Below are positions 1 to 64,000 of a DNA stretch of 64,000 nucleotides, piece after piece. The notes beneath the pieces were generated by a model. It saw only the letters and a program-made list of their open reading frames with translations, had not been told where the DNA came from and made no database searches. Made by a program: the position numbers and the translations under genes. Numbering within the stretch: the stretch's first letter is position 1; every line of letters begins with the position of its first letter. Source of the stretch: Opitutia bacterium (GTDB lineage: Bacteria > Verrucomicrobiota > Verrucomicrobiia > Opitutales > Opitutaceae); NCBI GenBank assembly GCA_016187945.1, contig JACPIT010000003.1, forward strand, positions 1 to 64,000, read 5' to 3'.

Positions 1-114
1 CGGTTGGAAGACCACCTCTTCGCCGCCTCCCGGCAATGGACTCCACCGGCCAAAGTGGCGGGCCTCATCCACCACTGGCTCGCGGCCCAGGTAAACTCTG
101 GCGCTCCAGTCTAA
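1..114 (+). CDS. C-terminal end of an unidentified protein (cut by window edge)
   Basis: The first frame is open from base 1 to a TAA at 112-114 and gives 37 residues ending AAQVNSGAPV. The codons look like ordinary high-GC coding sequence, and an intergenic stretch with palindromic repeats begins right after the stop. The remaining piece (RLEDHLFAASRQWTPPAKVA and onward) is too short for me to assign a family. The start and most of the gene lie outside the window. It could also be a chance open frame, so confidence is moderate. Confidence 0.5.
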   Translation, partial: RLEDHLFAASRQWTPPAKVAGLIHHWLAAQVNSGAPV

Positions 115-424
115 AGTCCATAAGCTAGGGGACGTTAGTATTAGATGCGGCCGCGTGAGGTAGGGCGGGACCGCTGGGCCCGCCGCAACACGTTCACGGC
201 GCGCCCGGCGTTCGCGCCCTATCGAATAAGCCGATTCCGTTGCGTCACTCGTGGCGCATGCCGCGAGCGACCAGTTTTCTTGCCACGGATTGGACGGATG
301 GAATCGGATTCAACGGATCACGCTGCGCGGACGATGCGGCATCCGTGAACATCCGTGCGATCCGTGGTCGAAAAATGGCCACGCACGCGGCGCGGCCTGC
401 GGCTGTGTGCCGACACATACACGC
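115..424. other. Intergenic stretch with palindromic repeats
   Basis: No convincing gene is seen in these 310 bases. They hold a GTAGGGCGGGACCGC-type hairpin near 160-185 and a long imperfect inverted repeat at 283-367. The open frames crossing this part run through the repeat and into the antisense side of rsmI, so I do not count them as genes. Confidence 0.6.
283..367. repeat. Long periodic palindrome, CCACGGATT family
   Basis: The left arm reads CCACGGATTGGACGGAT and the right arm ends ATCCGTGCGATCCGTGG, its imperfect reverse complement. Each arm is built from short repeats of an ACGGAT/ATCCGT word. A second copy of the family lies at 63511-63686. The family resembles periodic CACGGATT/AATCCGTG intergenic palindromes that I recall from other environmental bacterial genomes. 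Confidence 0.7.
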
Positions 425-1147
425 TCACGGCGTGAAATCCTTCGGCGCGATGAGGACGACGAACTCGCCTTTGAGGCTGCCTTTCAGGAGGCGCGCTTGC
501 ACGTCGGCGGCGAGGCCGACGAGGAAGGTTTCGTGGAGCTTCGTGATCTCCTTCGCGATGCAGATCACGCGGCCGGGGCCGAGGTGCTCGACGATCTCGG
601 CGGCGAATTTGTCGATGCGGTGGCAGCTTTCGTAGAGCGCGAGCGTGTAGTCGAAGTCGCGGTATTTTTGGAGAAACGCGATTCGCGCGGCGGATTTGGC
701 GGGGAGAAAACCGGCGAACAGAAAGCCGTTGGTCGGCAGGCCGGCGGCGCTGAGCACGGCGGTGAGCGCGCTGGCGCCGGGCACGGGGACCACGGGCAGG
801 TTGCGGCGGCGGCAGGCGCGGACGAGGCGGAAGCCGGGATCGCTCAGCGCGGGCGTGCCGGCGTCGCTGACGACGGCGACGGATTTGCCCATCGCGACGA
901 GGTCGGCGAGGCGGTCGGCGGCTTCGGTCTCGTTGTGCTCGTGGTAGGGGACAAGTTCCTTGTGCAGGCCGAAGCGGTGCAGCAAGACGCCGGTGGTGCG
1001 CGTGTCTTCGCAGGCGACGACGTCGACGGCGGCGAGGATCGCGCGCGCGCGTTCGGTGAGGTCGGCGAGGTTGCCGATCGGCGTGGCCACGACGTAGAGG
1101 TGGCCGGGTTGCGGGACCAGCGAGGGGTTCTCGGCCGGTGCGGTCAT
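425..1147 (-). CDS. rsmI: 16S rRNA (cytidine(1402)-2'-O)-methyltransferase RsmI
   Basis: RsmI 2'-O-methylates C1402 of 16S rRNA, using S-adenosylmethionine, in the ribosomal decoding centre. The protein has 240 residues. Near the N-terminus is the tetrapyrrole-methylase-type motif LYVVATPIGNLADLT, followed by ACEDTRTT and the SAM-pocket motifs VSDAGTPALSDPG and PVPGASA. All are typical of RsmI. I chose the ATG at 1147 (MTAPAENPS). The frame stays open upstream to 1288, but that stretch is a REP-like hairpin plus the adjacent lipoprotein gene. It is the last gene of a minus-strand group. The C-terminus (KGEFVVLIAPKDFTP) is complete and slightly shorter than many homologues. Confidence 0.93.
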   Translation of the reverse strand: MTAPAENPSLVPQPGHLYVVATPIGNLADLTERARAILAAVDVVACEDTRTTGVLLHRFGLHKELVPYHEHNETEAADRLADLVAMGKSVAVVSDAGTPALSDPGFRLVRACRRRNLPVVPVPGASALTAVLSAAGLPTNGFLFAGFLPAKSAARIAFLQKYRDFDYTLALYESCHRIDKFAAEIVEHLGPGRVICIAKEITKLHETFLVGLAADVQARLLKGSLKGEFVVLIAPKDFTP

Positions 1148-1163
1148 TGCAGGCTCGATCGGG

Positions 1164-1186
1164 TCGCCTGCAAGCAGGCTCCTACA
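1164..1186. repeat. REP-like hairpin (TGTAGGAGCCTGC type)
   Basis: Read on the minus strand this is TGTAGGAGCCTGCTTGCAGGCGA. It has the same TGTAGGAGC...CGA flanks as the GGCTTTACGCCGC hairpins elsewhere in the window, but a different self-complementary stem (CCTGC/GCAGG). It sits 17-39 bases upstream of the rsmI start. Confidence 0.7.
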
Positions 1187-1236
1187 GCGGAGGAGGCGGG
1201 CGCGGCCGGCGCGGTCATGGCGGGCCGTCGCGCAGC

Positions 1237-1395
1237 TTACTTGCCCATGCCGGGGATGCGGCCTTCCCAATCGGCGGGGCGGCTCCACGGGATCGACGAA
1301 TCCTGCTGCGGCGAAGTGCAGCCGGCGAGTCCGGCGAGCGCGAGGGCGGCGAGCGCCAGGGCGAGGAGGGCTTTGCGGAGATTGGGCATGCTCAT
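1237..1395 (-). CDS. Small lipoprotein (52 aa), unknown function
   Basis: A short open frame encodes a textbook lipoprotein signal: MSMPNLRKALLALALAALAL followed by the lipobox LAGC. A mature peptide of only about 28 residues follows (CTSPQQDSSIPWSRPADWEG, ending RIPGMGK). The ATG at 1395 overlaps the stop of the upstream coiled-coil gene as ATGA (1392-1395), which argues for translational coupling and supports that start. An in-frame ATG at 1389 is an alternative. The SSIPWSRPADWEG stretch resembles short envelope lipoproteins I associate with Verrucomicrobia. It is probably anchored to a membrane facing the periplasm; function unknown. Confidence 0.8.
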   Translation of the reverse strand: MSMPNLRKALLALALAALALAGLAGCTSPQQDSSIPWSRPADWEGRIPGMGK

Positions 1396-2315
1396 TTGGC
1401 TATTAGGACAAAATCGCCGGGCTGCAACTGCCGTTTCAATCCGGCGGGCAACACTTGGGCGATCGAGAATCGGGGGCGGGCGTCGGAGATTTGAACGCGG
1501 GCGACGACGACAGTTCCGCGGTAAAGCGTCAGCTCATCCCCAATTGCCGCGCCTTCGTCCCGGCCGTAGTCGACGACGACGAAGGCATCGTGCGCGCCGA
1601 CGCGGACGACTTGGTGCGGCGGAGCGGTTTGCGCGGTCGGCGTCGGTTCACTGGCGGCGGGCGAAGAGGGGGCGGCGGACGGGGCCGGTTCGGACAAGGC
1701 GCGCGTGAGCAGCTCCGTGAGTTGCGCTTCGAGCGCACCGATGCGCTCGCGGTAGGCGGCGATGTCGACGCTGTGCGTGGAAGCGGCCTGCGTGGACGGC
1801 TCGGCGTCGTGTGTCACCACCGCCGTCGACGGCGGGAGCGGGCCGGCCGAGACAGTGGCGGAGGCGGTCGCGGTCGTGGTGACCGTTTCGCTCGTCGTGC
1901 CGGAAAGATCGACGCGGGAGGCGGGAATACCGGTCGGCGTGCTCGCTTCGGCGGTTTTGATCTGCTGACGCAGCGACTCGATTTCGGCGAGGAGCGCGAT
2001 CTGGCGCTGCTCGCGTTCGGTGAGGGACGATTTCGTCGCGATGAGTTCGCGGGCGAGCTGCGAGTTTTTCGTCTCGGTGGCCGTGGTGCGCGTCTTCGCG
2101 TTGCCGAGGTGGGTGTCGAGCTCGTTGGCTTTCGCAAGGAGCTTCTCGGCGCGGTCGTGTTCGCGGGCGGCCTCGGTGCGGGCGAGCGCGAGGTCGCGTT
2201 CGAGCGTGGCGACGCGGGAGGCGTGCTGCTCGGAGCGGTGGTAGAAAAACGCGGTGCCGACGGCGCCGGCGAGGATCAAGGCAGTCAACGTTCCGAGGAG
2301 CAGGCGCGTGGGCAT
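1392..2315 (-). CDS. Membrane-anchored coiled-coil protein, unknown function
   Basis: A 307-residue protein. It starts with a signal anchor (MPTRLLLGTLTALILAGAVG) followed by a long heptad-rich segment (about residues 30-125, rich in Ala/Glu/Arg/Leu) that should form a coiled coil. A Thr/Ser/Ala/Pro-rich low-complexity linker (about 130-235) comes next. The C-terminal domain of about 75 residues (VRVGAHDAFVVVDYGRDEGA...GDFVLIAK) looks like a small beta-barrel with a repeated G-D-E-L-type turn. The next gene, a small lipoprotein, overlaps it by ATGA. Topology and neighbours suggest an envelope structural role, which is an inference. Confidence 0.75.
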   Translation of the reverse strand: MPTRLLLGTLTALILAGAVGTAFFYHRSEQHASRVATLERDLALARTEAAREHDRAEKLLAKANELDTHLGNAKTRTTATETKNSQLARELIATKSSLTEREQRQIALLAEIESLRQQIKTAEASTPTGIPASRVDLSGTTSETVTTTATASATVSAGPLPPSTAVVTHDAEPSTQAASTHSVDIAAYRERIGALEAQLTELLTRALSEPAPSAAPSSPAASEPTPTAQTAPPHQVVRVGAHDAFVVVDYGRDEGAAIGDELTLYRGTVVVARVQISDARPRFSIAQVLPAGLKRQLQPGDFVLIAK

Positions 2316-2342
2316 GTCAGATCACTAGGGGCGGTCGACACG

Positions 2343-2397
2343 GTGGGCCAGCATGCTTGCACGCGCTGATGAGGCGCTCGCAAGCGAGCTGGCCCAC
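2343..2397. repeat. Imperfect palindrome, GTGGGCCAGC family
   Basis: The left arm GTGGGCCAGCATGCTTGC is nearly the reverse complement of the right arm GCAAGCGAGCTGGCCCAC, with about 19 bases between. It fills most of the short gap between pgi and the coiled-coil gene on the minus strand. It could form a stem-loop in the transcript. Confidence 0.7.
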
Positions 2398-2413
2398 AGG
2401 TGCGGCACGGCGA

Positions 2414-4006
2414 TCACGCGCTCGCGGCGTAGGTGCTCTCGAACCAGGGCTTCTTCGCGGTCTTCTCGATGCCGCTGCCGGGGTTGGCGGCGAGGTGCTC
2501 GAGGACTTTGAAGACGAGTTCGGCTTTCGCGGCTTCGCCGATTTGTGCGGCGAGTGCGTCGGCGGTGAACTGCTGGCCGGGCGCCGCCTTCAGGGCGGCG
2601 ACGATCTGGCCGCGGAGCGCGATGACGGCGGTGGCGGCCTTCTTGCCGGCTTCGACGCCGGGCTGGTGGTAGGCGTTGATGCCGACGAGCGACGCGTAGA
2701 GGCCGACGGCGCGTTCGTAGAGGGCGATGAGTTGGCCGAGGGTTTTCGGCGAGACGTCGGCGACCGTGACGGTGATCGAGTGGCGTTCCTTTTCGGAGAG
2801 CGCGTCGCGCGTGCCGAGGTAGAAGCCTTGCAGGTAATCGCCGCTGGTGATGCCGCCGGCTTCGACTTCGAGCGCGTCGCCCGAGCGGTCTTTGAGGACC
2901 TCGATGAAGGTGACGAAGAAGTTGCTCACGCCTTCGCGGAGCTGTTGCACGTAGGCGTGCTGGTCGGTCGAGCCCTTGTTGCCGTAGACGGCGATGCCTT
3001 GGTTCACGACGTTGCCGGCGAGGTCGAACTCCTTGCCGAGCGACTCCATGACGAGCTGCTGGAGGTAGCGCGAGAAGAGCAGCAGGCGGTCCTTGTAGGG
3101 GAGGACGACCATGTCCTTCGCGCCGCGGCCGTCGGTGGCCCAATACCACATGAGCGCGAGGAGGGCGGCGGGATTTTCGCGGAGCTTCGGTTTGCGCGTG
3201 AGCTCGTCCATCGCGGCGGCGCCGGCGAGCATCTGGTCGATCTTGATGCCTTGGAGCGCGGCGGGCAGGAGGCCGACGGCGCTGAGTTCGGAAGTGCGGC
3301 CGCCGACCCAGTCCCACATCGGGAAGCGCGCGAGCCAGCCTTCGCGTTGCGCGGTCTGGTCGAGCTTCGAGCCGTCGCCGGTGACGGCGACGAAGTGTTT
3401 CGGGTAATCGAGGCCGGCTTTCTTGAAGGCGGCGGCGGCTTCGAGCATGCCGTTGCGCGTCTCGACGGTGCCGCCGGATTTGGAAATGACGACGACGAGC
3501 GTCTGCTTCAGGCGCGAACCGAGTTCGGCGAGCACGTAGTCCATGCCGTCGGGGTCGGTGTTGTCGAAGAACGTGACGCGCATCTTGTCGCGGCGGCCGT
3601 TCGGGCGGCCGAGGGCGTGGTTGACGAGTTGCGGGCCGAGGGCGGAGCCGCCGATGCCGACGACGAGGAGGTCCTTGAACTTGCCGCCGGAGGGCGGGGC
3701 GATGTCGCCGGCGTGCACGGCGGCGACGAACTCCTTAATGGAGTCGACGGTGCGCGTGATGGCGTCGCGCAGCTCGGGCGTGGGGGCGAGTTCGGCGTTG
3801 CGCAGCCAGTAGTGGCCGACCATGCGGTTCTCGTCGGGGTTGGCGATGGCGCCCTTTTCGAGGGCGGCCATGTCGGCGAAGGCCTTTTCGAGGCGCGGGG
3901 CCATCGATTCGAGGTAGCCGTCGGGGAACGGCATCCGGGAGATATCGAGACCGAAGCCGAGCTTCGGTGCGTGGAAGTAGAGTGACTTGAAGCGATCCCA
4001 GCTCAT
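2414..4006 (-). CDS. pgi: Glucose-6-phosphate isomerase
   Basis: Interconverts glucose 6-phosphate and fructose 6-phosphate in glycolysis and gluconeogenesis, in the cytosol. The protein has 530 residues, close to the usual 530-550. Visible landmarks are the sugar-phosphate-binding [14 protein letters not shown] (about 115-128), the SIS-domain stretch [17 protein letters not shown], the [18 protein letters not shown] segment matching PGI signature 1, and [15 protein letters not shown], which carries the active-site His region. The ATG at 4006 begins a normal N-terminus ([13 protein letters not shown]). It is divergent from scpB across a 265-base gap that holds a CCCCAAA tandem tract. Confidence 0.96.
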
Positions 4007-4066
4007 GAGGGGTCAACAGGTAGCCTCGGACTGGCGGGGCGGCTAGCGCGAAAAGCGTCACAACGA

Positions 4067-4119
4067 CCCCAAACCCCAAACCCCAAACCCCAAACCCCAA
4101 ACCCCAAACCCCAAACCCC
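4067..4119. repeat. Tandem CCCCAAA heptamer tract
   Basis: Seven perfect copies of CCCCAAA are followed by a final CCCC, giving eight C4 tracts on the plus strand and G4 tracts separated by TTT on the minus strand. This satisfies the G-quadruplex pattern on the minus strand twice over. A GGGG at 4121-4124 follows directly. It lies in the divergent promoter region between pgi and scpB. The open frames across it only give WGLGFGV-type repeats and are not genes. Confidence 0.95.
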
Positions 4120-4271
4120 AGGGGAACTTCAAGGCGGTGATTTTTGATTTTGGGAATTGGTGATTCTTTTGGGATTTGGCGATTGGCGTTTGGGATTTAT
4201 TGGGGGGGCGAAGCGGCGCTACTTCGGGATTGTCAGCCCGCGCGGCGCGACGCTCACTCGTGGGCTTCCAC

Positions 4272-5228
4272 ATGGCTTTCGATCTCAAACGTGTTCTCAA
4301 AGTGATGCTGTTCGCCTCGAACGGACCGCTCGCGGTGAAAGACATTCAGACCGCTTTCTCGCGGTTCCACGAGCAGGCGGACAGCCTGCCGTTCGAGAGC
4401 GACGCCGAGGCGGCCGAGCCGGGCAGCGAGACGGCTGTCGAAGCGAGCGATACGCCCGTGTCTGAAGGCGAAACCGTCGCTGAGGGCGAGACGGTTGGTG
4501 GCGATGAGGCGGTGGCCGAGACTAGCGCGCAACCGGCGATGGCCGAGGTCGCGCCGGCAGCGGAAGCCGCCGAAGCGATCGTGCCGCCCGCGGAAGAAGA
4601 CGATATTTATCGCGATGTGCCGTCGCTCATCACCACGGCGCAGATTCGCGAGGCGATGGACGAGCTTTCCAAGGAATTGCAGGCGGCGAACAGCGAGGTG
4701 CTGATCGTCGAGAGCCACAGCGGCTGGCGGCTGGTGACGCATCCGCGTTACGCGCGCTGGGTGCGTTTGCTGCGCAACGAGCCGCCGCCGGTGCGCCTCA
4801 CCGGCTCGGCGATCGAGACGCTGGCGGTGATCGCTTACCGCCAACCGGCGACGCGCGCGGAGATCGAGCAAATCCGCGGAGTGTCGGCCGAGGCGGGCAT
4901 CGCGAAGCTGCTCGAGCGCGATTTGATCTACGTCGTCGGCCGCGCGGATTTGCCGGGCCGCCCGACGCAGTTCGGCACGACGGACGCGTTTCTGGAATTT
5001 GTCGGCATCAAGTCGCTCGACGAGCTGCCGGCGTCCGACGTGCTGTCGCCGCGGCAGATCGATGCGTGGCTGAACACGTCCAACCAGCCGATTCCGGCGA
5101 ACGATTCCGATATGGGGCTCGACGAGACGCAGCCGAGCCAGATGACGCTCGATCAGGCGCCGGTGGTGGCCGAGGGCGGCGACGCGCCCGCAGTCGCGGA
5201 GAGCGAAGGCGAGACGAAGGCGGAGTGA
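4272..5228 (+). CDS. scpB: Segregation and condensation protein B (ScpB)
   Basis: Partner of SMC and ScpA in chromosome condensation and segregation. The protein has 318 residues. An N-terminal helix (MAFDLKRVLKVMLFASNGPL) is the first ScpB winged-helix element. The core is clear: QIREAMDELSKEL, IVESHSGWRLVTHPRYARWV, RLTGSAIETLAVIAYRQPAT, IRGVSAEAGIAKLLERDLI and GRPTQFGTTDAFLEFVGI. Unusually, an acidic Glu/Ala/Thr insert of about 80 residues lies inside the first winged helix (roughly residues 38-115), and a second acidic tail closes the protein. I chose the ATG at 4272 because it starts exactly at the conserved helix; the frame extends upstream through low-complexity DNA. No scpA is nearby. 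Confidence 0.92.
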   Translation: MAFDLKRVLKVMLFASNGPLAVKDIQTAFSRFHEQADSLPFESDAEAAEPGSETAVEASDTPVSEGETVAEGETVGGDEAVAETSAQPAMAEVAPAAEAAEAIVPPAEEDDIYRDVPSLITTAQIREAMDELSKELQAANSEVLIVESHSGWRLVTHPRYARWVRLLRNEPPPVRLTGSAIETLAVIAYRQPATRAEIEQIRGVSAEAGIAKLLERDLIYVVGRADLPGRPTQFGTTDAFLEFVGIKSLDELPASDVLSPRQIDAWLNTSNQPIPANDSDMGLDETQPSQMTLDQAPVVAEGGDAPAVAESEGETKAE

Positions 5229-5366
5229 CGCGCGCGGGAAAGTTGCACTGCGAGCGCGCAGCCTACGACGTTGGGGCGGCGATATGATATCGCCGTTCCG
5301 TGGTGGCGGTTCCGAGCGGAACGGAATTTCGGCGCGCGGCGAGCGCATAGTCGAAGTGCGAGGGAC

Positions 5367-5388
5367 AGCCGACTCACGTCGGCTGCTA
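5367..5388. repeat. Short hairpin, AGCCGAC-TCAC-GTCGGCT type
   Basis: AGCCGACTCACGTCGGCT has a perfect 7-bp stem and TCAC loop, followed by GCTAC. Related hairpins with TCACG loops and the same GGCTGCTAC ending lie at 13288-13308 and 13357-13380. The stems differ but stay self-complementary. Confidence 0.65.
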
Positions 5389-5470
5389 CGACGGAGAGGG
5401 ACGTCGGTCGCGCGGGAGCGTTTGCGCGATGGAAGCGCGCGGCTTGCGATGCGGCGGTCCCGCTCGATCT

Positions 5471-6955
5471 TCAGCTCGTCGCGGCGGCGGGCTTCGGCTC
5501 GGCGTAGCCGAGGAGGTGACGCGATTTGATCACCGCGGCGACTTTGGCGGGCACGAGATTTTCCCACGCGGGATCGCCGGCTTTGATCATCTTCAGCACG
5601 TCGCGCGAGAAGATCGTGAGGTAGTCCTCGTTGTAGCCGCTGATCGAGTCGAGGTTGTTGTTCTCGAGCAGGTGGCGGTAGAGGAACCGCAGGTGATGCG
5701 CGACGTGGACATTTTTCGCGGTGATGAGTTCGGCGGGCGCGGTATCGGCGCAGTCCTGGTTCGCGGTGCCGGAGGTAATGAGCTTGGCCGAGGCGGCGGC
5801 GCGCATCGGGTAGACGTAGAGTTTCACCGCGTGGCGGAACATGCGGCCCATCGATTCGAGGATGCCGCCTTCGAGGTGCTCGTAGTATTTCTCGTTAAAG
5901 ATCTCGAGGAGGTTGTTTATGCCGAGGGCGATTCCGATCATCTCCTTCGTGTAGCGGCGGAAGTAGGTCGAGAGGCGATAGAACTCGGAGTAATTCGAGA
6001 TGAGGACGGTGAAACCGATGTGGCCGAGCATGTCGACGCGCGAGAGGAAGTCCGCGACGTCGAGCTCTCCGCCGGCGAGGAGATTGTTCATCGTGATCTC
6101 CATGAGCACGACGATGTCTTTGCCCTTCACGGTCGGCTCCTGGAGGAATTGCGCGGTGGCGCAGTTGAGCATGTCGACGTTGACGTGCGTGACGGGGCGG
6201 AAGCTGCCGCGCTCGACGAGGATGGGGCGGCCGTAGAACGCCTCGGAGGGCTGGAGCATGTCGCCGGCGGGCGAGAAGAGCACGGCGTTGGTCAGGCCGT
6301 GTTTCACGAGGTAGAGGGCGAGGAGGCGGTTGTCGACGCGCTTAAAGGCCGGACCGGTGAGCTTCAGCATGTCGACCTCGATGCGGTCGGTGCCGAGATT
6401 GTCGGCGAGGGACGTGATGAGTTTCTCCGGGTCGTCGAGGTAGTAGAAGGCGCCGTAAATGAGGTTGGTGCCGACGATGCCGAGCGCTTCCTGCTGGAGG
6501 ACGTTTTTTTTGTCCCACATGCGGACGTGAATCATGATCTCGCTCGGTTCGGCGAGCGCCTCGTGTTGGAAGCGGATGCCGAGCCAGCCGTGGCCGTCGG
6601 CGACTTTGGCGGATTTGGCGGCGACGGTGTTGGCGAAAACGAAGAAACTCGTGCGCTCGCCGCGCTTGTCGGAGAGGCGCTCCTTCAGCAGCGCGTATTC
6701 GTGGTGCAGCATCGTCTGCAGGCGCTCGCGCGAGACGTAGCGGGGGGCCTTGCCGTAGATCGCGTCGCTGAACGTCATGTCGTAGGCCGACATCGTCTTT
6801 GCGATCGAGCCGGAGGCGTTGCCGGCCTGGAAGAACACGCGCGCCACTTCCTGGCCGGCGCCGATCTCGGCGATCGTGCCGTAGCGCGTGCCGTCGAGAT
6901 TGATCGTCAGCGCTTTTCGATTCGTGGTGAGGAGTTCCTGCTTCTCGCTGCTCAT
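5471..6955 (-). CDS. Large conserved protein of unknown function
   Basis: A 494-residue soluble protein with no signal peptide and no membrane segment. It opens with LTINLDGTRYGTIAEIGAGQ and continues EVARVFFQAGNASGSIAKT, MSAYDMTFSDAIYGKAPRYV and ERTSFFVFANTVAAKSAK, a pattern that looks strongly constrained. I recall a widespread family of similar size and opening that is often auto-labelled nicotinate-nucleotide adenylyltransferase or TonB-dependent receptor. I see neither an HxGH nucleotidyl-transfer motif nor barrel features to support those labels. The ATG at 6955 is chosen because conserved-looking sequence starts just after it; the frame extends to 7087. sppA is divergent. Function unknown. 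Confidence 0.85.
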   Translation of the reverse strand: MSSEKQELLTTNRKALTINLDGTRYGTIAEIGAGQEVARVFFQAGNASGSIAKTMSAYDMTFSDAIYGKAPRYVSRERLQTMLHHEYALLKERLSDKRGERTSFFVFANTVAAKSAKVADGHGWLGIRFQHEALAEPSEIMIHVRMWDKKNVLQQEALGIVGTNLIYGAFYYLDDPEKLITSLADNLGTDRIEVDMLKLTGPAFKRVDNRLLALYLVKHGLTNAVLFSPAGDMLQPSEAFYGRPILVERGSFRPVTHVNVDMLNCATAQFLQEPTVKGKDIVVLMEITMNNLLAGGELDVADFLSRVDMLGHIGFTVLISNYSEFYRLSTYFRRYTKEMIGIALGINNLLEIFNEKYYEHLEGGILESMGRMFRHAVKLYVYPMRAAASAKLITSGTANQDCADTAPAELITAKNVHVAHHLRFLYRHLLENNNLDSISGYNEDYLTIFSRDVLKMIKAGDPAWENLVPAKVAAVIKSRHLLGYAEPKPAAATS

Positions 6956-7122
6956 GAGGGAGGGCCAAGCTATGGCGCGAGCGCGCCGGCACAAGGGAAA
7001 GAATGCCGGGGCGCGCATCGGGGCGGATGCCGTTGGTGGAGCGCGCGCGCCGCTCGTCCCAGCCGGTTGCCTGAGAACGATTTTCACTGGCGGGCGCCGG
7101 CACCGGGAGTAGCGTCCGGCGC

Positions 7123-8961
7123 ATGAAGAATTTCTTCACGTCGTTTTTCGCGACGCTGACCGCGTTGCTCGTATTTTGCTTCGGCGCAGTCGTCGTCTTT
7201 TTCATTTTCGTCGGCGTGCTCGCGTCGATGGGGGACAAGAAAGTCCACGTGGAGCACGGCTCGTATCTCGTGGTCGACCTCTCGGCGAATATCCAAGACT
7301 CGCCCGAGCAGATGGAGGGCTTCGAGAAATTTGCCGAAGCGTTCGGCGGCAAGGGCGCGCACAATCTCCAGCTTCGCCAAGTCACGCGCGCGCTCCAAGC
7401 CGCGGCCGCCGACTCGGACATCGCGGGCGTGTTCGTGACCGGACAAATCTCAGCGGCGAACTACGGTTCGGGTTTCGCGGCGCTGCGCGAGGTGCGCGAT
7501 GCGCTCGCGGCGTTTCGCAAGTCCGGCAAACCGGTGAAGGCTTACCTGACCTACGCGGGCACGCGCGACTACTACGTGGCGTCGGTCGCGAACCAGATCA
7601 CGATCGATCCCTATGGCGCGGTGCTGATGCCGGGACTCGCGTCGCAGCCGATGTTTTTCGCGGGCGCGTTCGAGAAGTTCGGCATCGGCGTGCAAGTGAC
7701 GCGCGTTGGCAAATACAAGTCCGCCGTCGAGCCGTTTACGCGGAAGGACATGAGCCCCGAGAATCGCGCGCAGACCCAGAAGCTGCTCGACGACATTTGG
7801 GCGGAACTCGTGGGCGCGATCGAAACGAGCCGCGGCCTCGCCGCCGGCACGCTCCAGAAGACGATCGATGCCGAGGGTATTTTGCGCGGGAAAGCCGCAG
7901 CGGACGCGAAGCTCGTGGACCGCGCGGCGTATTGGGACGTCGTGCTGGAGGACTTGAAGGCCGATACCGGGCGCAAAGGCTCGAAGGAAACGTTCAAGCA
8001 GATCGCGTTGAAGGAATATGCGAAGCTCGTGAGCGGCGACGGACTCGCGGCGCGACGCTCGGATACCGTCAAGGTTACGGCAGGCGGCAAGGGCAAGCTC
8101 GCCATCGTCTACGCCGAAGGCGCGATCGTCGACGGCGAGGGCAACGACGAGCACACCGTCTATGGCGCGAAGGTCGCACGCGAACTGCGAAAGCTGCGGC
8201 TCGACGACAACGTGAAGGCGATCGTGTTTCGCGTGAACAGCCCCGGTGGCAGCGCGTCGGCCTCGGAGATGATCCAGCGCGAAGTGCGCCTCGCGCGGGA
8301 GAAGAAGCCGGTGATCATCTCGATGGGCTCGCTCGCGGCGTCGGGCGGCTACTGGATTTCGACTTACGGCGACCGCATCTTCGCGGAGCCGGCCACGATC
8401 ACGGGCTCGATCGGCGTCTTCGGCATGTTTCCGAACATCCAAGGCCTCGCGAACGACAAGCTCGGCCTGACGTTCGATGTGGTGAAGACGGGAAAATTCG
8501 CGGACGCCGGCACGATCGTGCGCCCGAAGACCGAGGAAGAGCTCGCGCTCTTCCAGCGCATGGTCGATTGGATCTACGAGGAGTTCACCAGCAAGGTCGC
8601 CGAGTCGCGCAAACTCGAACTCGCGACCGTGCGCGAGATCGCCCAAGGCCGCGTGTGGTCCGGCACCGAGGGCAAGGCGCTCGGACTCGTCGACGAAATC
8701 GGCGGCCTGAACGACGCGATCAAATATGCCGCGCAGAAGGCGAATCTCGGCGACAGCTTCCGCGTGGTCGAAGTGCCGCGGAAGAAGCCCTTCGCCGAAG
8801 CGCTCGCGGAGGCGTTTAACGAGCATCGCCGCGAGCAGGCGGTCGAGGGACCGTTCGGCGTTTTCATCCAGCAAGCGACGGCGGAATTGCACGAACTGAC
8901 GCGCTACAACGACCCGCAAGGCATCTACGCGCGGTTACCGTTCAATTTGAATCTGCGATAA
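7123..8961 (+). CDS. sppA: Signal peptide peptidase SppA, 67K type
   Basis: Membrane-bound serine protease that degrades cleaved signal peptides. The protein has 612 residues with one N-terminal membrane anchor (about residues 10-35) and the two tandem peptidase S49 domains of the long E. coli-type enzyme. The Ser/Lys dyad is visible: Lys199 in RVGKYKSAVEPF of the first domain and Ser407 in SMGSLAASGGYWIS of the second. The second domain also shows VFRVNSPGGSASASEM and ITGSIGVFGMFPN. The ATG at 7123 directly precedes the anchor. It is divergent from the conserved protein at 5471-6955. Confidence 0.95.
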   Translation: MKNFFTSFFATLTALLVFCFGAVVVFFIFVGVLASMGDKKVHVEHGSYLVVDLSANIQDSPEQMEGFEKFAEAFGGKGAHNLQLRQVTRALQAAAADSDIAGVFVTGQISAANYGSGFAALREVRDALAAFRKSGKPVKAYLTYAGTRDYYVASVANQITIDPYGAVLMPGLASQPMFFAGAFEKFGIGVQVTRVGKYKSAVEPFTRKDMSPENRAQTQKLLDDIWAELVGAIETSRGLAAGTLQKTIDAEGILRGKAAADAKLVDRAAYWDVVLEDLKADTGRKGSKETFKQIALKEYAKLVSGDGLAARRSDTVKVTAGGKGKLAIVYAEGAIVDGEGNDEHTVYGAKVARELRKLRLDDNVKAIVFRVNSPGGSASASEMIQREVRLAREKKPVIISMGSLAASGGYWISTYGDRIFAEPATITGSIGVFGMFPNIQGLANDKLGLTFDVVKTGKFADAGTIVRPKTEEELALFQRMVDWIYEEFTSKVAESRKLELATVREIAQGRVWSGTEGKALGLVDEIGGLNDAIKYAAQKANLGDSFRVVEVPRKKPFAEALAEAFNEHRREQAVEGPFGVFIQQATAELHELTRYNDPQGIYARLPFNLNLR

Positions 8962-9022
8962 GGTCGAGTCGCGGCGGGCGCATTTTTCGGGTCTGAGCAT
9001 TTTCGAGCCGGCGCGGGGCGGA

Positions 9023-9086
9023 GTAGCGGAATTCGTCAGAATTTCGCGCGCGCCGATTCGAGCGAAAGCCTGACGGTTTCCGCTAC
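9023..9086. repeat. Inverted repeat, GTAGCGGAATTCGTCAG family
   Basis: The left arm GTAGCGGAATTCGTCAGAAT and the right arm (reverse complement GTAGCGGAAACCGTCAGGCT) pair imperfectly with about 14 bases between. A second copy of the same family is at 10163-10224. Both lie close to the sufT and VOC genes. Confidence 0.7.
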
Positions 9087-9155
9087 GACGGAGATGGGCG
9101 AGATGGCCGACAGCGCAGTTGCGCTGCGCCCGGCGGCGTGCATCGTGAGCGGCGC

Positions 9156-9695
9156 ATGAACGAAGTGCATACGCTCCTCCGCGACACGCCGGCGACCGCC
9201 ATTCCCGCTGGAGACAAACTCACGCTGCCATCCGGTCTGAACGTGTTCATCACGCAGACGCTGGGCGGGAATGTCACGGTGCGGACCGACCAAGGGCTCT
9301 TCCGCATCGCACGAGAGGACGCGGGCGCGATCGGCGGATTCGCGGCCGGCGCTGCGGACGCACACGCGCCGGCGGTGGGCGAGTTCAGCGAGCAAGCGGT
9401 GTGGGATACGCTGAAGACCTGCTTCGATCCGGAGATCCCGGTCAACATCGTCGATCTCGGACTCGTTTACGACATGGCGGTCGAGAAAACGCCGAGCGGC
9501 GGTCACGCCGTCGAAGTGAAAATGACGCTGACGGCGCCCGGTTGCGGCATGGGGCCGGTGATCGCAGAAGACGCGCGCGCGAAGATCGCGGCGCTGCCGA
9601 CCGTCGAGTCGGCGAAGGTGCACATCGTCTGGGATCCGCAGTGGACGCCGCAGATGATCTCCGACATCGGCCGGAAGACGCTGGGCTTGGAGTGA
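9156..9695 (+). CDS. sufT: Probable Fe-S cluster assembly protein SufT (DUF59/MIP18 family)
   Basis: A 179-residue protein. The first half (PAGDKLTLPSGLNVFITQTL...TVRTDQGLFRIA) matches the SufT-specific N-terminal part. The second half is a DUF59/MIP18 domain with the typical DPEIPVNIVDLGLVYD and MTLTAPGCGMGPVIAEDA, including the conserved Cys in APGCGMG. SufT supports maturation of Fe-S proteins. No other suf genes are in the window. I chose the ATG at 9156 (MNEVHTLLRD); an ATG 18 bases upstream is also possible. The VOC gene follows after one base. Confidence 0.88.
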   Translation: MNEVHTLLRDTPATAIPAGDKLTLPSGLNVFITQTLGGNVTVRTDQGLFRIAREDAGAIGGFAAGAADAHAPAVGEFSEQAVWDTLKTCFDPEIPVNIVDLGLVYDMAVEKTPSGGHAVEVKMTLTAPGCGMGPVIAEDARAKIAALPTVESAKVHIVWDPQWTPQMISDIGRKTLGLE

Positions 9696-9696
9696 C

Positions 9697-10149
9697 GTGA
9701 GCGGCGCGCGTTTCGGACATGTGAATCTCGTCGCGGCCGACTGGCGCCGCTTCGTGAAGTTTTACTCCGAGGCGTTCGGCTGCACCGCGACGGGCACCGA
9801 GCGGGACTTGCACGGCGAGGCGCTCGAGCGCGGCACGGGATTGCCGGGCGCGCATATGCGCGGCGTGCACTTGCGTCTGCCGGGACACGACGAGAACGGG
9901 CCGACGCTGGAGATTTTTTCCTACGAGCGGAATGCGGCGAACTCGCTCGCGACTCCGAATCGCGTCGGCTTCGGGCACATCGCGTTCGTCGTGGCGGACG
10001 TGGAAGCGGCGCGCCGGAGTGTGCTGGCGGCCGGCGGATCGCAGCACGGCGAGGCCGTCACGACGGCGGCGAACGGACGCAAGGTCACCTGGGTTTACAT
10101 GCGCGATCCCGAGGGAAATCTTGTGGAATTGCAGGCGTGGAGCGACTGA
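9697..10149 (+). CDS. VOC (glyoxalase/bleomycin resistance) family protein
   Basis: A 150-residue single VOC domain made of two beta-alpha-beta-beta-beta halves. The four metal-ligand positions of glyoxalase-like proteins can be read: His in FGHVNLV, Glu in LEIFSYE, His in FGHIAFVV and Glu in NLVELQ, so a divalent metal is likely bound. The start is a GTG at 9697, one base after the sufT stop, so the two genes are probably co-transcribed. The substrate cannot be told; a lactoylglutathione lyase-like or other dioxygenase/isomerase activity is possible. Confidence 0.85.
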   Translation: MSGARFGHVNLVAADWRRFVKFYSEAFGCTATGTERDLHGEALERGTGLPGAHMRGVHLRLPGHDENGPTLEIFSYERNAANSLATPNRVGFGHIAFVVADVEAARRSVLAAGGSQHGEAVTTAANGRKVTWVYMRDPEGNLVELQAWSD

Positions 10150-10162
10150 GCGGAGTCGCGGC

Positions 10163-10224
10163 GTAGCGGAGGCCGAGAGGCTCGCGCGAAGGGAGAGCCT
10201 CGAAATTCTCACGAATTCCGCTAC
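10163..10224. repeat. Inverted repeat, GTAGCGGA...TCCGCTAC family
   Basis: GTAGCGGAGGCCGAGAGGCT pairs imperfectly with the right arm, whose reverse complement begins GTAGCGGAATTCGTGAGAAT. The outer word and the AATTCGTnAGAAT core are shared with the element at 9023-9086. It lies between the convergent VOC and dus genes. Confidence 0.7.
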
Positions 10225-10267
10225 GACGGCGGCAAAGCTCGCGCTGTTGATGAGGTGAAAACGCCGG

Positions 10268-11398
10268 CTACGCGGTGATCGTGTCGAGCGAGCAGCTCTC
10301 ATGCGGCGTCTCGCAATTCGGGCGGGCGATGACGCCGGCGTAGGGCTCGTCGGCGAACGGGCGCTCCGGGTCGGCGAGGAGGTGGCGGTCGCAGACGGCG
10401 AAGAGTTCGGCCTCGGTCATCGCGCGGCGCATGTCGTAGAGGAACGCGCCTTGGGCGTCGACGGATTGGCCGACGAAGTTGAGATACTTCTTCATCTTCG
10501 CGACGTGGGCGGCTTCCGGGATGTCGGGTTGTCGCGTTTCGCGATAAAGATGTTCGATGTAGCCGCGGACGTCGCGGAGCGTGGGCGTGAACGGCGTCTG
10601 GCCGGCGAGTCGCTCGCGCGTCTGGCGGAAAATCCACGGATTGCGAATGGCGTGTCGGCCGATCATCACGCCGGCGGCGCGCGTTTCGGCGAGCACGGCG
10701 GCGGCGCGCGTGGCGGAGGTGATGTTGCCGTTGGCGAGCACAGGGCAGGGCACGGCGCGCGCGGCCTCGGCGATGAAATCGTAGTGCACGTCGCTGCGGT
10801 AGCCTTCCTTCACCGTGCGTCCGTGGACGCTGAGGAGATCGACGCGGTGTTTCGCGACCAGGTCGAGGACGCGGCGGTAGTTTTCCGTCGAGTCGAAGCC
10901 GATGCGCATCTTCACCGTGAAGAGGCCGGGGATCGCGTCGCGGAGGGCGCCGAGGAGTTCGTCGATTTTCGCGGGATCGCGCAGGAGGCCGCCGCCGACG
11001 TTCTTCTTGTAGATTTTCGGCGCGGGGCAGCCCATGTTCAGGTCGATGCCGGCGACGGGGAGCTTGAGGAGTTCGCGGACGGTGCGGACCATGTGGCCGA
11101 CGTCTTCGCCGATGAGTTGGGCGAAGACGGGGCGGCCGGTCTTGTTCTCCACGATGGAGCGGACGATGTGTTTCTCCGGGCGCGACTGAGCGTGGACGCG
11201 GAAGAACTCGGTGAAGAAATAGTCGGGCGCGCCGTAGTGCGCCATGACGCGCATGAAGGGCAGGTCGGTGACATCCTGCATCGGCGCGAGCGCGGTGAGC
11301 GGCTGGCCGGTGACGATGGGCAGTGGCAGCGGAGTGCGCGCGGGCGAAGTCGCGCGGCTGGCTTCACCGGCGTTGGGCGTGGACGCGGCGGGGATCAT
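10268..11398 (-). CDS. tRNA-dihydrouridine synthase (Dus family)
   Basis: FMN-dependent enzyme that reduces uridine to dihydrouridine in the tRNA D-loop region. The protein has 376 residues. The TIM-barrel motifs are clear: LTALAPMQDVTDLPFM at the FMN site, GIDLNMGCPAPKIYKKNVGG with the catalytic Cys, TVKMRIGF, SVHGRTVKEGY, VLANGNITS and GVMIGRHAIRNPWIF. The C-terminal helical domain (DIPEAAHVAKMKKYLNF) is present. The exact subfamily (DusA, B or C) is not assigned. The start at 11398 gives a Pro/Ala-rich leader of about 35 residues before the core, so a later start is possible. The bifunctional-nuclease gene lies 25 bases upstream in the same direction. Confidence 0.93.
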   Translation of the reverse strand: MIPAASTPNAGEASRATSPARTPLPLPIVTGQPLTALAPMQDVTDLPFMRVMAHYGAPDYFFTEFFRVHAQSRPEKHIVRSIVENKTGRPVFAQLIGEDVGHMVRTVRELLKLPVAGIDLNMGCPAPKIYKKNVGGGLLRDPAKIDELLGALRDAIPGLFTVKMRIGFDSTENYRRVLDLVAKHRVDLLSVHGRTVKEGYRSDVHYDFIAEAARAVPCPVLANGNITSATRAAAVLAETRAAGVMIGRHAIRNPWIFRQTRERLAGQTPFTPTLRDVRGYIEHLYRETRQPDIPEAAHVAKMKKYLNFVGQSVDAQGAFLYDMRRAMTEAELFAVCDRHLLADPERPFADEPYAGVIARPNCETPHESCSLDTITA

Positions 11399-11423
11399 GC
11401 GGCGGGGCCGACTGAGGCCGGCG

Positions 11424-11891
11424 TTACTGATCCTCCTCGCCGGACTGCTCTTCTTTTTGCTGCTTGAGGACGCGCTCGAGGATTTCGGTCATGTCCTCGA
11501 CGGCGTCGAACACGCGTTGGGTGACGAAAATCGGGCGCTTCTGCTGGAGCGCGAGCACCATCGAGTCGCTCGGGCGCGAGTCGAGTTCGAGGATTTTTCG
11601 GCCGAGCTCGTTTTGCATCGTGAGGATGATGCGGGCGAAGTAGGTGCCTTCGTTGACGTCGTTGATGACGACGCGCTCGAGGCTGATGCCGAAGCCGAGG
11701 AACATGTGGCCGATGAGATCGTGCGTGAGCGGGCGCTCTTTTTTGACGTTGTTGATCGTCATCGAAATCGCGCTGCCGACGCTGGGGTCGACGTAGATGA
11801 CGAAGGTTTTCTCGTCGTTGCCGAGGAACACGGCGCAGCCATTGGCCGTGGGCATGAGGCCTTTGATTCCGACTTCGACGACGTCACTCAT
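11424..11891 (-). CDS. Bifunctional nuclease (BFN, DUF151) family protein
   Basis: A 155-residue protein of the BFN/DUF151 family: VEVGIKGLMPTANGCAVFLG, FVIYVDPSVGSAISM, INDVNEGTYFARIIL and LDSRPSDSMVLAL match the compact conserved core. Plant and bacterial relatives are reported to have DNase/RNase activity. The C-terminus is a charged Lys/Gln/Glu helix (ERVLKQQKEEQSGEEDQ). I chose the ATG at 11891 (MSDVVEVGIKG); the frame continues 36 bases upstream. It sits just upstream of the dus gene, probably in one transcript. Confidence 0.88.
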   Translation of the reverse strand: MSDVVEVGIKGLMPTANGCAVFLGNDEKTFVIYVDPSVGSAISMTINNVKKERPLTHDLIGHMFLGFGISLERVVINDVNEGTYFARIILTMQNELGRKILELDSRPSDSMVLALQQKRPIFVTQRVFDAVEDMTEILERVLKQQKEEQSGEEDQ

Positions 11892-11973
11892 GACGGCGAA
11901 ATGTGCGTGTGCGCCTGCAAAGTGCAAGAGCGGCGAGCGTGTCGCGCGGGCTCAGGGGATCGTCTCATTTTCT

Positions 11974-12045
11974 TGTAGCGGCGGTCTGTGACCGCCGGGC
12001 GAGCGTTGCTTGTATATCGTCGGCGGTCACAGACCGCCGCTACAG
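11974..12045. repeat. Perfect-arm palindrome, TGTAGCGGCGGTC family
   Basis: TGTAGCGGCGGTCTGTGACC and its exact reverse complement GGTCACAGACCGCCGCTACA flank a spacer. Each arm is itself a hairpin (GGCGGTC-TGT-GACCGCC). A single-arm relative is at 39904-39930. It sits between the BFN gene start and the lpxI stop. Confidence 0.8.
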
Positions 12046-12065
12046 ATGCAGAATGGCTCCTCTGC

Positions 12066-12911
12066 TCAAAAGCCGTAGAGCGAGATGCCCCAGGTTTTCG
12101 CTTGGGCGAGGACGGCGGGCTTATCGAGGACGATGACTTTGCCGGCTTCGAGCGCGGCGGCGGCGAGGCCGGCTTCGCGCATCGTCTCGAGCGTGCGCAG
12201 GCCGAAGACGGGGACGTCGAAGCGGAAATCCTGTTTCTCTTTCACGACTTTGACGAAGAGCGTCTCGTCGGTCTTGAACGTGCCGGCGCGGCGGAGCATT
12301 TCGTCGGTGCCTTCGAAGGCTTCGACGGCGAGGACGGTGCCTTTGCGGACGACGCAGCCTTGGCCGATGTCGAGGCGCGCGATCTCGCGGGCGATGTGGA
12401 TGCCGTGGTCGAGATACTCGCGGTCGACGGGGAGTTTCTTGCCGGCCATCGGGCCGGCGTGGGCCAGGTGGTCGTCGATGAAGGCGCGGGCGTCGAGGAG
12501 CGTGACGCCGAGTTTCTCGATCTCGGCAGCGATGGCGCCGAAGATCGTCTCGGCGTTGCGGCGTTTGAGCGAGAAGAGGATCTGCGCGGCTTTCAGGTCG
12601 GGCGTGAGGCCGTGGAAGAGGCGCTTGGGTTTCACCTGGCCGGCCATGAGCGCGTAGCCGGCGCCGAAGTCGCGGATCGCGCCAAGCATCTTGCCGAGTT
12701 GGCCGACGTTGACCTCGATGCGCTCGGCGGCGGGGACGCTGGTGAAGAGTTCGGGCATCGTCTCTTCCTCGATCGCGATGAGGCGCAGCGGCACGCCGGC
12801 GGCGCGGATGGCGTTGGCGGTGAAGAGCGGGTAATGGCCGCGGCCGGCGATGAGCGCGATCGGGCGGCGGGCGTCGAACGTCGGCGGGAGAAAGGCGGAG
12901 AGGGAATCCAC
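12066..12911 (-). CDS. lpxI: UDP-2,3-diacylglucosamine pyrophosphatase LpxI
   Basis: Hydrolyses UDP-2,3-diacylglucosamine to lipid X in lipid A synthesis; LpxI replaces LpxH in some lineages. The protein has 281 residues, the usual size. The N-terminal domain opens IALIAGRGHYPLFTANAIR. The C-terminal domain carries the conserved LDIGQGCVVRKGTVLAVEAF, EGTDEMLRRAG, LFVKVVKEKQDFRFDVPVFG and LRTLETM. I chose the GTG at 12911 (VDSLSAFLPPTFDARRP), about 15 residues before the core; upstream sequence in frame is Arg/Pro-rich and repetitive. The gene implies a Gram-negative outer membrane with lipid A. Confidence 0.92.
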   Translation of the reverse strand: MDSLSAFLPPTFDARRPIALIAGRGHYPLFTANAIRAAGVPLRLIAIEEETMPELFTSVPAAERIEVNVGQLGKMLGAIRDFGAGYALMAGQVKPKRLFHGLTPDLKAAQILFSLKRRNAETIFGAIAAEIEKLGVTLLDARAFIDDHLAHAGPMAGKKLPVDREYLDHGIHIAREIARLDIGQGCVVRKGTVLAVEAFEGTDEMLRRAGTFKTDETLFVKVVKEKQDFRFDVPVFGLRTLETMREAGLAAAALEAGKVIVLDKPAVLAQAKTWGISLYGF

Positions 12912-13110
12912 GGGAGACGAAAGGCGGAAGGGCGGAAGGACTGAAAGGCGGAGGCGGGAGCGTGGCAATGGCGGTTTGCGGGGGCGGCGAGCGCGAGGTC
13001 GGTGGGACGTGGAGCGAGGGGAGTTGCGCGCGGGCGCGGCCGTCGCGCGTGGCGCGGTCCATTGCGTCGCGGCCGGCGGCACGAGTTGGCTGGGACGATC
13101 CTAGAAAGCA

Positions 13111-13254
13111 CAGTTGAAACGCGGAGGACGCGGAGAGCACAGAGAAAAAGCTCCGACCATTCCGCTCCGCGGCCCTTCGCCCGGCAGGTGAGTCCTGCCG
13201 GAGCGGATTTTCCCGCGTGCTACTCCGCGTCCTCCGCGCTCCGCGTTTCAACTG
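13111..13254. repeat. Long periodic palindrome, TTGAAACGCGGAGGACGCGG family
   Basis: The left arm CAGTTGAAACGCGGAGGACG pairs with the right arm ending CGCGTCCTCCGCGCTCCGCG then TTTCAACTG. The arms repeat the word CGCGGAG. A small hairpin (CCGGCAGGTGAGTCCTGCCGG) is nested inside. The outer edge continues CGTAATTTAGGATAATC, also seen (inverted, as GATCCTAAATTCCG) at the edge of the 63511-63686 palindrome, so the two long families share boundaries. Confidence 0.75.
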
Positions 13255-13287
13255 CGTAATTTAGGATAATCGGGGCCGCTTTTTTCG

Positions 13288-13308
13288 GCCGGCTCACGTC
13301 GGCTGCTA
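13288..13308. repeat. Short hairpin, GCCGGC-TCAC-GTCGGC type
   Basis: GCCGGCTCACGTCGGC followed by TGCTAC; same loop and 3' flank as the hairpins at 5367-5388 and 13357-13380, with one stem mismatch. Confidence 0.6.
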
Positions 13309-13356
13309 CGCGGGAAACGGCGATCAGTTCGCGGGTGGGATGACGGCGGAATTCCC

Positions 13357-13380
13357 AGCCGCCTCACGGCGGCTGCTACA
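13357..13380. repeat. Short hairpin, AGCCGCC-TCAC-GGCGGCT type
   Basis: AGCCGCCTCACGGCGGCT followed by GCTACA. Compared with the copy at 5367-5388, the stem has changed on both sides and pairing is kept. Confidence 0.65.
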
Positions 13381-13383
13381 GGG

Positions 13384-13416
13384 AAAAGAGAAAGCCGCGT
13401 CGGGGAGACGCGGCTT
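13384..13416 (-). terminator. Intrinsic terminator of the exopolysaccharide operon
   Basis: Read on the minus strand, 30 bases after the Wzc-like stop: stem AAGCCGCGTC, loop TCCCC, stem GACGCGGCTT, then TCTCTTTTCCC. A perfect 10-bp GC-rich stem followed by a T-rich run is a good Rho-independent terminator. Confidence 0.8.
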
Positions 13417-13445
13417 CGTGGGTGGGTTTGCGGTGACGAACCGGG

Positions 13446-15617
13446 CTACGACTGCGAGCCGTAGTATTTCTTGTAGCTGCGGTAGTATCGGTAGTTCGAG
13501 TAATACTCGATGCGGCGGGGCGAGAGGCCGTTGAGCACGACGCCGAGCAACTCGTTTTTACCGTCGCGGAGCGACTTGATGTAGAGGCGAATGTGTTTCC
13601 GGTAGGCGCGGTTGAAGCGGCAGACGTAGATCACTTCGTCGGTGTGCGCGGAGATGAGGAGCGAGTCGGTGACGGCGCCCATCGGCGGGGAGTCGATGAC
13701 GACGAGGTCGAAGTGGTGCTTCAGCGACTCGACGAACTGGCCGAAGATCGGGTTCTCGAGCAGTTCGGTGGGGCTCTTGGAGCGGCCGCCGGAGCGAAGG
13801 AGGAAGAGGTTTTCGTCGACCTTGGTGAGACCGAGCGTCGCGTCGGAGACGGGGTCGTCGGGGATCTTCGCGCCGGCTTCGAACCAGGCGATCAGGCCGG
13901 TCTCGTTGGTGAGTTTGAAGTGGCGGTGCAGCATCGGGCGGCGCATGTCGCAGTCGATGAGGAGCACGCGTTTGCCGTGGCGGGCGAAGGACGCGGCGAG
14001 GTTGCACGAGATCATCGTCTTGCCTTCGCCGGGGATGGTGGAGGTGACGAGGATCGATTTCGGGAAGTCGAGTTTCGACTGAATCTTCACCGAGCTGTAG
14101 ACGCTGAGGAAGGCTTCGGAGCCGGGGGAGGTTTTGTTGCTCGTGACGAGATTGTGCTTCTCGCCTTCGGGGATGTCGGCGAGTTCGGGGATGATGCCGA
14201 GGAGATTGACGCCGATGAAGCCTTCGATGTCCCACGCGCTCTTCACGCGGTCGTCGAGGAAGCTGAGGCCGACGGCGACGGCGGCGAAGACGACGAGGCC
14301 GAGGCCGGTGCAGGTCTTGACGATGTTGCGGATGTTCGGCGTGAACGGGGCGCCGGCGGGGGTGGCGGCGTCGAGCGGTTTGACGGGGATGTTCTCGAGG
14401 TTTTTCGAGGTGGTGGTCTGATTGAGGCGGTCGAGAATCTGGATGTAGTTGTTCTTCGCGACGGCGGCCTGGTTCTCGAGGGATTTGAATTCGACGGAGA
14501 GTTCGCCGAGGCGGAGCTGGTCGTTTTCGGCGGATTTGTATTCCCGCTCGAAGGAGGCTTCGGAGTCTTTGACCTTCGTGAATTGCGCGTTGAGGTCGGC
14601 CATCGCCTGTTCGATGTTTTTCTGAATCTGCTGATTCAGGACGTCGATCGAGTTGGCGAGGTCGATCATCTTGGGATGACGTTCGAGGTAGCGCTCGCTG
14701 AGGACGGATTGAGTCTTGGTGAGTTCGGCGAGCTGCGCTTTGAGGCCGGGGATGGTGCCGTAGGTGGAGATGTAGCCGACTTCGAGGAGATTGCCGTTCT
14801 CGGACTTGATGCGCTCGATCTGCTTCTGGAGCACTTCGAGGTTGAGGCGTTCGAGGCGGACGGTGGTGAGCGCGGAATTGATGGACTTCAGACGGTCGGC
14901 GACGATGTCGACGCTGGCGGAGAGGGAGACGAGGTTGCTCTTGCGCTTGTATTCCTGGAGGCGGCCTTCGGCGGCTTCGGATTCGCGGCGGAGGTCTTCG
15001 GCGCGCGTTTTCAGGTAGTCGATGGCGTATTCGTTTTTGCCGCCGGAATACTCGATGAGGTAACGCATGAATTGCTTCACGTAGGCGTTGGCGATGATCG
15101 CCGCGCCTTCGGGGTCGCGATTCGTGACGTTAATCTGGATGATGAAACTGTTGCGAAGGGACTGGATGTTCGGGGTGCTAACGCAGGCAGCGGCGGGCGG
15201 CGGCGCAGAGCCGGGCGGCAGCTCCTTGAGGTAGGGGCGTTGCAGTTTCTGGACTTCCTCGGGTGTGAGCGACTGGACGACCATCGCGCGGATTTTGCCG
15301 GTCTCGAGGAGGCGAAGATAGGTGGTGAGGTCGATTTCGGTGCGGACGCTCGTGTCGATGACTTCGGTGTTGAGCACGACGCGCTCGGGACGCTCGAACT
15401 GCATCGTCGCCTGGGCGGCATACATGGGCAGCTCCTGCGCCTGGTAGTAGCCGAGCGAAACGCCGACCAGCAGCGCGATGGGCAAGGCGATCCAGAGGCG
15501 CTCGCGCAGGATGATGTAGTAGTCGCGGAGCGTGCGACGTTCGACGACGTGCTCGTCGTTACCGTGCAGAGACGACTTCTTCTGGTCCGGCGGCGGAGCG
15601 GTGAGAGGTGAGGACAT
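13446..15617 (-). CDS. Polysaccharide biosynthesis tyrosine autokinase (Wzc-like)
   Basis: A 723-residue inner-membrane co-polymerase and BY-kinase controlling polysaccharide chain length and export. The order is a Wzz domain with first membrane segment (about residues 40-62, LWIALPIALLVGVSLGYYQA), a long periplasmic coiled coil, a second membrane segment (TGLGLVVFAAVAVGLSF), then the cytosolic kinase. Kinase motifs are Walker A in STIPGEGKTMISCNLA, A' in LLIDCDMRRPML and Walker B in LVVIDSPPMGAVTDSL. The C-terminus is a tyrosine cluster with eight Tyr in the last 22 residues (IEYYSNYRYYRSYKKYYG), the usual autophosphorylation site. It is the last gene of a four-gene operon and is followed by a terminator. 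No phosphatase or glycosyltransferase lies beside it. Confidence 0.94.
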   Translation of the reverse strand: MSSPLTAPPPDQKKSSLHGNDEHVVERRTLRDYYIILRERLWIALPIALLVGVSLGYYQAQELPMYAAQATMQFERPERVVLNTEVIDTSVRTEIDLTTYLRLLETGKIRAMVVQSLTPEEVQKLQRPYLKELPPGSAPPPAAACVSTPNIQSLRNSFIIQINVTNRDPEGAAIIANAYVKQFMRYLIEYSGGKNEYAIDYLKTRAEDLRRESEAAEGRLQEYKRKSNLVSLSASVDIVADRLKSINSALTTVRLERLNLEVLQKQIERIKSENGNLLEVGYISTYGTIPGLKAQLAELTKTQSVLSERYLERHPKMIDLANSIDVLNQQIQKNIEQAMADLNAQFTKVKDSEASFEREYKSAENDQLRLGELSVEFKSLENQAAVAKNNYIQILDRLNQTTTSKNLENIPVKPLDAATPAGAPFTPNIRNIVKTCTGLGLVVFAAVAVGLSFLDDRVKSAWDIEGFIGVNLLGIIPELADIPEGEKHNLVTSNKTSPGSEAFLSVYSSVKIQSKLDFPKSILVTSTIPGEGKTMISCNLAASFARHGKRVLLIDCDMRRPMLHRHFKLTNETGLIAWFEAGAKIPDDPVSDATLGLTKVDENLFLLRSGGRSKSPTELLENPIFGQFVESLKHHFDLVVIDSPPMGAVTDSLLISAHTDEVIYVCRFNRAYRKHIRLYIKSLRDGKNELLGVVLNGLSPRRIEYYSNYRYYRSYKKYYGSQS

Positions 15618-15625
15618 TGGAGAGT

Positions 15626-16240
15626 TTAGATCAGGCGCTCGGGCACGTAAACGCTGTCGCCCGGCATGAGGAGGATGTTGTCGTCGGCCTTGGCGTCTTT
15701 CTTGCCTTTGATCAGCGCGTCGACGTCGACGACGAACACCTTCTTGGTGCCGTCGGGCAGGAAGCGGGTGACGGTGACAGCGGAGCCCTTGCCGATATCG
15801 CTGATGCCGCCGGCCTTCGTGACGAGTTCGACGATGGTGTAGGAGGACTCGTTCGGAAGCGGATAGCGGCCGGGGTTGCGGATCTGGCCTTGGATGGAGA
15901 CTTCGCGCGGAGCGTATTCTTCGACGCTGATGGTGACCTGCGGGGCGCGGAGAAAACGACCTTCGCGGTAGGCTTTCTCGACGGTTTGTTGGGCTTCGAC
16001 GATGGTCATGCCGCCGAGTTGGACTTCCTGGACGAGCGGGAGGTTGACGATGCCGCGCGCGTCGATGCGGGCGAGGGTCGTGAGATCGTCTTCCTGGTAA
16101 ACGGCGACGCGGACGCGGTCGGCGAGTTGGAGATGATGCACGTAGGACTTCTTGGCGTCGGCGGGGTTCGTTTGCGCGAAGCCGGCGGCGCTGAACGTGA
16201 GCGCGAGAGCGAGAAAGGTGAGTCGCAGCAGCGTTTTCAT
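15626..16240 (-). CDS. Polysaccharide export protein (Wza-like, Poly_export/SLBB)
   Basis: A 204-residue secreted protein with a signal peptide (MKTLLRLTFLALALTFSAAG, FAQ cleavage), a polysaccharide-export domain (LQLADRVRVAVYQEDDLTT, VNLPLVQEVQLGGMTIVEA) and one SLBB-type domain (REVSIQGQIRNPGRYPLP...ELVTKAGGIS). It should form the periplasmic and outer-membrane gate partnering the Wzc-like kinase. It is short: no lipobox and no C-terminal amphipathic helix of E. coli Wza. The beta-barrel protein encoded just upstream may therefore provide the outer-membrane pore. It lies 8 bases upstream of the kinase gene. Confidence 0.9.
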   Translation of the reverse strand: MKTLLRLTFLALALTFSAAGFAQTNPADAKKSYVHHLQLADRVRVAVYQEDDLTTLARIDARGIVNLPLVQEVQLGGMTIVEAQQTVEKAYREGRFLRAPQVTISVEEYAPREVSIQGQIRNPGRYPLPNESSYTIVELVTKAGGISDIGKGSAVTVTRFLPDGTKKVFVVDVDALIKGKKDAKADDNILLMPGDSVYVPERLI

Positions 16241-16244
16241 GGCG

Positions 16245-17378
16245 TCAGTAACGGGAGGAGATGTCCAACGAGTAGCCCGAGCGCTCGAAATCCGAATAGC
16301 TGAGCGTGGACCAGTTGTGAAGGTAGTTATAGGAGAAGCTCGCGCGGAGGTGCTCGCTCCAGTTGAGGGTCACGCCGACGTCCCAACTGAAGAATTCGTC
16401 GCGTCGGCCTTGCGTGGTGCCGTCGAGGAAGCGGTTGCGCCCGTAGCCGAGGCCGCCGTTGGCCTGGTAGCGGCGGCTGAAGTCGTAGGCGGCGCGGAGC
16501 TGGGCGGAGAGGGAATCGACGGAGCCGCCGACGGCGGTGGTGGAGAAGTCGCGGGAGACGACGCCTTGGATGTTGAGTTTGCGCGTGACGATCCACGTCA
16601 CGTCGGTCGAGGCGGTGATTTGGTTGAAGGAGCCGCCGGTCTTGTCGACGGTGCGGCGTTGGAAACCGAGGCGCACGGCGCCGTTGAGTTTCGGGATGAT
16701 CTGGTTGACGAGGCCGAACATGAGGGCCTGGTCGGTGGTGGTGTCGAGCGTGGTCTGGCCGACACGGATGCGATATGAGACGGAGACGTCGGTCTTCGAC
16801 GTGAAGACGTAGAGGAGGTCGATCGACTCGCTGTAGTCGGTGTAGTTGAGCAGGCCCGAGCCGTCGGTGTAGCTGCGCTTCAGGTAGCCGCTGCTGGACG
16901 TGACGTAGAACTTGTCGTTGATCGGGTATTTGATGTTCAGGCCGAGTGGAAAATTCCAGGTCTGCGTGCGGAGGTTGACGGCGCTGTCGGCGCGGGAGGA
17001 GCGATAGGCGTTGATCGTGATCGCGCCCGTGGTGCGGCCGGTGGTTTTGTTGAACTCGAGATAGAACGTCGGGTTCCACGCGGACTGCGTTTTGTTCTTC
17101 TGAAACTCCTGGCGATCGAACACGGCACGGGCGTTCACCGCGATGATGCCGGCGCGGCGTTTGAGTTCGACGCCGACGGAGGCGCTGTAGATGTAGTCGC
17201 CCGACTCGTCGGTCCCGGAGGAGAAGATGTTCGAGTCGTAGGCGAAGGTGATGTTGCCGAAGACGAACACCTGATTCCGCGTGCCGTCGATGTTCAGCAA
17301 AGCGAAAACGCTCTGCTGCGAGCACAGCAGAGCGAGGACGCAAAAGGCGGCGATTCGACGGTAGGAGCGAGGCGACAC
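16245..17378 (-). CDS. Outer-membrane beta-barrel protein of the exopolysaccharide locus
   Basis: A 377-residue protein with a signal peptide (YRRIAAFCVLALLCSQQSVFA) followed by alternating amphipathic strands rich in Tyr, Phe, Thr and Arg. It ends in ...SGYSLDISSRY, a terminal strand with an aromatic last residue as in outer-membrane barrels. FVFGNITFAYDSNIFSSGTD near the start matches a type seen in putative porin/EpsL-like barrels of polysaccharide loci. The start codon is GTG at 17378. It stands 4 bases from the Wza-like gene and 13 bases from the FecR-like gene, so it is inside the operon. Specific role (pore or scaffold) is inferred from position. Confidence 0.82.
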   Translation of the reverse strand: MSPRSYRRIAAFCVLALLCSQQSVFALLNIDGTRNQVFVFGNITFAYDSNIFSSGTDESGDYIYSASVGVELKRRAGIIAVNARAVFDRQEFQKNKTQSAWNPTFYLEFNKTTGRTTGAITINAYRSSRADSAVNLRTQTWNFPLGLNIKYPINDKFYVTSSSGYLKRSYTDGSGLLNYTDYSESIDLLYVFTSKTDVSVSYRIRVGQTTLDTTTDQALMFGLVNQIIPKLNGAVRLGFQRRTVDKTGGSFNQITASTDVTWIVTRKLNIQGVVSRDFSTTAVGGSVDSLSAQLRAAYDFSRRYQANGGLGYGRNRFLDGTTQGRRDEFFSWDVGVTLNWSEHLRASFSYNYLHNWSTLSYSDFERSGYSLDISSRY

Positions 17379-17391
17379 TGGTGGCGGGGAA

Positions 17392-18318
17392 TCACTCGCC
17401 GCCGGGGAGGCGGTCGGGGCTGACGGTGATGTTGGTGGGAGGATTGGCGGGCGTCGTGGGCGTGGCGACGATTTCCTCGGTCGGCGTGTCGGTCGTGGCC
17501 GGCGTTTCGTTGTTGGCGGGGGTGTTGCCGGTGGGAGTCTCTTGCTGCGGCTCGCCCTCGGCGCCGAACTCGGACTTTTTTTCGATCGTCTCGAAGGAGA
17601 CGGTCTTTTTGGCCGAGCAGGCGGCGCCGACTTTATCGTCGAGGGAGGACATCATGCTCGATTCGATCGGCGCAACGGTGACGATCGGCGGACGGCCGGG
17701 CGGACCGGGGCGGATCGTCGCTTTTTCACCGGGGCGGAGGAGGGTGCCGCCGGTGTCCTTGCCGCCGGTGCGGACGGTCACGTCGCCATCGAGCAGGTAG
17801 ATGGTGGACTCGGTGCCGTTGGTGGAGACGGCCATCTTGCCGCCGCGGATGTTCACGGAGGCGTTCGGCGTGGAGTAATTCATCGTAGAGCCGGAGACGA
17901 GCTGGCTCGTGCAAATGTTCACCTGGCCGCGCGACACGAAGACGTCGCTTTGCGAAATGGACGGTTCGATTTCGTTGGTCTTCTCGCGATCGGGGCGGAA
18001 GGGCTCCTGCACGAAACGGTCGACTTCGACGCGGGTGTTTTCGTCGACGAGCATCCCCGTGCCGTTCGAATAGACGAAAGCTTGGTGCGAATCCTTGCCG
18101 GTCTCGATCACAGTGCCCGGCGCGTCGAACGCGGTCGCTTGTTTCGGCGTATGCGATTTGCCTTCGGTGGTGATGTTGCCTTCACCGACCGCTTCGGCGA
18201 GGAACAGCTTGCTCGTGGGCCCCTTCTTTTTTCCGAGTTGGCGTTGGGCGAACGCGGACGGCGCGGCGAGGACGGCGAGGGCAGTCGCAGCGGCGAGAAG
18301 GCGGAGGAGAGTTTTCAT
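17392..18318 (-). CDS. Secreted FecR-domain-like protein, first gene of exopolysaccharide operon
   Basis: A 308-residue protein with a signal peptide (MKTLLRLLAAATALAVLAAP, AFA cleavage). The middle (about residues 45-200) looks like a FecR-type beta-helix: FDAPGTVIETGKDSHQAFV, VFVSRGQVNICTSQLV, ASVNIRGGKMAVSTNG, STIYLLDGDVTVRTGG, LLRPGEKATIRPG. The C-terminal 80 residues are a Thr/Pro/Asn/Glu low-complexity tail. There is no cytosolic region for a sigma-regulator role, so it is more likely a structural or binding protein of the export complex. Its first residues MKTLLRL are the same as in the Wza-like protein of the same operon. Confidence 0.75.
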   Translation of the reverse strand: MKTLLRLLAAATALAVLAAPSAFAQRQLGKKKGPTSKLFLAEAVGEGNITTEGKSHTPKQATAFDAPGTVIETGKDSHQAFVYSNGTGMLVDENTRVEVDRFVQEPFRPDREKTNEIEPSISQSDVFVSRGQVNICTSQLVSGSTMNYSTPNASVNIRGGKMAVSTNGTESTIYLLDGDVTVRTGGKDTGGTLLRPGEKATIRPGPPGRPPIVTVAPIESSMMSSLDDKVGAACSAKKTVSFETIEKKSEFGAEGEPQQETPTGNTPANNETPATTDTPTEEIVATPTTPANPPTNITVSPDRLPGGE

Positions 18319-18369
18319 GGCGCAGGAGGTTTGGCGGACCGGAGAAAGGCCCGATGTCGGCGAGATAAA

Positions 18370-18385
18370 TAGGGGTTTACCCCTA
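18370..18385. promoter_or_regulatory. Perfect palindrome upstream of exopolysaccharide operon
   Basis: TAGGGGTTTACCCCTA is a perfect 7-bp inverted repeat around TT, 52 bases before the FecR-like ATG. On the minus strand it lies between TTGATG and TTATCT, spaced 17 bases, which could be a weak sigma-70 promoter with the palindrome in its spacer. It could instead be a weak terminator for leuS, because a 6-bp stem with a 4-base loop is followed by ATTTAT. I favour an operator but cannot separate the two. Confidence 0.5.
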
Positions 18386-18425
18386 CATCAAGCCTTAAAC
18401 CGAAACTTTTTGTGCGCCTAAAATC

Positions 18426-21056
<2,631 letters not shown>

Positions 21057-22427
21057 GTGAAATCCGTCACTTTGCGGCAATCGCCATTACCGTCAATCAT
21101 CCTCCCGGTCGTTTTGGTGGCCGGGTTTTTCTATGCCGCAAATTCGGTCGCAGCGGCCGGCGTCAGTCGCGGCTTCACGCGCCTGCTCGATGCCGTCGTG
21201 CGCATCGACGTGACCGAAACGACCTTCGACGAGGGCACCAAGCGCACCGAGCGCGGCATCGGCTCTGGCGTCATCATCTCGGCCGACGGCCTCATCCTCA
21301 CCAACGCCCACGTCGCCAGCCCGCAGGCCGTCGAAATCTCCGTCACGCTCGCCAGCCTCGAACGCGTCGGCGCGAAACTCGTTGGCTGGGACCACTGGAC
21401 CGACCTCGCCGTCATCCGGCTGAACATGGACGAAGTGAAGGCGCGCAAACTCGCCTTCGCGCACGCCGACTTCGGCGACAGCGAAGAACTTTACCCGGGC
21501 CAGACCGTCTACGCCGTCGGCACGCCGCACGGTCTCACGCGCACCGTCACGCGTGGCATCATTTCGAATCACCGCCGCTACTTCGAGGACTCGCGCGCCG
21601 TGCGCGGCTACGAGACGGGCTCGTTCAACACCTGGCTGCAAACCGACGCCGCGATCAATCCCGGCAACAGCGGCGGCCCGCTCGTCACCGAGGACGGCAA
21701 GGTCGTCGGCATCAATTCCCGCACCTACATGGGCGCGGACAATCTCGGGTTCGCGATCCCCGCCGCCGTCGCGCAACGCGTCGCCGAGGGTCTCGTGAAA
21801 AACGGCAGCATCACGCGCAGCTACCTCGGCATCCGCCCGCGCGAGTTGCAGGACCTCGAGCGGTTCTACTCGCTCGCCGTCAACACCGGCTTGCTCGTCG
21901 ACAGCGTCGATCCCGGCTCGCCCGCGGCGCGCGCCGGCGTGCGTCCGGGCGACATCGTCCTCTCGCTCAACGGCACAAAGCTCGACGGCCGTTTTCCCGA
22001 GCAACTCCCGCCGATCCAGAATTTGATCGCGAGCCTGCCCGTCGGCTCCGCCGTGAAACTCGCGGTGAAACGCGGCGCGCAATCGCTCGCGCTCACCGCC
22101 ACCACCGAAAAACTCGAGAGCCGCGTCGGCGAAGAATGGGCCTTCGAAAAATGGGGCCTGAGTGTCCGCAAAGTTTCCCGCGCCTACGCGCGCGAGAACC
22201 AGTTGCCCGACGCCAGCGGCGTGCTCGTGATCGGCGTGCAGCCCGGCTATCCGGCCGCGCAATCCGGCATCGCGCGCGGCGACATCATCACCAAGGTCGG
22301 CGGCGAAGCCATCGACGATCTCACCCGCCTGAAGGAAATCCACGCCGCCTACGAAGCGAAACCCGAGCCCGTGCTCGTCGAAGCCCAGCGCAACCGTCGC
22401 ATCGCGCTCTACGTTTTCAAACCATGA
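21057..22427 (+). CDS. HtrA/DegP-like serine protease with two PDZ domains
   Basis: About 456 residues. A signal peptide (LPSIILPVVLVAGFFYAANS, AAA cleavage) sends it to the periplasm. The trypsin-like domain keeps the full triad: His in LILTNAHVAS, Asp in HWTDLAVIRL and Ser in AAINPGNSGGPLV. Two PDZ domains follow (around TGLLVDSVDPGSPAARAGV and GVLVIGVQPGYPAAQSG). It degrades or refolds damaged envelope proteins. The start is taken as GTG at 21057 because the signal peptide begins there; an ATG at 21006 is also in frame but lies inside leuS. It overlaps the next gene by ATGA. Confidence 0.92.
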   Translation: MKSVTLRQSPLPSIILPVVLVAGFFYAANSVAAAGVSRGFTRLLDAVVRIDVTETTFDEGTKRTERGIGSGVIISADGLILTNAHVASPQAVEISVTLASLERVGAKLVGWDHWTDLAVIRLNMDEVKARKLAFAHADFGDSEELYPGQTVYAVGTPHGLTRTVTRGIISNHRRYFEDSRAVRGYETGSFNTWLQTDAAINPGNSGGPLVTEDGKVVGINSRTYMGADNLGFAIPAAVAQRVAEGLVKNGSITRSYLGIRPRELQDLERFYSLAVNTGLLVDSVDPGSPAARAGVRPGDIVLSLNGTKLDGRFPEQLPPIQNLIASLPVGSAVKLAVKRGAQSLALTATTEKLESRVGEEWAFEKWGLSVRKVSRAYARENQLPDASGVLVIGVQPGYPAAQSGIARGDIITKVGGEAIDDLTRLKEIHAAYEAKPEPVLVEAQRNRRIALYVFKP

Positions 22428-23809
22428 CCACCGCCCGCCGCGCCGCCGCGGCCTTTCTTGCCGTCACGCTCAGCCTGCACGCGCTGGCCGCCGACCTCGC
22501 CTCGCTCCTGCCGGAGCGTCTGAAGGCGATCGTTGCGGTCGAGTTCACGATCCAGACCGAGATCGAACGCCGCCAGGTCACGATCGCCGGCACTGTCGTC
22601 GACGATCGCGGCACGATCATCATTCCCGGCGCGAACATCCCGAGCGGCCTCGGCGTCGACCAGCTCAAGGATTTCAAAGTTTACCTGCCCGAGCAGGACG
22701 AATCGACGCCGGCCAAGTATCTCGGACAGGACGAATTGACGGGCTTCCACTTCGTGCGCGCGACCGACGGCCTGCTCGCGAAACTCAAACCGATCACGTC
22801 CTTCGCGAAAGCACCCGAGCCGCCGCTCGGCACGGAACTTTGGGGCCTTGGCCTCCGCGGCAAGGACGAGGATTTCAAACCCTACGCGCTCAGCTCGCGC
22901 GTCGCGATGATCACGACGCTGCCGAACAAGACCGCGTTGACCGGACAGGATCTCGGCGCGCCGGGCCTGCCGGTCTTCGACACCGAGGGACGGCTTGTCG
23001 GCCTGACGCTGAGTTCGTTTGGACAAAATTACCTGCTGTTCTCGCGCACGCAGGCCGGCACGCCGGTGATGCTCGTGAACGCCGACGAAAGCAGCGTCGT
23101 GCTGCTCGCCGACGAGTTCCTGCCGTATCTCAACCGCGTGCCGGCGTCCCCGACCGGCCGCCCCGTCACGTCGATCGGCATCTACGGCTTGCAGCCGGTC
23201 GACCCCGACGTCGCGAAATTGCTCAAGCTCGAGCGTCAGTCCGGCCTTGTCGTTAGCGACATCCTCGAAGACAGCCCGGCGGCGAAGGCCGGTTTGCAGG
23301 ACCGCGACATCGTGCTCGCGATCGACGGCAAGCCGCTGCCGCGCCTGCGCCCGGACCGCAGCGTCGTCGGTTACTTCGGCCAGGAAGTGCTCAAGCGCAA
23401 CGCGGGCGACGTCATGACGCTCACCGTGCTGCGCGGCACCGAGCGCAAAGAGGTGAAGGTCACGCTCGGCGAGGAGCCGAAAATGGTGCGCGAGTCCGAG
23501 CGCCGCTACTTCGAACGTCTCGGTTTCACCGCGCGCGAGTTTCTCACCGCGGATTTGATGGCGCAGCGCGCGAAACCCGCCGAGATGGGCGGCGCCGTCG
23601 TGAATTTCGTGCGGCCGAACAGCCCGGTCGCCAACGCCGGCCTGCGGCCCGATGACTGGATTCGCGAGATCGACGGCGTCGAAGTGCGCAGCTACGCCGA
23701 AGCCGTCGACAAGCTCGCGGCCGTCGAGAATGACAAAGCCCGCGCCGAATTCGTGCTGCTCACGCGCCGCGGCGGCGAGACGCAAGTGCTCCGCGTGAAG
23801 CTGAACTGA
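22424..23809 (+). CDS. HtrA-like pseudoprotease with PDZ domains (catalytic triad absent)
   Basis: A 461-residue secreted protein (signal MTTARRAAAAFLAVTLSLHA, ALA cleavage) with the same layout as the preceding HtrA: a trypsin-like fold, then two PDZ domains (SGLVVSDILEDSPAAKAGL and GGAVVNFVRPNSPVANAGL). All three triad positions look replaced. The LTNAHV counterpart is IIPGANI (His to Asn), the WTDLAV counterpart is ELTGFHF, and the GNSGGPLV counterpart is LGAPGLPVF (no Ser). It is probably a non-proteolytic chaperone, adaptor or regulator of its partner. The ATG at 22424 overlaps the htrA stop (ATGA), so synthesis is coupled. The alignment was done by eye. Confidence 0.85.
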   Translation: MTTARRAAAAFLAVTLSLHALAADLASLLPERLKAIVAVEFTIQTEIERRQVTIAGTVVDDRGTIIIPGANIPSGLGVDQLKDFKVYLPEQDESTPAKYLGQDELTGFHFVRATDGLLAKLKPITSFAKAPEPPLGTELWGLGLRGKDEDFKPYALSSRVAMITTLPNKTALTGQDLGAPGLPVFDTEGRLVGLTLSSFGQNYLLFSRTQAGTPVMLVNADESSVVLLADEFLPYLNRVPASPTGRPVTSIGIYGLQPVDPDVAKLLKLERQSGLVVSDILEDSPAAKAGLQDRDIVLAIDGKPLPRLRPDRSVVGYFGQEVLKRNAGDVMTLTVLRGTERKEVKVTLGEEPKMVRESERRYFERLGFTAREFLTADLMAQRAKPAEMGGAVVNFVRPNSPVANAGLRPDDWIREIDGVEVRSYAEAVDKLAAVENDKARAEFVLLTRRGGETQVLRVKLN

Positions 23810-23823
23810 CAGAACTCAACCGA

Positions 23824-24042
23824 GTGAAACCGCGAATGGGCCCGAATGCACACAAATCGATCGGACTCGTTCTGAGACGGGGAGGGCCCGCGTCCCCGCG
23901 GGCCGCGAACGTCACTCCGTCTACGCACCCCGGCCCGCGAGGACGCGGGCCCTCCACGGAGGCCTGAAATCGGATCGACCAGCTTTTGATGACACGCACC
24001 GCCCGCGTTTTCCTTCGTGTCAATTCGCGTTCGTTCGTGGTT
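23824..24042. repeat. Nested palindromes before ribE
   Basis: The inner pair is GGAGGGCCCGCGTCCCCGCG at 23881 and its counterpart ending CGAGGACGCGGGCCCTCC at 23955. The outer, weaker pair is GTGAAACCGCGAATGGGCCC...ACACAAA near 23824 with TTCGTGTCAATTCGCG...GTTCGTGG near 24010-24042. Together they fill the 255-base gap between the pseudoprotease gene and ribE. Confidence 0.6.
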
Positions 24043-24064
24043 AGCTGCCGCTCCCATTCCTAAA

Positions 24065-24670
24065 ATGTTCACCGGAATCGTCGAAGAAACAGGCCAGGTC
24101 GTTTCGTTCACCCGCGGCGCGAAAGCGTGGTCGCTCCACCTCTCCGCGCAGCTCGTCACCAGCGACGTGAAACTCGGCGACAGCGTCGCCGTGAACGGCT
24201 GCTGCCTCACCGTCGTGAAGCACGACGCCGGCAATCTCTGGTTCGACCTGCTCGAGGAGACCGTGCGCCTCACGAGCTTTTCCGAGCTGAAACCCGGCTC
24301 GGTCGTGAATCTCGAACGCAGCATGATGCCGCACGGCCGCCTGGGCGGACACTTCGTCAGCGGCCACATCGACACGCTCGGCCGCGTCGAGATTTTCGAG
24401 CAGCGCGGCGCCGACCATTACCTGAAGGTGCGCGGGCCCGAAGGCAGCGGCCGCTACTTGATCCACAAAGGCAGCATCGCGATCGACGGCATCTCGCTCA
24501 CCGTCGCGGAGGTCGATGGCGACGCGCTCGTCGTCTGGCTCATCCCGCACACGATGGCGGTGACGAATCTCCGCGAGAAGCGTGTCGGCAGCGGCGTGAA
24601 TCTCGAGTTCGACTTGCTGGGCAAATACGTCGAGAAACTCATCGCCGCCCGCATGCCCACCACCGCATGA
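24065..24670 (+). CDS. ribE: Riboflavin synthase, alpha chain
   Basis: Dismutates two 6,7-dimethyl-8-ribityllumazine molecules to riboflavin. The protein has 201 residues with the two internally repeated lumazine-binding halves. The first is MFTGIVEETGQVVSF...GDSVAVNGCCLTVV and the second GHIDTLGRVEIFEQRG...GSIAIDGISLTVAEV. The C-terminal helix (FDLLGKYVEKLI) is also typical. I chose the ATG at 24065 because all riboflavin synthases start MFTGIVE. The DNA glycosylase gene overlaps by ATGA. No other riboflavin genes and no FMN riboswitch were seen here; the upstream gap is filled by repeats. Confidence 0.95.
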   Translation: MFTGIVEETGQVVSFTRGAKAWSLHLSAQLVTSDVKLGDSVAVNGCCLTVVKHDAGNLWFDLLEETVRLTSFSELKPGSVVNLERSMMPHGRLGGHFVSGHIDTLGRVEIFEQRGADHYLKVRGPEGSGRYLIHKGSIAIDGISLTVAEVDGDALVVWLIPHTMAVTNLREKRVGSGVNLEFDLLGKYVEKLIAARMPTTA

Positions 24671-25656
24671 ACGTCCGCGAACACCTCCTTTGCCTCACCG
24701 ACGAGCTGCGCCGCCTCAAAGCGGAAGGCAGCCGCACCGTCACGGTGAACGAGGAGAGCATCGCGGAACTCCGTCGCGCCGTCGAAGTCGCGCGCGCCGA
24801 ACTCGGCACGTTGTCGCCCGCGGAGCCAGCGGCCGTCGCGAGCGAGGAGCCGGCGGCGGCGCCTGCCGCCGTTGCCGAACCGCCGCGTAGTTTCACCGCG
24901 TCGACTTTCGCGCCACCGCCTCCGCCGCCGCGCATCGTGCCGACGAACGCGCCGTCGAGTCTCGGCACGCCTCCGCCGTTCACGCTGCCGAGCGGCTCGA
25001 AGCAGGAGCGCTGGAACGCGCTGCGCGAAATCGTGCTGAACGACGCGACGTGCAAAGCGCACTGCTACGCCGGCAAGAAGGTCGTCTTCGGTGTCGGCGA
25101 CATCGACACGAAGATCATGTTCATCGGCGAAGCGCCGGGCGCCGACGAAGAAGAGCAGGGCGAGCCGTTCGTCGGGCGGGCCGGGCAGTTGCTCAACCGC
25201 ATGATCAAGGCGATGGGCCTTGAGCGCTCGCAGGTTTATATCGGCAACATTCTCAACTGGCGCCCCGAGATGGGCGCGCGTTCCGCGGATGGTTTTCAGA
25301 CGGGCAATCGCCCGCCGACGCAGGACGAGATGGCGTATTGCCTGCCGTTCATCCGCGCGCAGATCGAGATCATCCAGCCGCGCGTGCTCGTGGCGCTCGG
25401 CAAAACCGCCGTCGACGGCCTGCTCGGCGCCGATCGTTTCAAGACAATGGGCGCGGCTCGCGGCGCGTGGCACGCCTACAACGGCATCCTGCTGCGCGCG
25501 ACGTATCACCCGTCGTATTTGCTCCGCCAGGAAGGCCTCACCTCCGCGCCGGCGAAAAAAATCAAACGCGATGCCTGGGAAGATTTGCTCGCGGTGATGG
25601 AGAAGGCGGAATTGCCGATCAGCGAGAAGCAGCGCGGGTATTTCAAAACGGGTTGA
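24667..25656 (+). CDS. Uracil-DNA glycosylase, family 4-like
   Basis: Removes uracil from DNA. The protein has 329 residues. The first 35 form a helical start, about 36-110 is an Ala/Pro-rich linker, and the glycosylase domain follows. Motifs are [20 protein letters not shown] (catalytic and uracil pocket) and [10 protein letters not shown] near the end. Of the four Cys that bind the Fe-S cluster in thermophilic family 4 enzymes, the one in NIVKCRPP is Trp here (NILNWRPE). The first pair is spaced Cys-x3-Cys (CKAHC), and the last (AYCLPF) is kept. The cluster may therefore be altered or missing. The ATG at 24667 overlaps the ribE stop (ATGA). Confidence 0.9.
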
Positions 25657-25657
25657 G

Positions 25658-25749
25658 GTAGGGCCGGCTGAAGCCGGCCCAATGCGATGTGGTTCGCGGA
25701 CGCGCTGGGGGAGCGAGAATTCATTTGGACCGGCTGAAGCCGGCCCTAC
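25658..25749. repeat. Paired hairpins, TAGGGCCGGCTGAAGCCGGCCC type
   Basis: GTAGGGCCGGCTGAAGCCGG at 25658 and the inverse, GGACCGGCTGAAGCCGGCCC then TAC at 25749, form two hairpins that together make one large inverted repeat. They lie between the convergent udg and DUF1573 genes. Confidence 0.75.
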
Positions 25750-25788
25750 GCCAAAGGGCGTCGCTGCTATCGATGCGGCCTCGCCGCC

Positions 25789-26454
25789 TCAGCGCACGTT
25801 CGCGTAGGCGCTGACGATCACGACTTCGCCGGACTCGGCTTTGCCTTTGAGGCGGATTGCGGCGCTCGTCGCTTCGGCGGTCGAGACCGGCTTCACGAAA
25901 ACGCGGTAGCGGCGTCCGGCCTCGAGCGGTTCGACGCGCGCTGCGAAACCTACGGCGGAGACGAAAACCTCGGCGAAGTTCACGCGAATCGCGTCGTGCA
26001 CCAAGACATCGACCGTCTGCTCGTCGGCCGCCGCGCCGACCGCCCAATCGCGCACGCGCGGGGTGACGGTGGCGAGTTCGGGCACTTCGATTTGCAACGT
26101 CAGCCGTTGCGGCGCGGCGCCGTCGTCGGTGAGGACCGTGATCGCGCGTTGGTAAGCGCCGCCGCGGTCGCCGACCGTGAATTGTGCGTTGAGCGTGCCG
26201 GCTTCGCCGGGTTGGTAGACTTTTTTGTCGGTCGCGGCCGCGGTGCAGTCACAGTTCGTCTGCACGTCGAGGATCGCGACCGGTTTGTCGCCGGTGTTTT
26301 TGAAGGCGTAGGCGATGAGCAGCGTCTTCTGGAGCGGCTTGGTCTCGCCGGAGAAATTCGTCGACGCCCACGTGAGCGCGGCGTTGGCGGGCGCGGTTAC
26401 GAGTGCGACAACGGCGATGGCCGCGACGGTGAAGCAGAGGCGGAGGCGCGGCAT
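25789..26454 (-). CDS. DUF1573 domain secreted protein
   Basis: A 221-residue protein with a signal peptide (MPRLRLCFTVAAIAVVALVT, ANA cleavage). The DUF1573/immunoglobulin-like region carries the characteristic FKNTGDKPVAILDVQTNCDC then TAA and YQPGEAGTLNAQFTVGDRGG. A second beta-rich half follows (VRVNFAEVFVS...VVIVSAYANV). DUF1573 proteins are periplasmic or surface beta-sandwich proteins of unknown role, common in Verrucomicrobia, Planctomycetes and Bacteroidetes. I chose the ATG at 26454, two bases after the HPt stop; a TTG at 26460 would overlap that stop. Confidence 0.85.
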   Translation of the reverse strand: MPRLRLCFTVAAIAVVALVTAPANAALTWASTNFSGETKPLQKTLLIAYAFKNTGDKPVAILDVQTNCDCTAAATDKKVYQPGEAGTLNAQFTVGDRGGAYQRAITVLTDDGAAPQRLTLQIEVPELATVTPRVRDWAVGAAADEQTVDVLVHDAIRVNFAEVFVSAVGFAARVEPLEAGRRYRVFVKPVSTAEATSAAIRLKGKAESGEVVIVSAYANVR

Positions 26455-26456
26455 TT

Positions 26457-26813
26457 TCAAGCGGTGCGCAGAGCGGTAAGCGCGTCGCGCACGAGCGCGA
26501 ATTGCTGTTCGATCGCGGCTTGTTTCGCGGCGACTTCGGCGAGTTGTCCGGCTTTCGCGGCGGTCTCCAGTTCGAGCGCGATACGCGCGAGACCGGCGGC
26601 GCCGAAGTTTCCTGAGCTGCCTTTAATACTGTGCGCCGCGCGCGTGGCGGTGGGGACATCGCCCGCGGCGGTGGCATCTGCCAACTCTTTGAGCCGCAGC
26701 GGCGTGTCGTGCAGGAAAATGTCGATCAGCTCGGTGAGAAAGGCGCCACCGTCGTCCGGTGAGACGGCGCGTAGCGCGTCGATGGCCTCGGGGTTCAGAA
26801 TCGGCTCGGACAT
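26457..26813 (-). CDS. HPt (histidine phosphotransfer) domain protein
   Basis: A 118-residue stand-alone HPt domain: four helices with the phospho-accepting His in AAHSIKGSSGNFGAAGLARI, preceded by FLTELIDIFLHDTPLRLKEL. It would shuttle phosphate between a hybrid histidine kinase and a response regulator. Neither partner is adjacent; the only two-component genes in the window (61.3-63.5 kb) encode a classical, non-hybrid pair. It is tightly linked to the secreted DUF1573 gene, an odd pairing with no obvious functional link. Confidence 0.9.
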   Translation of the reverse strand: MSEPILNPEAIDALRAVSPDDGGAFLTELIDIFLHDTPLRLKELADATAAGDVPTATRAAHSIKGSSGNFGAAGLARIALELETAAKAGQLAEVAAKQAAIEQQFALVRDALTALRTA

Positions 26814-26966
26814 GGGGGGACCGCGTCATGCAACGCGACGCGCGACACGACGCAAGCCGGATGCCGAGGCGCCGCGCGTGTCACAAGCTCGCATCATGGA
26901 ATCCAGATACGTTGATAATCTACTTGCCGCGGCCGCGCGCGCCCTCTTTGTTCGCCGCTCAATTCT

Positions 26967-28187
<1,221 letters not shown>

Positions 28188-28207
28188 CCCCGAGACCACG
28201 TATCACC

Positions 28208-29641
28208 ATGGCCACTGCCACCGCTTCCGCTCCGGCGAAAAACGCCGACTTCCACGTCAAAGACATCTCCCTCGCCGAGTGGGGTCGTAAGGAGATTCAG
28301 ATCGCCGAGCACGAGATGCCCGGCCTGATGTCCGTGCGCAAAAAGTTCGGTCCGTCCAAGCCTCTCAAGGGCGTGCGCGTCACCGGCTCGTTGCACATGA
28401 CGATCCAGACCGCCGTCCTCATCGAGACGCTCGTCGAACTCGGCGCCACCGTGCGCTGGGCTTCGTGCAACATCTTCTCGACGCAGGACCACGCGGCTTC
28501 CGCGATCGCCGCGGCCGGCGTGCCGGTCTTTGCCTGGAAGGGCGAGACGCTCGAAGAATACTGGGATTGCACGCTCAAGGCCGTGTTGAACGGCGAGGGC
28601 AAAGGCCCGCAGCTCGTCGTCGATGACGGCGGCGACGTCACGCTGCTCATCCACAAGGGCTACCAGCTCGAACACGGCGACAAGTGGGTCGACTCCGCCT
28701 CCTCCTCGCACGAAGAGCAGGTCATCAAGAACCTCCTCAAGCGCGTCCACGCCCAGAACCCGCAGTGCTGGACCAACGTCGTGAAGGACTGGCGCGGCGT
28801 CTCGGAAGAGACGACCACCGGCGTCCACCGCCTCTACCAGATGCTCGAGAAGGGCCAGTTGCTCGTCCCGGCCATCAACGTCAACGACTCGGTCACGAAG
28901 TCGAAGTTCGACAACCTCTACGGCTGCCGCGAGTCGCTCGCCGACGGCCTCAAGCGCGCCACCGACGTCATGATCGCCGGCAAGGTCGCGTGCGTGTGCG
29001 GCTACGGTGACGTCGGCAAAGGCTCGGCGCACTCGCTCAAGGGCTTCGGCTGTCGCGTCGTTGTCACCGAGATCGATCCCATCAACGCCCTCCAGGCCGC
29101 GATGGAAGGCTTCGAGGTCAACACGATCGAGTCGACGCTCGGCACGGCCGACATCTACGTCACCACGACCGGCAACGTCGACATCATCACCCTCGAGCAC
29201 ATGCGCCAGATGAAGGACCAGGCGATCGTGTGCAACATCGGCCACTTCGATAACGAGATACAGGTCGACCGCCTCAACAAATCCGACGCGAAGCGCACGA
29301 ACATTAAGCCCCAATACGACATGTATACGTTCCCGAAGGGGAACAGCATCTACATGCTCGCCGAAGGCCGCCTCGTGAACCTCGGTTGCGCCACCGGCCA
29401 CCCGTCGTTCGTCATGTCGAACTCCTTCACCAACCAGACGCTCGCCCAACTCGATCTCTGGAAGAACAAGGACAGCTACAAGGTCGGCGTCTACCGCCTG
29501 CCGAAGCACCTCGACGAAGAAGTCGCCCGCCTGCACCTCGAGAAAATCGGCGCGAAGCTCACGAAGGTCTCGCCCGCGCAAGCCCAGTATCTCGGCGTGC
29601 CCGTCGAAGGCCCCTACAAGCCCGAGCACTACCGCTATTGA
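28208..29641 (+). CDS. ahcY: Adenosylhomocysteinase
   Basis: Splits S-adenosylhomocysteine into adenosine and homocysteine with bound NAD, completing the methyl cycle begun by metK. The protein has 477 residues, a common bacterial length with the usual ~40-residue insert (near [20 protein letters not shown]). Motifs are [33 protein letters not shown], the NAD-binding [15 protein letters not shown] and the C-terminal Lys-Tyr tail PYKPEHYRY. The ATG at 28208 follows a 20-base gap after metK; the frame extends upstream into metK but that part is not conserved. A strong terminator lies 88 bases after the stop. Confidence 0.97.
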
Positions 29642-29728
29642 ACCGGACGCCGGTTCAACAGCGCCCCGCCGAAGCCATGGCGAAGGCGGGCCGCACCGAG
29701 TGAAGATCTCACCGACCACTTAACTTCA

Positions 29729-29763
29729 ACGCCGCGGAGCAATCCGCGGCGTTTTTCGTTTTT
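29729..29763 (+). terminator. Intrinsic terminator of metK-ahcY
   Basis: ACGCCGCGGA, loop GCAA, TCCGCGGCGT, then TTTTCGTTTTT: a perfect 10-bp stem with a stable tetraloop and a long T-run, 88 bases after the ahcY stop. Confidence 0.95.
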
Positions 29764-29774
29764 ACCTGCTTTCA

Positions 29775-29854
29775 TGGAGGGCCGAGCTCCCGCGAGGCCG
29801 AGCACGCGCAAGCGCGGCCTCACATCCGCGGCCTCGCGGGAGCTCGGCCCTCCA
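29775..29854. repeat. Palindrome, TGGAGGGCCGAGCTCCCGCG family
   Basis: TGGAGGGCCGAGCTCCCGCG followed by AGGCCG pairs with CGGCCT then CGCGGGAGCTCGGCCCTCCA, a perfect 26-bp inverted repeat with a spacer. The GGAGGGCC outer word recurs in the palindrome at 23881-23955. Confidence 0.8.
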
Positions 29855-29931
29855 AATCGGTCCTCCGTCTTCCGTTCTCTGCTCGCCTTCTCGCCCGCCA
29901 CCGTGCACCGCGACGAGTGAGGCGCGCTTGC

Positions 29932-30005
29932 GGTAGGAGGGGCTTTATGCCCCGACGTTGCGCGCCCGAACGCGAATTGAACGTCGGGGCATTAAGCTCC
30001 TCCCA
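29932..30005. repeat. REP-like palindrome, GGTAGGAGGGGCTTTATGCC type
   Basis: The left arm GGTAGGAGGGGCTTTATGCC continues CCGACGTT. The right arm reads, in reverse complement, GTGGGAGGAGCTTAATGCCC then CGACGTT. It is a relative of the TGTAGGAGCGGCTTTACGCC family with a changed stem. Confidence 0.75.
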
Positions 30006-30073
30006 CCAGCCCCCCACGCTCACTCCGCGCAGCCGCGCTCGTCAGCGCGCGGTTGATCATCCAACCTCCCGCC

Positions 30074-30754
30074 ATGCCGTCCCACCGCTGGATCACTTTC
30101 GATTGCTTTGGCACACTCGTCGACTGGCACACAGGCTTCGCGAACATCCTGCGCCCGCTCGCCGGCGAACGTGTCGCCGAACTCATCTCGGCCTATCACC
30201 GCTACGAGCGTCCGCTCGAGCAGGAGCGTCCGCACCGCCTCTACGCTGACGTGCTCCGCGAAGGCGTCGCTCGCGCCGCACGCGAGATCGGACTCGCGGT
30301 TGCGCCCGCGGCGCTCGATGCGTTGCCCGCCAACTGGGGCACGCAGCCGGTCTTCGCCGACGTCGAGCCCACGCTCGCCGAGTTGCGCGCCGCCGGTTGG
30401 AAAATCGCCGTGCTCACGAATTGCGACCGCGCGCTCTTCGCGCAAACGCAGCGTGGTTTCCGCCAGCCGTTCGACCTCGTTGTCACCGCCGAAGACGTGA
30501 AGGACTACAAGCCCTCGCTCGCGCACTTCCGGCACTTCTGGCGCATGAGCGGCGTCGAGCGCGACAACTGGATTCACGCCGCGTGCAGCTTCTACCACGA
30601 CATCGGTCCGGCGCGCGAAATGAGCATCGCGCGCATCTGGGTCGATCGCGACCGCACGGGCGAAGATCCCGCCGCGGCGACACTGCGAATCGAGAATCTT
30701 GCCGCCTTGCCCGCCGCCGTTTCTTCCCTGAACGCCGGTTCCTCTGCCCGTTAA
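30074..30754 (+). CDS. HAD-superfamily hydrolase (2-haloacid dehalogenase-like)
   Basis: A 226-residue cytosolic protein. HAD motif I is ITFDCFGTLVDW (nucleophile Asp in FDCFGT), motif II is AVLTNCDRAL, motif III Lys is in AEDVKDYKPSLAHF, and motif IV is at the AACSFYHDIGPAREMSI position. The motif I wording FDCFGTLVDW and the small cap domain are closest to type II 2-haloacid dehalogenases and their sugar/nucleotide phosphatase relatives. The true substrate is not known. I chose the ATG at 30074; a TTG at 30053 is also in frame. Confidence 0.85.
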   Translation: MPSHRWITFDCFGTLVDWHTGFANILRPLAGERVAELISAYHRYERPLEQERPHRLYADVLREGVARAAREIGLAVAPAALDALPANWGTQPVFADVEPTLAELRAAGWKIAVLTNCDRALFAQTQRGFRQPFDLVVTAEDVKDYKPSLAHFRHFWRMSGVERDNWIHAACSFYHDIGPAREMSIARIWVDRDRTGEDPAAATLRIENLAALPAAVSSLNAGSSAR

Positions 30755-30898
30755 AAGAAGCGCGATGCGTGAGTAGGGCCAATCTCCGACTGGCCGGAGG
30801 CGACGCGCGCCAACTCTGGCGCAGCCGAACGCCATCCCGCGCTCAAAGCCGAGCCGAACGCGAGTTGCCAAACGCGCTCGATCTCGGATCGTCGCCTC

Positions 30899-32353
30899 AT
30901 GCCCGCCACGCTCGACGCCGTCATCGTCGGTTCCGGACCGAATGGGCTGACCGCCGCCGCTGTGCTTGCGCGCGCCGGCTGGTCGGTGCGCGTGATCGAG
31001 GCGGCGGACGAGATCGGCGGCGGCTGCCGCACCGCCACGCTCACGCTGCCCGGTTTCGTGCACGACGTGTGCGCGGCCGTCCACCCGACGGCGCAGCTCT
31101 CGCCGGCTTTCCGCGAACTCGATCTCGCGGCACACGGCGTGGAGTGGGTGAGCGGTCCGGTCGCGCTCGCGCATCCGCTGCCGGGTGGCGACGCGGCGCT
31201 GCTGTTCAACTCGCTCGAAGAAACCGCGCACGCGCTGGACGAAGACGGCGCCGCGTGGCGTTCGCTTATGGAGCCGTTGCTCGACGATCGGTTGCTCGAC
31301 TCGCTTTTGCGGCCGCAATGGCAGGGACTCACCGACGCGGCGCTCCCGAAAATGCAATTCGGTCTCGCGGCGCTGCGCTCGGCGGAGGGTTACGCTTGCG
31401 CGAAGTTCCGATCGGCGCGCGCGCGAGCGTTGTTCGCCGGCTGCTCGGCGCATTCCTCGTTGCCGTTGTCGGCTCGCGGCTCGGCATCGTTCGGTCTCGT
31501 GCTCGCGCTTGCGGCGCACCGCGTCGGCTGGCCGATCGCGCGCGGCGGCTCGGCGCGGATCGTCGAGGCGCTCGCACGCATCATTCGCTCGCACGGCGGC
31601 ACGGTCGAAACCGGCCAACGCGTGCGCTTGCTGCGCGAGTTGCCGGCGTCGCGCGTTGTGTTGTTCGACGTGAATCCCGCACAGGTCGCCGCGATTGCGG
31701 CGGGCGAGTTGCCCCGGCGCTACGCGGAGCGGCTGCGCCGCTTTCGCCACGGTCCGGGCGTCTGCAAGGTCGATTGGGCGCTGAGCGCGCCGATCCCGTG
31801 GCGCGCCGCCGCGTGTGCGCGCGCCGGCACCGTGCACGTCGGTGGCACACTCGAGGAGATCGCGCGCAGCGAGCGCGCGGTGGCCGACGGCTGCGTATCG
31901 GACGCGCCGTTCGTGCTCGCCGGACAACCCACCGCATGGGACGCGACGCGCGCGCCGGCCGGCCAGCATGTCGCGTGGGCCTACTGTCACGTCCCGAACG
32001 GCTGCACGCTCGACCTGACCGAACGCATCGAGGCGCAGATCGAGCGTTTCGCGTCGGGTTTCCGCGACGTGATCCTCGCTCGGCACACGATGAGCGCGCC
32101 CGCGCTCGAGGCGCACAATGCCGCCATGATTGGAGGCGACATTGGCGGCGGTGCGAACGATCTGCTCAATTTTCTCTTTCGGCCCAGCATCCGCTGGAAT
32201 CCCTACGCGACGCCGAATTCGCGGCTGTTCATTTGCTCGAGTTCAACGCCGCCCGGCGGCGGCGTGCACGGCATGTGCGGCTATCTCGCGGCGCGAGCGG
32301 TATTGCGGCGACACGGGGACCGCGCGGCACGCGCATCGTCGCTCGTGTTGTAG
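30899..32353 (+). CDS. FAD-dependent oxidoreductase, phytoene desaturase (CrtI)-like
   Basis: A 484-residue flavoprotein. The N-terminal dinucleotide fold is clear (VIVGSGPNGLTAAAVLARAG...VIEAADEIGGGCRT). A C-terminal FAD-binding segment sits at STPPGGGVHGMCGYLAARAV. Overall it looks like the CrtI/PYROXD2-type NAD(P)/FAD-dependent oxidoreductase group rather than a true carotenoid enzyme; no carotenoid genes are nearby. Alanine- and arginine-rich composition is as elsewhere in the window. It stands alone between the HAD gene and a block of REP-like palindromes. Substrate unknown. Confidence 0.85.
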   Translation: MPATLDAVIVGSGPNGLTAAAVLARAGWSVRVIEAADEIGGGCRTATLTLPGFVHDVCAAVHPTAQLSPAFRELDLAAHGVEWVSGPVALAHPLPGGDAALLFNSLEETAHALDEDGAAWRSLMEPLLDDRLLDSLLRPQWQGLTDAALPKMQFGLAALRSAEGYACAKFRSARARALFAGCSAHSSLPLSARGSASFGLVLALAAHRVGWPIARGGSARIVEALARIIRSHGGTVETGQRVRLLRELPASRVVLFDVNPAQVAAIAAGELPRRYAERLRRFRHGPGVCKVDWALSAPIPWRAAACARAGTVHVGGTLEEIARSERAVADGCVSDAPFVLAGQPTAWDATRAPAGQHVAWAYCHVPNGCTLDLTERIEAQIERFASGFRDVILARHTMSAPALEAHNAAMIGGDIGGGANDLLNFLFRPSIRWNPYATPNSRLFICSSSTPPGGGVHGMCGYLAARAVLRRHGDRAARASSLVL

Positions 32354-32424
32354 GAGCGGCTTTACGCCGCGATACGAGCGCGGCATGCGCTCCGAACCAA
32401 TCGCGGCGTAAAGCCGCTCCTACA
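32349..32424. repeat. REP-like palindrome, TGTAGGAGCGGCTTTACGCC type
   Basis: TGTAGGAGCGGCTTTACGCC then GCGA pairs exactly with TCGC then GGCGTAAAGCCGCTCCTACA. Each arm also forms its own GCGGC-TTTAC-GCCGC hairpin. Further copies are at 37912-37992, 50161-50250 and 58502-58577. It overlaps the last bases of the CrtI-like gene (TTGTAG stop). Confidence 0.9.
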
Positions 32425-32446
32425 GTTCACGCGAGCGTGGGCTTCG

Positions 32447-32509
32447 GGTAGTGCGGTGCTTCAGCCCGCACCGGAGAATTTTCGGCGCGGGCTGAAGCAC
32501 CGCGCTACC
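32447..32509. repeat. Palindrome, GGTAGTGCGGTGCTTCAGCC type
   Basis: GGTAGTGCGGTGCTTCAGCC then CGCA pairs with GCGCG then GGCTGAAGCACCGCGCTACC. Copies of the same family occur at 38017-38076 and 50085-50145, each time beside a TGTAGGAGC element. Confidence 0.85.
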
Positions 32510-32515
32510 GATCGA

Positions 32516-33331
32516 TCACCGCGCGATCAAATCATAGTGCCCGCGCGTGCGCACGAGGCGTAGCGGCGCACCGAATAATTTTGAGAGCGACGCCGAATTG
32601 AGCACGCGGCGCGGCGTGCCGTCCGCGACGATCCGTCCGTCGCGCATCAGCAGCACGCGCTCGATCTCCGGCACGAGGTCGGCGACGTTGTGCGTGACGA
32701 GCACGACGCTCTTGCGCCGGCGGCAGAGCGTTCGCAGCACGCGACGGAACTCGAGCACCGCGGCGGGATCGAGGCTGGTGGTCGGTTCGTCGAGCAACAG
32801 CGCCGCCGGATCGTGCACGAGCGCGCGGCCGATGAAGCAGCGGCGTTGTTCGCCGGAGGACATTTCCTTGAGCGCGCGGGCGGCGAGGTGCGTCACGCCG
32901 AGGAAACGCATCACGACGCGCGCGCGTCGGCGCTGGGCTGGCGTCGGCCGCATGTGCGGCCAGAGGCCGATGCTGTCGAAGAAACCGGAGAGCACGAGCT
33001 CAAGACCCGCGACGGAGCGCTCGGTGATTTCGTGCGAGAGTTTCTGGAGCTGATCGAGCGCGACGAGGCCGAGCGTTTTACGGAAATCGGTGATGTCGGC
33101 GAATTCCTCGCCGAGGAGTTGGAAGCGATAGCCCGGCGTGTCCGTGATCGGGTAGAGTTCGCGCGTGAGCGTCTTGATCAGCGTGGATTTGCCGCAGCCG
33201 TTGGGGCCGAGAATGGCGACGTGTTCGCCGGCGCGAAGTTGAAGATCGAGTCCGTGCAACGCGCGTCGCTCGCCGCGAAAAACGGTGAGCTGGCGAAAAT
33301 CGAAGAGCAGCGGTGCGGCGGCGCGCGGCAT
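32516..33331 (-). CDS. ABC transporter ATP-binding protein
   Basis: A 271-residue ATPase. Walker A is ILGPNGCGKSTLIKTL, the ABC signature is degenerate (LKEMSSGEQRRCFIGRALVH), Walker B is ALLLDEPTTSLDP, and the switch His is in SVVLVTHNVADL. No permease is next to it. The sequence resembles stand-alone ATPases of the ModF/YlmA-like group (iron- or molybdate-type), but I cannot assign a substrate. I chose the ATG at 33331 (MPRAAAPLLFDFRQL); the frame extends upstream in Arg/Pro-rich sequence antisense to the protease gene start. Confidence 0.88.
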   Translation of the reverse strand: MPRAAAPLLFDFRQLTVFRGERRALHGLDLQLRAGEHVAILGPNGCGKSTLIKTLTRELYPITDTPGYRFQLLGEEFADITDFRKTLGLVALDQLQKLSHEITERSVAGLELVLSGFFDSIGLWPHMRPTPAQRRRARVVMRFLGVTHLAARALKEMSSGEQRRCFIGRALVHDPAALLLDEPTTSLDPAAVLEFRRVLRTLCRRRKSVVLVTHNVADLVPEIERVLLMRDGRIVADGTPRRVLNSASLSKLFGAPLRLVRTRGHYDLIAR

Positions 33332-33468
33332 GGGAGCGACAAAGTGAGCAGCTTCGCGTGGCTCGCCAAGCTCGGGATGCGTGTCGATGTGCGCGCGGGG
33401 GGTGTGCCGAGAATCCCCCTTTACCTCGGTGCGGCGCGGCTCAGAGTCACGCCCGGTCACTCTCGCTG

Positions 33469-36400
33469 ATGAAATTGCGCCCTTCTCTCGTCGCCGTCGC
33501 CGCGGCGGCGCTCTTGTGGATCGCGTATCGATCCGCCGTGTCGCCGGCGGTTGCGCGTCACGTCGCCGAGGGGCGCATGCCGATGCCCGCTCCGAGCGCT
33601 CCGATGGGGGAGCCTGCGGCGGTGGCGGCGGAGTCGAAGCCTGCGGTGCTCGCCGCGAGTGGGCGCGCGATCGTCGGCGCGGAGTGGGCGAGCGCGACGG
33701 CGCCGGAGTTCGCGGCATTTCGGACTTGGGCGGAAAATTATCTGCATGCGCCGGCGGACGCGCGCGGGCGTTTGCTCGACGACGGCCGACGACTGGCGCT
33801 CGCCCGGCGTGCCGTGTTGGCGAAGCTGATCCGGCAGGATCCGCGCGTCGCGCTCGCGGCGGCGGTGCCGATGGTCGTGCGCCAGCAATTGCCGGCGGAG
33901 ATCGTCGATCTGCTCGAAGCGCGTGTGTCGGGCGTCGGCGACTTGGCGCTCAATGCCATAACCCCGGCGCCCGGTGAAAAAAAGGTGGCCGAGCCGCTGT
34001 TCCGCGCGACGGTGCTGCAAGGGCGCGAGTATCGCGCGTTCGTTTACGGGCGCCGCGCCGAGCAGGCGACGGTGCATTCGACGTCGATGGTCGGCATCGC
34101 CGTCGACGGCGATCTGGCGGTGAGCGAGGCGCCGTTGCGCGTGCTCGAATCGGGCGAAGTTGCCGGCACTCGGCCGATCGAGCGCGCTTGCCCCTATTGC
34201 ACCGGGTTTCCGATCGATGCCGCCGCGAGCGCGCCGCTGAATACGGGCGGCCCGATCGCGGTCGAGTATGCGGGCAAAGTGCAGTTGCTCGACAACGTCT
34301 CGCACCTGCGTCGGCTCGAGGCCGATCTGGTCGCGGCCGAGCAAGTCAACGCCGCCGACGGTTTGCCGGGCACGAGCGGCGTCACTGGACGTCCGAGCCA
34401 GAGTTGGACGCACGGCACGAAGAAGGTGTTGATCATCCGCGTGGATTTCGACGACCCGGGGTTCCAGGGCGTGCCGACTTATCCGAACAGCGGCGCGGCG
34501 TTGACCGACGACTACATCGTGAACGTCTTCACCGGGACGAACGGCATCTGCGATTTCTACACGCAGTCGAGCTTCGGCAAGACGGCGCTGCAGATCGCGG
34601 CGACGAGCGGCGGCGATTCCGTGGACGTGACGGATGTGCTGCGCATGCCGCAAACCGCGGCGTATTATGCGACGAGCGGTTTGAACACGACGCTGCACGA
34701 TGACGCACGCGCGAAGGCGCAAGCGGCCGGAGTGAACGTCGCGGGCTACGACCGCGTCGGCGTCGTTTTCCGGTTTCTCGGCACGTCCGTCATTCCGGGC
34801 TCGCAGATCACCTACGCTGGCCTCGGCAACATCGAGGGCTCGAATTTCTGGGTGAACGGCTACTTCGACTTCCGCGTCGTCGCGCACGAGATCGGCCACA
34901 ACTACGGCCTCTATCACTCGAATCTCTGGCAGGTCACCGACGGCAATCCGGTTTCCGCCAGCGGCACGTCGACGGAATACGGCGACATCTTCGACACGAT
35001 GGGCATCAACGGCGACAGCACGCTCGATTTCAACCCGTGGCACAAAAGCGTGCTGCTATGGCTGCCCGACACCGCGGTCTCGACCATCGCCGCGCCCGGC
35101 ACGTATCGCGTGTATCGCTTCGACGCCGCGGCCGCCGACCTAGCCAACGCCCGCGCGCTGAAAATCGTCCGCGACGCGACGCGCGACTACTGGATCGGTT
35201 ACCGTCGCGCCACAAGCAACACGAGTCTCGACGGCGGCGCCTACATCCTCTGGGGCTACAACTCCAATCAGCAAAGCAACCTCCTCGATCTGACGACACC
35301 CGGCACGAGCGCGAGCGACGCCGGCCTCGCGATCGGCGCGACGCTCAACGACACCGCACGCGGCATCACGATCAAACCGCTCGCGCAGGGCGGCAGCGGT
35401 GCTGAGGAATACCTCGATGTGCAGATCGGTCTCACGCCTCTCGTGCAGTGGTCCGCGACCAGTCTGATTGTCGATGAGACCACGGGTAGTGCGACGCTGA
35501 CAGTGATGCGCACGCGCAACTCGTCCGGCGCGCTCTCGGTCGATTACGCGACGGCATCCGGCACAGCGACGAGCGGCACCGACTTCACCGCGACCAGTGG
35601 CACGCTGACGTGGAGCGACGGCGACACGTCGAGCCGCACGATCACGGTGCCGATCACGGTCGACGCGGTGACCGAGACGACGGGCGAGACGTTCACGGTG
35701 ACGCTCACGAATCCGGTCGGCGCCACGTTGGATGACGCGACCGGCGCGACGGTGACGATCCTCGATCCCGGTGTGCGCGACCCGAGTTTCACGTCCGACT
35801 TCATCAACAACGCGGTGGAAAAAGTCCTGCCGTTGCCCGACGGGAGTTTCGTGCTCGGCGGCTATTTCTCCTCGGTGCAGGACGCGGACTTCAACAACTA
35901 CGCGCGCACCGGCCTGACGAAAATCGGCGCCACCGGCACGCTCGACGCGACGTTTGCCGCCGATGGCGGCACGACCGGAACGCCGGTCTACGACCTCGCG
36001 CTTCAGCCGGACGGAAAGATCGTCGCGGTCGGCGCGTTCACCGCGATGCACGGCACGGCGCGCAATCGCATCGCGCGGCTGAACTCCGACGGCTCGCTCG
36101 ACACGAGCTTCGATCCCGGCACCGGTGCGAACGGCACGATCTACGCCGTGCTAATCCAGCCCGACAACAAGATCATCATCGGCGGCACGTTCACGACGTT
36201 CAATGGCACCGCGCGTGAATATCTCGCGCGGCTCAACGCCGATGGCTCGCTCGATACGTCGTTCGTCGGACCGGATTTTCAAGGGTCGAGCGGCTGGCGC
36301 CTCGAGTCGCTCGCGATGCAGGCGGACGGGAAAATCATCGCCGGTGGCCAGTGCTACCTCAGCGCTTCCCAGCCGTTCAAGGCAGGGCTCTGCCGGCTGA

Positions 36401-37647
36401 ACGCGGATGGCTCGCTCGACGCGACGTTCAGCGGCGTCGCTTACGGAGCGCATTTGGCGGGCACCACGACTTCGCTGCGCAGCATCAAGTCGATCGCGGT
36501 TCAGCCCGACGGAAAAATTTTGATCGGCGGCACGTTCACCGCGTTCAACAACACCGCGCGCCCCGGCATCGCTCGCGTCAACGCCGACGGCTCGCTCGAC
36601 ACGTCGTTCGCCGCCGCGCTCACGTCGGACGGCGACGTCAACTCGCTCGTTTACCTGCCGGACGGGCGTGTGCTGGCCGGCGGCACGTTCGTCACGATGG
36701 GCGGAGTCACGGTGAACCGCGTCGCGTTGCTCTCGTCCACCGGGACGGTCGATTCGGCGTTTGCGGCGGCGGGCGGTTTTGCCGCGGGCCTCACGGCGAA
36801 AAACGTGCGCGATCTCGCGCTGCTGTCCGGGGGTCGCGTCGCCTTGGGCGGCGATGTGGCGACGTTCCAGTCATCGAGCTCGACGCGGCCGCTTTGGCAA
36901 TTCGCCGGGCCGCTCGCCGGTGCGCCGGGCGTCGTGCAACTCGCGTCGCTCACCGCCAGCGGCTACGAAGGCGCGACGGCGCTGCTCAGCGTTACGCGCA
37001 GCGGCAGCGGCGCGGGTGCGCTCACGGTCGGCTACACGACGCTCGCCGGCACGGCGACGGGCGGCAGCGATTTCACGGGCACGAGCGGCACGCTGACTTG
37101 GGCGGACGGCGATACCGCCACGAAGACGATCGCGGTGCCGTTGACGACCGACGCGGTGGCGGACGCCGGCGAGAATTTCTTCGTGCAACTCGGTCAGCCG
37201 CTGGTGGGCGGCGCGATCCCCGGCGCAAACCAGCGTGCGACGGTCACGATCGCCGAGCTGACCGGTTACGCGGCGTTCAACGCGGCGAATTTCACGTCGG
37301 GCGAATTGGCCGACAGCAGCGTGAGCGGACCGAATGCCGACCCGGACAGCGATGGCTTGGCGAATTTGGTCGAATACGCGCTCGGGCTGAATCCGCGCAG
37401 CGCGAGCACGGTGGGCGTGCCGGCGGCGAGCACGACGGCGAGCGATTGGGTGTTCACCTACACGCGGCCGGCGAGCGCGACGGACGTGACTTACACGGTG
37501 GAGTTCTCGACGAACCTCACGAGCTGGAGTTCGGCGGCGGTGACGCACGAGTTCGTCTCGACGAGCAGCGGCGTCGAGACATGGCGTGGTCGCGTGCCGT
37601 TGAGCACGGCGACGAGCGCGTTCTTCCGCTTGCGGATCGACCGGTGA
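33469..37647 (+). CDS. Large secreted zinc metalloprotease with Calx-beta and delta-60 repeats
   Basis: A 1392-residue exported protein (signal MKLRPSLVAVAAAALLWIAY). The zinc site is HEIGHNYGLYH at residues 473-483, the HExxHxxGxxH motif of metzincins; the surroundings resemble gametolysin-type (M11) or immune-inhibitor-like domains. A Calx-beta domain follows (about 659-767, SGTATSGTDFTATSGTLTWS). Delta-60 (DSLDTSF) repeats come next (about 768-1145, several copies of LQPDGKIVAVGAFT and LNADGSLDTSF). A second Calx-beta lies at about 1155-1263. The C-terminal part carries DPDSDGLANLVEYALGLNP, a calcium-binding-like linker, and a small beta domain. It probably digests or binds extracellular polymer. 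No sorting signal ends it (FFRLRIDR). Confidence 0.88.
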   Translation: MKLRPSLVAVAAAALLWIAYRSAVSPAVARHVAEGRMPMPAPSAPMGEPAAVAAESKPAVLAASGRAIVGAEWASATAPEFAAFRTWAENYLHAPADARGRLLDDGRRLALARRAVLAKLIRQDPRVALAAAVPMVVRQQLPAEIVDLLEARVSGVGDLALNAITPAPGEKKVAEPLFRATVLQGREYRAFVYGRRAEQATVHSTSMVGIAVDGDLAVSEAPLRVLESGEVAGTRPIERACPYCTGFPIDAAASAPLNTGGPIAVEYAGKVQLLDNVSHLRRLEADLVAAEQVNAADGLPGTSGVTGRPSQSWTHGTKKVLIIRVDFDDPGFQGVPTYPNSGAALTDDYIVNVFTGTNGICDFYTQSSFGKTALQIAATSGGDSVDVTDVLRMPQTAAYYATSGLNTTLHDDARAKAQAAGVNVAGYDRVGVVFRFLGTSVIPGSQITYAGLGNIEGSNFWVNGYFDFRVVAHEIGHNYGLYHSNLWQVTDGNPVSASGTSTEYGDIFDTMGINGDSTLDFNPWHKSVLLWLPDTAVSTIAAPGTYRVYRFDAAAADLANARALKIVRDATRDYWIGYRRATSNTSLDGGAYILWGYNSNQQSNLLDLTTPGTSASDAGLAIGATLNDTARGITIKPLAQGGSGAEEYLDVQIGLTPLVQWSATSLIVDETTGSATLTVMRTRNSSGALSVDYATASGTATSGTDFTATSGTLTWSDGDTSSRTITVPITVDAVTETTGETFTVTLTNPVGATLDDATGATVTILDPGVRDPSFTSDFINNAVEKVLPLPDGSFVLGGYFSSVQDADFNNYARTGLTKIGATGTLDATFAADGGTTGTPVYDLALQPDGKIVAVGAFTAMHGTARNRIARLNSDGSLDTSFDPGTGANGTIYAVLIQPDNKIIIGGTFTTFNGTAREYLARLNADGSLDTSFVGPDFQGSSGWRLESLAMQADGKIIAGGQCYLSASQPFKAGLCRLNADGSLDATFSGVAYGAHLAGTTTSLRSIKSIAVQPDGKILIGGTFTAFNNTARPGIARVNADGSLDTSFAAALTSDGDVNSLVYLPDGRVLAGGTFVTMGGVTVNRVALLSSTGTVDSAFAAAGGFAAGLTAKNVRDLALLSGGRVALGGDVATFQSSSSTRPLWQFAGPLAGAPGVVQLASLTASGYEGATALLSVTRSGSGAGALTVGYTTLAGTATGGSDFTGTSGTLTWADGDTATKTIAVPLTTDAVADAGENFFVQLGQPLVGGAIPGANQRATVTIAELTGYAAFNAANFTSGELADSSVSGPNADPDSDGLANLVEYALGLNPRSASTVGVPAASTTASDWVFTYTRPASATDVTYTVEFSTNLTSWSSAAVTHEFVSTSSGVETWRGRVPLSTATSAFFRLRIDR

Positions 37648-37789
37648 GGGTAGAGCGGGGACTCCGTTCCGCGCCGCTCGAGACGCTTCCCCGAGCGGCG
37701 GCGGCGCGAAACCCGCGAGCATCCGCGGGCGAAGGAAAATGCCTTGCGCTCGGCGAACGCGCGCTCTTTCTTACGCGCTCCACTCCGAC

Positions 37790-37880
37790 GGAGGGGTGGC
37801 CGAGTGGTCTAAGGCAGGTCTTTGCTAAAGACCCAGACCCCAAAAGGGTCTCGGAGGTTCGAATCCTCTCCCCTCCGCCA
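37790..37880 (+). tRNA. tRNA-Ser(GCT)
   Basis: The acceptor stem GGAGGGG pairs with CCCCTCC, followed by G and an encoded CCA (37878-37880). The anticodon arm GGTCT-TTGCTAA-AGACC has anticodon GCT, which reads AGC/AGU serine codons. A long variable arm (CAGACCCCAAAAGGGTCTCG region) marks it as class II. The T arm GAGGTTCGAATCCTC is standard. Length is 91 with CCA. Confidence 0.97.
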
Positions 37881-37911
37881 TCTTTTCCGCAGGTCGGAGC
37901 GCGCTGGCTCG

Positions 37912-37992
37912 TTGCAGGAGCGGCTTTACGCCGCGATCCGAACGCGACACGGCGCACGCAACGAGGCAATCGCGGCGTAAAGCCGCTCCTAC
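37912..37992. repeat. REP-like palindrome, GCAGGAGCGGCTTTACGCCG type
   Basis: GCAGGAGCGGCTTTACGCCG then CGAT pairs with ATCG then CGGCGTAAAGCCGCTCCTAC. It is a copy of the family at 32349-32424, shortly downstream of tRNA-Ser. Confidence 0.85.
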
Positions 37993-38016
37993 GGTTTACG
38001 CGAGCGCCGGCTCGGA

Positions 38017-38076
38017 GTAGCGCGGTGCTTTAGCCCGCGCGGGAGGATTTTCAGCGCGGTAAAGCACCGCGCTACC
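38017..38076. repeat. Palindrome, GTAGCGCGGTGCTTTAGCCC type
   Basis: GTAGCGCGGTGCTTTAGCCC pairs with the interrupted GCGCGGTAAAGCACCGCGCT then AC. It is a copy of the family at 32447-32509; TCA has become TTA in the loop of the left arm and the right arm has changed to match. Confidence 0.8.
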
Positions 38077-38109
38077 AGTCGACGTCGCTCGCAGAGCAGC
38101 GCGCCCGGC

Positions 38110-38682
38110 TCAGACTTTCCCCGAGTAGAACTTCGGTTTCAGCACGCCGATGCAGGGGAGGTTGCGGTAGCGCTCGTTGAAATCGAGGCCATAGCCGACG
38201 ACGAATTCGTTCGGAATCTCGAAGCCGACATACTCCGCCTCGAAGGGCACGACGCGGCGCGCCTTTTTGTCGAGCAGCACGCAGGTGCGAACGGACGCGG
38301 CGTTTTTGGCGAGGAGCAATTCCTTCACCGCGGAGAGCGTGTTGCCGGTGTCGAGAATGTCGTCGACGAGGAGCAGGTGGTGGCCGGCGATGTCGAGCTT
38401 GAGATTGTCGATGATGACCGGCTTCCCCGATGCGGCGGTGCCGGTGTGGTAGCTGGACGCGCGGATGCAGTCGAGGCGCAGCGGCGAGCGCATTTGCCGC
38501 AGCAGGTCGGCGGTGAAAATCAGGGCACCGTTCACGACGGCGATCACCGTGAGGTCTTTGCCGCGATAGGCGCGGTTGATCTGCTCGGCGAGGGCGGTGA
38601 CGCGGCGGCGGATGGCGGTTTCGCTCACGAGCACGTGGTCGAGGTGCTTGAGCTCGGGAATCGTCGGCTTGGTGCGGGCCAT
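38110..38682 (-). CDS. hpt: Hypoxanthine phosphoribosyltransferase
   Basis: Salvages hypoxanthine and guanine to IMP and GMP using PRPP. The protein has 190 residues, typical of the type I PRTase family. The PRPP-binding loop is LLLVDDILDTGNTLSAV, the flexible-loop segment is RASSYHTGTAASGKPV, and the purine-recognition region is FVVGYGLDFNERYRNLPCIG. The ATG at 38682 fits the N-terminus. It is transcribed alone, divergent from the ABC importer ATPase gene across about 117 bases. Confidence 0.94.
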   Translation of the reverse strand: MARTKPTIPELKHLDHVLVSETAIRRRVTALAEQINRAYRGKDLTVIAVVNGALIFTADLLRQMRSPLRLDCIRASSYHTGTAASGKPVIIDNLKLDIAGHHLLLVDDILDTGNTLSAVKELLLAKNAASVRTCVLLDKKARRVVPFEAEYVGFEIPNEFVVGYGLDFNERYRNLPCIGVLKPKFYSGKV

Positions 38683-38799
38683 GGCGCTTTAAGATTCATT
38701 CGCGGCCCGTTGGCAACTGTTACAACGCGCGGTTTCGCGCCTTTGACTTTGACTCGGCGAAAACCGGCCGGTTGCCTCGCGGGGACGCGCGCACTCTCC

Positions 38800-39876
38800 A
38801 TGATTTCGATCCAGGTTAAGCAACTGACCAAGCGATTCGGCAATGTCGTGGCGCTGCACGGCCTCGACTTGACGATCAATCCGGGCGAGCTGTTTTTCCT
38901 CCTCGGACCCAGCGGTTGCGGCAAGACCACACTCCTGCGCAGCCTCGCGGGGTTCTACATTCCGGAGGAGGGGCAGATCCTTTTTGGCCAGGAGGACGTC
39001 ACGCGCCTCGAGCCGCACAAGCGGAATACCGGCATGATGTTTCAGAGCTACGCGCTCTGGCCGCACATGACCGTGGCCGAGAACGTCGCGTTCGGCCTGC
39101 ACCAGCGCAAGGTGTCCGACACGGAGATCAAGAAACGCGTCGACGATGCGCTCGCGTCCGTGCGCATGGAGAAATACGCGGAGCGCAAACCCAACATGTT
39201 GTCCGGCGGCCAGCAGCAGCGCGTGGCCCTCGCGCGCGCACTCGTCATCCGGCCGCGCTGTCTCTTGCTCGACGAGCCGCTTTCGAATCTCGACGCGAAA
39301 CTGCGCCTCGAGATGCGCACGGAAATCCGCCGCGTCTGCAAAGAGTTTCAACTGACGACGGTCTACGTCACGCACGACCAGAAGGAGGCGCTCTCGATCG
39401 CCGACCGCATGGCGATCCTCGACCACGGCCACATTTTGCAGGTCGGTGCGCCGCGCGAGGTCTACAAGCGTCCGACACGCACGATCGTCGCCAACTTCAT
39501 CGGCGAGACGGATTTTCTGCCCGGCAAGGTGCTCGGCACTGCCGGCGGCTACGTGACAGTCGAGACGCCGGTCGGCAGATTCGACGGCATCTTCGGCGAT
39601 CCGAGCAGCGCTCCCGCGGTCGGCGCCGACGTCACGGTGTCGATCCGCCCCGAATGCTGGGAGCTCCACCGCGACCCCGAGCCGCGCAACTTCGTGCGCG
39701 GGCGCATCGGCGAGTCGATCTACCTCGGCGAGGTGGCGCAGTATGATTTCGTGACGTCGAACAACGGCACGCGCCTGAAAATCTTCGAGCGCAATCCGCG
39801 CTTCGTCGACGGCTCCGCGCGCGGCGAGCTCTACGCCGCCGTGCATCCGGAGGACGTGGTCGTGTTGACGGCGTGA
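38800..39876 (+). CDS. ABC importer ATP-binding protein, iron(III)/polyamine type
   Basis: A 358-residue ATPase of the FbpC/PotA group. Walker A is LLGPSGCGKTTLLRSLAGF, the Q-loop is GMMFQSYALWPHMTVAENVA, the signature is NMLSGGQQQRVALARALVI, Walker B is CLLLDEPLSNLDAKLRLE, and the switch His is in VYVTHDQKEAL. The C-terminal 120 residues form a TOBE domain (VSIRPECWEL...GRIGESIYLGEVAQYDF). The start at 38800 (MISIQVKQLTKRFG) is at the usual position. The binding-protein gene follows after 133 bases that hold one REP-like hairpin. The likely permease is at 53077-54771. Confidence 0.93.
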   Translation: MISIQVKQLTKRFGNVVALHGLDLTINPGELFFLLGPSGCGKTTLLRSLAGFYIPEEGQILFGQEDVTRLEPHKRNTGMMFQSYALWPHMTVAENVAFGLHQRKVSDTEIKKRVDDALASVRMEKYAERKPNMLSGGQQQRVALARALVIRPRCLLLDEPLSNLDAKLRLEMRTEIRRVCKEFQLTTVYVTHDQKEALSIADRMAILDHGHILQVGAPREVYKRPTRTIVANFIGETDFLPGKVLGTAGGYVTVETPVGRFDGIFGDPSSAPAVGADVTVSIRPECWELHRDPEPRNFVRGRIGESIYLGEVAQYDFVTSNNGTRLKIFERNPRFVDGSARGELYAAVHPEDVVVLTA

Positions 39877-39903
39877 ACATGCACGCGCCGAAGGCATCGC
39901 TGG

Positions 39904-39930
39904 CTGTAGCGGCGGTCTATGACCGCCGGG
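39904..39930. repeat. Single REP-like hairpin, GTAGCGGCGGTCTATGACCG type
   Basis: TGTAGCGGCGGTCTATGACC then GCCGGG is one hairpin arm of the family seen as a pair at 11974-12045. It lies between the ATPase and binding-protein genes. Confidence 0.7.
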
Positions 39931-40009
39931 TCGCCCGGCCTCTCCGAGGACGGGTATTCCCGCGCCCGGAGGTCGCGGGCCACCTTGCCGTCGCCGGCCG
40001 CCTCCCCGC

Positions 40010-41638
40010 ATGAAACGCGCGCTCATCGTCCTGGCCCTGCTGGTGGTGCTGGCGCTGCCGTTTGCGTTGCGCACGAACTCGACCCCGACGGTTGCGAAGG
40101 CCGACGACACGCTCGTGATCGTCACGCCGCACAACGAGGCGATCCGCTACGAATTCGGCCAGGCCTTCGCGCGCTGGTATACGGCGCACACCGGCCGCAC
40201 CGTGGCGATCGACTGGCGTGTGCTCGGCGGCACGAGCGAGATCGCGCGTTTCCTCGACGGCGAATACATCACCGCGTTCCAGAACCACTGGGTCAACAAA
40301 CTCGGCAAACCGTGGAGCGCCGAGGTGCAAGCCGGCTCGCAGAACGGCCGCCTGGCCGCCGACGCGCCGGCGATCGTGAAGGAGGCGCGCGCGGCGTTCC
40401 TCGCCTCGGATGTGAGCTGCGGCATCGACTTGTTCTTCGGCGGCGGCACCTACGACTTCGCGAAACAGGCGACGGCGGGGCGCTTCGTGCCGACGCGGAT
40501 CGTGAAGAAGCACGCCGAGTGGTTCACCGACGACGTGATTCCGCGGCTCTACGCAGGCGAGGAGTATTGGGACAAAAACGGCCTGTGGGTCGGCTGCGTG
40601 CTCAGTTCCTACGGCATCATTTTCAATCGCGATTCGCTGCAGCGTCTCGGCGCGGCGCATGAGCCCGAGCAGTGGGACGACCTGACGGATTTTCGCTTCT
40701 ACGGCGAGGTAGCGCTTTGCGACCCGACGAAGAGCGGCTCGATTGCCAAGGCGTTCGAGAACGTCATCCAGCAACGGATGCAGCGGCACTTCAAAGCCCT
40801 GCACGACGCGCAGCCGACGACCGACGCGAAAGCGCTGGAGGCCCAGGCGGTGCGCGCGGGCTGGATCGACGGCTTGCGCGTGTTGCAGCTCGTCGGTGCG
40901 AACTCGCGTTACTTCACCGACACCTCGCAGAAGCCGCCGATCGACGTCTCGGTCGGCAACTGCGCCGTCGGCATGTGCATCGACTTCTACGGTCGCGCGC
41001 AGGCCGAGTCGGCCAGCAAGCGCGGCGGATCGAACCGGCTCGGCTACATCTCGCCGCCGGGAGGCACGGTGAGTTCCGTCGATCCGATCGGCGTGCTCCG
41101 CGGCGCGCCGCATCGCGACGTGGCGGAATCGTTCGTCGAGTTCGTGATGTCGATGGAGGGACAGCATCTTTGGAACGAAAAGCCCGGCACGCCGACCGGC
41201 CCGGAGCGCTACGCGTTGCGCCGCCTGCCGGTGCGCAAGGATTACTACGCGCACGCCGAGTGGCGCGCCGATCGCAGCGATCCGGAGGCGAATCCGTTCG
41301 CGCAGAAAGATCCGCTGATCTACCGGCCGGAGTGGAGCGGCGGCGTGTTTCGCGAGATGGCTTTCGTCATCCGCGTAATGTGCCAGGACACGCACGACGA
41401 GCTGCGCGAGGCGTGGCGGTCGATCCATGCGCCCGGTGTCGAGGCGGCGCGCCGCGAACGCGCGCTGGCGGCGTTGCAGGATTTGTCGGTCGTCAGCTAC
41501 GATCGCGTGCTGAAGGAGATCAAGCAGGCGCTCGGCTCGAAGAACAAAGTGGACGAGGTGAAGATGGCGAACGAACTCGCAGGAAAATTCCGCGCGCAAT
41601 ACGCGCGCGCCGCCGCGATCGCGCGCGGGCAGGAGTAG
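40010..41638 (+). CDS. ABC importer extracellular solute-binding protein
   Basis: A 542-residue periplasmic binding protein with a signal peptide (MKRALIVLALLVVLALPFAL). The fold opens DDTLVIVTPHNEAIRYEFGQ and continues DIDLFFGGG-like stretch CGIDLFFGGGTYDFAKQA, NGLWVGCVLSSYGIIFNRD and YISPPGGTVSSVDPIGVL. This layout is that of type 2 iron(III)/2-aminoethylphosphonate-like binding proteins. It is longer than usual (about 340), with an extended C-terminal part of about 170 residues (RPEWSGGVFREMAFVIRVMC and a charged helix) that I do not recognise. It belongs with the ATPase upstream. Confidence 0.88.
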   Translation: MKRALIVLALLVVLALPFALRTNSTPTVAKADDTLVIVTPHNEAIRYEFGQAFARWYTAHTGRTVAIDWRVLGGTSEIARFLDGEYITAFQNHWVNKLGKPWSAEVQAGSQNGRLAADAPAIVKEARAAFLASDVSCGIDLFFGGGTYDFAKQATAGRFVPTRIVKKHAEWFTDDVIPRLYAGEEYWDKNGLWVGCVLSSYGIIFNRDSLQRLGAAHEPEQWDDLTDFRFYGEVALCDPTKSGSIAKAFENVIQQRMQRHFKALHDAQPTTDAKALEAQAVRAGWIDGLRVLQLVGANSRYFTDTSQKPPIDVSVGNCAVGMCIDFYGRAQAESASKRGGSNRLGYISPPGGTVSSVDPIGVLRGAPHRDVAESFVEFVMSMEGQHLWNEKPGTPTGPERYALRRLPVRKDYYAHAEWRADRSDPEANPFAQKDPLIYRPEWSGGVFREMAFVIRVMCQDTHDELREAWRSIHAPGVEAARRERALAALQDLSVVSYDRVLKEIKQALGSKNKVDEVKMANELAGKFRAQYARAAAIARGQE

Positions 41639-41725
41639 GGCCGGTCTCCGACCGGCCGTTTGGGTGTTGCTCGCGAACCGAAGGGACGAACGACGTCAGA
41701 CTCGCCGGTCGGAGACCGGCGCTAC
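41635..41725. repeat. Palindrome, GTAGGGCCGGTCTCCGACCG type
   Basis: GTAGGGCCGGTCTCCGACCG then GCCG pairs with CG then CCGGTCGGAGACCGGCGCTAC. Each arm is itself a hairpin with a TCC or GGA loop. It fills the gap between the convergent binding-protein and rpe genes. Confidence 0.8.
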
Positions 41726-42381
41726 CAGCGAGCCATTGTCGCGGCGAATGCGGCTCGGTCGCTCGCCTTGAAGAACGACGTGCCGGCGACGAACGTGTCT
41801 GCGCCCGCCGCGCGGCACTCGGCGCCGGTGTTCAGGTCGATGCCGCCATCGACCTCGAGGCGGAAATTCAGGCCGCCTTCGCGACGCCACGAGTCGATCT
41901 GCTGGAGCTTCGGCAGCATGTCGCGGCGGAACGGCTGGCCGCCGAAACCAGGTTGCACGGTCATCACGAGCACGAGATCGACTTGCGGCAGAAGCGCGCG
42001 GATCGAGTCGGCGGGCGTGCCGGGGTTGAGCACGAGGCCGCATTGGCAGCCGAGTTCGCGGATGCGGGCGAGCGTGGCGGCGTGATCGTAGCTCGGCTCG
42101 ATGTGGATGCTGATGAGATTGGCGCCGGCTTTGGCGAAGGCTTCGACGTAGCGGTGCGGCTCGGCGAGCATCAGGTGCGTGTCGAAAAATGTCTTCACGC
42201 CCGCACGGCGGAGCGCGGCGAGCACTTCGGGGCCGAAGGTGAGGTTCGGGACGAAGTGTCCGTCCATGAGGTCGAGGTGCAGCCACGGCGCGCCGGAGTC
42301 GGCGGCGATTTTGGCGCTGGCACCGAGCGCGGCGTGATCGCCGGCGAGGAGGGACGGGGCGAGGACAGGCGAGAGCGGCAT
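41722..42381 (-). CDS. rpe: Ribulose-phosphate 3-epimerase
   Basis: Interconverts ribulose 5-phosphate and xylulose 5-phosphate in the pentose phosphate pathway. The protein has 219 residues, the usual length. TIM-barrel motifs are LAPSLLAGDHAAL, WLHLDLMDGHFVPNLTFGP (metal-binding His and Asp), FDTHLMLAEPHRYV, SIHIEPSYDH, LVMTVQPGFGGQPF and FRLEVDGGIDLNT. I chose the ATG at 42381 (MPLSPVLAPS); the frame extends 36 bases upstream, overlapping the small gene before it. It is the last gene of the rpmF-plsX-fabH operon and lies 4 bases after the 58-aa gene. Confidence 0.94.
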   Translation of the reverse strand: MPLSPVLAPSLLAGDHAALGASAKIAADSGAPWLHLDLMDGHFVPNLTFGPEVLAALRRAGVKTFFDTHLMLAEPHRYVEAFAKAGANLISIHIEPSYDHAATLARIRELGCQCGLVLNPGTPADSIRALLPQVDLVLVMTVQPGFGGQPFRRDMLPKLQQIDSWRREGGLNFRLEVDGGIDLNTGAECRAAGADTFVAGTSFFKASDRAAFAATMARW

Positions 42382-42385
42382 CGGC

Positions 42386-42562
42386 TCAAAGCAAGCCGCG
42401 CTCGCGGAGCACGCCAAGCAGTTTTAGCGGGATCGGGCGGCACGCGCAGTTTTCGCGGTGCTCGAGATGCCAGACGATGCGCTGGTCGAGGGGCGCGCGG
42501 GGCGGCATGCGGTGCGCCAGATGCCACTCGCGATTGAGTCGGGGCTTCGGCGCGCGGGGCAT
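42386..42562 (-). CDS. Small basic protein (58 aa), unknown function
   Basis: An open frame from ATG at 42562 to TGA encodes MPRAPKPRLNREWHLAHRMP followed by PRAPLDQRIVWHLEHREN, CACRPIPLKLLGVLRERGLL. It has two Cys (CAC) and several His/Trp, no signal and no membrane segment. The frame fits exactly between the LptE-like gene (12 bases upstream) and rpe (4 bases downstream), as a real operon member would. The wording (REWHLAHRMP, QRIVWHLEH, CRPIP) looks constrained and recalls small conserved hypothetical proteins. It might bind metal or nucleic acid; function unknown. Confidence 0.75.
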   Translation of the reverse strand: MPRAPKPRLNREWHLAHRMPPRAPLDQRIVWHLEHRENCACRPIPLKLLGVLRERGLL

Positions 42563-42574
42563 GTCGAGACGGCG

Positions 42575-43084
42575 TTACCAGGTGTCGAGCACCGCATGCA
42601 GCGTGCGCTCGGCGAGTTGTTCGGCGAGGAGCGGGAGAGCCTGGTATTCCGACTGGAGCTGACCGCTGTCGGTGAAGGCGCCGCGGGTGGCGCGCAGCGG
42701 CTGGTTGGCGAAAACGATTTTCTTGTCGCGACGATCGGTGAGCGTGGCGCGGGCTTGCAGGATGAGGTCGTAGCGGCGGGCGAGGCCGGTGTCGTCGGCA
42801 CGGGCGACGGTCTGCTCGCGATGGTAATCTTCGAGCGTGAGCGTCAGCTCGGCGTCGGCTTCGGCGGACGAATCGACCAGGCGCACGCGGCCGTCTTTGA
42901 GGAAGGCTTCCCGCACCTGCGTGGTGACGAGCGCGACGGCCTGCGGGAGCAGGGTTTCGCTTTTTGCAACGGAGACGTGCAGCGTCTGGAAACGCGGCTC
43001 GGCGCCGGTGCCGAGCCGGTAGTTCGCGCAGGAGACGAGGCCGAGGGCGAGAGCGACGAACGAGAGAAGGGCAGCGAGGCGCAT
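42575..43084 (-). CDS. LptE-like outer-membrane lipoprotein
   Basis: A 169-residue lipoprotein: signal MRLAALLSFVALALGLVSC with the lipobox LVSC, followed by ANYRLGTGAEPRFQTLHVSV. The rest (LLPQAVALVTTQVREAFLKD, DAELTLTLEDYHREQTV, LQARATLTDR, a Leu/Glu C-terminal helix) fits the LptE family that plugs LptD and delivers lipopolysaccharide to the outer leaflet. LptD is not in the window. It sits in the envelope operon just after the BamD-like gene (16 bases). Confidence 0.82.
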   Translation of the reverse strand: MRLAALLSFVALALGLVSCANYRLGTGAEPRFQTLHVSVAKSETLLPQAVALVTTQVREAFLKDGRVRLVDSSAEADAELTLTLEDYHREQTVARADDTGLARRYDLILQARATLTDRRDKKIVFANQPLRATRGAFTDSGQLQSEYQALPLLAEQLAERTLHAVLDTW

Positions 43085-43100
43085 GGGCGACGCGCGTCGC

Positions 43101-44156
43101 TCAGAAGAGCCAGAAGCGCTTTTTCTTCTTCGGCGCGGCGGGCTGCTTCTCGTCCTTGGCGGCGGGAGCGGGCTGGCCGGCGAGGTGGGCGTCGACGTCG
43201 GTCAGCATCTTGCGGGCGCGGGCGGCGACGGGCGAATCCGGGTAGGTCGTGATGGCTTCGTTGTAGAAGACTTTCGCGGCGGTGTAGTTCTTGCGGTATT
43301 TGTAGTAGTAGTCCGCGAGGATCATTTTGCTCTGCGCGAGCATGGTCTTCATGTCGGCGAGGCCTTTTTCCGCCGTGCCGGCGCCGGAGTCGCCGGGGAA
43401 TTGGATGAGGTAGTCCTCGAAGTAGGTGATGGCTTCCTTGGTGGAGGCCTGGTCGTAGTAGGCGCCTTCGACGAGCGAGGCGTGCGTCTGCGCGAGCTTC
43501 AGGTAGGCGTCGGGCGTGAGGACGTTCTTCGGGTAATTGTTGATCATCCGGTCGAGGGCGTCGATGGCCTCCTCGGTGTTGCCCATCCTCTGGTGGCCGC
43601 GGGCGACGTTCATGAGCGAGAGCGGCGCGTAGTCGGAGTAGGGGGCATTGCGGACGATCTGCTCGAAATACTCCAGGGCGCGCTCGCGGTTCTTGAAGCC
43701 CGGGATGACGCCCCACATGTAGGAGCGGGCGCCGTCGAGGAGGAGTTGGGCGATGCGATATTGCTCGGCGACGACCTGCGAGAATTTCTGGCTGTTCGGA
43801 TACTTCATGAGCATCTCCTGGAAGGATTCGAATGCTTTGAAGTATTCTTTGCGCTTTTCGTAGAGCAGGCCGGTGCGGTAGAGCGCCTCGCCGGCGTAGA
43901 TCGAGTTCGGGTATTTCTTGGAAACTTTCTGGTAGCCCTTGATGGCCGAGCGGGCGCTGCCTTTTTCCTCGGCGGCGCGGGCGTTGTTCATCAACTCGAG
44001 GGCGTTGCGGCCGTCTTCGCCGGAGAGGCCGGCGAGCGCGCCGCCTTCGACGCGCCAGCCCTGGCCGGGCGTCCAGACGAGGTCGGCGCTGAGGCGCGCG
44101 GCGCCGAACAGCGCGATGACGACGGCAAAGAGGACGGAGAAGGTGGGGCGCGACAT
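43101..44156 (-). CDS. BamD-like secreted tetratricopeptide protein
   Basis: A 351-residue protein with a signal peptide (FSVLFAVVIALFGAARLSAD) and mature start DLVWTPGQGWRVEGG. TPR-type helices follow: SAIKGYQKVSKKYPNSIYAG, AFESFQEMLMKYPNSQKFSQ, ALEYFEQIVRNAPYSDYAPL, AIDALDRMINNYPKNVLTPD and FYNEAITTYPDSPVAARARK, as in BamD/YfiO. Unlike E. coli BamD it lacks a lipobox Cys, so it would be soluble in the periplasm or attached through partners. It ends in a Lys/Pro/Ala-rich tail (PAAPKKKKRFWLF). I chose the ATG at 44156, 7 bases after fabH. Confidence 0.85.
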   Translation of the reverse strand: MSRPTFSVLFAVVIALFGAARLSADLVWTPGQGWRVEGGALAGLSGEDGRNALELMNNARAAEEKGSARSAIKGYQKVSKKYPNSIYAGEALYRTGLLYEKRKEYFKAFESFQEMLMKYPNSQKFSQVVAEQYRIAQLLLDGARSYMWGVIPGFKNRERALEYFEQIVRNAPYSDYAPLSLMNVARGHQRMGNTEEAIDALDRMINNYPKNVLTPDAYLKLAQTHASLVEGAYYDQASTKEAITYFEDYLIQFPGDSGAGTAEKGLADMKTMLAQSKMILADYYYKYRKNYTAAKVFYNEAITTYPDSPVAARARKMLTDVDAHLAGQPAPAAKDEKQPAAPKKKKRFWLF

Positions 44157-44163
44157 GAGAAAA

Positions 44164-45150
44164 TTACCAGCGAATGAGAGTTGAGCCGTAGGTGAAGCCG
44201 GCACCGAAGGCAACAAGGAGCGTGTAGTCGCCGGGTTTGATTTTTCCGGCTTTGCGCGCCTCGTCGAGGGCGAGCGGGATCGAGGCCGACGACGTGTTGC
44301 CGTAGCGATCGATGTTCACGTAGAAGCGGTCCAAGGGCACCCCGAGGTTGCCCGCGAGCGCCTCGACGATTCGCACATTCGCCTGGTGGGGGATCACGAG
44401 GTTGATTTGGTCAAACGTGAGGCCGTGTTGTTCCACCATTTCGCGTGCGACGGTCTCCATGACGCGCACGGCGTTCTTGAAAATTTCCTTGCCCTTCATG
44501 CGCAGGAAGTGGCCCTTCTCCTCGACGGTTTTGGCCGTCGCCGGGCAACGCGAGCCGCCGGCGGGCGTGTAGAGATACTCGGCCAACTCGCCGTCGGCGC
44601 CGAGGTCGGAACCGATGATGCCCACGCCGTCCTGATCGCACTTCTTGAGCACCGCGGCGCCGGCGCCGTCGCCGAACAGCACGCAGGTCGTGCGGTCCGA
44701 CCAATCGGTGATCGAGGAGAGTTTCTCCGAGCCGATGATCAACGCGCACTTGTAGCGGCCGGTGAGGAGCTGGCCGTAGGCGATCTCGAGCGCGTAGACG
44801 AAGCCCGAGCAGGCGGCCGCGATGTCGAAGGCGGTCGCGTGCGGCGGGACGCCGAGCTTGTGCTGCACGACGCACGCGGTGGACGGCAACGGGTAGTCGG
44901 GCGTGGCGGTCGCGATGATGAGCAGGTCGACTTCGGAGGCGCTGACCTTGGCGTCGTCGAGGGCGCGTTGCGCCGCGATGAGGGCGAGGTCGGAGCACGC
45001 TTGGTCGGGCGCGGCGATGTGGCGCTCGCGGATGCCGGAGCGGGTGCGAATCCACTCGTCGGACGTATCGACCATCTTGGCGAGGTCGTCGTTGGTGAGG
45101 ACGCGTTCGGGCGCATAGGCGCCGACTCCGGCGATGATGACGGATGCCAT
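44164..45150 (-). CDS. fabH: 3-oxoacyl-ACP synthase III (FabH)
   Basis: Starts fatty acid synthesis by condensing acetyl-CoA with malonyl-ACP. The protein has 328 residues, standard length. The catalytic triad is visible: Cys in [17 protein letters not shown], His in [15 protein letters not shown] and Asn in [17 protein letters not shown]. The Gly-rich end [20 protein letters not shown] is also typical. It lies between plsX (7 bases upstream) and the BamD-like gene, in the common rpmF-plsX-fabH order. fabD, fabG and acpP do not follow here; envelope genes do. Confidence 0.96.
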
Positions 45151-45157
45151 GGGAAAA

Positions 45158-46213
45158 TCAGTTCAGCGCAGCCGGGGCGGGCGCGGGGGCCTTGATGAGT
45201 TCGTTGGCCTTCGCGATGTCTTCCTCGGTGCGGTGGTAGAGGTCTTGTCGAATGATCTTGTTGGCGGCGCGGATGGCGCTCGCCCACGCGTGGCGGTTGC
45301 TCGAACCGTGCGCTTTCAAAATGTTGCCGCGCAATCCAAGCAGCGGCGCGCCGCCGTAGCGGTCGGGGTTCATGCGGTCCTTCAGCGCGCCGAACGCGCC
45401 TTTGGCGAGGAACGCGCCGGCGATGCGCACCGGGTTTTTTTTCAGCTCGGTCTTGAGCATGCCGGTGATGAATTTCGCGAGCGACTCCCAGGTTTTCAGG
45501 AGAATGTTGCCGACGAAGCCGTCGCACACGACCACGTCCACGTGATCGCGGAAGACCTGAAAGCCTTCGATCGGGCCGACGTAGTTGATGACGCCGTTGA
45601 TCTTCTTGAGCAGCTCGTGCGTCTCGGCGGTGAGGGCGTTGCCTTTGCCTTCCTCGGTGCCGATGGTGAGGAGGCCGACGCGCGGGTTCTCGATGCCGAA
45701 GGCCACGCGCGCGTAGTCGGCGCCGAGGATGGCGTTGTGCATGAGGTGTTCGGGCTTCGCCTCGGGATTGGCGCCGGCGTCGACGAGGATGAAATTGCCG
45801 CCGTCGCGCGGGATGAACGCGGCGAGTGCGGGGCGGTCGACGCCGTTCATCGTGCGCAAGCGGAGCGTTCCGCCAGCCATGAGCGCGCCGGTGTTGCCGG
45901 AACTGACGGCGACCTTGGCCTCGCTCGACTTCACCAGCTCGATGGCGCGGACCATCGAGGCGTCTTTCTTCGTCTTGAGCGCCTTGAGCGGCTTGTCCTC
46001 CATCGTGATCACCTCGGAGGCGTGCACGATGGACAGGCGCGGGTTGTTCGCCAGCCCGGCGGCGGCGACGAGCGGCGTCAAAACCTCTTGTTGCCCCACC
46101 AAAACGATGGGCGCGAGGTCTTGATCCTCGGAAAGAGCAATTTTGACCGCCGCGACGACTTCCGCGGGGCCGAGGTCGCCGCCCATGGCATCGACGGCGA
46201 TGCGGGGCGGCAA
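45158..46213 (-). CDS. plsX: Phosphate acyltransferase PlsX
   Basis: Makes acyl-phosphate from acyl-ACP for phospholipid synthesis. The protein has 351 residues, typical. Motifs are [20 protein letters not shown] at the start, [56 protein letters not shown] and [17 protein letters not shown]. No ATG precedes the conserved start, so a TTG at 46213 (three codons before RIAVDAMGG) is the likely initiator. It lies 52 bases after rpmF and 7 bases before fabH. Confidence 0.95.
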
Positions 46214-46265
46214 CGGCGTGGAACTAGCGGCTTCGGGTTGGATAGCGTGAAGCTGCCGGCTGACC

Positions 46266-46445
46266 TTAGACCGTGACGTCGAGCACTTGACGGCCGCGAT
46301 ACATGCCCGTCTTCGGGTTCACGCGGTGCGGGCGGAAGGCGCCACCGTCGGTCGGGTCTTTGGCGACTTGCGGAGCTTTGAAGGCGTTGGCGGCGCGGCG
46401 GTTGGCGCTACGGCGCTTGGATTGTTTACGTTTCGGATTGGCCAT
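46266..46445 (-). CDS. rpmF: 50S ribosomal protein bL32
   Basis: A 59-residue protein: MANPKRKQSKRRSANRRAAN, AFKAPQVAKDPTDGGAFRPH, RVNPKTGMYRGRQVLDVTV. The basic N-terminus with KRKQSKRRSANRRA and the PHRVNPKTGMYRGRQV end are classic for bL32. It is the Cys-free form, because the usual CPxC-type zinc pair is absent (GAFRPHRV in place of the first Cys region). That matches the known zinc-independent (C-minus) variants. It is the first gene of the plsX-fabH operon. Confidence 0.95.
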   Translation of the reverse strand: MANPKRKQSKRRSANRRAANAFKAPQVAKDPTDGGAFRPHRVNPKTGMYRGRQVLDVTV

Positions 46446-46569
46446 GGTAAGTGGTTGAGTAGTGCAGCCGGACGCGGGGACCGGCCGCTAGTTTTGATTG
46501 GAAGGTCGAGGAGGTAAGGTTCGGCGCTCGACCCCGTCAAGACGTTTAACCGTCCGAGCCGCCGCAGGC

Positions 46570-47610
46570 TTAGGTCAAGTAAAACGCCGCCAGCACGATC
46601 GCCACCGCGATGCGGTAAAAAGCGAACACCGCCAGCCCGTTCCGGCCGAGGAAACGCACGAAAAACTTCACCGCCAGCGCCGCCGAGATCGCCGCCACGA
46701 AGCACCCGAGCAACACGCTCGACCAGCCGAACACCTCGATCATCGCCGCGCCGGATTTGTAGGACTTGTAGACCGCCGCGCCGGCGAGCGTCGGGAGTCC
46801 GACGAGGAAGCTGAACTCTGCCGCCCGCACCGGCGTCAGACCAGCCAGATAGCCGCCGACGATCGTCACCATCGAGCGACTGGTGCCCGGCCAAAGCGCC
46901 AGGCATTGTGCGAAACCGATCCCGAGCGCGCGGCTCGGCGTCATGTCGGCCGGATCGCCCTTCGAGAAACCAATGCCGGAATTTTTCCTCCGCCACCGCT
47001 CGGCCCACAACATGATGAGCGCGCCGCCGATCTGCGCCGCCACCACCGCACCGATCGAGAACAGGTATTTGTCGATGAAGTCGTGCGCGAGGAACCCGAT
47101 CGCCGCCACCGGCGCGAACGCCAGCAGCACGTTCCGCAGAAGCCGGAAACCCGAACTGCTTCGCCCGAACAGGCCGATGAGCATGTTCATCAACTGCGGC
47201 CAATACATGAAAACCACCGCGAGGATCGCGCCGACCTGGATGACGACCGTGTAGGTGTCCGCCGCGAGCTTCAGGGTCAGCGGCTCGCCCGCGGGGTGTT
47301 TCTCCGACGGCTTCTTATACCAGAGCGGCTCACCCGCGGCGTTCGTCAGCGGCTTGTCCGACTCCAGGCCGAGCACCTGATTCGCGATGATGAGGTGGCC
47401 GGTCGACGAGATCGGCAAAAACTCCGTCACGCCCTCCACGACGCCGAGCACGATGGCGTCGGTCGCGCTGAGTTCCGCGATCGGCTTCGTCGCCGGCTCC
47501 TTGGCGGGTTTCTTCCTCGACGCCGCTTCGGCGCCGTGCGCGACGGCGGCGAGCGCGACGAGGAGCGCGGCTATGACAGAGACGAGGCGGCCCGGAAAAA
47601 TGCGAAGCAC
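46570..47610 (-). CDS. uppP: Undecaprenyl-diphosphate phosphatase UppP (BacA)
   Basis: Recycles undecaprenyl pyrophosphate for peptidoglycan and polysaccharide synthesis. The two catalytic motifs are clear: AIVLGVVEGVTEFLPISSTG then HL, and LALWPGTSRSMVTIVGGYLAG. Several membrane helices follow. At 346 residues it is longer than the usual 265-290. An N-terminal signal-like segment (VLRIFPGRLVSVIAALLVAL) and Lys/Ala/Pro linker come first. An insert of about 40 residues (near SDKPLTNAAGEPLWYKKPSE) follows the first motif. The start is taken as GTG at 47610; an ATG at 47694 is in frame but overlaps the trpD start. Confidence 0.92.
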   Translation of the reverse strand: MLRIFPGRLVSVIAALLVALAAVAHGAEAASRKKPAKEPATKPIAELSATDAIVLGVVEGVTEFLPISSTGHLIIANQVLGLESDKPLTNAAGEPLWYKKPSEKHPAGEPLTLKLAADTYTVVIQVGAILAVVFMYWPQLMNMLIGLFGRSSSGFRLLRNVLLAFAPVAAIGFLAHDFIDKYLFSIGAVVAAQIGGALIMLWAERWRRKNSGIGFSKGDPADMTPSRALGIGFAQCLALWPGTSRSMVTIVGGYLAGLTPVRAAEFSFLVGLPTLAGAAVYKSYKSGAAMIEVFGWSSVLLGCFVAAISAALAVKFFVRFLGRNGLAVFAFYRIAVAIVLAAFYLT

Positions 47611-47692
47611 AGAGCGAGCGTCCGAAAACGCGCGCGGCTGTCGAGAATTATGCTTTGCGGTGCGGGGTGGGGTGCGGCTTGGATGCGCGGCC

Positions 47693-48736
47693 ATGTTGCT
47701 CGAGCAACTGACCCGCAAACTCCACGAACGTTGCGAGCTGAACGCCGCCGAAGCGCGCGAAGCCGCGCTCGCGCTCGCCAGCCCCGAGATCGCCGAGGCG
47801 ACCAAGATCGATTTCCTCGCCGCGCTCGCCGCCAAGGGCGAGACGGCCGACGAGATCGCCGCCTTCGCGCAAACCTATCGCGGCGTCGCGCGCGATCCCG
47901 GCGTGCAGGAATGGGCGCCGCGCGCGCTCGACATCGTCGGCACCGGCGGCGACCACGCGGGCGGCTTCAACGTCTCCACGCTCGTCACGCTCACGCTCGC
48001 CGCCGCCGGCGTGCCGGTGATGAAGCACGGCAACGCCGGCATCACCTCGAAGTGCGGCAGCGCGGACCTGATGGCGGCCTTCGGCCTCGACCTGCAAGCC
48101 ACGCCCGAGAAAACCCGCGCCGCGCTGCGCGCGCTCGGTTACTGTTTCTTTTTCGCGCCGGCGTATCACCCGACGTTCAAGCACATCGCTCCCGCTCGCA
48201 AGGCCCTCGCCGCGCGCGGCCAGCGCACGATCTTCAACATCCTCGGCCCTCTCATCAACCCCGGCCGCCCTGCGAACGTGATGCTCGGCGTCTACTCGCC
48301 CGCGCTCGTCGCGAAATTCGCCACGACGCTCGAGACGCTCGGCTGCCCCGCCGGCATCGTCGCCCACGGCGTCATCGCCGACGGCCGCGGCATCGACGAG
48401 TGGACCACCGCGACCGACAACCTCGTTGCCGGCGTCGGCCGCGTGAAGGGCGCGACCGCCAACTGGACGCCCGCCGATTTCGGCATGGCGCGCGCGGCGT
48501 TCCCCGACCTCGTCGGCGGCGACGTCGCGACGAACGTCGCGCTCGCCGAAGCGATCCTCGCCGGCCGCGCGCCGCGCGGACTGAGCGACACGATCGTCGC
48601 CGTCGCCGCGATGGGCCTCTGGGTGACCGGGCGCGAGCCGACCGTCGCCTCCGGCGTTCCCCGCGTGCGCGAGTTGTTGTTCGGCGGCGCCGTCGCCAAA
48701 AAGATTGCCGACACGCGCGAATTCTATCGTTCGTAG
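47693..48736 (+). CDS. trpD: Anthranilate phosphoribosyltransferase
   Basis: Joins anthranilate to PRPP in tryptophan synthesis. The protein has 347 residues, the normal size. Motifs are DIVGTGGDHAGGFNVSTLVT (PRPP loop), VMKHGNAGITSKCGSADLMA, TIFNILGPLINPGRPANVML and the end of the domain DEWTTATDNLV. The wording GGDHAGGFNVST differs slightly from the common GGDGxxTFNIST, and KCGSAD replaces KSGSAD, both inside known variation of the TrpD superfamily. The ATG at 47693 fits the first helix MLLEQLTRKLHER. It is followed 4 bases later by glmM; no other trp gene is near. Confidence 0.9.
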   Translation: MLLEQLTRKLHERCELNAAEAREAALALASPEIAEATKIDFLAALAAKGETADEIAAFAQTYRGVARDPGVQEWAPRALDIVGTGGDHAGGFNVSTLVTLTLAAAGVPVMKHGNAGITSKCGSADLMAAFGLDLQATPEKTRAALRALGYCFFFAPAYHPTFKHIAPARKALAARGQRTIFNILGPLINPGRPANVMLGVYSPALVAKFATTLETLGCPAGIVAHGVIADGRGIDEWTTATDNLVAGVGRVKGATANWTPADFGMARAAFPDLVGGDVATNVALAEAILAGRAPRGLSDTIVAVAAMGLWVTGREPTVASGVPRVRELLFGGAVAKKIADTREFYRS

Positions 48737-48740
48737 TCGG

Positions 48741-50078
48741 ATGGGTTCGCGAAAGTATTTCGGCACCGACGGCGTGCGCGGCACTTACGGCAGCGCCATC
48801 ATGAACGAGGCGTTCGCCTGGCGGCTCGGTGCGGCGGCCGCGCGCTTCGCTCGCGAAAAAGGCACGGCGTCGCAGGTCGTCTACATCGGCCGCGACACAC
48901 GCGCGTCCGGCGCGAGCCTCGAAGCCGCGCTCGCCGGCGGGCTCGTCGCCGAGGACTTCAAGCCCGTCAGCCTCGGCATCGTGCCGACACCCGCCGTCAG
49001 CCTCGCGCTGCGCAACGCGCCGGCGGCGTTCGGCGTCGTCATCACCGCCTCGCACAATCCAGCCGCGGACAACGGCATCAAGTTTTTCGGCCCGCAAGGC
49101 ATCAAGTTGACCGACGACGAGGAGGCGCGCATCGAAGCGCTCCTGCCCGAAACCGCCGGCTCCGCAAACGCCGCGCTCGAGCACTACGACGCGCGCACGC
49201 TCTACGTCGCGACCGCGGCGCGCCTGTTGCCTGCGCACGCGCTGCGCGGCTGGCGCATCGTGCTCGACGCCGCCCACGGCGCCGGCTGTCACACGAGTCA
49301 CGCCGTGCTCACGCAGCTCGGCGCCGAGGTCGCGACGATCGGCTGCGCGCCCGACGGAAAAAACATCAACGATCGCGTCGGCAGCCAGCACCCGGAGCAG
49401 ATGGCCGCGGCCGTCCGCGCGCACGGCGCGCGCCTCGGCATCGCGCACGACGGCGACGCGGACCGCTGCGTCCTTTGCGACGAGAACGGCGACATTCTCG
49501 ACGGCGACGAAATCCTCACCGTGCTCGCGCTGCACGCGCTGAAGAGCGGCCGCCTCGCGCGCGGCCAGCTCGTCATCACCGTGCAAAGCAATCTCGGCGT
49601 CGACGCGGCCGTGACGGCGGCGGGCGGCAACGTCGCGCGCACACCCGTTGGCGATCGCTACGTGATCGAGCGCATGCTCGCGGACGGCGCCACGCTCGGC
49701 GGCGAGTCGTCGGGCCACGTGATCTGCGCGGACGTTTCGCCGACCGGCGACGGGCTCGTCGCCGCGCTGAAGGTGCTCGAAGTGATGCTCGCGACCGGCC
49801 AGCCGCTCTCGGCGCTGCGGCGGCAGTTGAGAAAATTTCCGCAAGTCACCGCCGCGCTCACGGTGCGCGAGAAGAAGCCGCTCGAAAAGTTGCCGACGCT
49901 CCCCGCGACGATCGCGGCGCTCGAGCGCGAACTCGGGAGCCAAGGCCGCGTGCTCGTGCGCTACTCCGGCACCGAGCCGAAGCTGCGTTTGCTCGTCGAA
50001 GGTCCGACCGACGCCGTCGTGAGCGCCGCGCTCGATCGCCTGGTGGCCGCGACGCGTGCGGATTTGGAAGTCGTGTGA
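48741..50078 (+). CDS. glmM: Phosphoglucosamine mutase
   Basis: Converts glucosamine 6-phosphate to glucosamine 1-phosphate for UDP-GlcNAc, peptidoglycan and lipid A. The protein has 445 residues, the standard size. Motifs are SRKYFGTDGVRGTYG at the start, VVITASHNPAADNGIKFFG with the phosphoserine Ser, the metal loop AHDGDADRCVLCDENG, the sugar loop GGESSGHVI and the C-terminal phosphate loop VRYSGTEPKLRLLVEG. The ATG at 48741 lies 4 bases after trpD, so the two are one transcript. Confidence 0.96.
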   Translation: MGSRKYFGTDGVRGTYGSAIMNEAFAWRLGAAAARFAREKGTASQVVYIGRDTRASGASLEAALAGGLVAEDFKPVSLGIVPTPAVSLALRNAPAAFGVVITASHNPAADNGIKFFGPQGIKLTDDEEARIEALLPETAGSANAALEHYDARTLYVATAARLLPAHALRGWRIVLDAAHGAGCHTSHAVLTQLGAEVATIGCAPDGKNINDRVGSQHPEQMAAAVRAHGARLGIAHDGDADRCVLCDENGDILDGDEILTVLALHALKSGRLARGQLVITVQSNLGVDAAVTAAGGNVARTPVGDRYVIERMLADGATLGGESSGHVICADVSPTGDGLVAALKVLEVMLATGQPLSALRRQLRKFPQVTAALTVREKKPLEKLPTLPATIAALERELGSQGRVLVRYSGTEPKLRLLVEGPTDAVVSAALDRLVAATRADLEVV

Positions 50079-50084
50079 GTGAAA

Positions 50085-50145
50085 GTAGCGCGGTGCTTCA
50101 GCCCGCATCGAAAATTCTCCCGCGCGGGCTGAAGCGCCGCGCTAC
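50085..50145. repeat. Palindrome, GTAGCGCGGTGCTTCAGCCC type
   Basis: GTAGCGCGGTGCTTCAGCCC then GCA pairs with CGCGCG then GGCTGAAGCGCCGCGCTAC. It is a copy of the family at 32447-32509, directly after the glmM stop. Confidence 0.85.
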
Positions 50146-50160
50146 CCCGAGCCCGCGCAG

Positions 50161-50250
50161 CGTGAGTTGTAGGAGCGGCTTTACGCCGCGATTTGGACGC
50201 GGCGCGCGCAACGAACCTATCGCGGCATAAAGCCGCTCCTACAACTCACG
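50161..50250. repeat. REP-like palindrome, TTGTAGGAGCGGCTTTACGC type
   Basis: CGTGAGTTGTAGGAGCGGCT then TTACGCCGCGA pairs with TCGCGGCATAA then AGCCGCTCCTACAACTCACG. It has the longest arms of the family, with one internal mismatch. Confidence 0.9.
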
Positions 50251-50302
50251 CGGCCGCTACCGCGCGCTTGCGCGGGGCGCGGCCGGCTGGCATCTCGCTC
50301 GC

Positions 50303-50935
50303 ATGTCCGAGCAAACCGTCGCGTCGCTGGAACCTCGTTGGCAGAAACTCGTCGAGAGTGCGCGGACGGCGTTCGAGCGCGGCAACTACGACTATGCGAT
50401 CGAGCTGTCGCGCGAGGTGCTCGCAGCGGCGCCGGGTTGTCTGCCGGTGCGAAAGCTTCAGCGCGCCGCGCAACTGAAGCGCGGGTCGGGCGGTGGCGGA
50501 TTTTTCGCGAAGGCGTTGAGCGTGGTCTCGACGGCGCCGTTTCTCGTCAGCGGCAACTCCTCGCTCGCGACGGCCCCGGCGAAGGCGCTGGCGAGCGCGC
50601 AGAAAATCCTCGATGCCGACCCGCGCAGCGCGCCCGGGCTGCGTTTGCTCGGCCGCGCGGCGAGCGCGCTCGGCTGGCACGAGACGGCGGTGTTCGCGTT
50701 CGAGGCATTGCGCGAGAGCGCGCCGGACGATCTCGCGAATCTCGTGGCGCTCGGTCGCGCCCACCTCAGCGCGAGGCGCGCGGAGGCGGCGATGCGTTGC
50801 GCGGAGGCGGCGCTCGCGCGGGAGTCGATCGACGCCGCTGCGCAGGCGTTGCTGAAAGACGCGTCGGTCGCGCAGACGATGAAGGCGGGGCAGTGGGAGG
50901 CCGGCGGGGATTTTCGAGCGAAGGTGAAATCGTGA
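50303..50935 (+). CDS. Tetratricopeptide-like protein, coupled to an MFS transporter
   Basis: A 210-residue protein with no signal or membrane segment. It shows TPR-like helical pairs: FERGNYDYAIELSREVLAAA, ASAQKILDADPRSAPGLRLL, TAVFAFEALRESAPDDLANL and AEAAMRCAEAALARESIDAA. A middle stretch is Gly/Ser-rich and hydrophobic (GGGGFFAKALSVVSTAPFLV). The stop overlaps the GTG of the MFS gene (GTGA at 50932-50935), so translation is coupled. Its role is unknown; a cytosolic scaffold related to the transporter is possible. Confidence 0.78.
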   Translation: MSEQTVASLEPRWQKLVESARTAFERGNYDYAIELSREVLAAAPGCLPVRKLQRAAQLKRGSGGGGFFAKALSVVSTAPFLVSGNSSLATAPAKALASAQKILDADPRSAPGLRLLGRAASALGWHETAVFAFEALRESAPDDLANLVALGRAHLSARRAEAAMRCAEAALARESIDAAAQALLKDASVAQTMKAGQWEAGGDFRAKVKS

Positions 50936-52086
50936 CGACGCGCGCGGCTCCGTCTCCGGCGACGATCTACTGGACGGCGTTCGTCGGGCTGTTTTTCGAC
51001 TACTACGATCTTTACCTGTTCGTCTATCTCGAGCGCGCGCTGGCGGCAGAGTTCGCATTGAGCGCGACGCAGAGCAGTTGGCTGCAATTTGCCGGGCTCG
51101 CCGGTGTGGGTGTGGGTTCGCTGGCGTTCGGCTTTCTGGCGGACAAATTCGGGCGCGGGCGCGCGATGCTGGCGACGTTCGCGGTTTACGGCGGGGGCAT
51201 CGCGGGGATCAGTCTGGCGTGGAGTGCGGGGAGTTTGCTGGCGTTCCGGTTGGTCGCGTCGCTGGCGCTGGGGGCGGAGTGGGGGATCAGTCACGCGTAT
51301 CTGGCTGAGCGCGTGTCGGGCACGGCGCGGTATCGGTTTTCGGCGTGGCTGCAGTTCTCGATTTTGGGCGGGCTGCTGGCGGCGATGGCGGCGCGGTTTG
51401 CGCTGCCGGTGTTGGGCTGGCGCGTGCTGTTTGCGGCGTCGATCGTGCCGGTGGCGTTGCTCGCGACATGGCGCTGGCGGGCGCTGGCCGACGGCGCATC
51501 GGCGGAGATTCCCGCCGCATCGACGGCGTCGCTGCGCGAGGCGTGGAAAGTCCACGGGCGCGCTTTTGTGGCGTGTTTCGCGATGGCGAGCCTGACGATC
51601 GCGAGCGGGACGATGAACGTGTTTTTCGCGCGCGAGCTGCCGCAGTCGCCGTGGTTTACGGCGATTTTCTGGCTGAACGTCGCACCGGGCATGCTCGCGG
51701 GGGCGTGGATCGTGGGGCGGCTCGGCGTGACGCGGGCGCTGCTGGTTTACGCGGCGGGGCTGACGGCGCTGTCGGTCGCGTGCTGGGCGTGGGCGTGGCC
51801 GGGGCGCAGCCTTTTGTTCGCGCTGGTGCTGCCGCTGCTGAATGGCGTGCCGTTCGGGTTGATGGGCGCGTATTTCAACGAGGTTTTCGAGCGCTACCGG
51901 ACGACGCTGTCGGGCGCGGCCTACAATCTCGGGCGCATCGCGGCGGGCTTCGCGCCGGTGTTGATCACGGCGCTCGGGCTGCACGAGGGCGGGCGCTATT
52001 TCCTGTTCACGGCCGCGATCGGGGTCGCGGTGGCCGGGCTCGGTGCGGTCCTGCCGCGGGCCATGGGCGATAAACGAAATTGCTAA
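50932..52086 (+). CDS. MFS transporter
   Basis: A 384-residue integral membrane protein with about 11-12 predicted helices. The MFS signature after helix 2 is GFLADKFGRGRAMLATFAVY, close to the consensus GxxxDRxGRRxxL. Conserved acidic and aromatic residues open the first helix (FVGLFFDYYDLYLFVYLERA). The layout with AEWGISHAYLAERVSGTARY in helices 4-5 recalls the sugar-acid and metabolite:H+ symporter groups. The substrate is not assigned. The start is GTG at 50932, overlapping the stop of the TPR gene. Confidence 0.88.
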   Translation: MTTRAAPSPATIYWTAFVGLFFDYYDLYLFVYLERALAAEFALSATQSSWLQFAGLAGVGVGSLAFGFLADKFGRGRAMLATFAVYGGGIAGISLAWSAGSLLAFRLVASLALGAEWGISHAYLAERVSGTARYRFSAWLQFSILGGLLAAMAARFALPVLGWRVLFAASIVPVALLATWRWRALADGASAEIPAASTASLREAWKVHGRAFVACFAMASLTIASGTMNVFFARELPQSPWFTAIFWLNVAPGMLAGAWIVGRLGVTRALLVYAAGLTALSVACWAWAWPGRSLLFALVLPLLNGVPFGLMGAYFNEVFERYRTTLSGAAYNLGRIAAGFAPVLITALGLHEGGRYFLFTAAIGVAVAGLGAVLPRAMGDKRNC

Positions 52087-52190
52087 CTCGGGCGCGCGAC
52101 TTGTTTGCGCGGGCGCGGGGAGTATCTTTCGGGCGACGCGGGCGTCTTCGTCCCGCCGCTCCCCGAAACGGCGCCTGACGCCGATCTCCC

Positions 52191-52898
52191 ATGAAAATGC
52201 TCCCTCGATTCGCAGGCGTGGCATTGCTGAGCCTCGCTTCCACCGTGGTTCTTCCCGCGGCGACGAACAGCTCCGAGCGGCAGGGCGCGGTGCCGGCCGG
52301 TCTCGTGTATTTCGTGCGGCCGGAATTTCCGGAGTGGGCCAAAGTCAACAGCGTGTGTCGCGGCGCCGCCACGGTGGCGGTGTCGTGGGATGCGCGCGGG
52401 CTCCCGACCGATGTGGTGACGGTGGAGACGAGTTCGCCGGAGTTCGGCGCGGCCGCCTGCGAAGCGGTCCGGCAGTGGCGCGCGGACCCGGCGCTGCGGG
52501 CGGAACGATTCTACGAGTTCCAGTTCGCGTTGTCGGGCGTCGTGATTTGCCACCAGAAAGGCGCGAACACGCTGGCGACGGAGGCGAAAGCGGATTTCAA
52601 GCGCCGGGTGCTCACGCGCGAGGATCTCGACGCCGCGCCGAAGCTTCTCGTGCAGCCGATGCCGCAGCCGGCGGACGTGGCGGGCGGTCGCATCGAGAGC
52701 GGTCGCGTCGTCGTCGATTTCTTCGTCGACGAGGACGGTCGCGTGCGGGCGCCGAGCATCGTCGAAGCGACGGCGCCCGAGTTGGTCGAGCCGACGCTGC
52801 TCAAGATGCGCGAGTGGCGCTTCGAGACACCGCGGCGCAACGGTCGGCCGGTGCTGTTCGCGGAGTCGTGGGCGATCGAATTCAAGCGCGCGAGCTGA
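52191..52898 (+). CDS. Secreted protein with two TonB C-terminal-like domains
   Basis: A 235-residue exported protein (signal MKMLPRFAGVALLSLASTVV, LPAA cleavage). Two TonB-C-like modules can be read. The first is YFVRPEFPEWAKVNSVCRGA...WRADPALRAERFYEFQFALS and the second QPMPQPADVAGG...GRVVVDFFVDEDGRVRAPSI...MREWRFETPRRNGRPV. There is no transmembrane anchor and no Pro-rich spacer, so it is not a classical TonB. Similar soluble TonB-C proteins are frequent in Verrucomicrobia. It is isolated, with no exbB/exbD or TonB receptor beside it. Confidence 0.82.
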   Translation: MKMLPRFAGVALLSLASTVVLPAATNSSERQGAVPAGLVYFVRPEFPEWAKVNSVCRGAATVAVSWDARGLPTDVVTVETSSPEFGAAACEAVRQWRADPALRAERFYEFQFALSGVVICHQKGANTLATEAKADFKRRVLTREDLDAAPKLLVQPMPQPADVAGGRIESGRVVVDFFVDEDGRVRAPSIVEATAPELVEPTLLKMREWRFETPRRNGRPVLFAESWAIEFKRAS

Positions 52899-53076
52899 GC
52901 GGGTGAGCGGTCATCGCGCGGGATTTCCCCGCGTTGCCGATCCAAGGCCCGAGGATTTGCTCTTTTCTGCGGGTAGGGGGGGCGACCGTTGGGTGCGCCG
53001 AAACACCTGCGCGGCGGTCCCAGCGGTCCCGACCTGCCTGCACGTGCCATCGTGAAATATCTTCGTGCGATTGGCG

Positions 53077-54771
53077 CTAGACGCGGAAAATCGCGCCGAG
53101 TTTCTTGCCGAGGAGAACGGTCATGCCGGCGATCGTGATGCCGAGGAACGCCATCGCCCAGACGCCGAGGGCGGAGGCGATGAACTTGCCGTCGCCGAGG
53201 AGCTGGAAGAGTTCGTAGATCGCCTTCGTGATCGGGTAATAGACCTGCTTTTGCGCGAGGATGAGCGAGTCGGACACCTCGAGCATCGCGAACGAGAACG
53301 CCAGCAAGCCGCCGGCGATGAGGTTGGCGAGGATGAGCGGGATCGTGATCTTGAAGGTGGCCTTGAGCGGCGGGCAGCCGAGGTTTTGCGCGGCTTCCTC
53401 AAGCGTCTCGCTCGTCTGCTGGAAACCGGCCGCGGCGGAACGCACGACGTAGGGCAGGCGGCGGATCGAGTAGGCGATGATGAGGAGGATGGTGGGGTTC
53501 GCGACGGGGTTGAGGAACGAGAAGAATTTCCCCTCCTGGCTCATCGCCAGATAACCGAACGCCAGCACGAGGCCCGGCACGGCGAGCGGGAGCATGGCGA
53601 GGAAATCGAGGATCTGGCGGCCGGCGATCTTCGAGCGGACGACGACGTAGGCCAGCGCGATGCCGAGGAAGAGATCGATGACGGTGGAGATGCTCGCGTA
53701 TTTGAGGCTGTTGGCGATGGCGGGGACGGTGAGGTCGTGGCCGAGGGCGAGTTTGAAATTTTCCGCGGTGAAGTGGTGCGGCAGGACGGTCGCATACCAA
53801 TCGCTCGAGCACGCGACCGCGACGACGCCGAGGTGCGGCAGGATGGCGACGAAGGTGATGCCGGCGAAGAGCGCCGTGGCGGCCCAGGCGCGTCCGCCGG
53901 TGAGCTGTTTCGCGCCGCCGGAGTGCGTGGCCTTGGCCATCATCGCGTAGGATTGGCGGCCGAAGAGACCTTTGCCGATCGCGTAGAAGAGGACGGAGGC
54001 CGCGAGCATCACGGCGACGAGCGCGTAGGGGAACGGGTTGCCGCCGATGTCTTTCAGGCCGTAGAAAATCTGGACCGAGGTGACCTTGGCGTAGTCGAAG
54101 ATCAGCGCGACGCCGAGGTCGGTGAACGCCCAGATGAAGACGATCGTGCCGCCGGCGAAGAGGCCGGGCTTGATGAGCGGCAGCGTGATCTTGAAGAAGC
54201 GGCGGAAGCCCGTGCAGCCGAGGTTCACGGCGGCTTCCTCCATCGCGGGATCGATGTTGGCGAGCGACGCGACGGCGTTGAGGTAGATGATCGGGTAGAG
54301 GCTGAACGCGTTGACGATCGCGATGCCGAGAAACTGGTTCGCGCCGAGCCAGTCGAACGTCCAGCCGTGCGGGCGGAGGCCGAGTTCGATGATGAGGCTG
54401 TTGAGCGCGCCGTATTGCCCGAGGATTTGTTTGATGCCGATCGCGCCGACGAACGGCGGCAGGATCATCGGCACGAGCACGAGCGAACCGAGGAGATTCT
54501 TGAGCGGAAACAGGTAGCGGTCCGACACGACGGCGAGCGGCAGGGCGATGAGCAGGGCGAACGTCGTGGTCGTCAGCGCGAGCAGGAACGAGTTGGCGAG
54601 CCCGCCGAGGTAGACCGGGTCGGTGAGCAGCGCGCCGAGGTAGGCGAAGGTGAGCTTGCCGTCCGCGTCGACGAAGCCGCCCTTCAAAATCTGGAAAATC
54701 GGCCACGCAAAAAAGACGGCGAAGAACACCAGCGTGCTGAAGAAAACGACCCGCGCGAAGCCTTTCGACAT
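53077..54771 (-). CDS. ABC importer permease (fused FbpB-type), iron(III)-like
   Basis: A 564-residue inner-membrane protein with two halves, each holding a binding-protein-dependent permease domain of about six helices. The EAA-type loops are MEEAAVNLGCTGFRRFFKIT then LPLIKPG in the first half, and LEEAAQNLGCPPLKATFKIT then IPLILANL in the second. This fused form is the FbpB/AfuB type that pairs with an FbpC-type ATPase and one binding protein, both encoded at 38800-41638. It has no ATPase or binding protein beside it. It is divergent from a beta-barrel gene at 54901. Pairing with the distant genes is an inference. Confidence 0.9.
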   Translation of the reverse strand: MSKGFARVVFFSTLVFFAVFFAWPIFQILKGGFVDADGKLTFAYLGALLTDPVYLGGLANSFLLALTTTTFALLIALPLAVVSDRYLFPLKNLLGSLVLVPMILPPFVGAIGIKQILGQYGALNSLIIELGLRPHGWTFDWLGANQFLGIAIVNAFSLYPIIYLNAVASLANIDPAMEEAAVNLGCTGFRRFFKITLPLIKPGLFAGGTIVFIWAFTDLGVALIFDYAKVTSVQIFYGLKDIGGNPFPYALVAVMLAASVLFYAIGKGLFGRQSYAMMAKATHSGGAKQLTGGRAWAATALFAGITFVAILPHLGVVAVACSSDWYATVLPHHFTAENFKLALGHDLTVPAIANSLKYASISTVIDLFLGIALAYVVVRSKIAGRQILDFLAMLPLAVPGLVLAFGYLAMSQEGKFFSFLNPVANPTILLIIAYSIRRLPYVVRSAAAGFQQTSETLEEAAQNLGCPPLKATFKITIPLILANLIAGGLLAFSFAMLEVSDSLILAQKQVYYPITKAIYELFQLLGDGKFIASALGVWAMAFLGITIAGMTVLLGKKLGAIFRV

Positions 54772-54900
54772 GCGCCGATGTCGCCCGAGCGCGCGGGCCG
54801 CGGCAAGGCGGAAAGCGACGAGAACCGCAAGGGATGCGCAAGGGTTCAGGTTGCGTTAAGGTGGGCTTGGCTATGATGCCGCTTCAATTCCCCGAGGCTC

Positions 54901-55692
54901 GTGACGATTTCCGTTTTTGCGACCCGATTGCCGAGGCTTTTGCTCGGCGCAACCGCGCTGGCGCTGGGCGCCGGAGTGGTGCGCGCGCAGTTTACCGAAG
55001 TGCCGCAAACCGCGACCCCGGGAAAATGGCTCGTCGAGACCGACGTGGTCACGGCGGCGTTCGACCGCCACACGTCGGCGCGCGACGGGGTCGAGACGCG
55101 CTCTACCTATCTCGGCTACGTGCAGATCAGCACCGGCGTCGCGGAGAATTTCGACGTGCAACTCGGCTACGAAGCCTGGCACGAGGAGCGTCGTCGCGGC
55201 GGCGGCGAGGACGAGCGACTCGCGGGGCGAGGCGAACTCTACCTGCGCGCGAAATGGAAAATCTGGGACGACGGACAGGGGGCCGCGCTGGCGGTGCTGC
55301 CGTATTACCGCCTCCACGACACCGCGGGACACGAGGTGCGGCCGGTGCGGGACCAGTTCGGGTTGATCGTGCCGTTCAGCCGCGCGCTTTCGGAACGCTG
55401 GACGCTCACCGCCATGGTGCAGAGCGACTGGCTCGACGATGGCGCCGGCGGACGCGACTGCTGGCTGACGGGCACGGCGGCCTGCGGTTATTGCGGCGCC
55501 GGCAGGCTCGGCGGCTACGTCGAGTTCTCGACGTGGGCGCAGGAGGCGCGCGGCCGTTGGGCGACGATGGCGGGCGTAGGGCTGCTCTGGCAGGCGACAG
55601 AGCGTTTTTCGTGGGACGTCGGCTTGCACGCCGGTCTGAATCGCGCCGCGCCCGACTGGTATCCGGTCCTGCGTTTCGTGTGGGAACTTTGA
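54901..55692 (+). CDS. Outer-membrane protein, putative MetA-pathway/porin-like
   Basis: A 263-residue protein starting at GTG 54901 with a signal peptide (LPRLLLGATALALGAGVVRA). Alternating amphipathic strands follow (TPGKWLVETDVVTAAFDRHT, VQISTGVAENFDVQLGYEAW, LYLRAKWKIWDDGQGAALAV). The end is APDWYPVLRFVWEL, an outer-membrane barrel-type C-terminus. It resembles the PF13557-type family labelled putative MetA-pathway of phenol degradation and looks distantly related to the next gene. Substrate unknown; its location suggests metal-related or envelope transport. Confidence 0.75.
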   Translation: MTISVFATRLPRLLLGATALALGAGVVRAQFTEVPQTATPGKWLVETDVVTAAFDRHTSARDGVETRSTYLGYVQISTGVAENFDVQLGYEAWHEERRRGGGEDERLAGRGELYLRAKWKIWDDGQGAALAVLPYYRLHDTAGHEVRPVRDQFGLIVPFSRALSERWTLTAMVQSDWLDDGAGGRDCWLTGTAACGYCGAGRLGGYVEFSTWAQEARGRWATMAGVGLLWQATERFSWDVGLHAGLNRAAPDWYPVLRFVWEL

Positions 55693-55730
55693 GCGCGGCG
55701 GGCGGCCGCAGCATTCGATGGCAAAGATAA

Positions 55731-55748
55731 ATTTAGGAAAGACTAAAT
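55731..55748. promoter_or_regulatory. Candidate DtxR/MntR-type operator
   Basis: ATTTAGGAAAGACTAAAT is an inverted repeat of ATTTAG and CTAAAT with a 6-base spacer, 45 bases before the outer-membrane protein gene that leads the mntH operon. The TTTAG...CTAAA form resembles DtxR/IdeR/MntR-family operators. A/T-rich DNA stands out here in otherwise GC-rich sequence. Regulator identity is inferred from the mntH context only. Confidence 0.5.
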
Positions 55749-55793
55749 CTCTCTTGCGGTCCTGACGATTTTTGCCCTTGTTGCGGCGTCCCT

Positions 55794-56666
55794 ATGGCAA
55801 TCGACCGCTTCACGCGCCCCGCTCTTCGTCTCGCTCTGCTCCGTCTCGGAGTGCTCCTTTTGAGCGCCTGCAGCTCGGGCGTGGCGGCGCCGGGTGGGAC
55901 GGAGGCGGGTGGTTATTCGTGGACGAATCCGACGCCGCCGGCGCGGATGCGCGAGTTGAACACCGACCGGCCGGACGCCACCGAGGGGCCGTTCACGGTC
56001 GATCCGGGGCATGTGCAGCTCGAAATGGATTTGGCGAACTACACGCGCGACCGCGCGGACGGCGTGCGCACGACCGAGACGGCATTCGCGACCACGAACC
56101 TGCGCTTCGGTTTGACGCCGAATTTCGAGCTCGGGATTTTCCTGTCTCCCTACGTCCGCACGAACGAGCGTCCGCCCGGTGGCCCGCCGACCGCACGCGC
56201 CGGCATCGGCGACACGACGTTGCGCGCCAAGTGGAACTTCCACGGCAACGACGGTGGCGAACGCGCGTTCGGCTTGATCGTCGATGTCTCGCTGCCGACG
56301 GCGGCGCGCGGACTCGGGAACGAGCACGTCGAAGGCGCGATCACGCTCCCGATCGCGCTCGCACTCGCGGATGGCTGGGAATTCGGCGCGATGACGGGCG
56401 TCGGCGCCGTGCGCAGCGAAAATACCGACGGCTACCGCGCGGCGTGGACGAACTCGGCGACGCTCGGCCACGAGATCGCGGGCGCGTGGTCGGGCTACGT
56501 CGAGCTGTTTTCCGAGACGGGCGAAGGTGCGCCGTCCCTGACATTCAATTGTGGAGCGGTCTGCCTGCTCGATCGCGACACGCAGTTCGATTTCGGCGTG
56601 AACCTCGGCGTCTCGCGTGCGGCGCCGGATGCGCAGGTTTTCGCCGGTCTCACCCGGCGCTTTTGA
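55794..56666 (+). CDS. Outer-membrane protein leading the mntH operon
   Basis: A 290-residue protein with an N-terminal signal and a lipobox-like LLLSAC (Cys near residue 26) that may make it a lipoprotein. The body is a beta barrel-like protein of the same PF13557-like type as the preceding gene: LNTDRPDATEGPFTVDPGHV, VQLEMDLANYTRDRADGVRT, NFELGIFLSPYVRTNERP, FDFGVNLGVSRAAPDAQVFA and the terminal strand GLTRRF. The mntH gene follows after 3 bases, so the two are co-transcribed. The link suggests an outer-membrane port for Mn2+ or another metal, which is inferred. Confidence 0.8.
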   Translation: MAIDRFTRPALRLALLRLGVLLLSACSSGVAAPGGTEAGGYSWTNPTPPARMRELNTDRPDATEGPFTVDPGHVQLEMDLANYTRDRADGVRTTETAFATTNLRFGLTPNFELGIFLSPYVRTNERPPGGPPTARAGIGDTTLRAKWNFHGNDGGERAFGLIVDVSLPTAARGLGNEHVEGAITLPIALALADGWEFGAMTGVGAVRSENTDGYRAAWTNSATLGHEIAGAWSGYVELFSETGEGAPSLTFNCGAVCLLDRDTQFDFGVNLGVSRAAPDAQVFAGLTRRF

Positions 56667-56669
56667 TTT

Positions 56670-58034
56670 ATGGATTCCCTCGATAATTCCTCGACCCTTC
56701 CGGCGCCTGCGAGCGGCTGGCGTAACGAGCGCACGATGCCGAGCCTGCCCGAGGCTCATCGCTCGGTGCTCGTGCCGCGCGACGCCTCGTTCTGGCGCAA
56801 GTGCCTCGCGTTCGCGGGGCCGGGTTTCATGGTGGCGGTCGGCTACATGGACCCGGGCAACTGGGCCACCGACCTCGCCGGCGGCGCCAAGTTCGGCTAC
56901 ACGCTCCTGTCCGTCATCATGATTTCGAATCTGATGGCGATCCTGCTCCAGCACCTCTGCGTGAAGCTCGGCATCGCCACCGGACGCGACCTCGCGCAGG
57001 CGTGCCGCGATCATTATCCGCGACCGGTGGTGTGGTTTCAATGGGTGTTGTGCGAACTCGCCATCGCCGCGTGCGACCTCGCCGAAGTCGTCGGCTCCGC
57101 CATCGCGCTGCAATTGCTCTTCGGCATCCCGCTCGTGTGGGGCTGCCTCATCACCGCGGCGGACGTGATGCTCGTGCTCCTGCTTCAGCACCGCGGCTTC
57201 CGTTACCTCGAGGCAGTGGTGATCGTGTTGATCCTGACGATCGGCACGTGTTTCGGAGTCGAGTTGCTGCTCGCGAAACCCGAGGCCGGCGCCGTGCTCG
57301 CCGGGTTCGTGCCGCATACGGAGATTCTGCGCAACTCCGAGATGCTCTACGTCGCGATTGGCATCCTCGGCGCCACGGTCATGCCGCATAATCTCTATCT
57401 GCATTCCTCGATCGTGCAGACGCGCAAATACGAGCAGACGGCCGGCGGCAAACGCGAGGCGATCAAGTTCGCGACGATCGACTCGACCGTCGCGTTGATG
57501 TTCGCGCTCTTCATCAACGGTGCGATTCTCGTGCTCGCCGCGGCTGCTTTCCACGGCACCGGCCATCAGGACGTCGCGGCGATTCAGGACGCTTACCATC
57601 TGCTCGATGGGGTGCTGGGGGTGACGTTCGCGGGCATGCTCTTTGCCGTCGCGCTGCTCGCCTCGGGGCAAAACTCCACGCTCACCGGCACGCTCGCCGG
57701 CCAGATTGTGATGGAGGGCTTTCTGAACATCCGCCTGCGCCCGTGGCTGCGCCGGCTCATCACTCGCGCGATCGCGATCGTGCCCGCGGTGGTCGTCATC
57801 GGCATTTTCGGCGAAGGCAAGACGACCGACCTGCTCGTCGCCAGCCAGGTCTGCCTCAGCATGCAGCTCGGCTTCGCCTGCTGGCCGCTGATGCGCTTCA
57901 CCGGCGAAAAGGCGAAGATGGGCGAGTTCGTCAACCCGTGGTGGGTGCGCCTGCTCGGGTGGACGACGACGCTTGTCATCATCGGACTGAACGTGAAACT
58001 CCTCCTCGACATCGCCGGCGTGACCGGCGAGTGA
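56670..58034 (+). CDS. mntH: Nramp-family divalent metal transporter MntH
   Basis: Proton-coupled importer of Mn2+ and related divalent metals. The protein has 454 residues with about 11 membrane helices. The metal-binding helix 1 motif is [20 protein letters not shown] (DPGN) and the helix 6 motif is [20 protein letters not shown] (MPH). Both are diagnostic of Nramp. A hydrophilic N-terminus of about 45 residues precedes helix 1. It is preceded by an outer-membrane protein gene and followed after 5 bases by a universal stress protein gene, probably one operon. The candidate operator is at 55731-55748. Confidence 0.95.
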
Positions 58035-58039
58035 CCCCC

Positions 58040-58471
58040 ATGTATCGCAAAATCCTCGTCGCTCTCGAAAACGGCCGCGCCGACGCGACGCTGCTCCCGC
58101 ACATCTCGCAACTCGCGCGCCAGCTCGGCGCCGAACTGCTGCTGCTGCACGTCGCCGACGGCTGGGCCGCGCGGAATTTCGAGCAGTTGAAACTCACCGA
58201 GTCCGACGAAATGCGCGCCGACCGCGATTATCTCGCGCGGTGCGCCGGGGAGTTGCAGCACGCCGGCCTCGTCGTCACGACGCAGCTCGCCCTCGGCAAT
58301 CCGCCGGCGGAGATCGTGCGTGTCGCGGTCGACGAAGGCTGCGATCTCATCGCGCTCGCCTCGCACGGCCACCGTCTGATCGGCGACATCATCCACGGCA
58401 GCACGATCGATTCCGTGCGCCACCACACAAGCACGCCGATGCTCGTCGTGCGCGCGGTGATGAAAGACTGA
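58040..58471 (+). CDS. Universal stress protein (UspA family)
   Basis: A 143-residue Usp domain: MYRKILVALENGRADATLLP at the start, ELLLLHVADGW, ALGNPPAEIVRVAVDEGCDL and the ATP-binding end ALASHGHRLIGDIIHGSTID, SVRHHTSTPMLVVRAV. The Gly-x-x-Gly and Ser/Thr residues for ATP binding are there. I chose the ATG at 58040; a GTG at 58031 overlaps the mntH stop as GTGA and would add three residues. It is the last gene of the mntH operon and may be linked to metal or oxidative stress. Confidence 0.88.
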   Translation: MYRKILVALENGRADATLLPHISQLARQLGAELLLLHVADGWAARNFEQLKLTESDEMRADRDYLARCAGELQHAGLVVTTQLALGNPPAEIVRVAVDEGCDLIALASHGHRLIGDIIHGSTIDSVRHHTSTPMLVVRAVMKD

Positions 58472-58501
58472 GCATCGCACCGGCGCGCGCGAGAGGGATT
58501 T

Positions 58502-58577
58502 TGTAGGAGCGGCTTTACGCTGCGATCCGAGCTTGGCCTGCGCCTCGCAGCCATCGCGGCATGAAGTCGCTCCTGCG
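58502..58577. repeat. REP-like palindrome, TGTAGGAGCGGCTTTACGCT type
   Basis: TGTAGGAGCGGCTTTACGCT then GCGAT pairs imperfectly with ATCGCGGCATGAAGTCGCTC then CTGCGA. It is a degraded copy of the family at 32349-32424. Confidence 0.75.
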
Positions 58578-58602
58578 ACTCCGGCTGCGCCGGTTTGGAG
58601 CA

Positions 58603-58830
58603 GGGCGCAGCGGTAGTCGTGCAGGTGACGACTTGCCGTGTAGATCGGCGAGAGGGAGATGCGTTGCGGGAGGCGTCGGTCGTCAGCTCGGCCGATGCTG
58701 CGATGGCACCCTCGATCTCGGCCGCGGAATATGCGGCGAGTTGAAAGAGCAATGGGTCGCGAGTGGGCGGCTGGCTCGCGGCGGCACACCACACCGCCGC
58801 CGCGAGCGGCAACAACCGATGACCAAAATA
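58603..58830 (-). pseudogene. Decayed 5' duplicate of the FGE-like secreted protein gene
   Basis: Translated on the minus strand, the remnant reads LLPLAAAVWCAAASQPPTRD then PLLFQLAAYSAAEIEGAIAA, SAELTTDASRN. It matches the intact protein's N-terminus: LLLLAATVSSVAASPPPTRD, ELLDRLAAYSDGEIAEAIAA, LTELTTDASGN. The match continues at DNA level for about 60 more bases (ACCTGCACGACTACCGCTGC against GGCACGACCACCGTGCAG) but with shifts of frame. The rest of the gene is missing. It is a partial, inactivated copy or the remains of a paralogue, in the same orientation and immediately downstream of the intact gene. Confidence 0.8.
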
Positions 58831-58870
58831 AAGTTCTTTGCCGGACGAGTGACGTGAGAATGCGACCGCG

Positions 58871-60247
58871 TCAGCGGCGGCGTTGCGCCAAGGCGCGACC
58901 GGCGATCGCGGCGGCGAATGCGAGTGCGGCCCAGGGTGTCGGACCGCCGCCACCGCCGCTGGCACTCGAGCTGCCGGTCGTCGATGTGCCGGTCGTGGTG
59001 GTGGTCGTCGTGGTCGATGTGCCGGATGAAGTGCCGCTCGTCGCGGTCGTGCCAGCGGCGCCGGTCGTGGTATCGCTCGCGACGGCAGTGGAAAAGTTTC
59101 TCACGACGCGGAAGCCGACCGTGTTGAACGCGCCGGAGGCCGAGCGGCCTTCGCCGATGTCGATGCTGCGGCCGCTCGTGCCATTGGCATACCAGGAGCC
59201 GCCACGGACTTGGTTCACGCTTTGGCCAGCTTCGGCGCCGTTGCTGGCAGTGCTCACGGTGGTGGTCCATTCGAAGACGTTTCCGGCCATGTCGTGGCAG
59301 CCGTAGGCGCTCTTGCTGGCGGGATACGCTCCGACGGCGCTGGTGTTGCCGCCGGTGCTCATGATCGTGTCGAAGAGGCTTGTGTAGATGAAACCGGTGT
59401 AGGTGTCGTGGTTCACCCAGCCGGAGACGCTGCCGCTGCTGTTGATGGAAAAATACGTCGCGCTGCCGCTGGTATCGTAGGCGGCGATGCGGCTCACCGT
59501 GGTGCTTTGGCCATAGTAGGACGACGCGGCGTTCGTGTAGCTGACGGCGAGGGTGGGAGAATTATAGAGATAGTAAGCCGCAGTGACGCCGTTGTAGTTG
59601 AACTTCGTGATGAGCGCGCCGGTTGAAGAATTGTAGCTCGCGTCGAGCGTGTTGCTCCACGGGTAGAGATTTCCGCTCGGGCCGCGCGCGGCTTTTTCCC
59701 ACTGGTAGGCGGTGGGCACGGTGATGCTCCAGCCGGTTTGCGCGCTGACCCACGCGCAGTAGGCGAGTGCGCTGTTGAGCGAGACGTAGAGCACCGGGTG
59801 GTTGGCCTTGCCGGCGGGATAGGTGCCGGCGCTCCAGTGCGCGGGATAAGTTTTGAGGCTGTTTGCGTCGAGGTAGGCCTTCCACTCGGCGTTGGTGACT
59901 TCGTAGCGGCCGATGCAGAACGCGTCGAGCGTCACGCTGGCGGCCGACGAGCCGTTGCCATACGTGAAGCTCCCTGCCGGCACGTAGATCATGTTCGTCG
60001 GCACCTGCACGGTGGTCGTGCCGTCGACGACGGCGTAGGTGGTGGTGTCGGCCGGGTGGGGGATGACGTTGCCGGAGGCGTCGGTCGTGAGCTCCGTCAG
60101 CGCCGCGATGGCTTCGGCGATTTCGCCGTCCGAATACGCGGCGAGTCGGTCGAGCAACTCGTCGCGTGTGGGCGGCGGGCTCGCGGCGACGGACGATACC
60201 GTCGCCGCGAGCAGCAACAACCCTGCGACCAAACGAAAAGCTTTCAT
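58871..60247 (-). CDS. Secreted formylglycine-generating-enzyme-like (SUMF1) protein with C-terminal anchor
   Basis: A 458-residue exported protein (signal MKAFRLVAGLLLLAATVSSV, AAS cleavage). After an unknown N-terminal segment comes an FGE/SUMF1-type domain: YVPAGSFTYGNGSSAASVTL, IGRYEVTNAEWKAYL, VPTAYQWEKAARGPSGNLYP, MAGNVFEWTTTVS, QVRGGSWYANGTSG and FRVVRNF. Such domains modify sulfatase Cys or act as binding/C-type-lectin-like folds; whether the active Cys pair is present is not clear. The C-terminus is a Thr/Ser/Gly linker, then GGGGGPTPWAALAF, a hydrophobic stretch and ALAQRRR. This tail is nearly the same as in the next gene and looks like a sorting/anchoring signal. Confidence 0.85.
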   Translation of the reverse strand: MKAFRLVAGLLLLAATVSSVAASPPPTRDELLDRLAAYSDGEIAEAIAALTELTTDASGNVIPHPADTTTYAVVDGTTTVQVPTNMIYVPAGSFTYGNGSSAASVTLDAFCIGRYEVTNAEWKAYLDANSLKTYPAHWSAGTYPAGKANHPVLYVSLNSALAYCAWVSAQTGWSITVPTAYQWEKAARGPSGNLYPWSNTLDASYNSSTGALITKFNYNGVTAAYYLYNSPTLAVSYTNAASSYYGQSTTVSRIAAYDTSGSATYFSINSSGSVSGWVNHDTYTGFIYTSLFDTIMSTGGNTSAVGAYPASKSAYGCHDMAGNVFEWTTTVSTASNGAEAGQSVNQVRGGSWYANGTSGRSIDIGEGRSASGAFNTVGFRVVRNFSTAVASDTTTGAAGTTATSGTSSGTSTTTTTTTTGTSTTGSSSASGGGGGPTPWAALAFAAAIAGRALAQRRR

Positions 60248-60275
60248 CGGAGGTGCGAACAGTGGGGCGCGGCGC

Positions 60276-61127
60276 TCAACGTTTGCGCTTCACGGCGGCG
60301 CGGCCGGCGACTGCGGTCGCGAGCGCGAGGGCAGCCCAGAGCGTCGGGCTGCCGCCTCCTCCGCCGCTGGAGGTTCCGGTGCTCGACGTGCTCGAAGTCG
60401 TGGTGGTGGTCGTCGTTGTCGACGTGCCGGAGGTGCCGGTGGTGGTCGTCGTGCCCGACGAACTCGAGGTGGTGCTCACGTTCACGACGATCTGTTTCGC
60501 GGCGATCTCGGCGGTCGCGTTGTCGACGGAGTCGATGCCGCTGGAAACGGTGAGCGTGACGAGCGACATCGTGCCGGCGGCGACGAGCGGCGAGGCGACG
60601 CCGTCGGAGGAGAAACTCGCGCTGTCGGTCGCGAACATGAATTGCGAGGTGAGCACCGTGCTGCCGTTGATGTTCACCTTGAAATGGAAATGCCGGATGC
60701 GGCCGGTGTAGAGACCGGGGTGCACGGTGCGGAACGACCAGTTGCCCGACGAGTCGGTGACGCAGGTGCCGTAGCTTTGGAAATTCGAGTCGCGGTTCGC
60801 GGTGTTGTTGCCGGCGCTCGTGTTGTAGTAGTAGACGCCGCCGTTGTCGGCCTGCCACAGCTCGATCGTCGCACCGGAGATGGCGGTGCCGGCGGTGTTG
60901 ACGAGCGTGCCGGAGAGCAGGAAGCGCGTGCCGGACGCGCGCGTGGTTTTGCCGGTGACGAGCGTGAGGTCGTTATCGGCGCCGACGAGCCAGCTCGTAT
61001 CGAGCGTCTGGCCGGAGTTGAAGGTGTAGTAGGGGCCCTCGGTGGTCGACGGCGTGGCGTCGAGTGCGAAGGCGGTGGCGACGAGAGCGGCCCAGGCCGC
61101 CGCGAGCGTGGAGATGCGGGGGATCAT
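60276..61127 (-). CDS. Secreted intradiol ring-cleavage dioxygenase-like protein with C-terminal anchor
   Basis: A 283-residue exported protein (signal ISTLAAAWAALVATAFALDA). The intradiol dioxygenase core is readable: TEGPYYTFNSGQ, ATIELWQADNGGVYYYNTSA (a Tyr ligand region), TVHPGLYTGRIRHFHFKVNI with the second Tyr and the HxH iron ligands. It keeps all four Tyr/His ligand positions as far as I can judge. It is much shorter than catechol dioxygenases because the N-terminal dimer domain is lost, as in other secreted members. A Thr/Ser-rich linker follows, then GGGGGSPTLWAALALATAVA and GRAAVKRKR, the tail shared with 58871-60247. A PmrA-like box lies 23 bases upstream of its ATG. Confidence 0.87.
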   Translation of the reverse strand: MIPRISTLAAAWAALVATAFALDATPSTTEGPYYTFNSGQTLDTSWLVGADNDLTLVTGKTTRASGTRFLLSGTLVNTAGTAISGATIELWQADNGGVYYYNTSAGNNTANRDSNFQSYGTCVTDSSGNWSFRTVHPGLYTGRIRHFHFKVNINGSTVLTSQFMFATDSASFSSDGVASPLVAAGTMSLVTLTVSSGIDSVDNATAEIAAKQIVVNVSTTSSSSGTTTTTGTSGTSTTTTTTTTSSTSSTGTSSGGGGGSPTLWAALALATAVAGRAAVKRKR

Positions 61128-61150
61128 GACGCTGTTTTAGCAGAGCGGCG

Positions 61151-61167
61151 ATTAAGCGGAGATTAAG
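61151..61167 (-). promoter_or_regulatory. PmrA/QseB-type direct-repeat box before the dioxygenase gene
   Basis: On the minus strand: CTTAAT, CTCCG, CTTAAT, two perfect hexamers 11 bases apart. This equals the YTTAAK-N5-YTTAAK box bound by OmpR-family regulators of the PmrA/QseB class. The box lies 23 bases before the dioxygenase ATG and upstream of the divergent response-regulator gene at 61332. Binding by that regulator is an inference. Confidence 0.65.
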
Positions 61168-61212
61168 CACGCGAGCGCGCCTCGCGGCGCGGCGGCTGTG
61201 CTTTGGTTCCGT

Positions 61213-61229
61213 CTTCATCGTGTCTTAAC
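61213..61229 (+). promoter_or_regulatory. Degenerate PmrA/QseB-like box before the response regulator
   Basis: CTTCAT, CGTGT, CTTAAC is a second direct repeat with the same 11-base period and one mismatch in each half-site from CTTAAK. It is oriented toward the response-regulator gene and could serve autoregulation. It is weaker than the box at 61151-61167. Confidence 0.35.
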
Positions 61230-61331
61230 GTTCGGTATGGCAGGATTGCCTTCATGCGCCCTGACACCCAGCTTGCGGGCGCGGAGCCGACGACCACGCC
61301 CCGACCAGCCTCGTCGCCCTCCGCTCCGCCG

Positions 61332-61994
61332 ATGAGAATTTTGCTCGTGGAAGACGACCCGCGCCTCCTGCGCAGCCTCGCCAAGGCTCTGCGCGAGCAG
61401 GGCTACGCCGTCGACGAGGCTGCCGACGGCGCCGAAGGCGATTTCAAGGCGCGCAGCTACGACTACGACGCCGTCGTGCTCGACGTGATGCTGCCGCAAC
61501 TCGACGGCTGGACGGTGCTCGAGCGCCTCCGCCGTCACAAATCCACGCCCGTGCTCATGCTCACCGCGCGCGACGCCACGCACGATCGCGTGCGCGGCCT
61601 CGACACCGGCGCGGACGATTATCTGGTCAAGCCGTTCGACTTGCCCGAGTTGTTCGCGCGCCTGCGCGCGTTGATCCGCCGCTCGGCAGGACAGGGCAAT
61701 CCTCGCGTCGAACTCGGCGACGTCGTGCTCGACACGCGGGCGCGGACCGTCACGCGCGCCGGACAGCTCGTCGCGCTCACGGCGCGCGAATACGCCATCC
61801 TGGAATACCTCGCGTTGCACCGCGGCGAAGTCGTCTCGCGCACGACGCTCTACGAACACCTCTTCGACGAGAACGACGACACGCTCTCGAACCTCGTCGA
61901 CGTGCACATCTTCGCGATTCGCAAGAAACTCGGTGCGGAGATTGTCGCGACGCGGCGCGGGCTCGGCTATTGCGTGGAGGCGCCGGCGTCATGA
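61332..61994 (+). CDS. OmpR-family response regulator (QseB/PmrA-like)
   Basis: A 220-residue two-domain regulator. The receiver (about 1-115) has the acidic pocket in ILLVEDDPRLLRSL, the phospho-acceptor Asp in VVLDVMLPQLDGWTVLERL, Thr in PVLMLTARDATHDR and Lys in DDYLVKPFDLPELFARL. The winged-helix output domain has VALTAREYAILEYLALHRGE, SRTTLYEHLFDENDDTLSNL, VDVHIFAIRKKLGAE and the wing RRGLGYCVE. I chose the ATG at 61332 because the family starts MRILLVEDD; an ATG at 61254 would add a Pro/Thr/Ala-rich leader of 26 residues. Its stop overlaps the sensor kinase start (ATGA). Confidence 0.93.
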   Translation: MRILLVEDDPRLLRSLAKALREQGYAVDEAADGAEGDFKARSYDYDAVVLDVMLPQLDGWTVLERLRRHKSTPVLMLTARDATHDRVRGLDTGADDYLVKPFDLPELFARLRALIRRSAGQGNPRVELGDVVLDTRARTVTRAGQLVALTAREYAILEYLALHRGEVVSRTTLYEHLFDENDDTLSNLVDVHIFAIRKKLGAEIVATRRGLGYCVEAPAS

Positions 61995-63508
61995 TCCGCA
62001 CCTCGATTCGGGCGCGGTTGCTGGTGTGGATCGGACTGCTCGTCGGAGCGATGTTGCTCGGATTCGGCTTCACCGCGTTCCAACTCTTCCGCGCGAACGA
62101 GCTGAAGCGCATCGACGCGGAACTCGAGCCACGCGTCGCCGCGATCGCGCAAACCTTCCGCGGCGCGCCGCCCCCCGGAGGATTCGGTCCGGGACCACAC
62201 CGCACCAACAGCGGCCCGACGGCCGATCGCGGCCCCGGCTTCGATGGCGACGGCCCGCCGCCCGAACCGCCGGAGTTCAGCCGCCCGGCGAACGACACGC
62301 GCGGCGGCAAAGCTCCGCCGCCGCAACCGGGCGCGCGCGAGATTCGCTTCGGCGCGGCGATCGCGGCGCTGTTCGATGAATCGGCGGCCGACGGATTTTT
62401 CTATGCGATGTGGAAGCGTGAGAGCGGTCTCGTCAAACACTCCGCCAACGCGCCGGCGCGCCTCGCGCAGCCACTCGCGGGCGGCACGCAGCCGGGCATC
62501 AAATACCTGACCGCGGACGGCGCGCGCCTCGCCTACTACTACACCGAGCGCGGCGACTGCGCCCTCGTGGGCGTGAGCCTCGCTGCGGTCGCACGCGCGG
62601 AGCGCAGCTTCGTGTGGTGGCTCGGCGGGGCTGGCGCGCTCGTGCTCGGCGTCGGCCTCGGCGGCGGCGGGTGGCTCGTCACGCGCGCGCTGCGTCCGAT
62701 CGGCGAGATCGGCGCCGCGGCGCGCCGCATCGCCGCCGGCAATCTCCACGAGCGCATCCAGCCGAGCGATCGCGACAGCGAACTCGGCCAACTCGCCGAC
62801 GTGCTGAACAACACCTTCGCGCGTCTCGAAACGTCGTTTGCCGAGCAGCGACAGTTCACCGCCGACGCTTCGCACGAGGTGCGCACGCCGCTGACGGTGA
62901 TCATCTCCGAAGCGCAGGCGTCGCTCGCGCGCCCGCGCACCGGGCAGGAATACCGCGAGACGCTCGAAGTCTGCCTCGAAGCCGCCCAGGACATGCGCCG
63001 GCTCGCGGAATCGCTCCTCGATCTCGCCCGCCTCGATTCCGGCCAGGAAGCGAACCGCCGCAGCGCGTGCGATCTCGCCGAGATCGCGGATGGCTGCGTC
63101 GCGCTGGTCCGGCCGCTGGCCGAAGCGCGCAGCGTCACCATCGCCGCCGAACTCGCGTCCGCTCCGCTCACCGGCGATCCGGCGCGCTTGCGCCAGGTGC
63201 TGGTCAACCTCCTCGACAATGCGATTTACTACAACTACGAGCGCGGCGCGGTCACGGTGCGCACGCGGCGGGAGGACGGCGTCGCGGTTGTCGAAGTCGC
63301 GGACACGGGCTCCGGCATCGCACCCGACGACGTGCCGCACATCTTCCAGCGCTTCTATCGCGCGAACCGCGCCCGCACGCAGACGGAACGCCGCGCCGGC
63401 CTCGGCCTCGCGATCGTGCACTCGATCGTCGAAGCGCACGGCGGCACAATCGCCGTGAAAAGTCAGCTCGGTCTGGGCACGACGTTCACGGTGCGCCTGC
63501 CGGTTTGA
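61991..63508 (+). CDS. Sensor histidine kinase (partner of the OmpR-family regulator)
   Basis: A 505-residue membrane kinase. The first membrane segment (IRARLLVWIGLLVGAMLLGF) is followed by a periplasmic region of about 155 residues with a Gly/Pro-rich stretch (RGAPPPGGFGPGPHRTNSGP). The second membrane segment lies near 205-225 (LGGAGALVLGVGLGGGGWLV), then a HAMP region. The H-box is FTADASHEVRTPLTVIISEA; the N-box is LLDNAIYYNYERG; the G1 box is VADTGSGIAPDD; the G2 box is RRAGLGLAIVHSIVEAHGG. The start at 61991 overlaps the regulator stop (ATGA). The Pro/Gly-rich sensor region is atypical; the stimulus is not known. Confidence 0.93.
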   Translation: MIRTSIRARLLVWIGLLVGAMLLGFGFTAFQLFRANELKRIDAELEPRVAAIAQTFRGAPPPGGFGPGPHRTNSGPTADRGPGFDGDGPPPEPPEFSRPANDTRGGKAPPPQPGAREIRFGAAIAALFDESAADGFFYAMWKRESGLVKHSANAPARLAQPLAGGTQPGIKYLTADGARLAYYYTERGDCALVGVSLAAVARAERSFVWWLGGAGALVLGVGLGGGGWLVTRALRPIGEIGAAARRIAAGNLHERIQPSDRDSELGQLADVLNNTFARLETSFAEQRQFTADASHEVRTPLTVIISEAQASLARPRTGQEYRETLEVCLEAAQDMRRLAESLLDLARLDSGQEANRRSACDLAEIADGCVALVRPLAEARSVTIAAELASAPLTGDPARLRQVLVNLLDNAIYYNYERGAVTVRTRREDGVAVVEVADTGSGIAPDDVPHIFQRFYRANRARTQTERRAGLGLAIVHSIVEAHGGTIAVKSQLGLGTTFTVRLPV

Positions 63509-63510
63509 TC

Positions 63511-63686
63511 CTAAATTCCGCAGAAAACTCTCCACGGATTACACCGATTACGCGGATGGAATTATTTCAGGAAAACTTTTTCTCCATTTTCGTTCGCCTG
63601 CGGGTGAAGCGGCTCCGCTGCCGAAGTCTTGAACTATCCGTGCCCTCCGTGAAATCCGTGGTTTCAACTGCTGATTTTAGGTTGAT
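63511..63686. repeat. Long periodic palindrome, CCTAAATTCCG...CCACGGATTAC family
   Basis: Outer arms are GATCCTAAATTCCGCAG and CTGCTGATTTTAGGTTGATC. Inside them, CTCCACGGATTACACCGATT then ACGCGGATGG pairs with ATCCGTGCCCTCCGTGAAAT then CCGTGGTTTC. It is the same CCACGGATT family as at 283-367 and has the same outer border as the palindrome at 13111-13254. It overlaps the 3' end of the small membrane protein gene at 63567-63833. Confidence 0.75.
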
Positions 63687-63833
63687 CGGCGGCGCTCGCC
63701 GGCGTCTTTTGCCCGGCGCGACGAGCCACACCGCCAACGCGAGCACGATGACCGCCGCCAGCACGCAGGCGATGCCCGCCAGCACGAGCAGCGCGCAAGG
63801 CTCGATCCATCGGTCGAGTTCGAGCGGCGACAT
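63567..63833 (-). CDS. Small single-span membrane protein following a P-type ATPase gene
   Basis: An 88-residue open frame starting at ATG 63833, 5 bases after the P-type ATPase stop. It has one strong membrane helix (CALLVLAGIACVLAAVIVLA) and then a basic stretch (GKRRRRAPPINLKSAVETTD). The last 35 residues are encoded by the arm of the palindromic repeat (63511-63686), so they are unlikely to be ancestral. The repeat may have replaced the original 3' end. A short membrane partner of the ATPase, comparable in position to CcoS/FixS beside FixI, is possible, but I see no specific sequence match. Confidence 0.6.
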   Translation of the reverse strand: MSPLELDRWIEPCALLVLAGIACVLAAVIVLALAVWLVAPGKRRRRAPPINLKSAVETTDFTEGTDSSRLRQRSRFTRRRTKMEKKFS

Positions 63834-63838
63834 CCGAT

Positions 63839-64000
63839 TCAGGGGACGCCCGCCGCGGCGGTGTCGAAGCGCAGCAGGCGCGCGCTGTTGAAGATGACGA
63901 AAAACGCGCTGAATTCGTGCAACACCGCCGCGACAATCGGGCTCACGACGCCGAGCGCGGAGAGCAGCACGAAGAGCCCGATGAAGCCGCATCCGCAGAG
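63839..64000 (-). CDS. Heavy-metal P-type ATPase, C-terminal end (cut by window edge)
   Basis: The last 53 residues of a gene that enters from beyond the right edge: LCGCGFIGLFVLLSALGVVS, PIVAAVLHEFSAFFVIFNSA, RLLRFDTAAAGVP. The stretch AAVLHEFSAFFVIFNSARLLR is the standard end of CPx (P1B) heavy-metal ATPases such as CopA/ZntA/CadA (AxxHxxSxxxVxxNSxRLxR). The metal cannot be told from this part. The gene is convergent with the two-component system and may be followed by the small membrane protein gene. Confidence 0.88.
   Translation of the reverse strand, partial: LCGCGFIGLFVLLSALGVVSPIVAAVLHEFSAFFVIFNSARLLRFDTAAAGVP

Follow-up and report, generated by a model that had tools for sequence, protein, structure and literature searches.

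A C-terminal tail shared by secreted proteins of Opitutaceae and its probable rhombosortase partner

Introduction

The closest described system is GlyGly-CTERM/rhombosortase (TIGR03501, TIGR03867/TIGR03902; Haft and Varghese 2011, PMC3237569), in which a glycine run, a helix and a basic end are carried by many different secreted proteins. For VesB, cleavage at glycine and attachment of glycerophosphoethanolamine were demonstrated (PMC6219818). In the 2011 work, a histidine four residues after the catalytic serine (SGMLH) was reported in virtually all rhombosortases, and a single rhombosortase was tabulated in 103 genomes and two in one genome. That work also described a Verrucomicrobial genome with a rhombosortase and no recognisable target, for which a divergent target was suggested (PMC3237569).

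Three further systems are relevant to this work. MYXO-CTERM/myxosortase (TIGR03901, TIGR03382) has a Gly-rich start, a helix and a basic end, and its motif is reported to contain an invariant cysteine (PMC11980579). PEP-CTERM/exosortase (PF09721) follows the same tripartite design. The rhombotarget lipoprotein (TIGR04179) is encoded adjacent to a rhombosortase. In this paper, we compare these systems with a tail found in an Opitutia bacterium (Opitutaceae) and in its relatives.

Two tailed proteins in the window

The window is the whole analysed stretch of DNA, 64,000 nucleotides in length. Two neighbouring genes on its reverse strand encode a secreted FGE-sulfatase-domain protein (58871..60247; 458 aa; PF03781, E 3.7e-35) and a secreted intradiol-dioxygenase-like protein (60276..61127; 283 aa; PF00775 Dioxygenase_C, E 4.5e-20), both with a putative N-terminal signal peptide read by eye. 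Their translated ends read SSSASGGGGGPTPWAALAFAAAIAGRALAQRRR and GTSSGGGGGSPTLWAALALATAVAGRAAVKRKR, respectively. Sequence and profile matches delimit the putative sorting tails, which are also on the reverse strand, as GGGGGPTPWAALAFAAAIAGRALAQRRR in the FGE-like protein (58874..58957) and GGGGGSPTLWAALALATAVAGRAAVKRKR in the dioxygenase (60279..60365). Each is preceded by a linker with limits set by eye, rich in Thr, Ser and Gly in the former (about 43 codons, 58958..59086, reverse strand) and in Ser, Thr and Gly in the latter (about 37 codons, 60366..60476, reverse strand). Both open reading frames, with their domains and tripartite tails, are thus as the initial annotation had described them.

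Among the five closest homologues of the dioxygenase in genomes of the family (45-61% identical; 12 weaker homologues were left out of the comparison), four end without it, and the C-terminus of the fifth (G407) falls in an assembly gap and is unreadable.

A tail family within the genome

The shared pattern consists of four or five glycines followed by [AS]-P-[ST]-x-aromatic, a hydrophobic helix and a basic end. With the profile A2, 14 tails were matched in the window's own genome at E<=1e-5, a count that is partly circular, since the profile was built from the same 14 tails; the matches in 57 other genomes of the family are not circular. All 14 matches are C-terminal, with the protein ending at most 39 aa past the match start. 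Of the 25 first matches in this genome, the ten that are not C-terminal (L033-L038, L040, L042-L044) were not counted, and a DUF1501 protein with a C-terminal variant tail (L041) was excluded from the profile. In relatives, the protein stops no more than 40 aa past the start of the match for 22 of 25 tails; one of the exceptions ends after 56 aa (L090), and two read on (L091 and L099).

The 14 carriers represent about 10 domain types, including GH16, GH5, matrixin, M12B-like, glucoamylase, NHL and YHYH; four of them are NHL proteins, and several have Ig domains in common. Restriction of the tail to two proteins, which had been named in advance as evidence against a sorting signal, is therefore not what this genome shows. 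Judged by sequence, the tail is probably a surface-anchoring tag missed by current databases.

A distinct rhombosortase clade beside tailed genes

Two rhombosortases of the same genome pass TIGR03902, with 102 and 111.9 bits against a cut-off of 84. The open reading frame of the enzyme assigned to clade B (counted from the first GTG) begins 45 nt past the stop codon of the matrixin gene, whose product carries the tail. In this respect the locus resembles GlyGly-CTERM systems, having an enzyme over the TIGR03902 cut-off that adjoins a target gene. The initial annotation had inferred a dedicated peptidase elsewhere in the genome, and this rhombosortase is a candidate for it; on the sequence evidence, the partner enzyme of the tail is probably a rhombosortase.

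A regular expression applied to the stretches upstream of 65 clade-B enzymes found a GGG-[AS]P[ST] tail in at least 39 cases; 24 stretches, some of which end at contig ends, have no patterned tail, and two have other wording. Searching a collection of named genomes with the clade-B protein gave four relatives, two of them with a tail gene directly upstream. Type II secretion genes also lie near the clade-B locus of the window's own genome. As a general rule this linkage was rejected: in a tblastn search with the own GspD over about 20 kb, a homologue was found near clade B in just 3 of 19 genomes (the own genome, G174 and G188) and was absent in G310, which belongs to the same genus as the own genome, and in 15 others.

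In the alignment columns, the catalytic serine and histidine are present in all 65 clade-B enzymes, which also share a WRxxS/T motif with invariant W and R and either T or S at its end. Unlike virtually all rhombosortases described in 2011, 64 of the 65 do not have histidine at Ser+4 (52 have leucine; one has the histidine), a residue that is found in none of the 93 other typed enzymes either, and the clade has its own loop, GxGGGxIxFDDPxxxVATxAH. In contrast to the genomes tabulated in 2011, some genomes here carry two or three rhombosortases, counted among the matches listed for each classified genome, so that further weak enzymes are possible. An AlphaFold model of the clade-B enzyme, based on a four-row alignment of loci from the collection of named genomes, reached a mean pLDDT of 45.1 and was set aside.

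Co-distribution of tail and enzyme

In the class sample, the tail occurs in 11 of 236 genomes, all of them within the 23 that have a rhombosortase over the cut-off. The sample contains 11 clade-B enzymes, one per tail genome, and the clade has a support of 100/100. In the family sample, where tail counts per genome are lower bounds, the tail was found in at least 58 of 250 genomes; a rhombosortase match at E<=1e-20 was present in 57 of these and clade B in 56. The initial annotation had advised looking for co-occurrence with a rhombosortase, and it is seen in both samples. The two tail genomes in which clade B was not found are G313 (68% complete) and G455 (85% complete, about 700 contigs).

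Among the 120 classified rhombosortase genomes, 56 have both tail and clade B, one has the tail alone, eight have clade B alone and 55 have neither; clade B is thus present in 8 of 63 tail-negative classified genomes. In three of these eight (G309, G354 and G404), a plain tail that the profile search had not reported lies just upstream of the clade-B gene. A further 14 of the 134 rhombosortase-positive family genomes, all tail-negative, were not clade-typed. Within each of the genera g4, g5 and g6, tail and clade B are present or absent together, with G455 as the one exception.

Very likely, the tail serves as a sorting signal for one rhombosortase in particular, that of clade B, and represents a divergent form of GlyGly-CTERM. 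Since the probable partner passes TIGR03902, the tail would work like GlyGly-CTERM, with both the tail and the enzyme clade divergent. Several observations count against this reading: the missing histidine at Ser+4, tail scores below the TIGR03501 and TIGR03867 cut-offs, the two tail genomes in which clade B was not found, the eight clade-B genomes without a tail hit, the 24 clade-B enzymes with no patterned tail upstream, and the rarity of a GspD homologue near clade B. A helix and a basic end are, in principle, enough for anchoring, and the tail might accordingly stay uncleaved, as a membrane anchor at the C-terminus preceded by a flexible linker, and be connected with clade B only indirectly through shared ancestry or lifestyle. 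We regard this as unlikely, because the glycine run and [AS]P[ST] are conserved in sequence across carriers of different domain types, tail genes stand directly upstream of clade B as often as stated above, and the joint presence and absence within the three genera has to be accommodated as well.

Exosortases and known CTERM models

The genome also has six exosortase genes, and the tail shares the tripartite design of PEP-CTERM. Handling of the tail by an exosortase, as a PEP-CTERM-like variant, is suggested by these genes and by the presence of an exosortase in 56 of the 58 tail genomes. This possibility is very remote. Exosortases are far more widely spread than the tail (225 of 250 family genomes), occurring also in 169 of the 192 genomes without it (Fisher p 0.08; with related genomes in the sample, p values make the cases look more independent than they are). 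Co-occurrence with an exosortase, the second association proposed in the initial annotation, hence does not discriminate the tail genomes, and the exosortase was rejected as partner. Moreover, the Opitutaceae tail has no PEP motif, and no PEP-CTERM model matched any of 12 distinct tails at E<=10.

These 12 tails, all of B type, were examined in 13 scans (the matrixin tail twice). The cut-off of TIGR03867 was reached by none of them (best 15.6 vs 19.7 bits), and TIGR03501 gave no match among them at E<=10. The tail thus differs from described GlyGly-CTERM signals in falling below both models and in carrying [AS]P[ST]-x-aromatic past the glycine run.

For several tails, the best-scoring sorting-signal model was TIGR03901 (MYXO-CTERM), whose cut-off was reached by one of the 12 distinct tails, which is also one of the eight scanned from the own genome (20.2 vs 20 bits); the two window tails scored 11.9 and 17.6 bits against that cut-off. 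The general design is shared too, and the tail could be taken for a MYXO-CTERM-type signal handled by a myxosortase. However, none of the 14 A2 tails has, in its motif of glycine run and [AS]P[ST], the cysteine that is reported to be invariant in MYXO-CTERM (PMC11980579), and this reading is even less probable than the exosortase one.

Neither window protein matched any NCBIfam CTERM model, in agreement with the initial view that the wording fits neither the GlyGly-CTERM nor the PEP-CTERM design exactly. The lineage-specific anchoring or secretion route proposed at the same time holds in part: the signal is of CTERM type with lineage-specific wording, but it does not lie outside known designs, its probable partner being a rhombosortase by TIGR03902.

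A local duplication in the window

The near-identity of the two window tails has an additional, local cause. In a blastn comparison (E 7e-58), a direct DNA repeat with 304 identities in 418 columns (73%) and a constant register of about 1405 bp runs from the linker through tail, stop codon and spacer into the 5' end of the FGE gene. On the reverse strand, one copy (60048..60455) includes the end of the dioxygenase linker, the tail, the stop, the spacer and the first 66 or so FGE codons, while the other (58645..59053) includes the end of the FGE linker, the tail, the stop, the spacer and an FGE 5' remnant. This remnant (58645..58870, reverse strand), downstream of the FGE gene, derives from a second FGE 5' end and has decayed: it does not conserve the ATG, and the similarity ends at about 58645. 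The two tails are therefore near-identical because of a segmental DNA duplication and not through two independent acquisitions. A tandem duplication probably joined the FGE-like body to a copy of the dioxygenase 3' end, giving the FGE tail.

The resemblance of the window tails is not due to chance; its two causes are the diverged direct repeat and the genome-wide tail family. That the shared tails are a functionless accident of this duplication is scarcely credible: one repeat accounts for the close likeness of the two, but the tail is also found on a dozen further proteins of the genome and in 57 other family genomes, and the two copies diverge with a dN/dS of about 0.24 (28 codons, a small sample).

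Parallel enzyme-tail pairs

Two rhombosortase types other than B adjoin genes with differently worded tails. In the own genome, a clade-A enzyme lies at C9:303818, and its upstream gene ends in IEHKPGYTGMGDLSGLFAALLALIFLGGRVALRRT; the tail regular expression scored this enzyme as having none, though the gene ends PGYTGMGD. For three tail fragments from relatives, TIGR04179 gave E values of 0.0016, 0.0026 and 0.038, and one of the three also passes TIGR03501 (16.3 vs 15.5 bits). The clade-A pair thus resembles the rhombotarget lipoprotein with its adjacent rhombosortase and differs from the B system in having one target, a PGYxGxG tail and an enzyme of a different group.

We consider it an evenly balanced proposition that Opitutaceae have several parallel, apparently insulated rhombosortase-tail pairs. 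Clade B (YxGLSA[VL][ND]LG plus the GGG-FDDP loop) would read GGGGG-[AS]PSxW of many proteins, A (SG[LV]A) would read PGYxGGG of one lipoprotein, and C (YRGLSG[LI]D) would read GGGGGALxxxD of one VIT/VWA protein, with the code located near the catalytic serine and in the clade loop. The three tail expressions used here are self-made, and the one for C is broad. Enzymes were assigned to groups A and C by motif and not by tree.

Proposed mechanism and significance

On the model of VesB from Vibrio cholerae, carriers of the tail would be exported by Sec and then kept in the inner membrane by the tail, with the basic end inside. The clade-B rhombosortase would cut at the glycine run, the new C-terminus would be joined to an ethanolamine-containing lipid, and the protein would reach the cell surface through a type II secretion system, with its Ser/Thr/Gly linker as a possible spacer.

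The tail described here may be a candidate for the kind of target that was missing from the Verrucomicrobial rhombosortase genome of 2011 (PMC3237569). Because the scanned NCBIfam models miss it, from 1 to 25 proteins per tail-bearing genome (lower bounds), and 14 in this one, have no sorting route predicted for them. The window DNA also shows one way in which a sorting tail can reach a new protein, namely a duplication that fuses a body to the tail of its neighbour. Enzyme clade and tail type shift together, beside the catalytic serine, which makes rhombosortase specificity accessible to a swap experiment. If the parallel pairs are real, bacteria have diversified rhombosortase as others have diversified sortases.

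Two adjacent proteins with one tail

The dioxygenase-like secreted protein (60276-61127; PF00775, E 4.5e-20) and the FGE-sulfatase-domain secreted protein (58871-60247; PF03781, E 3.7e-35) are encoded by the window's minus strand, in head-to-tail order. As the initial annotation had stated, their catalytic domains are unrelated, and both C-termini pass from a Thr/Ser/Gly linker through five Gly and (S)PT-x-WAALA into a hydrophobic stretch followed by a basic terminus. The two tails are so alike because each belongs to a copy of a single direct DNA repeat, now diverged, whose register is about 1405 bp. In one gapped alignment (418 columns, 73% identical, E 7e-58) the repeat spans the linker, the tail, the stop codon, the spacer, and the opening codons of the FGE gene. 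Since it runs into the FGE start, its second copy holds a decayed 5' end of a second FGE past the FGE stop codon (58645-58870, minus strand, 3' of the stop), recognized in the repeat alignment and with its ATG not conserved. Judged from these alignments, the simplest history would be a tandem duplication whose unit began in the dioxygenase linker and ended within the FGE body, by which the copied tail would have been fused to the FGE body and a broken FGE copy left over. Comparison of the copies gives dN 0.21 and dS 0.89 for the tail (28 codons) and dN 0.21 and dS 0.44 for the FGE start region (51 codons); the values for the tail, drawn from small samples, are consistent with continued selection on it. 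In the family sample, the tail is absent from the end of four of the five homologues nearest to the dioxygenase (45-61% identical), and the fifth is unreadable owing to an assembly gap; at E<=1e-15, a homologue was found in none of the 12 other genomes of the same genus in that sample.

The tail across the genome

A protein search of the genome with the dioxygenase as query matched further C-termini, part of them at poor E-values. A profile of eight tails gave 13 matches at E<1e-6, and profile A2, built from 14 tails, gave 14 at E<=1e-5, a count that is partly circular. In each of these 14 the protein ends at most 39 residues past the match start. The signal is genome-wide and extends beyond the two window proteins. 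The common form consists of about five or more Gly, [AS]-P-[ST], any residue, a position that is usually aromatic, then a helix and a basic end; the Gly run is at least four long in 13 of the 14 tails, and the remaining one reads GGSGGG. A Pfam scan of 13 further carriers, some of them partial sequences, identified GH16 and GH5 glycosidases, a matrixin, an M12B-like peptidase, a glucoamylase, four NHL-repeat proteins, and a YHYH protein; one carrier is chloroperoxidase-like below the Pfam cut-off and one has no Pfam match. Ig domains precede the tail in several carriers. The last of the 13, a DUF1501 protein (locus L041, contig C1:72586-72675, minus strand), bears a variant C-terminal tail, GGGGGGGSPTIIGAAAIGGALLLKKIADRKARLAAERAAKHSE, lacking the aromatic residue.

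The NCBIfam models scanned fail to recognize the tail. A 2017 paper names four GlyGly-CTERM models, TIGR03501, TIGR03867, TIGR04179, and TIGR04212 (PMC5300114). In a scan of 12 distinct tails (eight from this genome, four from relatives), TIGR03501 was absent from the matches listed at E<=10 and no tail reached the TIGR03867 cut-off (nearest 15.6 vs 19.7 bits), in keeping with the earlier remark that the wording does not fit GlyGly-CTERM exactly. TIGR04212 was not among the listed matches of the window proteins or scanned tails. One tail of the 12, which has no Cys in its motif, reached MYXO-CTERM TIGR03901 (20.2 vs 20 bits).

At two tail loci of relatives, L091 (G024:C1, near 2625974) and L099 (G069:C8, near 130970), an internal tail copy reads on without a stop codon into a signal-peptide-like stretch and then a second secreted protein, which in L099 is TonB-receptor-like by eye; these are possibly polyproteins separable by rhombosortase and signal peptidase, or products of lost stop codons. 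The tail match at L086 (G188:C3:181989-182081) was reported with one in-frame TGA, so this gene may be broken or misassembled.

A rhombosortase clade that accompanies the tail

Five rhomboid-family matches were found in the genome, of which two pass the rhombosortase model TIGR03902 (cut-off 84 bits), with 102 bits on contig C1 and 111.9 bits on contig C9. The C1 open reading frame, taken from its first GTG, starts 45 nt past the tailed matrixin's stop codon. On the matrixin's other side, one open reading frame away, lie type II secretion-like genes (L281; C1, about 65.1-70.5 kb and 77.8-80.3 kb) whose best matches are GspD, GspE, and GspF; homologues of GspK and GspI follow 7-10 kb beyond, and all of these score under the equivalog cut-offs. 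The C1 enzyme belongs to a clade termed B, and GspD also lies near the clade-B enzyme in two of the three other genomes of the genus that were read (G174 and G188, not G310).

In the class sample (236 genomes), TIGR03902 exceeds its cut-off in 23 genomes; 11 genomes, every one of them within those 23, bear the tail (hypergeometric p 5e-13, and 0.005 inside the family; these and the later p value are only nominal, because the genomes are related). A tree of 34 enzymes places exactly 11 members in clade B, one per tail genome, with support of 100/100. The family sample (250 genomes) has the tail in at least 58 genomes and TIGR03902 over cut-off in 133. Enzymes were typed at loci from 120 of the 134 family genomes that match at E<=1e-20, plus six from the class sample. 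Of the 158 typed, 65 in 64 genomes belong to clade B; their FastTree branch is long (0.88) with local support of 0.66, and the node including one more row has 1.0. Across the 120 classified genomes, 56 have both tail and clade B, one the tail only, eight clade B only, and 55 neither, which ties the tail to clade B specifically rather than to rhombosortase as such. Of the eight, three carry, directly upstream of the enzyme, a plain tail missing from the profile search results, and one carries a variant. The same pattern recurs within genera: clade B is present in 5/5 tail genomes of g5 (four classified tail-negative genomes hold only other clades, and two more are unclassified), in the sole tail genome of g4 and none of its three tail-negative ones, and in 16/17 tail genomes of g6 vs 0/3 tail-negative rhombosortase genomes. 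The co-occurrence check singles out this clade, found in 56/58 tail genomes (the two exceptions being 68% and 85% complete), while exosortase is near-universal (225/250; 56/58 tail-bearing genomes vs 169/192 without the tail, p 0.08).

Enzyme and tail pairs

Upstream-tail patterns were defined here for each clade, that for C being broad. A GGG[AS]P[ST] tail lies on the gene upstream of 39/65 B enzymes, a PGYxGG tail upstream of 36/61 A-motif enzymes, and a GG[AD][LI] tail upstream of 21/24 C-motif enzymes. Five A-motif enzymes have a B tail in reach, and each is the second member of a tandem pair headed by a B enzyme; this genome holds one A pair and one B pair. The A-type partner tails resemble the rhombotarget lipoprotein TIGR04179. 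The only clade-C partner that was scanned, a VIT/VWA protein, ends in SGGGGGGALERDDV... and has its rhombosortase behind it (L118, G085:C1, about 5519457-5521574, minus strand); this tail has no NCBIfam sorting-signal match at cut-off. The boldest reading, that these are several pairs insulated from each other, is in our judgment about as likely as not.

The catalytic Ser and His are kept in 65/65 clade B enzymes. They depart from the other clades at fixed positions (the W of FGWxHF, E for K, and in most of them an Ala following the catalytic Ser) and in the loop GxGGGxIxFDDPxxxVATxAH. According to the 2011 paper, the stretch from the catalytic Ser onward best predicts a genome's GlyGly-CTERM, and virtually all rhombosortases have His at Ser+4 (PMC3237569). 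One of the 158 enzymes typed here has it (G269, clade B); this residue is mostly Leu in B, mostly Ser or Cys in C, and mostly Thr or Ala in the rest.

Standing of the signal

That paper describes in Opitutus terrae PB90-1 one GlyGly-CTERM protein adjoining its rhombosortase, and in Verrucomicrobiae bacterium DG1235 a rhombosortase without a target, for which a divergent target is offered as one possibility (PMC3237569). Open-licence literature linking Verrucomicrobi- to rhombosortase or GlyGly-CTERM yielded nothing beyond it. The proposal of a CTERM-type signal with a candidate membrane peptidase elsewhere in the genome stands; that of a route apart from the known designs does not, since the probable partner is a TIGR03902 rhombosortase. 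The tail and clade B very probably belong to the rhombosortase/GlyGly-CTERM kind, as a new variant. By analogy, clade B would process these tails as the known rhombosortase does its targets (PMC13393428), and we infer tail cleavage, lipid attachment, and surface location of the carriers. Because six exosortase genes (L014-L019) are also present, this organism probably uses two kinds of C-terminal sorting in parallel.
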